NCBI GenBank assembly: GCA_012270545.1
Contig: JAAXID010000255.1
Span: 1 to 42,686, forward strand
Source: Anaerolineae bacterium
GTDB taxonomy: Bacteria; Chloroflexota; Anaerolineae; Aggregatilineales; Phototrophicaceae
DNA: 42,686 nucleotides
Direction: 5' to 3'
Within the stretch, counting starts at the first letter, position 1. The number at the start of each line of letters is the position of its first letter. Of this stretch, positions 1 to 42,686 are shown one piece after another. A model generated the notes under the pieces. That model had not been told where the DNA came from. It was given only the letters and a program-made list of their open reading frames with translations, and searched no databases. Made by a program: the position numbers and the translations under genes.

Positions 1-159
1 CTTATAGGTCTTGATGCCGGTTTCCTCGGTGAATTTTGCGGCGGCTTCATCGTTTCCTGCGTAAGTGGCCGCAACATTGTACCCTTCGGCCTTGAGCGCC
101 TTGGAAATTGCTGCGCCGATGCCGCGGGAACCGCCGGTAACGAGTGCTGTACGTGCCAT
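1..159 (-). CDS. phaB: Acetoacetyl-CoA reductase / 3-oxoacyl reductase, SDR family (partial, N-terminus only)
   Basis: Minus-strand translation from CAT at 157-159 reads MARTALVTGGSRGIGAAISKALKAEGYNVAATYAGNDEAAAKFTEETGIKTYK; Rossmann TGGSRGIG motif and PhaB-like ATYAGNDEAAAKF; runs off the window edge. Confidence 0.8.
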   Translation of the reverse strand, partial: MARTALVTGGSRGIGAAISKALKAEGYNVAATYAGNDEAAAKFTEETGIKTYK

Positions 160-298
160 TTAGGAATCCTCCAATTTTAGTCGTCTTGGTAATGCTGTTA
201 CTTTGTGAGGTGGTCTTGCGCAATATTGTTTCGTCATGAATCTTGATATTCCGGATGGCAATATCGTCGCATCTTAGGGTTCAGGCCCTTTGTAACAA

Positions 299-325
299 AA
301 AAGGGCGCCCAGCGGACGCCCTTTT
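299..325 (-). terminator. Intrinsic terminator downstream of the thiolase gene
   Basis: AAAAGGGCG-cccagcgga-CGCCCTTTT: 9-bp inverted repeat with A/T runs at both ends (could work in both directions), just past the thiolase stop at 346. Confidence 0.75.
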
Positions 326-345
326 CTATGCGGTTGTCAAAGCAC

Positions 346-1527
346 TTAGTCGCGCTCCACGCACAGGGCGACGCCCATACCGCCGCCGATACACAGGGTC
401 GCCAGACCCTTTTTGGCGTCGCGGCGTTTCATCTCGAACAGAAGCGTGTTCAGGACCCGGCAGCCGGATGCCCCGATCGGGTGGCCGATGGCAATCGCGC
501 CGCCGTTGACGTTCACGATCGCGGGATTCAGCTCCAACTCGCGCATCACCGCCAGCGACTGCGAGGCGAAGGCTTCGTTCAGCTCGATGATGTCGATGTT
601 CTCGAGGCTCAAACCGCAGCGTTCAAGCGCTTTTGGCACAGCCTTGATAGGACCGACGCCCATTATCTCGGGCCGTACGCCGGCGACAGCGAATCCGACA
701 AAGCGCGCCAGCGGGGACAATCCCAGACTTTCCGCTTTCTCCCGCTCCATCACGATCACTGCGGCGGCGCCGTCGCTCAAGGGGCTGGAATTGCCGGCCG
801 TTACCGAACCATTCGGCTTGAAGACCGGCTTGAGACTGGCAAGCGCCTCGATCGTCGTTTCGCGGCGAAGATGCTCATCCTCGGCGAGCGCCTTGGTGAC
901 CGTTGCCGGCCGGCCATCATCGCCGACGACCGTCTCCTCCCATTCAAAGGGAACTATCTCTTGGGCGAACAGACCGGCATCGGTGGCGGCGGCCGCTTTT
1001 CGATGGCTGTCGTAAGCGAATTCATCCATGTCTTCGCGGCTGATGCCGAACTCGGAAACCACGCGTTCGGCCGTCAAGCCCATGCTCATATAGACCTTGG
1101 GATCGTTCGCCGCCATGTGGGGATTGGGGCTGAGATGGTGGCCCGTCATCGGCACGGAGGACATCGACTCCGCGCCGCCGGCGATCACGACATCGGCTTG
1201 ATCGGCGATGATGCTGTTGGCCGCCAGCGCGATCGTCTGCAAACCACTCGAGCAGAAGCGGTTGACCGTTTGCCCCGGCGTATCCACTGGCAGCCCGGCG
1301 CGCAGGGCGATTACGCGGGCGAAGTTCATGCCTTGCGAACCCTCCGGCATGGCGCAGCCCATAATCACATCATCGACTGCCGCCGGATCAAGTACCCCGG
1401 AGGTCTGCGCCATCAGATCGGTGATGACGGCGGCCGCCATATCGTCGGAGCGGGCGTTCCTGGTATTGCCGCGGACGGCTTTGCCCACCGCTGTGCGCGC
1501 TGCCGCTACGATGACTGCTTGGCGCAT
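346..1527 (-). CDS. fadA: Acetyl-CoA acyltransferase (thiolase)
   Basis: 393 aa; NRFCSSGLQTIALAAN active-site region, NVNGGAIAIGHPIGASGCR and CIGGGMGVALCVER thiolase signatures. Confidence 0.93.
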   Translation of the reverse strand: MRQAVIVAAARTAVGKAVRGNTRNARSDDMAAAVITDLMAQTSGVLDPAAVDDVIMGCAMPEGSQGMNFARVIALRAGLPVDTPGQTVNRFCSSGLQTIALAANSIIADQADVVIAGGAESMSSVPMTGHHLSPNPHMAANDPKVYMSMGLTAERVVSEFGISREDMDEFAYDSHRKAAAATDAGLFAQEIVPFEWEETVVGDDGRPATVTKALAEDEHLRRETTIEALASLKPVFKPNGSVTAGNSSPLSDGAAAVIVMEREKAESLGLSPLARFVGFAVAGVRPEIMGVGPIKAVPKALERCGLSLENIDIIELNEAFASQSLAVMRELELNPAIVNVNGGAIAIGHPIGASGCRVLNTLLFEMKRRDAKKGLATLCIGGGMGVALCVERD

Positions 1528-1591
1528 GATGTTCTCCTTCTTTCGTTTTCCGCCTCCGAAAACATGCTAGGTTCAGCGACGCAAATTACCT

Positions 1592-3979
1592 TCAATTCCG
1601 CAGGGGCTTGTTCGTCCGCAGCATGTGCATGATGCGTTCCTGCGTCTTCGTCTCCATTATCAAGCTTAGGAAAGCCTCACGCTCCAAGTTGAGCAGGTAC
1701 TGCTGATCGACCCACTGCGGCTGCGCCAGCGCGGCACCGCTTAAGATGTAGGCCAGCTTCTTGGCGATCAGAGCGTCGTGCTCGCTGGCGTAACCGGCCT
1801 CCTGATATTCGGCCACGCCAAGCATCAGCGCCGCGTAAGCATCGCGGCCGGCGGCGTAGACTGGCTCAGGCTTGCGCGCTAAGTAGGTCTCGCTTAAAGC
1901 CAGCGCCAGTGTCTTGGCTTCACCGAGCAAATGGGCGCGATTCAGCACAATCTTGTCCGTGGGCGCCAGCAAACCGAGCGCTTTCGCTTCTTTAGCGCTG
2001 CCGCTGACCTTCGCCGTGGCGATGTTCTCGAAAGCCTTCCGCAAGCCGGCCAGCACATCGTCCGCGCCGGCGCGCGCCAGTGGATTCACCAGCCGCCGCA
2101 CCATCTCCTTGCAGCCGCCACCAGCCGGCAGCAAGCCAACGCCGACCTCAACCAAACCCATGTAGAGCTCGGCATGCGCCACGACGGCCGTCCCCGACAT
2201 CACCAGTTCGGCGCCGCCGCCGAGCGCCATGTTTTGCGCGGCGACCACAACCGGCTTGGGCGCGTAACGCAGGGCCTGCGTCAGGTCTTGCAGCGCGACC
2301 AGCGTTGTCTCGATGCCTTCCAAGCCCGCCATCAATGCCGAGAGATCGAGATTGGCGCCGATGGAGAAGCGCTCGCCATCATTGCCGATGACCAGCGCTT
2401 TGAAGTCCTCCGCAGTCAGAAGCTCAAGCGCTTTCCAGCCGGATTCGATCAGACCGGCAGTGATGCTGTTCTGCTTGGTATTGAATTCCCAGAGCAGGGC
2501 GCCATCGCCCATGTCGTAGAGCCTGCCGTCGCCGTTGCTGTAGATTTCGGCGCCGGAAGCGCGCAGATCGGCGATGGTGATCTCGCGCGGACTCTTGACG
2601 AGCGGCAAGTAAGCGCGCTCCTGTGGGCTGTAGTAGCCGATGACTTTGCCGCCTTTGTCCCGCTGGTAGAAAGTGGACGTGCCGTCGGCAACCATCGCCT
2701 TGACCCATTCCACCACCGGGTAGCCGTCCGCTTCAAAGCGATCAATCGTCTCGGCCACGCCGATGGCATCCCAGATTTCGAAGGGACCCATCTGATGCGC
2801 GAAGCCCCATTTCTGCGCGTTGTCGACATTGACGATGCTGTCAGTGATTTCGGGCACGCGGTTCGAGGCATAGGCGAGGGTAAAGGCGTGCAAGTGATAG
2901 AGATATTGCCCGGCGCGGTCACCAGCGTTGATGAGCAAGCGAATACGCTCGCCGAGCGGCTCAATCTTGCGATATTGCCCGACGCTGTCAAAACGGGGTT
3001 TGCTTGGCGGCTCGTATTCGAGCGTGTCCAGATTGAGCGCCCATAGCTCTTTTTTGTCGCCGTCGCGCCGCATGTGATAGAAGCCGCGCGCGGTCTTGCG
3101 CCCCAGCCAACCGCGTTTGAGCAGCTCGTCCGAGAGCGCGGTGTTCTTCTCGTGCAGCAGCAATTCGCGGGCGGGATCAGCGGGAATCGCGTGGTAGAGG
3201 TTGCGCGCCACGCCGACAGCGATATCGAAGCCGACCAGATCGTTCAGGCTGAATGTCGCCGTCTTGGGGCGGCCGATGAGCGGACCGGTCAGGGCGTCGA
3301 CCTCCTCTACCGTGTAGCCGTGATCGAGGGCGTAATTGGTCGCCTGCATGCCGGACATCGACATGAAGCGATTGCCAATGAAGTTGGGCGTATCCTTGCA
3401 TAGGACCGTCCCCTTCCCCAGCGTCTCAGCGCCAAAACGAAGCATGAATTCAGTGATTTCCGGATCGGTGCGGGCCTGGGGGATGATCTCCAGCAAGCGC
3501 AGATAACGTGGCGGATTGAAGAAGTGTGTTCCCAGGAATCGCCGCGTGAACTGAGCTGGCAAGCCATCAGCGATGCTGGCGATGGGTATGCCGGAAGTGT
3601 TGGTCGTCACAATGGCGTCTTCACGAACAGTCTCAACGAGCCGCGCCATCAGTCCGCGCTTGATCTCGAGCTGCTCAACGACGGCTTCGATGACCCAATC
3701 GGCATCGCCCACTTTTTCCAGATCGTCTTCGATATTGCCTATGCTGATATTGGCGAGGTCAGCGGGGCTGTAGAGTTGGGGCGGGCGCATTCTGCTCAGC
3801 GCCTTGAGATTGCGGGCCACCACAGAATTGCGCAGGGCCGGCCCGTCTTCCCGCGCAGTGTCCGAGGGCGGAATATCCAGGAGCAGGGTTTCGATGCCGA
3901 CGCCGGCCAGGAGCGCAGCGATGCCGCCGCCCATCGTGCCTGATCCAATAACCGCCGCCTTCTCGATCCGCAATCCCAT
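1592..3979 (-). CDS. 3-hydroxyacyl-CoA dehydrogenase / enoyl-CoA hydratase fusion (FadB/FadN type)
   Basis: 795 aa; N-terminal AAVIGSGTMGGGIAALLAGVG NAD-binding motif, GTHFFNPPRYLRLLEIIP HCDH signature, C-terminal crotonase-like domain (GGGAELVMSG...). Confidence 0.9.
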   Translation of the reverse strand: MGLRIEKAAVIGSGTMGGGIAALLAGVGIETLLLDIPPSDTAREDGPALRNSVVARNLKALSRMRPPQLYSPADLANISIGNIEDDLEKVGDADWVIEAVVEQLEIKRGLMARLVETVREDAIVTTNTSGIPIASIADGLPAQFTRRFLGTHFFNPPRYLRLLEIIPQARTDPEITEFMLRFGAETLGKGTVLCKDTPNFIGNRFMSMSGMQATNYALDHGYTVEEVDALTGPLIGRPKTATFSLNDLVGFDIAVGVARNLYHAIPADPARELLLHEKNTALSDELLKRGWLGRKTARGFYHMRRDGDKKELWALNLDTLEYEPPSKPRFDSVGQYRKIEPLGERIRLLINAGDRAGQYLYHLHAFTLAYASNRVPEITDSIVNVDNAQKWGFAHQMGPFEIWDAIGVAETIDRFEADGYPVVEWVKAMVADGTSTFYQRDKGGKVIGYYSPQERAYLPLVKSPREITIADLRASGAEIYSNGDGRLYDMGDGALLWEFNTKQNSITAGLIESGWKALELLTAEDFKALVIGNDGERFSIGANLDLSALMAGLEGIETTLVALQDLTQALRYAPKPVVVAAQNMALGGGAELVMSGTAVVAHAELYMGLVEVGVGLLPAGGGCKEMVRRLVNPLARAGADDVLAGLRKAFENIATAKVSGSAKEAKALGLLAPTDKIVLNRAHLLGEAKTLALALSETYLARKPEPVYAAGRDAYAALMLGVAEYQEAGYASEHDALIAKKLAYILSGAALAQPQWVDQQYLLNLEREAFLSLIMETKTQERIMHMLRTNKPLRN

Positions 3980-4033
3980 CTTTCCATTCGCCTTTCGAAG
4001 TTGATTCGCCTGCGTGTCAGGATTCGGCTGCGC

Positions 4034-4735
4034 TCACCAAGGTAGCTCACTACCGTCGTATTGGAAGAATTTGCCGTTCTCAGCGGGTGTCACGCGGTTG
4101 ATGAGGGCGCGCAATGACTTCGTCGATTCTTGTGGCGTGAGCGCGGCGTTGGGTCCCCCCATATCGGTCTGCACCCAACCCGGATTGACGGCGATTGTGG
4201 TGATGCCGGCCATGGCCTTGTCGAAGGCGAGGACGCGCGCCGCCATGTTCAGCGCCACTTTGCTCATGCGATAAGCATAGGAACTGCCGCCCGCCCGTTG
4301 CAAGGAGCCCATGCCAGAAGAGATCATGACCACGCGGGGATTGTCGCCGCATTTAAGCAAGTCGCGACAAGCCTGGGCTACGATGAGCGGGCCGACGGCG
4401 TTTGTACTAATCACATAGCTGACTTCAGTTGCGGTCAGCTGTCCCAAGATTCGGGCCTGGTCGCCGCCGCCGATGCCGGCATTGTTGATCAACAAGTTGA
4501 GCGCGTCAGTTTTCGCAGCGACAGCCTTCAGTGCGCCGTCGATCGACGCCTCATCGTTGACGTCCATTTGCAGCACAGTGACGCGGTCCTCATGCTTTCG
4601 CGCCAGCTCATTCAAGGCGTCGGCGCGTTCGGGTGCGCGGCAGGTCGCGAAGATGTACGCGTCGTCTTTGAGTAGTTGGCGCGTCAGCTCGAAGCCGATG
4701 CCGCGGTTGGCGCCTGTGATGAGGATTCGTTGCAT
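4034..4735 (-). CDS. SDR family oxidoreductase
   Basis: 233 aa; ITGANRGIGFELTRQL, NNAGIGG, Y..SK (YAYRMSK) motifs. Confidence 0.88.
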   Translation of the reverse strand: MQRILITGANRGIGFELTRQLLKDDAYIFATCRAPERADALNELARKHEDRVTVLQMDVNDEASIDGALKAVAAKTDALNLLINNAGIGGGDQARILGQLTATEVSYVISTNAVGPLIVAQACRDLLKCGDNPRVVMISSGMGSLQRAGGSSYAYRMSKVALNMAARVLAFDKAMAGITTIAVNPGWVQTDMGGPNAALTPQESTKSLRALINRVTPAENGKFFQYDGSELPW

Positions 4736-4756
4736 GTTGCCCTTTCCCCGATATAA

Positions 4757-5395
4757 TTAGTCCGTTGCCCTCAACGCGGCCAGCCAGGTATCGACCATCA
4801 CATCGGCGACTTGCTCACCGGTGAGACGCCCGCCAGCGCGGAACCAGACGCCCACCCAGTTGTGCGCGCCCAGGATCGCTTTGGTAACGATATCGGCATC
4901 CACTCGGCGAAACTCGCCTGTTTCGATGCCCGCTTCCAGCACGCCGCGAAACAGGCCCTCGAAACAATCTCGCCGGGCGAAGAACTGATTCCGCCGCGCG
5001 ACGAACTCCTGCATGAACTTGTCGTCGCCGTTCTTCCCGCTCACATTCAACACGGCGCGGATTTCGAAAACCATCGCAGCGCCGACAGCCACGTTGCCGG
5101 TGACGCTCACAACATGCGAGCGGATCATGCCGGCCAGTTTCTCGGCGCTCGTCATGTCCGAGGCGACGATTGCTTCCAACTTGGCGACGGTGAGGTCCAG
5201 CCCAACTTCGAGGACGTTCAGCAACAAAAAGTCTTTATTCTTAAAATGATGATACAAGCTGGCGGCGGTCAGATTGACTTGCGCCGCGATATCTTTCATC
5301 GTGGTCGCCTCATAGCCGTTGCGGTGAAGCACTTCGGCGGCCGCCCACAGGATGTCTTCGCGGTCGACCGACTGATCAGCAGGTTTTCGCGCCAA
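4757..5395 (-). CDS. TetR/AcrR family transcriptional regulator
   Basis: 212 aa; N-terminal HTH AAEVLHRNGYEATTMKDIAAQVNLTAASLYHHFKNKDFLL. Position suggests control of the upstream beta-oxidation block. Confidence 0.9.
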   Translation of the reverse strand: MARKPADQSVDREDILWAAAEVLHRNGYEATTMKDIAAQVNLTAASLYHHFKNKDFLLLNVLEVGLDLTVAKLEAIVASDMTSAEKLAGMIRSHVVSVTGNVAVGAAMVFEIRAVLNVSGKNGDDKFMQEFVARRNQFFARRDCFEGLFRGVLEAGIETGEFRRVDADIVTKAILGAHNWVGVWFRAGGRLTGEQVADVMVDTWLAALRATD

Positions 5396-5568
5396 ATCGC
5401 CGCTCCTTCTCTATATCAGGCCGAATCAAACCGGCTTCGATTGTAGATTACGGTCAGTGAGGATTCAAGCCAGCAAACAACGGAATCACCTGGGTTTTGC
5501 AGCACTAAAAATGACGCATCCGTAGCGCTACGCAGACGGCGCTACCCTTTTGCCTTGAAGCCTCTATA

Positions 5569-6456
5569 ATGACCGTGGATTGCTTTACCGCGGGAAATGC
5601 GCCTATGGTCAGCCCACGCTGGTCAACTTTTGACCTCATATTCTTCGACTGCGACAGCACGCTGTCTTCCATCGAAGGCATTGACGAACTCGCCCGTCTG
5701 AAGGGCAAAGAAGGGCGAGTCGGACTGTTGACCAACAAGGCGATGGATGGCGAACTCGACCTGGCCGATGTTTATGGCAAGCGCTTAAAAGCGATAAAAC
5801 CCACTCGCGCCCAGTTGAAAGCGGTTGAAGAGCGTTATTGGGAGGCTACAGTGGAAGACGCCCAGGCGGTCATCGCCGCGCTGAAGGCCTTGGGGGCGCA
5901 TGTCTTCATCATCAGCGGTGGATTGATTGACGCCGTGAAGGGATTCGGGCGGCGGCTGGGCGTCGACCCCGCCAGGATTCGCGCGGTTGAGCTGGAGTAC
6001 AACGAACTTTCCGGGCGCTGGTGGGATTATTCGGAACCGCAAGCGCAACAGTCGAAGACTTATCTCGATTATGACGAAGGACCGCTGACGGCATCCAGCG
6101 GCAAAGCGGCCATCATCAGCGAGCTCGCCGGTGCACTGCCCGGCCGGCGCATGATGATTGGCGATGGCTCATCTGACTTGGCGACCAAGAGCGCCGTCGA
6201 GCTCTTCGTCGGCTATGGCGGAGTCGTCGCGCGCGATCAAGTCAGGGCGGAGTCAGACATTTTCCTGCGCTGCGCGTCGCTGGCGGCGATACTTCCGCTG
6301 GCCGCTGGCCGCCGAGGCTGGGAGTCCTTGCGTGGCTCGGCGCATGAATCTGTATACCGCAAGGGCATCTCGCTATCGCTGGGCGAGGAAGCCGTCCTGT
6401 TTCGCAGCGAGAGTCTCCGAGACCAGTTTATCCGCGAATTCGAGGACATCATTTAG
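5569..6456 (+). CDS. serB: HAD-IB phosphatase, phosphoserine phosphatase-like
   Basis: IFFDCDSTLSSIEGIDELA (DxDST), ISGG, IGDGSSDLATK motifs; upstream of serA. Start uncertain (ATG 5569, GTG 5575 or ATG 5605) because a TATAAT overlaps the first ATG. Confidence 0.75.
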   Translation: MTVDCFTAGNAPMVSPRWSTFDLIFFDCDSTLSSIEGIDELARLKGKEGRVGLLTNKAMDGELDLADVYGKRLKAIKPTRAQLKAVEERYWEATVEDAQAVIAALKALGAHVFIISGGLIDAVKGFGRRLGVDPARIRAVELEYNELSGRWWDYSEPQAQQSKTYLDYDEGPLTASSGKAAIISELAGALPGRRMMIGDGSSDLATKSAVELFVGYGGVVARDQVRAESDIFLRCASLAAILPLAAGRRGWESLRGSAHESVYRKGISLSLGEEAVLFRSESLRDQFIREFEDII

Positions 6457-6458
6457 AC

Positions 6459-7127
6459 ATGGAATTCAATGCGATTATCTTTGACATGGACGGCTTGCTG
6501 GTCGATTCCGAACCAGTCTGGCATGAAGTCGAAGTCGAACTGATCGAGTCTTGCGGCTACACCTATTCGGATGAAGTGCGCGCAATGGGTATCGGCATGC
6601 GCCCTGACGAATTCGCCGCCATTCTGCAGCGGCATTATCCCGAGTTGGGCGACTCGCCCGCGGCAATAGAAACAACCATAATCAATGGGATGCTGAATCT
6701 GCCCCCTGGCAGAATTAAAGCGCGGCCCGGCGCCGATGAGCTCGTCCGCTATGTCGCCGAGTCGGGTATTCCGCGCGCGATCGCGTCTAGTTCATCGCAA
6801 GCTATCATCGAACATTTTGTAGCGCTAATGGACTGGGATGAATTGATTCCGCAGCGGTATTCAGCCGAATTTATGCCGCGAGGCAAGCCGGCGCCCGACA
6901 TTTATCTTCACGCAGCTGCTCAGCTGGGCTGCGCGCCCGAGACCTGCCTGGCGCTGGAAGACAGCCGCTTGGGCACGCAGGCGGCGCTTGCGGCCGGCAT
7001 GACCTGCTTCACCGTGCCCGATCCCTCGCATTCGAGCTTGACCGATTTTGCGGCGATCAACGACAAGATCTATCGCAGTCTGCACGATGTATTGGACGAA
7101 TTCAAACTGAAAAGGATATTCGCTTGA
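6459..7127 (+). CDS. HAD-IA family hydrolase (beta-phosphoglucomutase-like)
   Basis: IIFDMDGLLVDSEPVWHEVE, ASSSS, KPAPDIYLHAAAQLG, LEDSRLGTQAALAAGM motifs. Confidence 0.88.
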   Translation: MEFNAIIFDMDGLLVDSEPVWHEVEVELIESCGYTYSDEVRAMGIGMRPDEFAAILQRHYPELGDSPAAIETTIINGMLNLPPGRIKARPGADELVRYVAESGIPRAIASSSSQAIIEHFVALMDWDELIPQRYSAEFMPRGKPAPDIYLHAAAQLGCAPETCLALEDSRLGTQAALAAGMTCFTVPDPSHSSLTDFAAINDKIYRSLHDVLDEFKLKRIFA

Positions 7128-8719
7128 GCCAGCAACATGTCGTGGTCGCCACCGATCTCACGCCGGACAGCATTGCGCTGCTGGAATCCAACAGCGGCTT
7201 CAAGGTCAGCTCTGTGCCGCCGAAGACCGCCAGCGTGCGCGCCGCCCTGCAGGACGCGACCGCCATCATCACGCGCTCGGACTTCAAACTGGACGCGCCC
7301 TTGCTCGAACACGCGCCGAAGCTGCGATTGATCGCGCGCATGTCAGCCGGTCTAACCGGCATCGACATCGATTGCGCCACCGAGCGGGGCATCCTGGTGA
7401 TGAACACGCCCGGCGTCAGCGCGGTTTCCGCCGCTGAGCACACCTTGACGCTGATGCTGGCGCTCAATCGGAACCTGCCGGCCGTGCATGAGAGCCTGCG
7501 CGAAGGCTGGTGGCTCTTTGACCGCGGGCAGCAGGTTGGCGTTCAACTGTATGGCAAGACGATCGGCATCGCTGGGCTGGGGCGCGTCGGGGAGCGGGTG
7601 GCGCATTTATGCCTGGCGCTGGGCATGAACGTGTTGGCTTACGACCCCTACATTCGCGCGGAGCGGGTCAATGAGGCGCGAATCCAACTGGTCAGCCTGC
7701 GCGAGCTGCTGAGCGCGTCCGACTATGTCAGCATGCATGTGCCCGCGACCAAAGAGACAGTCGATTTCTTTGACGCTGATACGCTGCGGCTGATGAAACC
7801 CGGCGCCTGTTTCATCAACACGGCGCATGGCGGCATCATAAAAGAAGCGCTGCTGGCGGAAGCGCTGCTGGACGGACATCTGGGCGGGGTGGCACTTGAC
7901 GTCTGGAATGAGGAGCCGCCCTTTAATAGCCCGCTCATCGGCATGGACAAGGTGATTCACACGCCGCATATCGGTGACAACACCGCCGAAGCGCGGCAGG
8001 ACTTGTCGCTGCAGATTGTCCAGCAGGTGATTGATGCGCTAAGCGACCGCGACTATCGCAATGTGGTCAATATGCCGCTGCTGCCGGGCGTCTCTTACGC
8101 GCAGATCCGCCCCTATATGCAATTGGCGGAGAGCATTGGCGCACTTCAGCATGTCTTGGCGCGCTGCCCCATTCAGCGCATCGCCATCGAGATCATCGGC
8201 GACGATATGCACGGGCTGATCAAACCGATGACGGTCGGCATCCTGAAGGGTCTGCTGAGCCCGATCCTCGGAGAAAGCGTCAGCACCGTCAATGCGCCGC
8301 TGCGGGCGGCCGAGCGCGGCTGGCAGATCACCCAAGCCAAGGGCATCAAAATCAGCGAATACCGCAACGTCATCACCTGCCAGATCACGCTGGTGGACGG
8401 CGAAGAGATCAGCATCGCCGGCGCCTTGCTCGACCGGCAAGAGCCCTATATCTTGCAGATCAACGATTACCGGATTCACTTTGAGCCGCGCGGGCATCTG
8501 CTCATCATGGGCAGCTACGACAAGCCGGGCGTGATCGGACGCGTCGGCACGCTCATGGCGGAGAATGGCATCAACATCGCCAGCTGGCATACGGGGCGGG
8601 CGGCGCCCGGCGGCAACACGCTGACCGTGCTCAACTTCGATGAAGCACTGCCCGAGGCGGTGATGGCGGCGCTGCGAGAGCAGGACTTCATCCGGCATGT
8701 GCATCAGCTTCTGATCTAG
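7124..8719 (+). CDS. serA: D-3-phosphoglycerate dehydrogenase
   Basis: 531 aa; TTG start overlapping the previous stop (TTGA). GIAGLGRVGERVA NAD motif, HTPHIGDNTAEA, C-terminal intervening and ACT domains (LLIMGSYDKPGVIGRVGTLMAENGINIASW). Confidence 0.93.
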   Translation: MSQQHVVVATDLTPDSIALLESNSGFKVSSVPPKTASVRAALQDATAIITRSDFKLDAPLLEHAPKLRLIARMSAGLTGIDIDCATERGILVMNTPGVSAVSAAEHTLTLMLALNRNLPAVHESLREGWWLFDRGQQVGVQLYGKTIGIAGLGRVGERVAHLCLALGMNVLAYDPYIRAERVNEARIQLVSLRELLSASDYVSMHVPATKETVDFFDADTLRLMKPGACFINTAHGGIIKEALLAEALLDGHLGGVALDVWNEEPPFNSPLIGMDKVIHTPHIGDNTAEARQDLSLQIVQQVIDALSDRDYRNVVNMPLLPGVSYAQIRPYMQLAESIGALQHVLARCPIQRIAIEIIGDDMHGLIKPMTVGILKGLLSPILGESVSTVNAPLRAAERGWQITQAKGIKISEYRNVITCQITLVDGEEISIAGALLDRQEPYILQINDYRIHFEPRGHLLIMGSYDKPGVIGRVGTLMAENGINIASWHTGRAAPGGNTLTVLNFDEALPEAVMAALREQDFIRHVHQLLI

Positions 8720-8765
8720 AGGCATTTTGCGTTATACTGAAAATAACGAGTCAATAGGGTGCGCG

Positions 8766-9080
8766 TTGAATCACGAAACGATACTGAATCTGCCGCTGGA
8801 CGCCATCCGCGAATACTGCGCCAAGCAGCCGATTCGGCGCTTGTCCATCTTCGGTTCGGCGCTTCATGGCGATATGCACCCCGAAAGCGACATTGACTTG
8901 CTCGTCGAGTACATGGCCGGCGCCCAAGTCGGCCTAGCGTTCTTTCAACACATGGTTGACTTGAGCGAGATTATCGGCCGCGAAGTTGACTTGCGCACGC
9001 CTGAGGATCTGAGTCGTTATTTCCGAGGTGCGGTTTGTGAGGAAGCGATACCACTCTTTGAAATCCAGCCGGGAGAATGA
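8766..9080 (+). CDS. mntA: MNT-type minimal nucleotidyltransferase (MntA-like antitoxin)
   Basis: RRLSIFGSALHGDMHPESDIDLLVEY: GSx10DxD nucleotidyltransferase motif; small; overlaps a HEPN gene. TTG start at 8766 inferred from a -10-like TATACT inside the longer ORF (8727). Confidence 0.8.
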   Translation: MNHETILNLPLDAIREYCAKQPIRRLSIFGSALHGDMHPESDIDLLVEYMAGAQVGLAFFQHMVDLSEIIGREVDLRTPEDLSRYFRGAVCEEAIPLFEIQPGE

Positions 9081-9423
9081 CCGTATAAGACTGTGCCACG
9101 CGTTAGATGCGGCAGAAAAGGCTCAGCGGTTTGCGCAGGGACATACGCGCGCTTCGCTATCGCAGGACGAAGGTTTGCAGCTCATTCTAGCCCGGTTGCT
9201 GGAGATTCTGGGCGAAGCCGCCGGTTCCGTGTCTCCCGAGTGTCGCTCCAAGTATCCCGACCTGCCCTGGTCTAGCATGAAGGCCATGCGCAACTGGCTG
9301 GCGCACGCTTACTTCGATATCAATCTCGATACACTTTGGAATGTTGTGCAGAATCATATAGTTCCACTGATCGCCCAGTTGGAAGCCATTCTCGCGGCCG
9401 AAAACATCGACTGCTCCGCGTAG
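9028..9423 (+). CDS. hepT: HEPN/DUF86 family HepT-like toxin
   Basis: Contains RNWLAHAY (RX4HXY) and LLEILGEAAGSVS; follows and overlaps the MNT gene. Start codon uncertain. Confidence 0.82.
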   Translation: MRFVRKRYHSLKSSRENDRIRLCHALDAAEKAQRFAQGHTRASLSQDEGLQLILARLLEILGEAAGSVSPECRSKYPDLPWSSMKAMRNWLAHAYFDINLDTLWNVVQNHIVPLIAQLEAILAAENIDCSA

Positions 9424-9438
9424 TAATGACAGAAACAC

Positions 9439-11325
9439 TCAATCCAGGTGACTCTTGATCGCCAGGGCGACCTCTTTACTGATTCCGTTGACCGCGGCGA
9501 GCTCTGAAACACTGGCGCTCTTGATAGCATCGATGGAGTTCTCGAAGTGTTTGAGCAGCAGCTTGCGCCGCTGGGGTCCGACGCCGGGGATGGTCTCCAA
9601 GCGGCTGGCCATGCCCTTCTTGCGGCGCTGCGAGCGGTGACTGGTGATGGCGAAGCGATGCGCCTCATCGCGAACGCGCTGCACCAGGTAGAGGGCTTCG
9701 CTGCGGCGCGGCAGCAGGATGGAATCCACCTGATCGGGTAGGAAGATTTCTTCGATGCGTTTCGCCAGCGACGCCAGGGGCACGCGATCGGACAAGCCGA
9801 ATTCCGCCAAGACTGACTTCGCCACATTGAGCTGCCCCAGCCCGCCATCGACCAGCAGCAAATCGGGCAGCAAGCGCCAGGTCTCGTCTTTGTCTTTTCC
9901 ATCGGGCGAGAGTTCAGCTTCCGCTTCGGCGGCCTGCTTCCAGCGCAGGAATCGGCGGGTCAGCGCTTCATTCATCGATTGATAATCATCGGAGCCGCTA
10001 TGTGAAACGGTGCGGATATTGAAGCGACGGTATTCGCTCTTTCGAGCGACACCGCGCGCGAAGACGACGCGGCTCGCCACAATCGCCGTTCCTTGCGTCG
10101 TGCTGATATCGAAGCATTCGATACGGTTGGGTACGCGCGGCAGCTTCAGCGCCTCCTGCAATTCCGCCATCGCCTTTTCATGTTTGGTGGTGTCGGCTTC
10201 GTATTGCGCGCGCATCATCTGCAAGCTTTCGAGGGCATTCTCCTGCGCCAAACCGATCAGCTTGCGTTTGTCGCCCCGCTGCGGCACATGAATCGTCACC
10301 TTGGCGCCGGCCCGTTTGTCGCTCAGCCAGCGTTCGAGGATGCGCGCCTCCTCGACTTCATTGGGCAGGATGAGCTCGCGCGGGATATTGCTGGAAGAGG
10401 CGTAGAACTGGCTGATGAATTGCTCCAGCACGGCGGCGTCGCTTTCGCCTTCGGTATTGTTCATCGTGCGCGAGTCGCTGCCGATAAGCTTGCCGTTGCG
10501 GATGAACATGATCTGCACGGTGGCGTCGCGCTCGTCGCGCGCCAGGGCGATGACGTCGTGATCGGTCATGTGTACCCCGACCGCTTTATGTTTGTTGGTG
10601 ATGAAGTCGATCGCCCAGAGTTGATCGCGGATGCCCGCCGCCGCCTCGAAGTTGAGTTCGGCGGAGGCCTTTTTCATCTCATTTTTCAGGCGCCTGCGCA
10701 CATGTTCAGCGCGGCCGCCAAGGACATCCATCAGTTCCTGAATCATGAAGCGGTATTCAGCGCGATCAACGGCGCCGATACAGGGCGCGTTGCAGAGATT
10801 AATGTCGTGGAAGAGGCAAGCGCGCTCGTCAGTGCCGCTGATTTCGCGGTCGCAGGTCAAGTAGGGGAAAGCCTTGCGCAGGTCCCGCAACGTTTTCTGC
10901 ACCACCCACATGGCGGAATAGGGTCCAAAATAGCGCGAGCCGTCATCGACGATGCGGCGAGTGGTTTCTACTTTGGGAAAGGCGTCGCCCCAGCCGACAC
11001 GGATATAGGGGTAGCGCTTGTCGTCCTTGAGCTCGATATTGAAGCGCGGCTTGTGTTTTTTGATCAGCGTCTCTTCGAGGATTAGCGCCTTGACTTCGTT
11101 CTCGGTGATGATGAAGTCAATGTCTTCGACCAGCCCGCGCATCCGCAGTGTTTTGCTATTGCCATCAGCCTGCGTCGTAAAATAGCTGCGTACGCGATTC
11201 CGCAATCGCTTCGCCTTGCCGACGTAGATAACTTTGCCCACCCCGTTCTTCAACAGGTAAACGCCCGGCTTGGCTGGCAGGTGCTTCAGGATCGTCTCGA
11301 TACGCGCCGGTTTTTCGTAGGACAT
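9439..11325 (-). CDS. uvrC: Excinuclease ABC subunit C
   Basis: LPAKPGVYLLKNGVGKVIYVGKAKRLRNRVRSYF GIY-YIG domain, UVR motif, RNase H-like domain, C-terminal HhH. Likely start MSYEKPAR at 11325 rather than the ORF start at 11406. Confidence 0.95.
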   Translation of the reverse strand: MSYEKPARIETILKHLPAKPGVYLLKNGVGKVIYVGKAKRLRNRVRSYFTTQADGNSKTLRMRGLVEDIDFIITENEVKALILEETLIKKHKPRFNIELKDDKRYPYIRVGWGDAFPKVETTRRIVDDGSRYFGPYSAMWVVQKTLRDLRKAFPYLTCDREISGTDERACLFHDINLCNAPCIGAVDRAEYRFMIQELMDVLGGRAEHVRRRLKNEMKKASAELNFEAAAGIRDQLWAIDFITNKHKAVGVHMTDHDVIALARDERDATVQIMFIRNGKLIGSDSRTMNNTEGESDAAVLEQFISQFYASSSNIPRELILPNEVEEARILERWLSDKRAGAKVTIHVPQRGDKRKLIGLAQENALESLQMMRAQYEADTTKHEKAMAELQEALKLPRVPNRIECFDISTTQGTAIVASRVVFARGVARKSEYRRFNIRTVSHSGSDDYQSMNEALTRRFLRWKQAAEAEAELSPDGKDKDETWRLLPDLLLVDGGLGQLNVAKSVLAEFGLSDRVPLASLAKRIEEIFLPDQVDSILLPRRSEALYLVQRVRDEAHRFAITSHRSQRRKKGMASRLETIPGVGPQRRKLLLKHFENSIDAIKSASVSELAAVNGISKEVALAIKSHLD

Positions 11326-11464
11326 AGTGGTGAATTGCGCAGAATGGATTACATATATTCTAGCATGCCGTACGCGAAAACGGAGCCAGCGAGCCTTCGG
11401 ACTCAACAGCGATACCCGGATGCGGTATGCTGACGGGCAGGCGCGGAATCATGACTACGGCAGG

Positions 11465-12400
11465 ATGAACCAGCATATTCCTATATTGGAACGCGAAGTA
11501 ATCGAGGCTTTGCGCGCCGATGACCCGGCCGTCAAGCGACTGATCGATGGTACGGTCGGCGGCGGCGGTCATACGCTGGCGCTCTTGCGCGCCGGCATCG
11601 AAGAAGCGCTCGGCATCGATCTGGACAGGAGCGCGATCGTCCAGGCCACTGATAGACTATCGGAATACGTTGACCGCGCGCGCCTCGTCCATGGCAGTTA
11701 TATGGCTATGGCGGAGGCGGCAAATGCCTTAGGCTGGGAAGCGGTCGATGCCATTCTGCTGGACCTGGGCACCTCTTCGCTGCAAATGGATGACCCGGAG
11801 CGAGGCTTCTCGTTTCGCTTTGATGCGCCGCTGGATATGCGTTTTGACGAGCACGGTGGCGGCGCCACAGCCCACGATCTGGTCAACGGCTTGTCGGCCG
11901 CGAAGCTCGCGGACCTTTTCTATCGTTACGGCGAAGAGCGGAGCGCGGGCAGAATCGCCGGTGCGATCGTCGAGCAGCGTCCGATTCATACGACACGTCA
12001 ACTGGCTGAGCTGGTGGCGCGCGTCAAGCCCAAACCGGCCCGCCGTTCGACGAAGAGGCATCCGGCGACCAAGGTGTTTCAGGCGCTGCGCATCGCCGTC
12101 AACCGAGAGCTGGAATCGGTCGAGAACGCGCTTCCTATTGCCGTCAATCTGCTCCGACCGGGCGGCCGGTTGGCTGTGATCACCTTTCACAGCCTGGAAG
12201 ATCGTATCGTCAAACAAGCGTTTAGAAAGCTGTCGACCACGGTGACTGCCCCGCCCGGGATGGCTTCCATCGAGGAAATGGTGGCGCAGGTCCAGCGGGT
12301 CAATCGCAAGCCGATCGTCCCCTCACTCGAAGAAGTCAGAGCGAATCCGCGCAGCCGCAGCGCCAAGCTTCGTGTTGTTGAAAAGTTGGAACGGGCTTAA
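11465..12400 (+). CDS. rsmH: 16S rRNA (cytosine(1402)-N(4))-methyltransferase
   Basis: MNQHIPILEREVIEAL...DGTVGGGGHTLALL...LLDLGTSSLQMDDPERGFSF; start chosen at 11465 inside the longer ORF. Confidence 0.95.
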   Translation: MNQHIPILEREVIEALRADDPAVKRLIDGTVGGGGHTLALLRAGIEEALGIDLDRSAIVQATDRLSEYVDRARLVHGSYMAMAEAANALGWEAVDAILLDLGTSSLQMDDPERGFSFRFDAPLDMRFDEHGGGATAHDLVNGLSAAKLADLFYRYGEERSAGRIAGAIVEQRPIHTTRQLAELVARVKPKPARRSTKRHPATKVFQALRIAVNRELESVENALPIAVNLLRPGGRLAVITFHSLEDRIVKQAFRKLSTTVTAPPGMASIEEMVAQVQRVNRKPIVPSLEEVRANPRSRSAKLRVVEKLERA

Positions 12401-12487
12401 TGGCGAGTTGCGAGATATCCCAATCCGAATACATTTGTAAGTATAAAGGACGCTACCGCCGCAGTATCGTAGTTTGCCGTTTTTCGG

Positions 12488-12970
12488 TTGACAGTCAGTA
12501 TGTCGCAGACCTGGTTTCAGCATACATTCAGTCGCAAACGCTTTCGGACGCGCAATCAGGCGACCGCGCTGGCGATACTGGGCATCGCCGTGCTACTGAT
12601 CCTGGGAAGCCTGTATCTATCGCAGGTGGCCTCCTTCGCCATCACCAACCGGAAGATTGAAGACCTGATCAGTCGCCGCGATCAATTGAAGCGCCAGAAT
12701 GAGCAGCTTATCGGCGAGATCGCCAGCTTCCGCACCGTACCACGCCTTTACGCGCGCGCGGTCGAGATCGGTTTTCGTCCGGCGACCAACAGCGACATCG
12801 ACTACCTGTTGATCGAGGGCTACAATCCGCAGCGAGAGCGGGCGCCTTTGGAAATGACAGCGCCGAATCAACTGGACGTAGCGGCGCCGGTTTACGATGA
12901 GACATTTGGCGGCTGGCTGGAGCGGCAATTCAGCCTCCTGCGAGACCAATTCGAATCTTTCGGCAAGTGA
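12488..12970 (+). CDS. FtsL/septum-formation-initiator-like single-pass membrane protein
   Basis: 160 aa; one TM segment (ALAILGIAVLLILGSLYLSQVASFAI) followed by coiled coil; sits between rsmH and the PBP gene. TTG 12488 or ATG 12500 start. Confidence 0.75.
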   Translation: MTVSMSQTWFQHTFSRKRFRTRNQATALAILGIAVLLILGSLYLSQVASFAITNRKIEDLISRRDQLKRQNEQLIGEIASFRTVPRLYARAVEIGFRPATNSDIDYLLIEGYNPQRERAPLEMTAPNQLDVAAPVYDETFGGWLERQFSLLRDQFESFGK

Positions 12971-14736
12971 CGCGAGCCTGCGATCGTATGCAAGGACTTA
13001 GTCCACAGCAATCTACGATTCAAACCAGACTGCCATTTGTGGCCATCTTCCTTATATTGATGGCGGCCTACCTTGTGATCAATCTGGCGAATTTCCAGTT
13101 CTTCCCTAGATCCGTGCGGCAAGAGCTAGAGAAGATCGGCAGCTCGGTCACGAACACGACGCTCCGTGTGCCGGCCGAGCGCGGCCTCATATTTGACCGC
13201 GACGGCGAGCCGCTCGCTTTCAATATCGTCCAGTATCGTCTCGGCGTCAGCCCGGCTCTGGTGAATGATGATGAGGCGCTGATGAAAGAATTGGCGGCGA
13301 TACTGGACGTGGACGAATTCGAGCTATTCATCAAGATCAACAGCGAGAATGTCTGGGAATTCGTTGCCGCTCCGATATCGGCGGAACAAGGACAGGCTAT
13401 CGCGGCGCTGGACGATATCGCTCTCGGTCTGGAAGAGATACCCAAGCGCTTCTATCCGCAAGGGACGCTCGCCGCCCACGTGATCGGTATCGTGCTGGAC
13501 GAAGGGCTCGTCGGTTCGCTCGGCGTCGAAGGCGCCTACAATGATACGCTGTCGGGGCGCGTCCTTGATCTGTCGATCAGCAATGTCCCCTTTGATCTGC
13601 CGGAAGACAGGCCGGCGGAACAGCGCGGCAAGGATATCGTGCTGACGCTGGACCGTGATGTGCAGTTTTGGGTCGAGAGTGAACTAAAAGCGGCCGTGGA
13701 GGAATACAAGGCTTACCGAGGCACCGTTGTCGTGATGGATCCGCGCAATGGCGATGTCCTGGCGCTGGCCAACTACCCCACCATGGATCCAAACCGATTC
13801 CTGGAAATCGAAGATCCAAGCCTATTGGAGAATCCTGCAGTCCAGGATCTATACGAGCCGGGCTCGATCATGCAGGCGCTGACGGTCGCAAGCGCGCTCG
13901 AAAGCGGTGCGATCAGCCCCTATTGGACCTACAATGACACCGGTCAAATCGAAGTGGGCGGGCAGGAAATTTTCAATCGACACTTTCAGGCGCATGGCAC
14001 TGCGGATGCGGCGACAGTCCTGATCCGCTCGCTGAATGCGGGCGCGACGACCATTGCGCTGGAAATGGGCACAGCGCAGTTCTATAGCATGATGCGCGCA
14101 TTTGGACTCGGCCAGCCTACCGGCGTCGGTCTCTTCGCGGAAGAAGCGGGCGAGTTGAAGATCCCCGGGGATACAAACTGGAGCGAGAGTTATCTCGGAT
14201 ACAACAGTTTCGGTCAGGACCTCCAAGTAACATCAATGCAACTAATCACTGCCTTTAGCGCGCTGGCCAATAACGGCATCATGCGGCAGCCGCGCATCGT
14301 CCGCCAGGTAATCGGAGAAGAGGGCGCGGAGGAGGCGCGTCCCACAACCGTTCGTCGCGTCGTTTCCTCAGAAACCGCGGCAATCGTCAGAGATATGATG
14401 ATCCGTGTGGTGCGCGAAGGCGCGTCCGGCGCATTCATGCGTGGTTATACCGTCGCTGGCAAACCGGGAACCGCCTGGATATCGACCGCGGTCGGTCAAG
14501 AATACGGCGAACATTCAACAATTGTAAGCTTCGTTGGCGCCGTGCCGGCATATGACCCACAAGCGGTAATCCTGGTCAAGCTGGATCGGCCCAAAGAATA
14601 CTACGGTCACGCTGTCACCCCTCACATCTTCAAGAAAATTGCAGACCGTCTTGTGATTCTGCTCGAAATACCGGATGATGAGGTCCGCGGTCGCCTCGAA
14701 GCAGCCAAATCCGACGTCAACACAGACGGAAGCTAG
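12967..14736 (+). CDS. FtsI/PBP2-like penicillin-binding protein with altered catalytic motifs
   Basis: 589 aa; N-terminal TM, RGLIFDRDGEPLAFN dimerisation domain, transpeptidase fold. SxxK position reads EPGSIMQ, SxN is SLN, KTG position is KPG. Confidence 0.9.
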   Translation: MTRACDRMQGLSPQQSTIQTRLPFVAIFLILMAAYLVINLANFQFFPRSVRQELEKIGSSVTNTTLRVPAERGLIFDRDGEPLAFNIVQYRLGVSPALVNDDEALMKELAAILDVDEFELFIKINSENVWEFVAAPISAEQGQAIAALDDIALGLEEIPKRFYPQGTLAAHVIGIVLDEGLVGSLGVEGAYNDTLSGRVLDLSISNVPFDLPEDRPAEQRGKDIVLTLDRDVQFWVESELKAAVEEYKAYRGTVVVMDPRNGDVLALANYPTMDPNRFLEIEDPSLLENPAVQDLYEPGSIMQALTVASALESGAISPYWTYNDTGQIEVGGQEIFNRHFQAHGTADAATVLIRSLNAGATTIALEMGTAQFYSMMRAFGLGQPTGVGLFAEEAGELKIPGDTNWSESYLGYNSFGQDLQVTSMQLITAFSALANNGIMRQPRIVRQVIGEEGAEEARPTTVRRVVSSETAAIVRDMMIRVVREGASGAFMRGYTVAGKPGTAWISTAVGQEYGEHSTIVSFVGAVPAYDPQAVILVKLDRPKEYYGHAVTPHIFKKIADRLVILLEIPDDEVRGRLEAAKSDVNTDGS

Positions 14737-14748
14737 GCGCCAGGAACC

Positions 14749-15774
14749 ATGGACGGGCAATTACCACTGGCGCTCAGTGTAGGCGGCGCGACCTTTTTGC
14801 TCGGTGTCATCTGGGGCGGTCCCTTCGTCGAGATCTTGCGCCATTTCAATCTGGGCAAGCAGATCCGCGCCGAGCTGATGGACAGCCACCATGTGCGGAA
14901 GATCGGCACGCCGACCATGGGCGGCATCATGATAATCCTGCCGGCCATCGCTGTCACCTTAGCGCTCAATATCTCACGCATCGTCGAAGTAGGCGAAGGG
15001 CGCAGTATCCTTCTGCCGCTAATAGTGCTGATTGGCTTTGCCTTGCTCGGCTTGATTGACGATTGGGAGGGCATTCAGACCTCGCGCGGCAACGTGGGGG
15101 AAGGGCTCTCGGGCAAGATGAAGTTCGCCTTGCAAATTCTGTTGGCTTTAGGCGCGTCGACGGTCATTTCTTATTTCGAGTTTTCCTTTGCCAATAGTTT
15201 GGAGCTGCCGCTGATCGACGCGAAGATTCCCCTTCATCCCCTGCTCTTCATTTCGATCAGCACCTTCATTATCGTGGCGACCTCCAATGCGACCAATTTC
15301 ACCGATGGGCTGGACGGGCTGGCCGGCATCATTACCGCCAGCGCTTTCGGCGCATACGGTGTAATCGCCTTCTTGCAGGATCAGATCTACATGGTCGAAC
15401 TGTGTTTCGTTATCGTGGGCGCCTGTTTCGCCTTTCTCTGGTATAACGCGCATCCGGCGCAGCTGTTCATGGGCGATACGGGCTCGCTGGCTTTGGGCGC
15501 CACCCTGGGCACGGTCGCGGTGATGACGGGGCAATGGCTTCTCCTGCCGATCATCGCTATCGTACCCGTGATGGAAATCTTGAGCGTGATTCTGCAAGTC
15601 GCCTCCGCCAAGCTGAGCCGGCGTTTTTATGGCGATGATATTCGGCCTTTCCGCCGCACGCCGATCCATCATCACTTCGAATTGGGTGGCTGGAGCGAAA
15701 CGCAGATCGTGCAGCGCTTCTGGCTGATCGGCATTCTCAGCGCATTCGTCGGCGTCGCTCTCGCGCTCCTGTAA
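14749..15774 (+). CDS. mraY: Phospho-N-acetylmuramoyl-pentapeptide-transferase
   Basis: GTPTMGGIMIIL, NATNFTDGLDGLAG, FMGDTGSLALG, RRTPIHHHFE motifs. Confidence 0.96.
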   Translation: MDGQLPLALSVGGATFLLGVIWGGPFVEILRHFNLGKQIRAELMDSHHVRKIGTPTMGGIMIILPAIAVTLALNISRIVEVGEGRSILLPLIVLIGFALLGLIDDWEGIQTSRGNVGEGLSGKMKFALQILLALGASTVISYFEFSFANSLELPLIDAKIPLHPLLFISISTFIIVATSNATNFTDGLDGLAGIITASAFGAYGVIAFLQDQIYMVELCFVIVGACFAFLWYNAHPAQLFMGDTGSLALGATLGTVAVMTGQWLLLPIIAIVPVMEILSVILQVASAKLSRRFYGDDIRPFRRTPIHHHFELGGWSETQIVQRFWLIGILSAFVGVALALL

Positions 15775-15861
15775 ACAGTTCCGCAAATCGCCGCTCAGTT
15801 TCAGCTCGCTGATTCACTGGGTATCTGGCGCGCTGGCATCATGTCGCAAAAGTCCAATCCA

Positions 15862-15867
15862 CTATAA
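15862..15867 (+). promoter_or_regulatory. Candidate -10 element upstream of murD
   Basis: TATAAT in ccacTATAATtgaaac, about 50 nt before the likely murD ATG at 15917. Confidence 0.45.
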
Positions 15868-15916
15868 TTGAAACTGCTTGCTCGCTTGCGTTAGCGATAG
15901 AGGCAGCTGCGCAAAT

Positions 15917-17326
15917 ATGGTTGAACGAGACTCCCTGTCTGGCAAAAAGGTCGTCGTCTTCGGTTTCGGCCGCCAAGGCAAGGCGCTGGCGCGCTGGCTG
16001 CCCACCGTGGGCGCCGATGTCGCGGTGACGGACAGCCGCAGCGCCAAGGAGCTGGGATTGCGCCGCCGCGAATTTCCGGGCGTTCGCTTTCATCTTGGCG
16101 GGCACCCGGAAGATGTCTTGATCGGGGCGCGCTGCATCTGCGTTTCTGGCGGCGTCCCGCTGGACATGCCCGTTCTGCAGTTGGCGCAAGAGCGCGGCAT
16201 ACCCTTCACCAACGATGCGCAGCTTTTCCTCGAGCGCTGCCCGGCGCCCGTTATTGGCATTACCGGCAGCGCTGGCAAGACCACCACCGCCGCTTTGGTG
16301 GCGAGTATCGTGGAACGAGCGGGCTACAAGCTGTGGCTGGGCGGCAATATAGGCAATCCGCTTATCGAAGAGCTGCCGAACATCAGCGCAAATAATATCG
16401 TCGTCATGGAGCTTTCCAGCTTTCAATTGGAGTTGATGACGGCAAGCCCGCAGGTCTCCGCAGTACTCAATCTGACGCCAAACCACCTCGACAGGCACGG
16501 CAGTTTTGAGCACTATGCCTCCGCGAAAGCCAACATTTTGCGCTACCAGCGAACGAGTGACGTGGCGGTGCTCGGCTGGGATGACGCAGGCAGCCGGGCG
16601 CTGGAGCAGATCGTGGAGAGCGAGCTGCTGGCTTTCAGCCGCTACGAGATGGTGCCGCATGGCGCCTTCATGCTGGGCAGTCGGCTTCTCGTCGCGGGGT
16701 CGGCCAGTTATGACGCGAGCCCCCACGTCGTCTGCGAGCGGGAGGACATCCCCTTGCGCGGCGAACACAATGTCTTGAACGCCCTGGCCGCCTGCGCCAT
16801 CACCGGCTCGATGGGCTTGGCGATCGACCGACCGGGCGTCATGCCGGAAGTGATGCGCGAGGCGATTCGCAGCTTCACACCGGTCGAGCACCGCCTGGAA
16901 ACCGTGCGCGCCCGCAATGGCGTCACCTGGGTGAACGACAGCATCGCCACGGCGCCGGAACGCACCCTGGCCGCGCTCGCCAGTTACGATGAGCCGCTCG
17001 TGCTGCTGATTGGCGGCGCGGACAAAGACCTGCCTTGGGAGACGGCGCTACAGTTTGCCTTGCAGAAGGCGCGGCACATCATCGCCTTCGGCGAAGATGG
17101 CGACAAGCAAGTGGCGACAAAAGTGATGAAACTGCTATCGAAGATGCGCGTCGGCGACGAACAGGTTTCGCGTGCGCGGACGCTGGCCGAAGCGGTGAAA
17201 AGAGCGACGGAAGTAGCCAAATCTGGCGATGTCGTGTTGCTATCGCCCGGTGGGACAAGTTACGACGCCTACACCGATTTCGCCGAGCGCGGGGAGCACT
17301 TTCGCCAATTGGTATCTCAACTATAA
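15917..17326 (+). CDS. murD: UDP-N-acetylmuramoyl-L-alanine--D-glutamate ligase
   Basis: VVVFGFGRQGKALARWL, GITGSAGKTTTAALV, LNLTPNHLDRHGS, LSPGGTSYDAYTDFAERGEHFRQLV (MurD C-terminus). Confidence 0.94.
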   Translation: MVERDSLSGKKVVVFGFGRQGKALARWLPTVGADVAVTDSRSAKELGLRRREFPGVRFHLGGHPEDVLIGARCICVSGGVPLDMPVLQLAQERGIPFTNDAQLFLERCPAPVIGITGSAGKTTTAALVASIVERAGYKLWLGGNIGNPLIEELPNISANNIVVMELSSFQLELMTASPQVSAVLNLTPNHLDRHGSFEHYASAKANILRYQRTSDVAVLGWDDAGSRALEQIVESELLAFSRYEMVPHGAFMLGSRLLVAGSASYDASPHVVCEREDIPLRGEHNVLNALAACAITGSMGLAIDRPGVMPEVMREAIRSFTPVEHRLETVRARNGVTWVNDSIATAPERTLAALASYDEPLVLLIGGADKDLPWETALQFALQKARHIIAFGEDGDKQVATKVMKLLSKMRVGDEQVSRARTLAEAVKRATEVAKSGDVVLLSPGGTSYDAYTDFAERGEHFRQLVSQL

Positions 17327-17449
17327 TAGACCTCATAACCCAGCCGCCGGTAGCCACTCGACGGCAAAGAATCGGTCCGCCGCGACCAGTTGAATCAATG
17401 AGACATCAACTCTCCTGCGCAGCGCGGCTTACGTATAAGAAAGGATGGC

Positions 17450-18772
17450 ATGACCGACCGAATCAACCATGACGCCAGGCAGCGTCGATTCCGCCGCAGG
17501 ATTCGACGGGGCGCCGGGGTCTCAGTCGTCAACGACGAGGGCCTCCGCCCAGCCATAGCTCAGAGGCGGCAGTTTCTGGCGACGCTGGATAAGCCGCTGG
17601 TGGCGGTCGTCGTTCTGCTGCTGGCCATTGGCTCTTTGATGGTATTCAGCTCCACCTGGGACTGGAGTAACGAGACTTATGGCAACGCCAGCGGTTTCTT
17701 CGTCGAGGAGCACCTGCGCAATGTCGTGCTGTCGGTCATTGCGCTGGTATTCTTCGCGGCGGTAGATTATCGTTTTTGGAAGCGATTCGCTATATGGCTT
17801 CTTCTGCTGACGGTCGTGCTGCTGGTCGCCGTGCTGGTATTCGGAGAAAAAAGATGGGGCGCGCAGCGATCTTTCATCGGCGGCCGCCTTCAGCCAGGCG
17901 AGTTGGCGGAGTTCACCATCGTGCTTTATATGGCGGCTTGGCTCGGCTCCAAGAATGCGAAAGTGGACAGTGTTCTGCAGGGCATGCTGCCATTCCTGAT
18001 GGTGGTCGGCCTGGTCGCCGCTTTGATTATAAGGCAGCCGGACTTGAGCTCAGCCGCAATTGTCGTATTGACGGCCGGGGTTATGTTTTTCGTGGCTGGC
18101 GCCAATATGCTTCACATAGGAGCAGTGGTTGGATTGGCCGGCGTCGTGGGCATAGTCGTCGTGGAGAGCCGGCCCTACGCGCAGCAGCGCATCGCCGACT
18201 TTCTGGCCGGTTTCAGCGATGTCACCTTGTCAGATTACCATACGCTGCAGGCGATAACCGCTTTTCTGCGCGGAGGCTGGATCGGCGTCGGCATCGGCCA
18301 CTCAGAGCAGAAGTTCGGGGCGCTGCCGGCGCCGCATACCGATAGTATTTTCGCCATCATCGGCGAGGAACTTGGCGTCTTTGGCGCGGCTATCGTGGTC
18401 GCGCTTTACATCGTCTTCGCCATTCGCGGCTTCCAATTAGCCCGCCGGGCTAAAGACAACTTCGGGTCACTGCTCTGCGTCGGTTTCACCTCCTGGGTGA
18501 TCATTCAGGCGCTGCTGAACATCGCCGTGATGACGGGCGCGGTGCCTTCCACCGGCGTGCCATTGCCCTTCATCAGCTTTGGCGGATCGTCACTGATGGT
18601 GGTGATGATCGGCGTCGGACTGATGCTGAGTGTCTATCGCGTGGCGACGCGGCGAAAATCGACTGTGGAACGGAGAAGAGATATTGCGAGTTTTGATCGG
18701 AGCTGGCGGAACCGGCGGGCACGTCTATCCCGCGCTGGCGACCGCCCAAGCGCTGTTGCGGGACAACAGTGA
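17450..18772 (+). CDS. ftsW: Peptidoglycan glycosyltransferase, FtsW/SEDS family
   Basis: Multi-TM; DYRFWKR, TDSIFAIIGEELGVFGA, TGVPLPFISFGGSSLMV signatures. C-terminal tail overlaps murG by ~89 nt. Confidence 0.93.
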   Translation: MTDRINHDARQRRFRRRIRRGAGVSVVNDEGLRPAIAQRRQFLATLDKPLVAVVVLLLAIGSLMVFSSTWDWSNETYGNASGFFVEEHLRNVVLSVIALVFFAAVDYRFWKRFAIWLLLLTVVLLVAVLVFGEKRWGAQRSFIGGRLQPGELAEFTIVLYMAAWLGSKNAKVDSVLQGMLPFLMVVGLVAALIIRQPDLSSAAIVVLTAGVMFFVAGANMLHIGAVVGLAGVVGIVVVESRPYAQQRIADFLAGFSDVTLSDYHTLQAITAFLRGGWIGVGIGHSEQKFGALPAPHTDSIFAIIGEELGVFGAAIVVALYIVFAIRGFQLARRAKDNFGSLLCVGFTSWVIIQALLNIAVMTGAVPSTGVPLPFISFGGSSLMVVMIGVGLMLSVYRVATRRKSTVERRRDIASFDRSWRNRRARLSRAGDRPSAVAGQQ

Positions 18773-19787
18773 GGCGCACGAACTGCACTTCGTGGGCGCG
18801 GTGGGTGGCATGGAGCGAAAGCTGGTCCTGGAATCGAAGCTCGAATTCGTCAGCTACCATGAAGTTCTTGCGGGACCCTTGCATGGCGTCAATCCGCTGC
18901 GCGCCGCTATCAGCCTTTTCAAGTTGGGCATCGGTACCATTCAGTCGCTGGTCAAGCATTTGCAGATCCGTCCACAAGTTGTCTTGCTGACGGGTGGCTG
19001 GGCGAATTTGCCGGTGGCCGCGGCCGCGCGCCTTCTTGGCATTCCCAACGTGATATACCTGCCCGATATCGAGCCGGGCTTGACGATCACGGTCTTGCAG
19101 CGCTTCGCCCGCAGAATCGCCATCACTGTCGAAGCATCAGCGCAATTCTTGCCGCGGGGGAAAACTGTCGTCACCGGATATCCCTTGCAGGAGAACCGCC
19201 TGAAGGCCACACGTGAAAAGGCGCGCGAACACTTCAAGCTGGACGCCAGACGCAAGACGCTGCTCGTTTTCGGCGGCAGTCGCGGCGCGCGCAACATCAA
19301 CATCGCGCTGGGCGCCTGTCTCGGGCGCCTGCTCGAAGATGGCGTCCAGATCCTGCATATTACCGGCGAACTGGACTGGGAGCGCGCGCTGCGAGAGGCG
19401 GGCGAATTGAAGGAGCACGCGGATTATCACGCTTTCCCATACCTTCACGCTGACATGGGTTTGGCACTTGCCACCGCCAATCTGGCGCTTTGCCGCGCGG
19501 GCGCCAGTACGCTGGCGGAGCTGCCGCTCTTCGCGCTGCCGGCGATTCTCGTGCCCTACCCCTACGCCTGGCGCTATCAGAAGGTGAATGCCGATTACCT
19601 CAGTGATCGGGGCGCGGCGATACGCCTGGATGACGAGGATATGCCTGACAAACTGCATCAGGCCATCTCGACTCTCATCCATGACGATGCACGTCTGAGC
19701 GAGATGAGCGAACGGTCGCGCGCGCTGGCCAATTCCGATGGCGCTGCCGCGCTGGCGCGTCTGCTGATCGAAACAGGCGCGAACTGA
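18684..19787 (+). CDS. murG: UDP-N-acetylglucosamine--undecaprenyl-phosphate-muramoylpentapeptide transferase
   Basis: RVLIGAGGTGGHVYPALATAQALL, FGGSRGARNIN, CRAGASTLAEL motifs; TTG start inferred at 18684. Confidence 0.94.
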   Translation: MRVLIGAGGTGGHVYPALATAQALLRDNSEAHELHFVGAVGGMERKLVLESKLEFVSYHEVLAGPLHGVNPLRAAISLFKLGIGTIQSLVKHLQIRPQVVLLTGGWANLPVAAAARLLGIPNVIYLPDIEPGLTITVLQRFARRIAITVEASAQFLPRGKTVVTGYPLQENRLKATREKAREHFKLDARRKTLLVFGGSRGARNINIALGACLGRLLEDGVQILHITGELDWERALREAGELKEHADYHAFPYLHADMGLALATANLALCRAGASTLAELPLFALPAILVPYPYAWRYQKVNADYLSDRGAAIRLDDEDMPDKLHQAISTLIHDDARLSEMSERSRALANSDGAAALARLLIETGAN

Positions 19788-19788
19788 G

Positions 19789-20337
19789 ATGCTGGAGTTG
19801 GCGACGCTGGTCTGGGGCTTTGTCCTGGCCTTCGCCGCGGTCGGGCTTGGACGCGGCTGGACCAAGGAAATAATCGCGCTGGCGGGCATCATGTTGGGGC
19901 TATTCGCGCTGCACCAGTTTGACAGCGCCATTCGCGAGCAATTGCTGGTCAATTTCTCCTCGCAGGTCAAGTTTTTGTTTCAAAGCGCGATACTGATGAT
20001 CATCGCCTTTTTCGCCTATCAGACTCGCGCGCTGGTGGGCAACCGCGCTCAAGACGAGCCTGACGTAACGGGGCGCGACGCCCTACAGTCGAAGGCGCTG
20101 GGTGGCATCGTCGGCGCAGTTAATGGCTATTTGCTTAGCGGCTCTATCTGGTATTTCATGCACATCAATGACTATCCCTTGTCGCCTTATATCGAAGCGC
20201 CGGCGATCGGATCCTTGAGCTTGAGCACAGTAAATAATCTGCCGCTATATGTGCTGGCGGGCGGACCGGGGGCGCCGGGCGACTTGCTTTCTCTGTCGGT
20301 CATCGGCCTGTTCATCATTGTGTTGGTCTTGATTTAG
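19789..20337 (+). CDS. Uncharacterised multi-pass membrane protein (CvpA-like), paralog A
   Basis: 182 aa, several hydrophobic segments; shares RGW.KE, QFDS, NGY.LSGS.WYF..INDYP with the next gene. Confidence 0.75.
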   Translation: MLELATLVWGFVLAFAAVGLGRGWTKEIIALAGIMLGLFALHQFDSAIREQLLVNFSSQVKFLFQSAILMIIAFFAYQTRALVGNRAQDEPDVTGRDALQSKALGGIVGAVNGYLLSGSIWYFMHINDYPLSPYIEAPAIGSLSLSTVNNLPLYVLAGGPGAPGDLLSLSVIGLFIIVLVLI

Positions 20338-20357
20338 AAGCATGCTTGGTCTCGCTC

Positions 20358-20885
20358 ATGATTAGCCTGTCATCTCTGATGTGGACGACCGCCATATTCT
20401 TCGCGCTGACGGGCGCGCTGCGCGGCTGGCATCGAGAATTAGTCGGCACGACAGGAATACTGCTGGGCTTCTTCGCCATCTTCCAATTCGACAGCCTTTT
20501 GCGCGGCAGCCTCTATCTACTGCTGACCGACGAACAGACCTTCCTGCTGCAGATGGCGGCTCTGCTGGGGATTGCCGTCATTGCTTACCGCAGTCGGCTG
20601 GCCACCCGCGACCTTGAAGGAACCGGCCGAGTACGGAACATGGTGTTTGGCGCGCTCGTCGGCTTCTTCAACGGCTACATCCTGGCTGGTTCTAGCTGGT
20701 ATTTCCTGGACATTAATCGCTATCCCTTTTGGCAGCTGTTGTCGGCGCCGGCCGACGCGTCGGTCAGTTTCCTGGGCGCCGGCGCGCTGCCGATCGTTGT
20801 GCTCGGCGGAGGCTTGGCCGGGGGCGGGAGCTTGCTACCAATCGCCGTTCTCGTCATTCTGGCGCTTGTCGTCATGATCATCTGA
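20358..20885 (+). CDS. Uncharacterised multi-pass membrane protein (CvpA-like), paralog B
   Basis: About 175 aa; tandem paralog of 19789-20337 (RGWHRE, QFDS, NGYILAGSSWYFLDINRYP). ORF track starts at 20346; the internal ATG at 20358 is also possible. Confidence 0.72.
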   Translation: MISLSSLMWTTAIFFALTGALRGWHRELVGTTGILLGFFAIFQFDSLLRGSLYLLLTDEQTFLLQMAALLGIAVIAYRSRLATRDLEGTGRVRNMVFGALVGFFNGYILAGSSWYFLDINRYPFWQLLSAPADASVSFLGAGALPIVVLGGGLAGGGSLLPIAVLVILALVVMII

Positions 20886-20925
20886 AGCGGTCGCCGTACT
20901 CGAATCAGGAAGGCATTCGGACAGC

Positions 20926-22308
20926 ATGTTGCAGTTGGCGCCCGGGCAGCGCATTCACTTCATCGGGATCGGCGGCGCCGGTCTCTCGGCAATCGCGCGT
21001 ATTTTGCTGGAGCGCGGCTACGCGGTCAGTGGCTCGGACTTAAGAGGCAGCGCGCTCACAGCGGCATTGGCAGAGAATGGCGCGCGCGTCTACATTGGCC
21101 ATGACGCTCGCTATGTACAGGGCGCGGATATCGTGCTGGCGACATCGGCCGCCCCGCCTGACCACGTCGAGATTGAGGCGGCCGAGGCGCAGGCCATCCC
21201 CATCTTCAAGCGCCAGGCCTTCATGGCTGCGATCCTGCGCGACTGCGATACGATTGCGGTTGCCGGCACCCACGGAAAAACGACCACGACATCAATGATC
21301 ATCCATATCTTGCAGCGCGCGGGAAAAGATCCGAGTTTCATCGTCGGCGGCATCATGGCGAATACGGATCGGAACGCGGGTGTTGGCAAGGGACCGTCAT
21401 TCGTCATTGAAGCCGATGAGTACGACAATATGTTTCACGGGTTATATCCAAATCTCGCCGTCATCACCAATGTGGAGCATGATCATCCCGATTTCTTCAA
21501 AACGCCGGCGCAGACGCGGGCCGCTTTCCAGACCTTCGTCAATACGATGGCGCCTGACGGACCTCTTGTCGCTTGCGCGGACGACGCCGAGACGCTATCA
21601 ATCGCCGAGGCGCGTCAGGCCGACGAGGGCAATGTGACGACTTACGGCATTCATAATGCGGCAGCGGAATGGCGAGCGACGGATTTGTGCTTCGACAGCG
21701 AGACGGTCAAAGCCCGAATTTCGCATCATGGTTTGCCGCGGGCGGAGCTGAGGCTGAGCGTTCCCGGCAGGCATAATGTGCTGAATGCACTGGCCGCCTT
21801 GGTCGCCGCGAGCAAACGTGGCGTCAGCCCCGAGGAAAGCGCCCAAGCGCTCGCAAGTTTCCGGGCGACCGCGCGCCGCTTTGAGATTCGCGGAGAGCGC
21901 GATGGCCTGATCGTGGTCGACGATTACGCGCACCATCCCACCGAGATTCGGGTCAATATTGAGGCGGCGCGGCTGCGTTATCCCGAGCATCAGATCTGGG
22001 CGATCTGGCAACCACACACTTACTCTCGTGTTCAACAGTTCTGGTCAGGCTTCCTTAAGGCATTTGAGGGCGCCGACCGGGTGCTGGTTACGCCGATTTA
22101 CGCCGCGCGCGAAGAGCCGCTCGAAGGCATAACCGGCATTGCTCTGGTTAAAGCGATATCGGCGTATGGCGCGGTCGCCTATACACCCACATTTGACGAT
22201 GCCGTCGAGACCTTGCGCCACTCCGCCCGCGCTCCAGCCGTCGTGCTGATATTCAGCGCGGGCGATGCCAATCTCATTGCGGACAGATTCCTCGCAGGGG
22301 GGTCATGA
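20926..22308 (+). CDS. murC: UDP-N-acetylmuramate--L-alanine ligase
   Basis: IHFIGIGGAGLSAIARILLERGYAVSGSD, AGTHGKTTTTSMI, DDYAHHPTEIR, QPHTYSR motifs. Confidence 0.96.
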   Translation: MLQLAPGQRIHFIGIGGAGLSAIARILLERGYAVSGSDLRGSALTAALAENGARVYIGHDARYVQGADIVLATSAAPPDHVEIEAAEAQAIPIFKRQAFMAAILRDCDTIAVAGTHGKTTTTSMIIHILQRAGKDPSFIVGGIMANTDRNAGVGKGPSFVIEADEYDNMFHGLYPNLAVITNVEHDHPDFFKTPAQTRAAFQTFVNTMAPDGPLVACADDAETLSIAEARQADEGNVTTYGIHNAAAEWRATDLCFDSETVKARISHHGLPRAELRLSVPGRHNVLNALAALVAASKRGVSPEESAQALASFRATARRFEIRGERDGLIVVDDYAHHPTEIRVNIEAARLRYPEHQIWAIWQPHTYSRVQQFWSGFLKAFEGADRVLVTPIYAAREEPLEGITGIALVKAISAYGAVAYTPTFDDAVETLRHSARAPAVVLIFSAGDANLIADRFLAGGS

Positions 22309-23231
22309 GGCTCTTGCCGGCGCTGGATGCGGCTTCGATAGATGGGCTGCAGGAAATGCAGTCGCTGGCGCGCTATACGGCCGCTCGCCTCGGTGGACCG
22401 GCTGATTATCTTTACATCGCAAAGAACCCCGACTACAAGGACACGCTCGAGCTCCTGCAATTGGCCTGGAAGCAGGATCTTGCGGTAACCGTCATCGGCG
22501 GGGGCGCCAATATCCTGGTGTCTGACGCCGGCATCCGCGGCTTGACCATCATCAATCGGGCGGCGCAAATCGAGCGAGAGGGCGCCGGCGACGAGGCGCT
22601 GATCACCGTCAGCAGCGGCGCCAACCTGATTCGTTTGTCGCGCTATTGCCAGGAACAGGGATTGGCGGGCCTGGAATGGGCGATTGCTGTGCCCGGCAGC
22701 GTGGGCGGCGCGGTGGTCAACAACGCCGGCGCGCACGGCAGCGATATCGCCAGTACGTTGACACGCGCGCTGGTCTTTGAAGCGGGACATGGAGAGCGCT
22801 GGTATGGGGTCGAAGATCTCGACTACGCTTACCGCTATTCCCGGCTCAAGGGACGTGCCGATCGACGCTACTTCATCAAGCGAGCGCAATTCCAACTGCG
22901 GCGCGACGACCCACAGTTGATACAGGCGCGGATGGCGTACAACAACGATTATCGGCGCCGCACCCAGCCGCCGGGCGCCAGTCTTGGCAGCATCTTCAAG
23001 AATCCAACGGGAGACTACGCCGGACGCTTGATAGAAGCGGCAGGCTTAAAGGGCCTGCGCGTCGGCTCTGTGCAGGTTTCCCCCATCCACGCCAATTTCT
23101 TCGTGAACATTGACGACGAAGCCAGCGCTCGCGATTATTTTGAACTCATTCGCCAGGTTCGCGAACGGGTTGAAGAGGCTTTTGCTGTTCGGCTAGAGCT
23201 GGAGATTCAGACCCTCGGCGAATGGGACTGA
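22305..23231 (+). CDS. murB: UDP-N-acetylenolpyruvoylglucosamine reductase
   Basis: [55 protein letters not shown] motifs; ATGA overlap with murC stop. Confidence 0.95.
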
Positions 23232-23329
23232 TATTGCGCCCCAGGCGGTTTGCGCTGAATTTTGAGCGACTGTAAACTGAATATCGTACTGAGCGACGGT
23301 TGCATTAAGCTACCTTTGGAAGACCCTGA

Positions 23330-24163
23330 GTGGCAAGTCATGTTCAGGCTCACAGACGGCAAGCGGAACGTGCGCCCGGCGTGTTGCATCGGGCTGCGCC
23401 CGGTACCGTGCCAAAGCGAACGGCGCCGGCGCGCAGTGAGCGGAGCCGCGCTTTTTTACGCTGGCGCGCCTCCAGCGCCATCATGTTTGTGCTGTTCAGC
23501 GCCATATTAGTTTCATTCTTTACCAGCGACGTCTTTTATGTGCGGTCGATTCAAGTGCGGGGGAACAATCACATCACGCGCGAGGAGGTATTCGCCTTTT
23601 CCGATATCGCCGATTATCACATGTTCTGGTTGGATCCAGAGCAGATCCGTCAGAGCGTCTTGCGTTCATCGTCGATCGCCGATATCACCGTTGAGCTCGG
23701 CTGGCCGCCTAACTTGATCACCATCATCGTGCAAGAACGGCAGCCCGCCATCGTTTGGTCGGACGCCGGCGCGGAAACATGGATTGATATTCAAGGGCGA
23801 GTGATGCGCGCCCGGGTGGAGATGCCCAATCTGCTGCACGTCAATCTGCTTTCGGACAGTGATGACGGCCCGAAGCCGCGCCCGGAAGACTTCAGCGGCG
23901 ACATGGTATTGGGTGCGCTGCGGCTGAAGGAAATTCTGCCCGCAGGCGAGCACTTGAGTTTCCATCCTATACACGGTCTGGGCTGGACCAATGAATTGGG
24001 TTGGCAAATATGGATGGGCAGCGATTCAGCGGCGGTCATGAGCGAGAAAGTCACAATGTACAATGTGCTGCTGGAGAATATAAACAGCCGCGCGATTCCT
24101 ATCGCCGAATTGAATATCGCGAATCTCGATGCGCCGTTCTACAGGATTTTATGGGGGCTATAG
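23330..24163 (+). CDS. ftsQ: Cell division protein FtsQ/DivIB (POTRA domain)
   Basis: Basic N-terminus, single TM, FYVRSIQVRGNNHITREEVFAFSDI POTRA, VQERQPAIVW; between murB and ftsA. Confidence 0.85.
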   Translation: MASHVQAHRRQAERAPGVLHRAAPGTVPKRTAPARSERSRAFLRWRASSAIMFVLFSAILVSFFTSDVFYVRSIQVRGNNHITREEVFAFSDIADYHMFWLDPEQIRQSVLRSSSIADITVELGWPPNLITIIVQERQPAIVWSDAGAETWIDIQGRVMRARVEMPNLLHVNLLSDSDDGPKPRPEDFSGDMVLGALRLKEILPAGEHLSFHPIHGLGWTNELGWQIWMGSDSAAVMSEKVTMYNVLLENINSRAIPIAELNIANLDAPFYRILWGL

Positions 24164-24169
24164 ATCGAC

Positions 24170-25405
24170 ATGGGTGACTTAGTTGTAGGCCTTGATGTTG
24201 GCACTCACAAGATTTGCACAATCGTTGGCGAGGTGCGTCCCGAAGATGTTTATGTCGTCGGCTTAGGCATCGAGCCGAGCGACGGGATGAAGAAAGGCGT
24301 TGTCAATGATGTTGGCGCGCTTTCCGCCGCCATTGCCAAGTCGGTCCGCAAGGCGGAGAAGTCCAGTGGTTATGATATCAACCGCGCCTTCGTCAGCGTG
24401 GCGGGCAGCCATATTTCTTCACTGACCAGCCGCGGGCTGGCGACCATCGTCGGTTCGCGCAGCGTGGGACCAGAAGACCTTGACAAGGCGATGAGCGTCG
24501 CCCGCAATATCGCGATTCCCCATAACCGCGAGATCCTGCACGTCGTGCCGCGCAGCTATACACTGGACGGGCAAGAGGGCATACGCAGCCCACTGGGCAT
24601 GCATTGTTTTCGGCTCGAAGTGGACGCCCATATCATCACCGCCTCGACGACGAGCCTGGCCAATCTCGAAGATGCGGTGGAATCGGCCGGCGTGCTGGTC
24701 GATCGCTTCATCCTGAATCCGCTGGCGGCCGGCGACGCCGTCTTGACCGCTCACGAACGCGAGATGGGCGCTGTGGTCATCGATATCGGCGGCGGCACAA
24801 CTGACCTCGCCATCTTTATTGACGGCACCGTGTGGCATACGGCGATCATCCCGGTGGGCGGCAGCCACGTTACCCAGGACATCACCTACTGGATGCGCGT
24901 TCCCTTCGGCCTGGCGGAACAGGTCAAGATTCAGCGCGGCCATGCCGATATGAATGCGGTTAGCGAATCAGAAGTCTTCCCGGTCGAGCCATTCGGCGGC
25001 GAAATATTGCCGGTGTCGCGGCGCGATTTGGCAATGGTGATCGAAGCGCGTTTCGAGGAAATCTTTGAGCTGGTGGAGAAAGAAATCAAACGCTCGGGTT
25101 ATGCAGGCCTTTTGCGAGCGGGCGCGGTCATCACGGGTGGCAGTTCTCAATTGCCCGGGTATCGCGATCTGGCGTCGCGAATCCTGAATGTGCCGGTGCG
25201 TTTGGCGCACCCGGAGAAGATCACCGGCATCGCCGACACGCTCAAGAATCCAGCCTACAGCACCAGTGTGGGTTTGCTGCGTTTGGGGCTGGAGATGGAC
25301 GCGATGGTCGAACCCGAGGTTGTCGACTCGATGGGCATCCCGGTGAACCAGTGGGGCCGCCGAATGAACGAGATTTTGCGCCGATTTCTGCCGCAGGATG
25401 ATTGA
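24170..25405 (+). CDS. ftsA: Cell division protein FtsA
   Basis: VVGLDVGTHKICTIVGEV, VVIDIGGGTTDLAIF, GAVITGGSSQLPG; C-terminal amphipathic RRMNEILRRFLP. Confidence 0.96.
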   Translation: MGDLVVGLDVGTHKICTIVGEVRPEDVYVVGLGIEPSDGMKKGVVNDVGALSAAIAKSVRKAEKSSGYDINRAFVSVAGSHISSLTSRGLATIVGSRSVGPEDLDKAMSVARNIAIPHNREILHVVPRSYTLDGQEGIRSPLGMHCFRLEVDAHIITASTTSLANLEDAVESAGVLVDRFILNPLAAGDAVLTAHEREMGAVVIDIGGGTTDLAIFIDGTVWHTAIIPVGGSHVTQDITYWMRVPFGLAEQVKIQRGHADMNAVSESEVFPVEPFGGEILPVSRRDLAMVIEARFEEIFELVEKEIKRSGYAGLLRAGAVITGGSSQLPGYRDLASRILNVPVRLAHPEKITGIADTLKNPAYSTSVGLLRLGLEMDAMVEPEVVDSMGIPVNQWGRRMNEILRRFLPQDD

Positions 25406-25472
25406 GATTTCATGTCGACAATTGATGTGAATTATTGCCTCATATTTGATTTGCGCATGCTGGCAATCCGCG

Positions 25473-25478
25473 TACAAT
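25473..25478 (+). promoter_or_regulatory. Candidate -10 element upstream of ftsZ
   Basis: TTGCGC-16 nt-TACAAT, with the first ATG (25485) exactly 7 nt after the hexamer. Confidence 0.4.
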
Positions 25479-25537
25479 GAGCAAATGAACGAGCCGTACA
25501 CGTTGGTTTGACGTGCTGATTCACGAGGGTATACATT

Positions 25538-26776
25538 ATGGTCAATGATTTGATAACAGGGGAAAACTTCGCGCAGATCAAAGTTGTTGGCGTTGGCGGC
25601 GGGGGTGGAAATGCCGTCAATCGCATGATCAACGAAGGTCTGGGCGGCGTCGAGTTTATTGCCGTAAACACCGATAACCAGGCTCTGATGCTGTCCAAGG
25701 CGAAGACGCGCGTACGTATCGGAGACAAGCTGACGCGCGGGCTTGGCGCCGGCGGCAATCCGGAGATTGGGCGCAAGGCAGCCGAAGAGAGTTCGGAAGA
25801 TCTGCTCGAGGTGCTGCGCGGCTCGGACATGATCTTCGTCGCCTGCGGCATGGGCGGCGGCACCGGCACTGGCGCCTCGCCAGTCATCGCCCAGATCGCC
25901 AAAGAGCTCGGCGCGCTGACCATCGGCGTCGTGACCCGCCCCTTCACCTTTGAGGGCACCCGCCGGGCGCAATTGGCCAAGACAGGCATTGAAGCGCTGA
26001 AGAGCCAGGTCGATACGCTCATCGTCATCCCGAACGATCGTTTGCTGCAGATGGCGGATAAGCGCTCGACGCTGCAACAGGCTTTTTCACTGGCGGACGA
26101 TGTGCTGCGTCAAGGCATACAGGGCATTTCCGAATTGATTACCGTACCCGGTTTGATCAACCTCGATTTCGCCGATGTGCGCACGGTGATGTCCGAAGGC
26201 GGCGCCGCCTTGATGGCGGTGGGCCGCGCGGCTGGCGACGATCGGGCGAGGTCGGCAGCCGAGTTGGCGATCACCAGCGGGCTGCTTGACGTCACCATTG
26301 ACGGCGCCCGCGGCATCCTGTTCTCGATAACGGGTGGCGCTGACCTGACGCTGTTCGAGGTCAACGAGGCGGCCGCCATCATCAAAGACAGCGCGCATCC
26401 GGAATGCAACCTCATCTTCGGCGCCCACATCGACGAAAGCATGGGCGATGAGGTCCACATCACCGTCATCGCCACTGGATTCGAGCGCAGTCGCTTGGAG
26501 ACCACCATGCAGGAAGCGGGCACGCTGCCAATTCGTCAGTCGACGCCACTGCCGCAGCCTCCGTCGGTGCAGCGGCCGATCTATGAGGATGTGGAAGTTC
26601 AGGCGCCCGGTGAAAACGCGGCGGCCGGCGGTGGATCGGGTTCGTCATCGCCGTTCCAGCGCAATCGTCTCGCCCCGCCTTCTCCGCCACAGGACGATCC
26701 GCGGACCTACGACAACATCGACCCCAAGAACACCGAGCTGCCGGCCTTCCTGCGGAAGCGCAATCGGCGTCAATAA
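25538..26776 (+). CDS. ftsZ: Cell division protein FtsZ
   Basis: [33 protein letters not shown] tubulin signature, C-terminal [13 protein letters not shown]. Confidence 0.98.
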
Positions 26777-26806
26777 CGCGCGACATAGCAGACATAAGCA
26801 CATGAA

Positions 26807-26835
26807 GGTGGGCTGTGCGAGCCCACCATTTTTTG
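26807..26835 (+). terminator. Intrinsic terminator after ftsZ
   Basis: GGTGGGCT-gtgcg-AGCCCACC followed by ATTTTTTG. Confidence 0.85.
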
Positions 26836-27129
26836 TTACTCGATTACTTGCAAATTGTTGTCCACTTCTGAGAATGTGAGGCTTGACAAATAGCTGAGTT
26901 GGCAGACGGAGAATTGAAATTGAAGGCAAACTCTCGCCACATCGGTGTGCATATATTAAGCATCGAATGAGCGACCATGATATAAAGGAAATTACCTTTA
27001 CTTACGTATAGTCTTTTTGCCAAAAGCACGATACATTCATCTGCGCCAGTCCAATGTCAAATTCATAGAATCTGATTTATAACTGCCTAAAGATGCGATC
27101 GCGTCTTAACAGTGTGGGAAATCCTCGTC

Positions 27130-29667
27130 ATGATACAGCCACAAGCAACCACCAGCACACTGCACGAACTTGGCTACAAGATCTTCCTCGATCGCTACGC
27201 GCAAAAGGACATGACCCGGGCGAGCCTGGCCGTCGGCGACACCGTCATCGTGGTCGTCAACGCCAAGACGGGCCAGCGCGAGATCGGCACAGTAAACGAA
27301 ATTGACTTGCCGCAGGTCACGGTCACGCTCCTTGATGACGAGGTCGTGGTTCGCGATCTGGAGCATGTGGACAAGCCGATTGAAACCGAACCCGGCCAGA
27401 TGATGGACCGGGTGGCGCGCGGCGTGGCGGCAACTGAGGTCGGCGAGGCGAAGCAGGCCGAGTGGACGGAGAAATTCCGCTGGTTGCTCGATGATTGGAA
27501 GTTCGTGCCGGGCGGGCGCATCCTCACCGCGGCGGGAACTGACCAAGACTTGACCTATTACAACTGCTACGTCATCCCTTCGCCACAGGACTCCCGTGAA
27601 GGGATCATGACGACGCTGACGCAGATGACGGAGATCATGTCGCGCGGTGGCGGCGTCGGCATCAACCTGTCGACCCTGCGGCCGCGGCACGCCTATGTGA
27701 AAGGCGTCAATGGCCGCTCCAGCGGCGCGGTGTCCTGGGGCGGTTTGTACAGTTTCGTCACGGGACTGATCGAGCAAGGGGGCAGCCGGCGCGGCGCGCT
27801 GATGCTCATCCTTAATGACTGGCACCCGGATATCTTCAACTTCATCAACAGCAAGCGGCAATCGGGCAAGATCACCAACGCCAATATCAGCGTCGGCGTC
27901 TCCGACAAGTTGATGGAGGCGGTGGAGGCGGATGACGATTGGGAACTGGTATTCCCCGATACGCGCGATCCGGACTTCGATGAGCTGTGGGATGGCGATC
28001 TGGATACCTGGGTGGCGACCGGGCGAAAAGTCGCCCACTACAAGACGATTAAGGCGCGCGAGCTATGGGACGCCATCATCGAAAGCGCCTGGGCCAGCGC
28101 CGAGCCGGGCGTCTGGTTCCGCGAGCGCAGCAACAAGATGGCGAACAGTTGGTACTTCAATCCGCAGATTTGCACCAATCCCTGTGGCGAACAGCCGCTC
28201 GGGGCTTTTTCGGTCTGCAACCTGGGCGCGATCAACCTGTCGAAGTTTTACGACGAAAGCAAGCATGATGTCGCCTGGGATGAGTTGCGCCAGACGGTCG
28301 CTTATGCCACCCGTTTCCTCGATAACGTCATCGACACCACGCCCTATTTCTTCGAGGAAAACCGAGACGTGCAGCTGTCGGAGCGGCGCGTTGGGCTGGG
28401 CACGATGGGCATCGCCGAATTGATGCTGAAGCTCGGACTGCGTTATGGCGGCGATGAATCGGTCGAAGTCATCGACGATGTCTACCGGACCATCGCGGTC
28501 ACGGCTTATGAGACATCGAGCGATCTGGCGCAGGAAAAAGGCGCCTTCCCCATGTTTGACGCTGAGAAGTTCCTGGAGAGCGGCTTCATGCAGGCGATGC
28601 CCGCCGATGCGCGAGAAAAGATTCGGCGCGATGGCATCCGCAACGTCACCCTGTTGACGCAAGCGCCGACCGGCACCACCGGCACGATGGTCAACACCTC
28701 GACCGGCGTCGAGCCCTTTTTCTCCTGGGTCTACTACCGCAAGAGCCGTCTTGGCTTGCATGAGGAGCAGGTTCCGATCGTCAAAGACTGGTATGAGGCG
28801 CATCCCAATGCCGAAGCCTTGCCCGAGCACTTCGTCACCGCGATGGACTTGTCGCCCGCTGAGCACATCAAAGTGCAAGGCGCCTTCCAGCGCTGGATCG
28901 ACAGCGCCATTTCGAAGACCTGCAATGTGCCGAATGATTACACTGTTGAGCAGGTCAGCGAGTTATACAAATATATGTATGAGCTCGGCTGCAAAGGCGG
29001 CACGATTTATCGCGATGGCAGCCGCGATGAGCAGGTGCTGATGCTCAAAGGCGATGAACGCGCCGAGAGCGAAATGGAAGATCTGCTTGGCGGTGAGGGC
29101 GCCGAACCAGCGACGACGCCACACCGCGTTTATCCGCGGCCGGATCGTCTCGAAGGCATGACCGTCAGCACGCAGACACCATTTGGAAAAGCCTATATCA
29201 CCATCAACCGCGACGAGAAAGGCAATCCCTTCGAGGTCTTCATCGCCATTGGCAAGGCGGGCACGGATATACAAGCGGATGCCGAAAGTCTGGGACGGAT
29301 GATCTCATTGCAATTGCGCACGACAGCGCCACATAATCGCCGAGACATGCTCAAGCTGATCATTGAGCAGCTGCAGGATATCGGCGGCGCGCGCCCAATT
29401 GGCTTCGGCCCCAAGCGTGTGCTGTCCTTGCCGGATGCGGTGGCGCGCGTCTTGCAACTGGAGTTCTTCCCGGAGGATCAGCCCCAGCAACTGAACCTGC
29501 CGATTGAGCAGGCTGCTGCCACAGCCGATTTTGTCGATGCCGACGGCAGCACAACGATTAACTCGACGATATCGGGCGCGGACATGTGCCCGGCTTGCGG
29601 GACGATCACGCTGATTCGCGCCGAGAATTGCCGCAAGTGCCTCACGTGTGGTTATAGCGAGTGTTGA
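27130..29667 (+). CDS. nrdJ: Vitamin B12-dependent ribonucleotide reductase
   Basis: About 845 aa; GGGVGINLSTLRPR, NPCGEQPLGAFSVCNLGAINL, QAPTGTTGTMVNTSTGVEP, C-terminal Cys-rich MCPACGTITLIRAENCRKCLTCGYSEC. Start MIQPQATT (27130) or the ORF start at 27112. Confidence 0.94.
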   Translation: MIQPQATTSTLHELGYKIFLDRYAQKDMTRASLAVGDTVIVVVNAKTGQREIGTVNEIDLPQVTVTLLDDEVVVRDLEHVDKPIETEPGQMMDRVARGVAATEVGEAKQAEWTEKFRWLLDDWKFVPGGRILTAAGTDQDLTYYNCYVIPSPQDSREGIMTTLTQMTEIMSRGGGVGINLSTLRPRHAYVKGVNGRSSGAVSWGGLYSFVTGLIEQGGSRRGALMLILNDWHPDIFNFINSKRQSGKITNANISVGVSDKLMEAVEADDDWELVFPDTRDPDFDELWDGDLDTWVATGRKVAHYKTIKARELWDAIIESAWASAEPGVWFRERSNKMANSWYFNPQICTNPCGEQPLGAFSVCNLGAINLSKFYDESKHDVAWDELRQTVAYATRFLDNVIDTTPYFFEENRDVQLSERRVGLGTMGIAELMLKLGLRYGGDESVEVIDDVYRTIAVTAYETSSDLAQEKGAFPMFDAEKFLESGFMQAMPADAREKIRRDGIRNVTLLTQAPTGTTGTMVNTSTGVEPFFSWVYYRKSRLGLHEEQVPIVKDWYEAHPNAEALPEHFVTAMDLSPAEHIKVQGAFQRWIDSAISKTCNVPNDYTVEQVSELYKYMYELGCKGGTIYRDGSRDEQVLMLKGDERAESEMEDLLGGEGAEPATTPHRVYPRPDRLEGMTVSTQTPFGKAYITINRDEKGNPFEVFIAIGKAGTDIQADAESLGRMISLQLRTTAPHNRRDMLKLIIEQLQDIGGARPIGFGPKRVLSLPDAVARVLQLEFFPEDQPQQLNLPIEQAAATADFVDADGSTTINSTISGADMCPACGTITLIRAENCRKCLTCGYSEC

Positions 29668-29780
29668 TCAGGGTCTATAACCAGGATTATCCGCATACAC
29701 CGATAGCAATGGCGCCAAGCGCGACAGAAGTGTTGCGTGTATTCTGTGTAAATTGTGCCTCCTGTGGTTAATCCAAATCC

Positions 29781-30434
29781 ATGACAACGACACCTGCGCA
29801 AAAGACCAAAACGCAAAAGAGCCTGAAACGCTTTCTGCTCTTTATTCTAGTCGCCACCCTGCTCTACTTCGCTGTCTTCACGGTCGCCGTCTACATTATC
29901 GGTGAGCGAAACAATGCCGAACCCGCCGATGTCATCATCGTCCTCGGCGCCGGCTTGCGAGAAGACGGGCGTCCGGGTCCCGCCTTGACACGCCGAGCCA
30001 GACATGCGGCCGCGCTCTGGCACGAGAGCCTCGCGCCATTGATTTTGTGCACGGGTGGGCAATCGGAATATTATCCGCGCACGGAAGCGGCCGCCTGCCG
30101 CGAGATCCTGCTCGCCGCCGGGCTACCGTATGACGCCATCCTGACCGAAGAGCGAAGCCGCAGCACGGAAGAAAACGCCATCTACAGCAAACGGCTCTTG
30201 GACGAGCTTAGTCTGTCGCGGCTAGTGCTGGTCAGCGACAGTTATCACATGCTGCGCGCGGGCTGGGTCTTCAGCGCGCGCGGCCTCGAAACATTCGCCA
30301 GTCCGGCGCCTGCCAGCCGCATTCATGATCCGTTTGTCCACCCCTTTTCGCTCGTTCGCGAGTTCATCGCCTTCAACTGGCAGCTTTTCAAAGAGGCCTT
30401 CGGGATTCCCTGGACGCACGTCAGAGGCATCTAA
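29781..30434 (+). CDS. YdcF/SanA-like DUF218 family membrane protein
   Basis: N-terminal TM, ADVIIVLGAGLREDGRPGPALTRR, EERSRSTEENA, VSDSYHMLRA motifs. Confidence 0.87.
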   Translation: MTTTPAQKTKTQKSLKRFLLFILVATLLYFAVFTVAVYIIGERNNAEPADVIIVLGAGLREDGRPGPALTRRARHAAALWHESLAPLILCTGGQSEYYPRTEAAACREILLAAGLPYDAILTEERSRSTEENAIYSKRLLDELSLSRLVLVSDSYHMLRAGWVFSARGLETFASPAPASRIHDPFVHPFSLVREFIAFNWQLFKEAFGIPWTHVRGI

Positions 30435-30486
30435 TCCACCCTCTTTCAGTGGACGGGCGCGCAGGGCATCGCTCAGCTGTTTCAAC

Positions 30487-30492
30487 TATAAT
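30487..30492 (+). promoter_or_regulatory. Candidate -10 element for the LysM gene
   Basis: TATAAT followed by 7 nt and then in-frame ATG (30500). Confidence 0.45.
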
Positions 30493-30499
30493 CAAGTTT

Positions 30500-31414
30500 A
30501 TGCGGTGGCGACGGAAACGAAGTCGCCAAAGCTGCCCAACGGGATCCGCCGAAATGAAGCGCCAGCGACCACCAGGAATTGCCCGCATACTCATCTGCCT
30601 CTGGCTATGCTTGCTGCCCATGCGCGCCGCCGCGGAGGAAGAATGGTACAGCGTACAATCGGGCGACACGATCGAATCCATCGCGGCGCAATTTGGCGTA
30701 TCGACGGAGGCGATCATCAAGCGCAATGGACTGGCGCGGACGAGCGCGATCGTGGCCCGTCAAATTCTCATCATACCTGCCACAGAAGCGCTTTCACTCG
30801 AGCAGGCGGAAAGCGAGGCGGACGCCGTTGAAGGTATCGGAAGGAGCCATATCGTGCGACGGGGGGAGACGCTGCAAAGGATCGCGGCGCTGTATGGCCT
30901 CGACTGGTGGACGCTGGCGAGCGCGAACAACATCAGCAACCCAAATCTGATTTACGCTGGCCAAGCGCTTGTCGTGCCGGCCGCTGGTCAGCGAGATAGC
31001 ACGCCGGCCGCCGTTGCGACTCCACAACCCGCATCACTCGTTGAGCGCCCCGGATTACCGTCGACTTCGCAGCGACAATATCGAATCTATATCGCGCAGT
31101 ATAGTGACGACTTCGATCGCATCGGGCAGCGATTCGCTGTGGCGCCGGCAGCGCTTCTAAACGTGAATGGCTTTGTTGGCAGGACACCTCTCTACGTTGG
31201 CGATGTCCTGCTTATTCCGGCCTCTTCATCGCGGGCCTCAGTTACGTCGCCGACGGCCGTGGCAGTTGAAGGGATTCAGCACATCGTACAGCGGGGCGAA
31301 ACGCTCGCCATCATCGCTGCTCGTTACGGACGCGCGCTGGCGGAAATCGTCCTCGCCAACAGCATATCGAATCCGAACAGGATTGATGTGGGCCAAGTTT
31401 TGATCATTCCCTAG
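30500..31414 (+). CDS. Secreted LysM-repeat protein
   Basis: Signal-like segment (IARILICLWLCLLPMRAAA) and LysM repeats (YSVQSGDTIESIAAQFGVSTEAIIKRN; HIVRRGETLQRIAALYGLDWWTLASANNI; HIVQRGETLAIIAARYGRALAEIVLANSI). ATG 30500 or 30554 start. Confidence 0.9.
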   Translation: MRWRRKRSRQSCPTGSAEMKRQRPPGIARILICLWLCLLPMRAAAEEEWYSVQSGDTIESIAAQFGVSTEAIIKRNGLARTSAIVARQILIIPATEALSLEQAESEADAVEGIGRSHIVRRGETLQRIAALYGLDWWTLASANNISNPNLIYAGQALVVPAAGQRDSTPAAVATPQPASLVERPGLPSTSQRQYRIYIAQYSDDFDRIGQRFAVAPAALLNVNGFVGRTPLYVGDVLLIPASSSRASVTSPTAVAVEGIQHIVQRGETLAIIAARYGRALAEIVLANSISNPNRIDVGQVLIIP

Positions 31415-31423
31415 GAGCGAATC

Positions 31424-32203
31424 ATGTCAAAGTATGTCTGCATCGGCGTACCCTACTATCTGGGCGAAGCCAAGCCGGAACGGGGAGAAGTAGAAGCCCT
31501 GCGCCACAGCGGGATTGCCGCCGAACTGAAGGCCGAGTGGGTGGAGATTAAGCCGAATTTCGCCGCGGCCGATGACCCGGTGGTGGCGGTGAATCGGGCG
31601 CTCGCAGAGGCGATACGAGCGCATTCGAGCATGGTGCCGCTGGTATTCGCCCAGGACTGCACGAGCTGCCTCGGCATGGTCAAGGGCTTGGAAGCGCAGG
31701 CGCCGGCGATACTGTGGTACGACTCGCATGGCGACTTTAATACGCCGGAGACGACGCCGAGCGGATTTCTCGGCGGCATGCCGCTGGCTGCGCTGGTCGG
31801 GCGCGGCAATCAGCATTTGCTGCGCGGCCTGGGATTGGAGCCGATCGCCGAAGCCGATGTCATCTTGGCTGATGCGCGCAACCTCGATCCGGAAGAAGGC
31901 CTCATGCTGCGCGAAAGCGAGGTGACGATTTACGAGACCTTGGCTGACTTGAATGCGGGACCACTGCCGGAGGGACCGCTGTATATTCACTTCGATACGG
32001 ATGTCGTCGATTGCGCTGAGATGCCGGCCATGAGCTACCCGGAGCCGGGTGGTCCGTCGCTAGACGAAAGCATCGAGTCGCTGAAGCGCGTGTTGGCGCA
32101 GGGGAATACGGTCGGCATCTTGTTCAGCCTTTGGAATGACACGCTGGACGGCAGCGCCGAGGCCATGGCCGCTACCCTAAAACTGATCCGAGCATTAAAA
32201 TAG
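31424..32203 (+). CDS. Arginase/agmatinase/formiminoglutamase (ureohydrolase) family protein
   Basis: WYDSHGDFNTPETTPSGFLGGMPLA and YIHFDTDVVD motifs; first metal motif non-canonical (AQDCTSC). Confidence 0.85.
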   Translation: MSKYVCIGVPYYLGEAKPERGEVEALRHSGIAAELKAEWVEIKPNFAAADDPVVAVNRALAEAIRAHSSMVPLVFAQDCTSCLGMVKGLEAQAPAILWYDSHGDFNTPETTPSGFLGGMPLAALVGRGNQHLLRGLGLEPIAEADVILADARNLDPEEGLMLRESEVTIYETLADLNAGPLPEGPLYIHFDTDVVDCAEMPAMSYPEPGGPSLDESIESLKRVLAQGNTVGILFSLWNDTLDGSAEAMAATLKLIRALK

Positions 32204-32296
32204 CTAGGTTCAGCATCAATTCAAACTGGTGTGAATTAGGGCGTCAAGCCGCTTGCGATGAGCGAAAAATGCGCCTATCCTTTAAACGGTGTAGCG

Positions 32297-32321
32297 ACCA
32301 ATCGGCTTGGTTTTTCTTTTT
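32297..32321 (+). terminator. Terminator-like hairpin downstream of the arginase-family gene
   Basis: ACCAA-tcggc-TTGGT followed by TTTTCTTTTT; overlaps a larger CAAGCCG(32245)/CGGCTTG(32303) pairing. Confidence 0.55.
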
Positions 32322-32346
32322 GCCGAATCTTTAAGGACCGCTCGGC

Positions 32347-32670
32347 TTGTATACGGACAACGAGATTCTGTTTCCACATTACGCGATTCCGGCCCTGCGC
32401 GATGCGCGCGGCCAAGAATGGATGCGGCTGATTGACCGGCTGTCCGGCAAAGCCGAAACCAGCGTAGAAGTGATCGCCTTAATGTCCCTGATGATCGAGC
32501 TCAACGGTTGCCTCGCCTGCGAAACGGACAGTTATCGGGCGATGCGCGGCTGCACGGCCTGCGCCCAGCAGACGCTACGCCGATTTAAAGGCAGCGATGA
32601 AGAACTTATCAGCATGTATGATGAGTCGGTGGCCAGGATACGCGAACTCGAGATTGCATTGGCTGATTGA
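32347..32670 (+). CDS. Small uncharacterised protein with paired CxxC motifs
   Basis: 107 aa, TTG start with AAGGA about 10 nt upstream; NGCLACETDSYRAMRGCTAC. Confidence 0.6.
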   Translation: MYTDNEILFPHYAIPALRDARGQEWMRLIDRLSGKAETSVEVIALMSLMIELNGCLACETDSYRAMRGCTACAQQTLRRFKGSDEELISMYDESVARIRELEIALAD

Positions 32671-32694
32671 CTTGGGCTCACGCGCGAGTTGCAG

Positions 32695-32723
32695 TTGACA
32701 AATTTGAATCGAACATGTTAAAC
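32695..32723 (+). promoter_or_regulatory. Candidate sigma-70-type promoter for infC-rpmI-rplT
   Basis: TTGACA (32695-32700), 17-nt spacer, TTAAAC (32718-32723); followed by hairpin CGTAG...CTACG. Confidence 0.5.
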
Positions 32724-32788
32724 TCTCCAGCCGTAGTGAATCCCTCTACGTGATTTTTATTGCAATCCATTTGAAGGGGCGTGCGACG

Positions 32789-33331
32789 ATAGCGAGTTCA
32801 CCTTATAGGATCAACGGAAATATCCGCGGTGTACGCGAAGTCCGGTTGATTGACGACACGAATACCAATATCGGCGTAGTCAATATCCATTACGCGCAGG
32901 AGCGCGCCGATGATGTCGGCTTAGATCTAGTGGAAGTCGCGCCCAATGCGGAGCCGCCGGTTTGCCGAATAATGGACTATGGAAAATTCCAATACGAGCA
33001 GCGGCGCAAAGAGCGCAAGTCCAAGAAGAATCAAGTCAAGGTGACGGTCAAGGAGATACAGCTTCGTCCCAAGACCGATGAGTACCACCTGCGCTTTGAT
33101 ATCAAGCGGGCGGAAAAGTGGCTGCTCGAAGGCAAGAAAGTAAAGTTCCGCGTGCGTTTTCGCGGGCGCGAGATCACGCATCAGCATATTGGGCGCGAGC
33201 GGCTGAGCAAAATTGAGGATGAATTGAAAGACGTTGGCGTCGTCGAGTTGCATCCCAATATGGAGGGTCGTGATATGCTCATGATTCTGGCGCCAAACAA
33301 GGACATTCGACAAATTTCGGAGAAGCAATAG
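32789..33331 (+). CDS. infC: Translation initiation factor IF-3
   Basis: YRINGNIRGVREVRLIDDTNTNIGVV; LRPKTDEYHLRFDIKRAEKWLLEGKKVKFRVRFRGREI. Probable non-canonical ATA start at 32789 after AAGGGG; the ORF track begins at GTG 32750. Confidence 0.9.
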   Translation: MASSPYRINGNIRGVREVRLIDDTNTNIGVVNIHYAQERADDVGLDLVEVAPNAEPPVCRIMDYGKFQYEQRRKERKSKKNQVKVTVKEIQLRPKTDEYHLRFDIKRAEKWLLEGKKVKFRVRFRGREITHQHIGRERLSKIEDELKDVGVVELHPNMEGRDMLMILAPNKDIRQISEKQ

Positions 33332-33582
33332 TGCCGCGCAAGAAGAAGACGACCAAGTACAAGCTGAAGACGCATAAAGCGACCGCCAAGCGCTTCCGCA
33401 TGACCGGAAGCGGCAAAATCGTGCGAACCAAGGGCGGCAAGAGTCACCTGCGCCGGCGTTCCGCCAAGCGTGTCAAGCGCCAATGGGACAAGACCATGGA
33501 AGTCGGTGAAAAGGCGACGCAGCGCCGTATTCGCCGGCTGGCACCTTATCTCGGCAAATACAAGGCGAATCCGCCCGCGTAA
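33331..33582 (+). CDS. rpmI: 50S ribosomal protein L35
   Basis: KYKLKTHKATAKRFRMTGSGKIVRTKGGKSHLRRR; 3' of infC. Confidence 0.93.
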   Translation: MPRKKKTTKYKLKTHKATAKRFRMTGSGKIVRTKGGKSHLRRRSAKRVKRQWDKTMEVGEKATQRRIRRLAPYLGKYKANPPA

Positions 33583-33651
33583 GCTCGATCCTATATCGCA
33601 AGGCATAGCCCAGCGCGTCGTTGCCGGGTCTATCCTATACGGAGAAGTCAA

Positions 33652-34005
33652 ATGGCAAGAACAAGAACCGGAATCGTCAGGCGCCGGCGGCACAAGAAAG
33701 TCCTGAAGCTCACCAAAGGGCAGTGGGGAACGCGCAGCAAAAATTTCAAGCGCGCCAATGAGGCGATGATGCGCAGCCTTTGGTATGCCTACCGCGATCG
33801 CCGTCAGCGCCGCCGTCAATTGCGCCGGCTCTGGATTCAGCGCATTAACGCCGCCGCGCGCCTCAATGGCATGAAGTACAGCCAATTGGTCAACGGCCTG
33901 AAACGCGCCGGCGTCGAATTGGATCGCAAGAGCCTGGCGGGGATCGCGGTTCAGGATGCGGATACCTTCGGCAAGATCGTCGCCGTCGCCAAGCAGAGCC
34001 TGTAA
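33652..34005 (+). CDS. rplT: 50S ribosomal protein L20
   Basis: [75 protein letters not shown]. Confidence 0.97.
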
Positions 34006-34032
34006 ACCACAGCGACATCTTCGGCAAGCGAC

Positions 34033-34060
34033 AAAGGGGTCCGGCAACAGACCCTTTTTG
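34033..34060 (+). terminator. Intrinsic terminator after rplT
   Basis: AAAGGGGTC-cggcaaca-GACCCTTTTTG. Confidence 0.85.
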
Positions 34061-34078
34061 TGTTTCTATGAGCGTTGC

Positions 34079-34861
34079 ATGGATACCATCAGCAGCACGC
34101 AAAACAAGCGCGTCCGTTACATCAAGTCGCTGCAGACCAAGCCACGGCTCCGGCGCGGCGAAAGAAAGCTGATCCTCGAAGGCGACAGACTGATAGCCGA
34201 CGCCTTGCTTAATCATGGCAAGCCGGACCTCGCCCTATATTCGCCGGAACGGGCCGACTACGAACTGATCGCTCAATTGCAGGGGCGCAAATGCGCGCTG
34301 CTGCCCGTGAGCGAGGCGGTGCTTCGGCATGTCAGTGATACGCAGCAGGCGCCGGGCATCCTGGCTGCCTTCCAGATTCCGCGTCCACCGCTGCCGCAAC
34401 GGTCCGAGCGCCTAATAATCCTGGACGCAATCCGCGAGCCGGGCAATCTGGGGACGATCCTGCGAACGGCGGAGGCGGCCGGCGTCGATCTGGCGATCCT
34501 GGCGCCGGACGGCGTCGACCCCTATAACTCCAAAGCCCTGCGAGCTGGAATGGGCGCGCATTTCCGGCTGCCCGTCGTCGAAGCGAGCTGGAAGGAAATC
34601 GGCGCCTTTTGCCGGGATCTAACCGTTTATGTGGCGATGCCGGAGGCGACAACCCGGTATACTGAGGTGAACTGGCTCGATAGCTGGGCGCTCATCGTCG
34701 GCAGCGAAGCGCAGGGCATTAGCAGGCAGGCGCTAGGTCTGGCGCGCAGTCGCATCTCGATTCCCCTGCTGGGCGCGACCGAGTCCCTCAATGTCGCCAG
34801 CGCCGCCGCCGTTATTCTGTTCGAAGCGCAACGGCAGCGGCTGGCAGCGGCAATTCCCTAA
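34079..34861 (+). CDS. TrmH/SpoU family RNA methyltransferase
   Basis: ISSTQNKRVRYIKSLQTKPRLRRGERKLILEGDRLI; ILDAIREPGNLGTILRTAEAAGVD; IVGSEAQGIS; ISIPLLGATESLNVASAAAVILFEA. Confidence 0.9.
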   Translation: MDTISSTQNKRVRYIKSLQTKPRLRRGERKLILEGDRLIADALLNHGKPDLALYSPERADYELIAQLQGRKCALLPVSEAVLRHVSDTQQAPGILAAFQIPRPPLPQRSERLIILDAIREPGNLGTILRTAEAAGVDLAILAPDGVDPYNSKALRAGMGAHFRLPVVEASWKEIGAFCRDLTVYVAMPEATTRYTEVNWLDSWALIVGSEAQGISRQALGLARSRISIPLLGATESLNVASAAAVILFEAQRQRLAAAIP

Positions 34862-34954
34862 GATTCCATCCAAACAGCCCCTCTTCAATTGTATCCAGCG
34901 CTGCGGTAGACTAACGCGACTTGGAGATCCACGGCAGGCAGGAGAAGGCAATTC

Positions 34955-36352
34955 ATGGTTAAGGAATTTGATGTCGTCGTACTGGGCGCCGGGCCGGGCG
35001 GATATGTCGGGGCGATCCGCGCCAGCCAGCTGGGGTTATCGACCGCGATCGTCGAGAAGAAGTATTGGGGCGGCGTCTGCCTGAATGTCGGCTGCATCCC
35101 TTCAAAGGCGCTGCTGCGCAATGCGGAACTGGCCTATATCTTGAAGCATGAAGCCGATACCTTCGGCATCAGCGGGGACTTCAGTCTGGATTATGGCAAG
35201 GCTTACAAGCGCAGCCGCCGCGTCGCCAATGGCTTGACCAAGGGCGTGCAATTCCTAATGCGCAAGAACAAGATCGAATCGTATGAGGGCTGGGCGACAA
35301 TCGAAGCCGCCAACCGCCTTAGCGTCGCGCTCAACAGCGGCGCGCAGGAGGAACTGCGTTTCAAGAACCTGATCATCGCGACGGGCGCGTCTACGAAGTT
35401 GCTTCCCGGTACAGCGCTGAGCGAACGCGTTGTCACCTACGAAGAGCAAATCATGGAAGACAAATTGCCGGCCAGCGTCATCATCGCCGGCGCCGGGGCG
35501 GTCGGTGTGGAATTCGCTTATATCATGCGCAATTATGGCGTGGATGTGACGATGGTCGAGTTTCTCGATCGCATCCTCCCGCTGGAAGATCCGGAAATCA
35601 GCGCTGAACTGGCCAAGGCCTTTAAGAAGCTCGACATCAAGGTGCTGACGGGGGCGCGCGTCGACTCAATTGAAGAAGGTGGCGACGGCGTAGCGGTTGC
35701 GGTGACTAGGGCGGATGGCGCGCAGGAGACGCTGCGGGCGGAACGCGTCTTGCAGGCGATCGGCTTCCAACCCCGAATTGAAGGCTACGGGCTGGAGAAC
35801 CTGGGCCTGGAACTCAATGAGGCCGGGGGCATTGAAGTCGATGACAAGATGCGGACAAATGTGCCTGAGGTATATGCCATAGGCGATGTGACCGCCAAGC
35901 TGATGCTGGCGCATGTCGCCGAGACGATGGGCGTGGTCGCCGCCGAGAATATCGCCGGGACGTCTACAGTCACGCTTGATTTCGACATGATGCCGCGGGC
36001 GACCTACTGTCAGCCGCAGGTCGCCAGCTTCGGCTACACCGAGGAACAGGCCAAAGCGCGCGGCTACGACATCAATGTCGCCAAGTTCCCCTTTCAGGCG
36101 AACGGAAAAGCCAGAGGCATGGGCGCTGCGACCGGCTTCGTCAAGCTCATCAGCGACGCGAAATACGGGGAGATACTGGGCGCGCACATGATCGGCGCGG
36201 AGGTCACGGAGATGCTGCCGGAGCTCACCATGACCAACCTGCTGGAGGGCAGCGTGAACGAGCTGGGGTGGCTGGTTCACTCGCACCCCACGCTTTCGGA
36301 GGCGGTGAAGGAGGCGGCGCTGGACGTGGAGGGCGCGGCGATTCACATCTGA
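34955..36352 (+). CDS. lpdA: Dihydrolipoyl dehydrogenase (E3)
   Basis: [36 protein letters not shown] redox motif, [21 protein letters not shown]-terminal [16 protein letters not shown]. Composition changes near its 3' end. Confidence 0.94.
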
Positions 36353-36421
36353 TCGGGTGCGGAATCCGCCAGATGATACAAAATTCGGGCGATTGGCGCG
36401 CCACCATCTTCCCACATCCGT

Positions 36422-36427
36422 TATAAT
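36422..36427 (+). promoter_or_regulatory. Candidate -10 element for pdhA
   Basis: TATAAT with the pdhA ATG starting 7 nt after its last base. Confidence 0.5.
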
Positions 36428-36433
36428 GCGTGC

Positions 36434-37414
36434 ATGGCTTCCGGAGACAAGCTGGACGGCGCGCAGCTTATCGACTTCTACCGCCGTATGCTTCTCATTC
36501 GCGTCTTCGAGGAGAGGTCGGCGGAGCAGTACATGCTCGGACGGATCCGCGGCTTCCTGCACCTCTACAACGGCGAGGAGGCCATCGCCGTCGGCGCAAT
36601 CTCCTCGCTGCAACCCACTGACTACGTGGTGACCCATTACCGCGACCACGGCCACGCGCTGGCGAAGGGCATGGACCCCAACGCTGCGATGGCGGAGCTG
36701 TTCGGCAAGGCCACCGGATGCAGCAAGGGCAAGGGCGGCTCCATGCACCTCTTCGACCTCGAGAAGCGGTTCATGGGCGGCCACGCCATCGTGGGCGGAC
36801 AGCTGCCCCTCTCAACGGGGTTTGCGCTTGCGAGCAAGCTCCGCGGCGACGGCGACATTGCGCTGTGCTTCCTGGGCGACGGCGCCATCAACGAGGGCGA
36901 GTTCCACGAGTCGCTCAACCTGGCCTCGCTTTGGAAGCTGCCGGTGCTCTTCTTCGTGGAGAACAACCTGTACGGCATGGGCGCCACCGTTGAGCAGATG
37001 CTGGCGTTCCACGACGAGATCTACAAGTTCGCAAACGGCTACAAGATTCCGTCCGTCCGCATAGACGGCATGGACGTGCTGGAGGTTCTCGAGGCCACGC
37101 AGAAGGCGGTTGCCCACGTGCGAGGCGGCAACGGCCCCTTCCTCATCGAGGCGATGGCATACCGCTTCCGCGGCCACTCCATGGCGGACCCCGCGGAATA
37201 CCGTGCCAGGTCCGAGGAGGAGCGCTGGCGGATGCGCGATCCCATCACCACCTTCGGCGCATCGCTCGTCGAGGACGGCACCGCCACGCAGGATGAGCTG
37301 GACGAGATTCGCACCGAGGTCGAGGAGATAATCGACGCGGCCGTTCAGTTCGCAGAGGACAGCCCGTTCCCGGAGCCGGAAGCGCTCTACGAAGACGTGT
37401 ACGGAGGCATGTGA
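36434..37414 (+). CDS. pdhA: Pyruvate dehydrogenase E1 component alpha subunit
   Basis: GKGGSMHLFDLEKRFMGGHAIVGGQLPLSTG; GDGAINEGEFHESLNLASLWKLPVLFFVENN (ThDP motif). Confidence 0.94.
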   Translation: MASGDKLDGAQLIDFYRRMLLIRVFEERSAEQYMLGRIRGFLHLYNGEEAIAVGAISSLQPTDYVVTHYRDHGHALAKGMDPNAAMAELFGKATGCSKGKGGSMHLFDLEKRFMGGHAIVGGQLPLSTGFALASKLRGDGDIALCFLGDGAINEGEFHESLNLASLWKLPVLFFVENNLYGMGATVEQMLAFHDEIYKFANGYKIPSVRIDGMDVLEVLEATQKAVAHVRGGNGPFLIEAMAYRFRGHSMADPAEYRARSEEERWRMRDPITTFGASLVEDGTATQDELDEIRTEVEEIIDAAVQFAEDSPFPEPEALYEDVYGGM

Positions 37415-37416
37415 GC

Positions 37417-38391
37417 ATGGCGGTCATCACCTACAGAGAGGCCGTAGGCCGTGCGCTCCGAGAGGCGCTCCAGGACGAGCGCGTCTTCATGATGGGCGAG
37501 GACATCGGGCGCTACGGCGGTGCGTACGCCGTAACCAGGGGCCTGCTCGACGAGTTCGGGCCGGAGCGCATCCGCGAGACGCCCATCGCCGAGTCGGGAT
37601 TCACGGGCGCGGGCGCAGGCGCTGCGATGGCAGGCATGCGACCGATCGTGGAGTTGATGACCATCAACTTCAGCCTGCTGGCAATGGACCAGATCATCAA
37701 CCACGCCGCCAAGGTGCGGTACATGTCGGGCGGGCAGCTCTCGTGTCCGCTAATCGTACGCACGGTCACCGGCGGCGGCGCTTCCGTGGGAGCCACGCAC
37801 TCGCAGAGCCTGGAGGGCTGGTTCGCCGCCGTGCCGGGAATTCGCGTGGCCGTACCGTCCACTCCACACGACGTGCTGGGCCTCTTTCGCGCGGCGATGC
37901 TGCAGGAGGACCCCGTGATGTTCGTTGAGCACACGCTGCTCTACAGCACCCGCGGCGAGGTTGAGGACGAGCCCTACGTGATTCCGTTCGGCAGGGCGGA
38001 CATCAAGCGATCGGGAACCGACATTACAATTGCGGCGTACTCGCGCATGGCCGTCGTGGCTATGAGGGCCGCGGAGCAGCTGGAGTCGAGGGGCATCAGC
38101 GCGGAGGTCGTTGACCTGCGCACGCTCAGCCCGCTGGACTCGGAGACGGTGGTGGAGTCGGTGCGCAAGACGGGCCACGCGGTGGTTGTCGAGGAGACGT
38201 GGTACACCGGCGGGTTCGGCGCTACCGTCGTGGGGCTGATACAGGAGCGGGCCTTCGACTACCTGAACGCGCCAGTGGGACGCGTGGCAGGCGAGGAGGT
38301 CCCCATGCCCTACTCTCGACACCTTGAGCAGGCCTCCATACCGGACGAGGCCCGCGTGATCCAGGCGGTTGAGGCCACCCTCGGTCGCTGA
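37417..38391 (+). CDS. pdhB: Pyruvate dehydrogenase E1 component beta subunit
   Basis: GEDIGRYGGAYAVTRGLLDEFGPERIRETPIAESGFTGAGAGAAMAGMRPIVELM; DLRTLSPLDSETVVESVRKTGHAVVVEE. Confidence 0.95.
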   Translation: MAVITYREAVGRALREALQDERVFMMGEDIGRYGGAYAVTRGLLDEFGPERIRETPIAESGFTGAGAGAAMAGMRPIVELMTINFSLLAMDQIINHAAKVRYMSGGQLSCPLIVRTVTGGGASVGATHSQSLEGWFAAVPGIRVAVPSTPHDVLGLFRAAMLQEDPVMFVEHTLLYSTRGEVEDEPYVIPFGRADIKRSGTDITIAAYSRMAVVAMRAAEQLESRGISAEVVDLRTLSPLDSETVVESVRKTGHAVVVEETWYTGGFGATVVGLIQERAFDYLNAPVGRVAGEEVPMPYSRHLEQASIPDEARVIQAVEATLGR

Positions 38392-38415
38392 CACCAACGG
38401 CAGGAGGCACGGGAA

Positions 38416-39642
38416 ATGGCTACATCGGTTGTTATGCCTCAGATGGGCTACGACATGCAGGAGGGAACCCTCGTGCGGTGGCTGAAGCAGGAGGGCGAGG
38501 CGATTGCGCGAGGCGAGGCCATCGCCGAGATCGAGACCGACAAGGCCGTGATCGAGATGGAGGCGTACGCCTCAGGCGTGGTGCTGAAGACCGTGGTTGA
38601 TGAGGGCAGCACGGTGCCGGTGGGTGACACCATCGCGTTCATCGGAACTCCCGGCGAGCCTGTGCCCGAGGTGACGCCCTCGGCTGCGGCTCCCGCGGAG
38701 GCGGCGCCCGAGCCTGAGCAGGCAGCCGAGCCGGCGGCGCCCGCCGCTGCGACGGCCCCTGCAGGCGCGGTGAGGGCTTCGCCCGTGGCGCGCAGGCTGG
38801 CGCAGGAGAAAGGCATCGACCTGGCGCAGGTCACTGGCACTGGGCCGAATGGTCGCATCACCAAGGAGGACGTGGAGGCCCACGAGAGCGCGGCGGCCGC
38901 GGCTCCGACACCCGCGGCGGAAGCGCCCTCTGCGGTCGAGCCGGCGGCCCGCAGGCAGCAGGGCGAGCTCGTACCGCTCACCCGCATGAGGCAGGCAATC
39001 GCGCGGCGCACGGCGCAGAGCAAGCGGGAGGTGCCGCACTTCTACGTGTCGGCGGGCGTGGACATGACGGCTGCGATGGCGCTGCGCTCACAGATCAACG
39101 AGGCGCTCGCCGGCGAGGCGCGCGTCTCTGTGAACGACCTGATCGTGAAGGCGTGCGCGCTTACGCTGGCCAAATACCCGGCCTTCAACGCTTCGTTCGA
39201 GGGCAACAACCTGCGCATGAACCCGGCCATCAACGTGAGCATCGCGGTGGCCGTCGAGTACGGCCTGCTCGTGGTGTCGCTTGGCGACTGCCGGGGCAGG
39301 TCTCTGGTCGACATCTCGAAGGCGGCGCGCGGCGCGGTGGAACGCGCGCAGAGCGGTGTGCTGCGAGAGGACGACTACACGGGCGGCACGTTCAGCATCA
39401 GCAACATGGGCATGTTCGATGTGGACAGCTTCTCGGCGATCATCTACCCGCCTCAGTCTGCGGTCATCGCCGTGGGCACGGTGCGGCAGCAGCCGGTGGT
39501 CCGCGACGGCGAGATCACGATCGCGCAGATGATGCAGGCGACGCTCTCCACCGACCACCGGGTCGCAGACGGCGCGCAGGCGGCGGAGTTCCTGGTAGAG
39601 GTCAAGCGGGTCCTGGAGAACCCGGTCACCCTGCTGGTGTGA
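38416..39642 (+). CDS. pdhC: Dihydrolipoamide acetyltransferase (E2)
   Basis: Lipoyl domain IETDKAVIEMEAYASG, Ala/Pro linker, E3-binding domain ASPVARRLAQEKGIDLAQVTGTGPNGRITKEDVE, catalytic STDHRVADGAQAAEFL. Confidence 0.95.
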   Translation: MATSVVMPQMGYDMQEGTLVRWLKQEGEAIARGEAIAEIETDKAVIEMEAYASGVVLKTVVDEGSTVPVGDTIAFIGTPGEPVPEVTPSAAAPAEAAPEPEQAAEPAAPAAATAPAGAVRASPVARRLAQEKGIDLAQVTGTGPNGRITKEDVEAHESAAAAAPTPAAEAPSAVEPAARRQQGELVPLTRMRQAIARRTAQSKREVPHFYVSAGVDMTAAMALRSQINEALAGEARVSVNDLIVKACALTLAKYPAFNASFEGNNLRMNPAINVSIAVAVEYGLLVVSLGDCRGRSLVDISKAARGAVERAQSGVLREDDYTGGTFSISNMGMFDVDSFSAIIYPPQSAVIAVGTVRQQPVVRDGEITIAQMMQATLSTDHRVADGAQAAEFLVEVKRVLENPVTLLV

Positions 39643-39670
39643 GGGGGAGACGGCAACGTCCTGCACAGCC

Positions 39671-39759
39671 ACTCCTGCGCAGGCAGGAGTCCACTGCGAC
39701 TTACACCCTCTCCGTCACTCCCGTGAGAAGGGGAACTGGATTCCTGCTTCCGCAGGAAT
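39671..39759. repeat. Two related short palindromes (REP-like)
   Basis: ACTCCTGC-gcag-GCAGGAGT (39671-39690) and ATTCCTGC-ttcc-GCAGGAAT (39740-39759), in the intergenic region after pdhC. Confidence 0.7.
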
Positions 39760-39817
39760 GACGGACGGCGCTCGTCGTGCATGACGGTGTTGGCTTCAGT
39801 GCAGGTAACTCCAACCG

Positions 39818-40043
39818 CTACAGCGGCAAGCGCATAGCTTGGTACACCTCGATCTCGCAGCCTTGGCCCCACGCGATGTGCGGGTGGTCCGCAACCAGCG
39901 CGACCGCGGCCTCCATGTCGTCCGCCTGCACCACCGAGTAGCCGATGACGTCGCTATCGCGCGGCGAGCTGCCGTCCGGCGTCACCCTCAGCCCGCCCAT
40001 CAACGCCGAGCCGGGGAAGTTTAGTGCGTCACCGCGTCTCGAC
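39818..40043 (-). pseudogene. 3'-truncated remnant copy of a YCII-related gene
   Basis: About 93% identical by eye (12 mismatches in ~176 nt, no indels) to the C-terminal half of 41503-41841; an in-frame TAG and loss of homology about 40022-40043. Confidence 0.75.
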
Positions 40044-40055
40044 TACGGGCGATCC

Positions 40056-41330
40056 TCAACAGGGCCGCATGGTACGGATCTCCTGGTTGTTCCTATAGCG
40101 GTACAGATTGTAGGGATCTTCTTTGCTTCCACGCGGTAATCCAGCGGGTACGCATCCCGTCAGGGCATTCCCCGCGAGGAACAGACTCGTCAGATTCTCA
40201 AGGATTCCCAAAGCGGTGGGTATTTCCCCCGAAAGTTGGTTGTGGCTCAAGTCCAGAGAGTTCAAGCTGGAAAGGTCCCCAAGTGAGCTGGGTATTGCCC
40301 CTGAAAGTTGGTTGTAGCTTAAGTCCAGTGAATTCAAGCTGGAAAGGTCCCCAATTGAACTGGGAATTTCTCTGGAGAGCCGGTTGTTGCCCAGATGCAG
40401 TCCTTCTAGGTCAGATAGATTGCCAAGTGATTGGGGTATCTGTCCCTCGAGTTGGTTGTCATTTACATTTAGAAGTCTCAAGTTGGGAGGGACTCCCTCG
40501 TCCATTGGTATCCCTCCAGTTAGCTGGTTGCCAGCCAGCGTTAGAACCTTCAGCCTCTTGAGATTGGCCAGAGAGGGCGGTATCTCTCCGGAGAATTGGT
40601 TGTACCCCAAGTCTAATCTCTCTAGGTTGGTGAGATTGCCCAGAAAAGGCTGTATCTCTCCGGAGAGTTGGTTGCGGGCTAAGTCCAAAATCTCCAGACT
40701 TGTGAGGTTACCAAGAGAGTACGGGATCTCTCCAGTCAGCTGATTCCCACCCAAATGATTCCCACCCAAATCCAATTCCCGCAGGTAGGTTAGGCCACCC
40801 AGGGACGGCGGGATACTCCCCCTGAGCACGACTTCTTCTATGTGACAGTGATCGCTCCCTGGAGGAGAGCAGCTGACATGCGAATACGGTTCTATATTTA
40901 TGCCTACGACGCGGCTTTCGGAGACATCGATGCCGTTCCAACTCGTGACGGGAAACCGAGGGCTCCAACCTAGTTCGTACGTAGGAAGATGGTACCAATT
41001 GGGGTCGTTTACTCGTCCAACTAGAGTGTCCATGGCGCCCAGCAGGATTGCGCAGTCTCTAACTAAGTCGGGGTTCTCTTCGGAGTTTGGCACAGCAAGG
41101 CCTTTGGAGCACGCCTCTATGTCGGCAGGAGAAGGATCGGGAACAGGGATTGGCGTTGGTGTGGGAGTGGGTGCAGGTGTAGCAGTAGGGGCAGGCGTGG
41201 GTGTAGGTGCCGGACTGCATACGGCGGCGGACAGGAGAAGCGCAGTAGTGGCCAGCACGCTAAACAGTGCACGGGTGTTGTGAACACTACGCCTAACGTC
41301 TCTCGGAGTCTTCGTGCTATCGTGGCACAC
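40056..41330 (-). CDS. Secreted/anchored LRR protein with plant-type (LxGxIP) repeats
   Basis: Hydrophobic N-terminus, Pro/Thr-rich linker (PAPTPTPAPTATPAPTPTPTP), then about 9-10 LRRs such as SSLGDLSSLNSLDLSHNQLSGEIP. Start codon uncertain. Confidence 0.85.
   Translation of the reverse strand: MCHDSTKTPRDVRRSVHNTRALFSVLATTALLLSAAVCSPAPTPTPAPTATPAPTPTPTPIPVPDPSPADIEACSKGLAVPNSEENPDLVRDCAILLGAMDTLVGRVNDPNWYHLPTYELGWSPRFPVTSWNGIDVSESRVVGINIEPYSHVSCSPPGSDHCHIEEVVLRGSIPPSLGGLTYLRELDLGGNHLGGNQLTGEIPYSLGNLTSLEILDLARNQLSGEIQPFLGNLTNLERLDLGYNQFSGEIPPSLANLKRLKVLTLAGNQLTGGIPMDEGVPPNLRLLNVNDNQLEGQIPQSLGNLSDLEGLHLGNNRLSREIPSSIGDLSSLNSLDLSYNQLSGAIPSSLGDLSSLNSLDLSHNQLSGEIPTALGILENLTSLFLAGNALTGCVPAGLPRGSKEDPYNLYRYRNNQEIRTMRPC
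40742..40771 (-). repeat. Exact 15-bp tandem duplication within the LRR gene
   Basis: gattcccacccaaat x2; gives in-frame GGNHLGGNQL. Confidence 0.9.
41150..41215 (-). repeat. Low-complexity Pro/Thr linker-coding tract
   Basis: ggcgttggtgtgggagtgggtgcaggtgtagcagtaggggcaggcgtgggtgtaggtgcc. Confidence 0.8.
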
Positions 41331-41502
41331 AGTTTCGCAACCTTTGTCGGGAGCATGGAACTCCAGTTTGTTGTGATTATAGCCGCAGTGCTAGAGTGCG
41401 CCCCTTAGGAGCGGATGCGGTATTCTTACAATCCAAGCAAGCGCTCTTGGCGCTTCATTCAGGCCAAACGCGCTGTGAGTTCGTTGCAGTCTGCGCCGTG
41501 GG

Positions 41503-41841
41503 CTACAGGGGCATCCGCATAGCCTGGTACACCTCGATCTCGCAGCCCTGGCCCCAGGCGATGTGCGGGTGGTCCGCAACCAACGCGACCGCGGCCTCCA
41601 TGTCGTCCGCCTGCACCACTGAGTAGCCGATCACGTCGCTATCGCGGGGCGAGCTGCCTTCCGGTGTAACCCTCTGCCCGCCCATCAGCGCGGAGCCGGG
41701 GTAGACCAGGGCATCGCCGCACCCGTCGGCCCAGGCCTTCCACGCCTGCATTCCGGCCTGCATGTCCTTCGGCGCCATTCTCTGCGCCTGCTCCCTGACC
41801 GGCGCCGGCGCGTAGTAGATCACGACAAAGTCTGCCATCAC
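41503..41841 (-). CDS. YCII-related domain protein
   Basis: 112 aa; MADFVVIYYAPAPV...PEGSSPRDSDVIGYSVVQADDMEAAVALVADHPHIAWGQGCEIEVYQAMRMPL, typical YCII-like layout. Confidence 0.75.
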   Translation of the reverse strand: MMADFVVIYYAPAPVREQAQRMAPKDMQAGMQAWKAWADGCGDALVYPGSALMGGQRVTPEGSSPRDSDVIGYSVVQADDMEAAVALVADHPHIAWGQGCEIEVYQAMRMPL

Positions 41842-42023
41842 CCGTTCTCCTGTCTAGTTGTGCAATGGTTCGGGGCACTGTACCAGCATCCAGTGGGCGT
41901 GGCAATCGGCCTCCGAAGGGGCCATCGGCAAGGCGTCTGCTTGACATTCAACCCTGCCTGCATGTAAGATTCCCGCAAATGTACGCACGGTTTTTCTCCC
42001 TCTGCTGCTGTCGTAACCCCTGA

Positions 42024-42094
42024 GAGGGGGAGTGCGCGTCTTCTATGGCTTTACGCGTCGCCCCCTCGGCTTTGCCCTGAGGGGCGATTCTTTT
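42024..42094 (+). promoter_or_regulatory. Possible terminator/antiterminator leader upstream of nitrite/sulfite reductase
   Basis: Antiterminator-like stem GAGGGGG(42024-42030)/CCCCCTC(42061-42067) plus GCGCGT(42034-42039)/ACGCGT(42053-42058); competing terminator-like CGCCCC(c)TC...GA GGGGCG (42059-42086) followed by attcttttc. Confidence 0.45.
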
Positions 42095-42137
42095 CAGCGC
42101 CAATCCCGCACCGGAGGCGGACTCCCAAGGAGGCATC

Positions 42138-42686
42138 ATGAGCCAGGCACGAATAAACGAGAAGGGCATCCTGCCGGTCCTGCAGGAAGAGCTCGACAAC
42201 TTCGAGTCGGTCGTCGGCGAGTTCATCCAGGGCGACTGGGATCCCACCGCATTCCAGGCCTTCCGCCTGCGCATGGGCGTCTACGGCCAGCGCCAGCCGG
42301 ACGTGCACATGCTCCGGGTCAAGCTGCCGGTGGGTGAGGTCTTCGCTGAGCAGCTTGAGACGCTGGGCACAATCGCGAGAGAGTACGCTCCCCTGAAGAA
42401 GGGCCACGTGACCACCCGCGAGAACATGCAGTTCCACTTCGTGCCCCTGACTGAGGCGCACGAGGCGCTGAACGTGCTCGGGCAGACGGGCCTCTCGACC
42501 CGCGAGGCTTGCGGAAACACCGTGCGAAACGTGGCCGGCTGCCCTCTGTCGGGCGTTTGCCACGAGGAGCCATTCGACGCCACGCCTTACGCGGGCGCAT
42601 TCGCTCGCTACTTCCTGCGCCACCCTGTCACGCAGTCCATGCCGCGCAAGATCAAGACCGCCTTCTCCGGCTGCGAGAAGGACTGC
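42138..42686 (+). CDS. Nitrite/sulfite reductase (siroheme, ferredoxin-type), partial at 3' window edge
   Basis: FRLRMGVYGQRQPDVHMLRVKLPVGEV, GHVTTRENMQFHFVPL, TGLSTREACGNTVRNVAGCPLSGVC, AFSGCEKDC; AGGAGG upstream. Confidence 0.9.
   Translation, partial: MSQARINEKGILPVLQEELDNFESVVGEFIQGDWDPTAFQAFRLRMGVYGQRQPDVHMLRVKLPVGEVFAEQLETLGTIAREYAPLKKGHVTTRENMQFHFVPLTEAHEALNVLGQTGLSTREACGNTVRNVAGCPLSGVCHEEPFDATPYAGAFARYFLRHPVTQSMPRKIKTAFSGCEKDC

Follow-up and report, generated by a model that had tools for sequence, protein, structure and literature searches.

The best described counterparts of the protein analyzed here are the FtsI/PBP3 division transpeptidases, such as PBP3 of P. aeruginosa and the FtsI subunit of the FtsWIQBL complex (PDB 8bh1). 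The extent to which catalysis by a division class B PBP can be dispensed with has been studied in a few bacteria. In B. subtilis, the inactive variant PBP2B(S309A) supports division, but the cells then cannot do without PBP3, which belongs to the MecA_N proteins and is related to PBP2a of MRSA (PMC5656894). In C. difficile, the catalytic activity of SpoVD is partly dispensable for asymmetric division, to which PBP3 contributes non-catalytically (SpoVD(S311A)/PBP3, PMC12713402), and division is carried out by a class A PBP (PMC10693644). In MRSA, PBP2a replaces PBP2 but not the activity of the division enzyme PBP1 (PMC7617827), a caution that not any MecA-type protein may do the septal job. Our searches of open-licence papers did not turn up a catalytically dead FtsI that is naturally fixed.

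We analyzed positions 1 to 42,686 of contig JAAXID010000255.1 of an Anaerolineae bacterium, hereafter the window, which carries a complete-looking dcw cluster in which murB was assigned by position and sequence alone. The features on which the analysis bears are the following:

11327..26776, + strand: dcw cluster with rsmH, ftsL, ftsI, mraY, murD, ftsW, murG, two cvpA-like genes, murC, murB, ftsQ, ftsA and ftsZ (domain matches, position, synteny)
12488..12970, + strand: ftsL-like gene 5' of ftsI (position and synteny; without a Pfam match)
12967..14736, + strand: ftsI, encoding an inactive-looking class B PBP (ORF, PF03717 and PF00905, orthologs, AF2 fold)
13864..13875, + strand: SxxK position, S300-I-M-Q303, lysine replaced (sequence, alignment to solved FtsI)
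14029..14037, + strand: SxN position, S355-L-N357, kept in the window protein and lost in 13 clade members (clade alignment)
14461..14469, + strand: KTG position, K499-P-G501, threonine replaced (sequence, alignment to solved FtsI)
17450..18772, + strand: ftsW, a SEDS glycosyltransferase with an intact PAPHTDSIFA motif and the presumed partner of FtsI (PF01098, motif)

Other features of the window include two tandem CvpA-like membrane proteins between murG and murC (19789-20885), a nucleotidyltransferase and HepT-like pair at 8727-9423 that is likely a toxin-antitoxin (MNT/HEPN) module, and a secreted-looking leucine-rich-repeat protein on the minus strand (40056-41330), of interest given that the organism is presumed to be a sponge symbiont.

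The 589-residue ORF is a class B PBP, and by descent, fold and synteny it represents the genuine FtsI of the dcw cluster in this lineage: the Pfam domains PBP_dimer and Transpeptidase are both matched above cut-off, the N-terminal membrane helix and the dcw position are present, and in the protein tree it groups with the catalytically intact, or live, FtsI of a sister taxon. An alignment of relatives suggests that the ATG at 12988, where most related proteins begin, is the likelier start. An AF2 model built from 16 sequences reached a pLDDT of just 60.7, and we relied instead on one using 95 homologs (pLDDT 87.6, pTM 0.80), in which a single N-terminal membrane helix spans residues 13-43. Among PDB structures, SpoVD of C. 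difficile and PBP3 of P. aeruginosa match this model best, followed closely by the FtsI chain of FtsWIQBL, and the predicted structure thus keeps the FtsI/PBP3 fold. When the protein is aligned residue by residue with solved FtsI chains of P. aeruginosa, Q303 falls on the lysine of SxxK and P500 on the threonine or serine of KTG/KSG. Serine 300 is encoded by TCG (13864-13866) and Q303 by CAG (13873-13875), while K499 (AAA, 14461-14463) and P500 (CCG, 14464-14466) give KPG followed by threonine. The window protein therefore has neither SxxK nor K(T/S)G and retains only SxN among the motifs of active class B transpeptidases.

An FtsI match was found in 61/61 genomes searched, weak or partial in two order-level genomes. 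In one clade of the window's genus, the SxxK lysine is absent from 33/33 orthologs (31 Gln, 2 Leu), as is the KTG threonine (27 Pro, 6 Ala), and none has KTG or KSG. The sole other member of the genus, UBA6055 (G033), carries SVMK/SLN/KTG, and 60 further relatives retain SxxK and KTG/KSG, with KSG in three and a small number of other residues between the S and N of SxN. In a tree of 90 proteins, the 33 inactive FtsI sequences form one clade (SH-aLRT 100), sister to UBA6055; thus, one origin suffices and the loss maps to a single branch. A DNA pattern for [YF]-E-P-G-[ST]-x-x-Q had no match in 398 other Chloroflexota genomes sampled, and a related, slightly broader DNA pattern with K matched 78 of 121. 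Outside the clade, one FtsI (L198, JAPKMU010000294.1, 11-1150) reads SIFN with SLN and KTG intact, reflecting either an independent loss or an error, as the contig has a coverage of 1.5. Clade members are probably mostly sponge-associated: many derive from metagenome series, and the prefixes RHO, COS, CAR and APA suggest a link to the sponge species of PMC8163846. The genus itself is probably GTDB UBA6055.

The initial annotation of this DNA had read SIMQ for SxxK, KPG for KTG and an intact SLN; all three are borne out at the codons given above and reflect neither an error nor one decaying gene. The check it proposed on close orthologs came out in its favor, since all 33 in the clade carry neither SxxK nor KTG. 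It treated the case as a single homolog, and while the motif loss is real, its scope is wider, being a fixed property of a 33-species clade. Likewise, the retention of SxN is correct for the window protein but does not extend across the clade, where N357 is lost in 13/33.

Compared with the FtsI/PBP3 transpeptidases, the clade FtsI has the same fold, domain order and dcw position beside ftsL, together with ftsW, but lacks the SxxK lysine and the KTG threonine. The closest parallel is with B. subtilis PBP2B(S309A)/PBP3, which also joins a non-catalytic division class B PBP to an intact MecA_N class B PBP; the genome of the window encodes an intact MecA_N-domain protein of this kind, as a B. subtilis-like backup would require. 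However, the dead PBP2B allele was engineered in the laboratory, whereas the loss in the clade is natural, fixed and under purifying selection, and the dependence on PBP3 is shown in B. subtilis, whereas a dependence of the clade on its MecA-type PBP is proposed here. SpoVD is similarly a dcw-encoded class B PBP with partly dispensable catalysis, although it is naturally catalytic and sporulation-specific, and its PBP3 helper acts without catalysis. PBP2a (mecA) illustrates a MecA_N class B PBP that provides transpeptidation when the native PBP is inactive, but there the native enzyme is inactivated by a drug and the one replaced is PBP2, not PBP1.

We consider it probable that the clade FtsI is a transpeptidase pseudoenzyme, kept as a scaffold of the divisome and a partner of FtsW, while a different enzyme acting in trans makes the cross-links. 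The SxxK lysine is the general base in PBP acylation. Without it and the KTG threonine, FtsI would not be expected to be acylated by D-Ala-D-Ala stems or beta-lactams, and we infer from the sequences that it turned into a pseudoenzyme once, in the ancestor of the 33 species. The membrane helix, pedestal and transpeptidase fold are kept, and the protein most likely persists for its part in divisome assembly and in holding FtsW or activating it allosterically; FtsW would polymerize septal glycan, and another transpeptidase would supply the cross-links in trans. This reading draws on the fixed loss of single origin, purifying selection, relaxation of the active site, intact neighbors and intact MecA-type PBPs. 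In the subgroup that includes the window, where S300, S355, N357 and K499 all survive, weak residual activity is possible. The initial annotation had proposed a transpeptidase-dead or altered-mechanism homolog, with inactivity as an inference, and a structural role in the divisome; the clade-wide loss of the SxxK lysine and KTG threonine lends weight to the former, and purifying selection, an intact dcw cluster whose FtsW also looks intact, and further class B PBPs in the genome with intact motifs to the latter.

The gene neighborhood bears on whether FtsI still serves division at all. The order rsmH-ftsL-ftsI-mraY-murD-ftsW is kept in the listed related genomes as far as their contigs reach, and the PxPHTDSIFA motif of FtsW is intact in every clade member with a readable FtsW. 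FtsI could have lost its division role and be used elsewhere, with a class A PBP making the septal wall, similar to C. difficile, whose dcw-encoded synthases function in sporulation (PMC10693644). Each genome does encode two class A PBPs with intact motifs, but ftsI still sits in the dcw cluster beside ftsL, ftsW and ftsQAZ are intact, and no sign of a new process was seen, which makes this explanation unlikely.

Relaxation of the sequence is focused on the catalytic site. Conservation reaches 95% or more at 83 sites among 61 live proteins, and 69 of these sites still reach it among the 33 clade proteins. The 14 released sites comprise five that are strongly released (K303, T500, G418 of the GQG motif, Y511 and M267) and nine that are partly so (S300, N357, K499 and six others), and they include five of the seven motif residues (hypergeometric P = 0.001). 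Relative to the rest of the domain, the divergence of the active-site shell is 0.94 in the clade versus 0.51 in live FtsI, and the transpeptidase/pedestal rate ratio is 1.33 versus 0.76; for both comparisons, pairs are non-independent and no P value is given. Release of constraint is thus concentrated at the FtsI active site. Further losses differ among clade lineages, with S300T in four, K499M in three and N357 changed to Asp, His or Arg in 13, which argues against a new conserved chemistry. The drift of catalytic residues in a protein otherwise held fits a loss of catalytic constraint with the protein retained. Two clade-specific residues, R440 (from Met) and A508 (from Pro), are fixed in 33/33 inactive proteins and are unexplained.

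These patterns make decidedly unlikely an altered-mechanism transpeptidase, in which S300 would still be the nucleophile and K499, or a water placed by Q303, would replace the lysine as base. Such a mechanism would account for the retention of S300 in 29/33 proteins (with a conservative Thr in the other four), S355 in 32/33 and K499 in 30/33, and for a glutamine fixed in 31/33. Yet no position compensates clade-wide, K499 has become Met in three proteins and Q303 Leu in two, N357 is gone in 13, and the active-site shell is without its extra constraint.

Pairwise NG86 dN/dS values for the inactive ftsI genes range from 0.05 to 0.13 (0.04-0.13 in the transpeptidase domain), indicating strong purifying selection on the gene. 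Slow decay as selection relaxes could explain why the rate of the transpeptidase domain relative to the pedestal is somewhat higher than it is in live FtsI. This reading is nevertheless very improbable: the dN/dS values contradict it, the frames are essentially full-length and 69/83 conserved sites are kept through a 33-species radiation. We also considered ftsI as a pseudogene and rejected this on dN/dS and open frames. The chance of a sequencing or consensus error in the window assembly is practically negligible: each change lies within one base of a codon for Lys or Thr, but equivalent changes occur in 33 species from several separate metagenome projects, and with 32 other genomes carrying them, the refutation by assembly error envisaged in the initial annotation fails.

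If FtsI is a pseudoenzyme, its substitute should be encoded in the same genomes. The PBP inventory of the window's genome (G000) consists of the inactive FtsI, a PbpA-like protein, MrdA (SVWK/SCD/KTG, split across two contigs), two class A PBPs and MecA_N class B PBPs of types A (contig C270) and B (C51 and C52), both with intact motifs. A second FtsI-type PBP with SxxK was not found in the PF00905 inventory of this and 13 other draft genomes. MreB, MrdA and RodA are present, which points to a probably conventional elongasome. All the genomes have intact class B PBPs of the MecA_N type, and type A occurs in 33/33 inactive-FtsI genomes (in two pieces in one, G004), with SVMK/SCN/KTGT invariant in the 30/30 read. 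Type A was not found in the one draft genome of UBA6055, whose single MecA-type gene is type B. Of the closest outgroups with live FtsI, L169 and L171 carry type A (51-52% identity) and L207 gives a type-B-level match only; type A therefore predates the FtsI motif loss and was always retained after it. This retention fits a pre-adaptation model, the association with FtsI loss being weak, as it depends on one sister genome. The best candidate for the substitute would be the MecA_N type A protein, which in G000 neighbors cytochrome oxidase genes, a division link not being seen. Type B, the two class A PBPs or L,D-transpeptidases (YkuD), of which each clade genome searched has three to four genes, could equally cross-link. 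The near-identical type B proteins on C51 and C52 (L220 and L076) stem either from a recent duplication or from mixed strains in the MAG, for which contamination is 5.8%.

FtsI is not the only motif-less PBP in these bacteria. The 468-residue PbpA-like class B PBP (P0002; G000 contig C127:4811-6214, L071:312-1715) has GTMY at SxxK, and its gene adjoins a third SEDS gene near an FhaA-like gene. Neither the lysine of SxxK nor KTG is present in any of the 30 orthologs first read (29 from the genus and one from the family; L079-L108) or in a further 15 relatives from across the order (L238-L252). Like the clade FtsI, P0002 is thus a class B PBP without SxxK and KTG, in its case adjoining a SEDS gene, but its loss is older and order-wide, and the gene was not detected in five members of the clade. 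In this order, the pairing of a SEDS gene with an adjacent motif-less class B PBP is apparently long established, with FtsI as a second, later instance.

A bolder proposal, to which we give slightly less than an even chance, is that the clade has permanently split its division synthase, with FtsI an obligate pseudoenzyme that would only activate FtsW and a separate MecA-type PBP that would perform septal cross-linking. If true, evolution would have stably separated what FtsI does as a scaffold from what it does as a catalyst, and this in an order whose PbpA-like SEDS neighbor would be catalytically dead too. The prediction is that division is independent of FtsI acylation. MecA-type PBPs would then be possible natural septal cross-linkers beyond Firmicutes. 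The roles of FtsI as an enzyme and as an allosteric partner of FtsW have until now been probed with engineered point mutants, and here 33 species offer a natural experiment. Because constraint persists outside the drifting catalytic residues, the positions conserved in the clade should be enriched for non-catalytic functions, such as FtsW activation and divisome contacts, and they provide a map that is testable in model bacteria.
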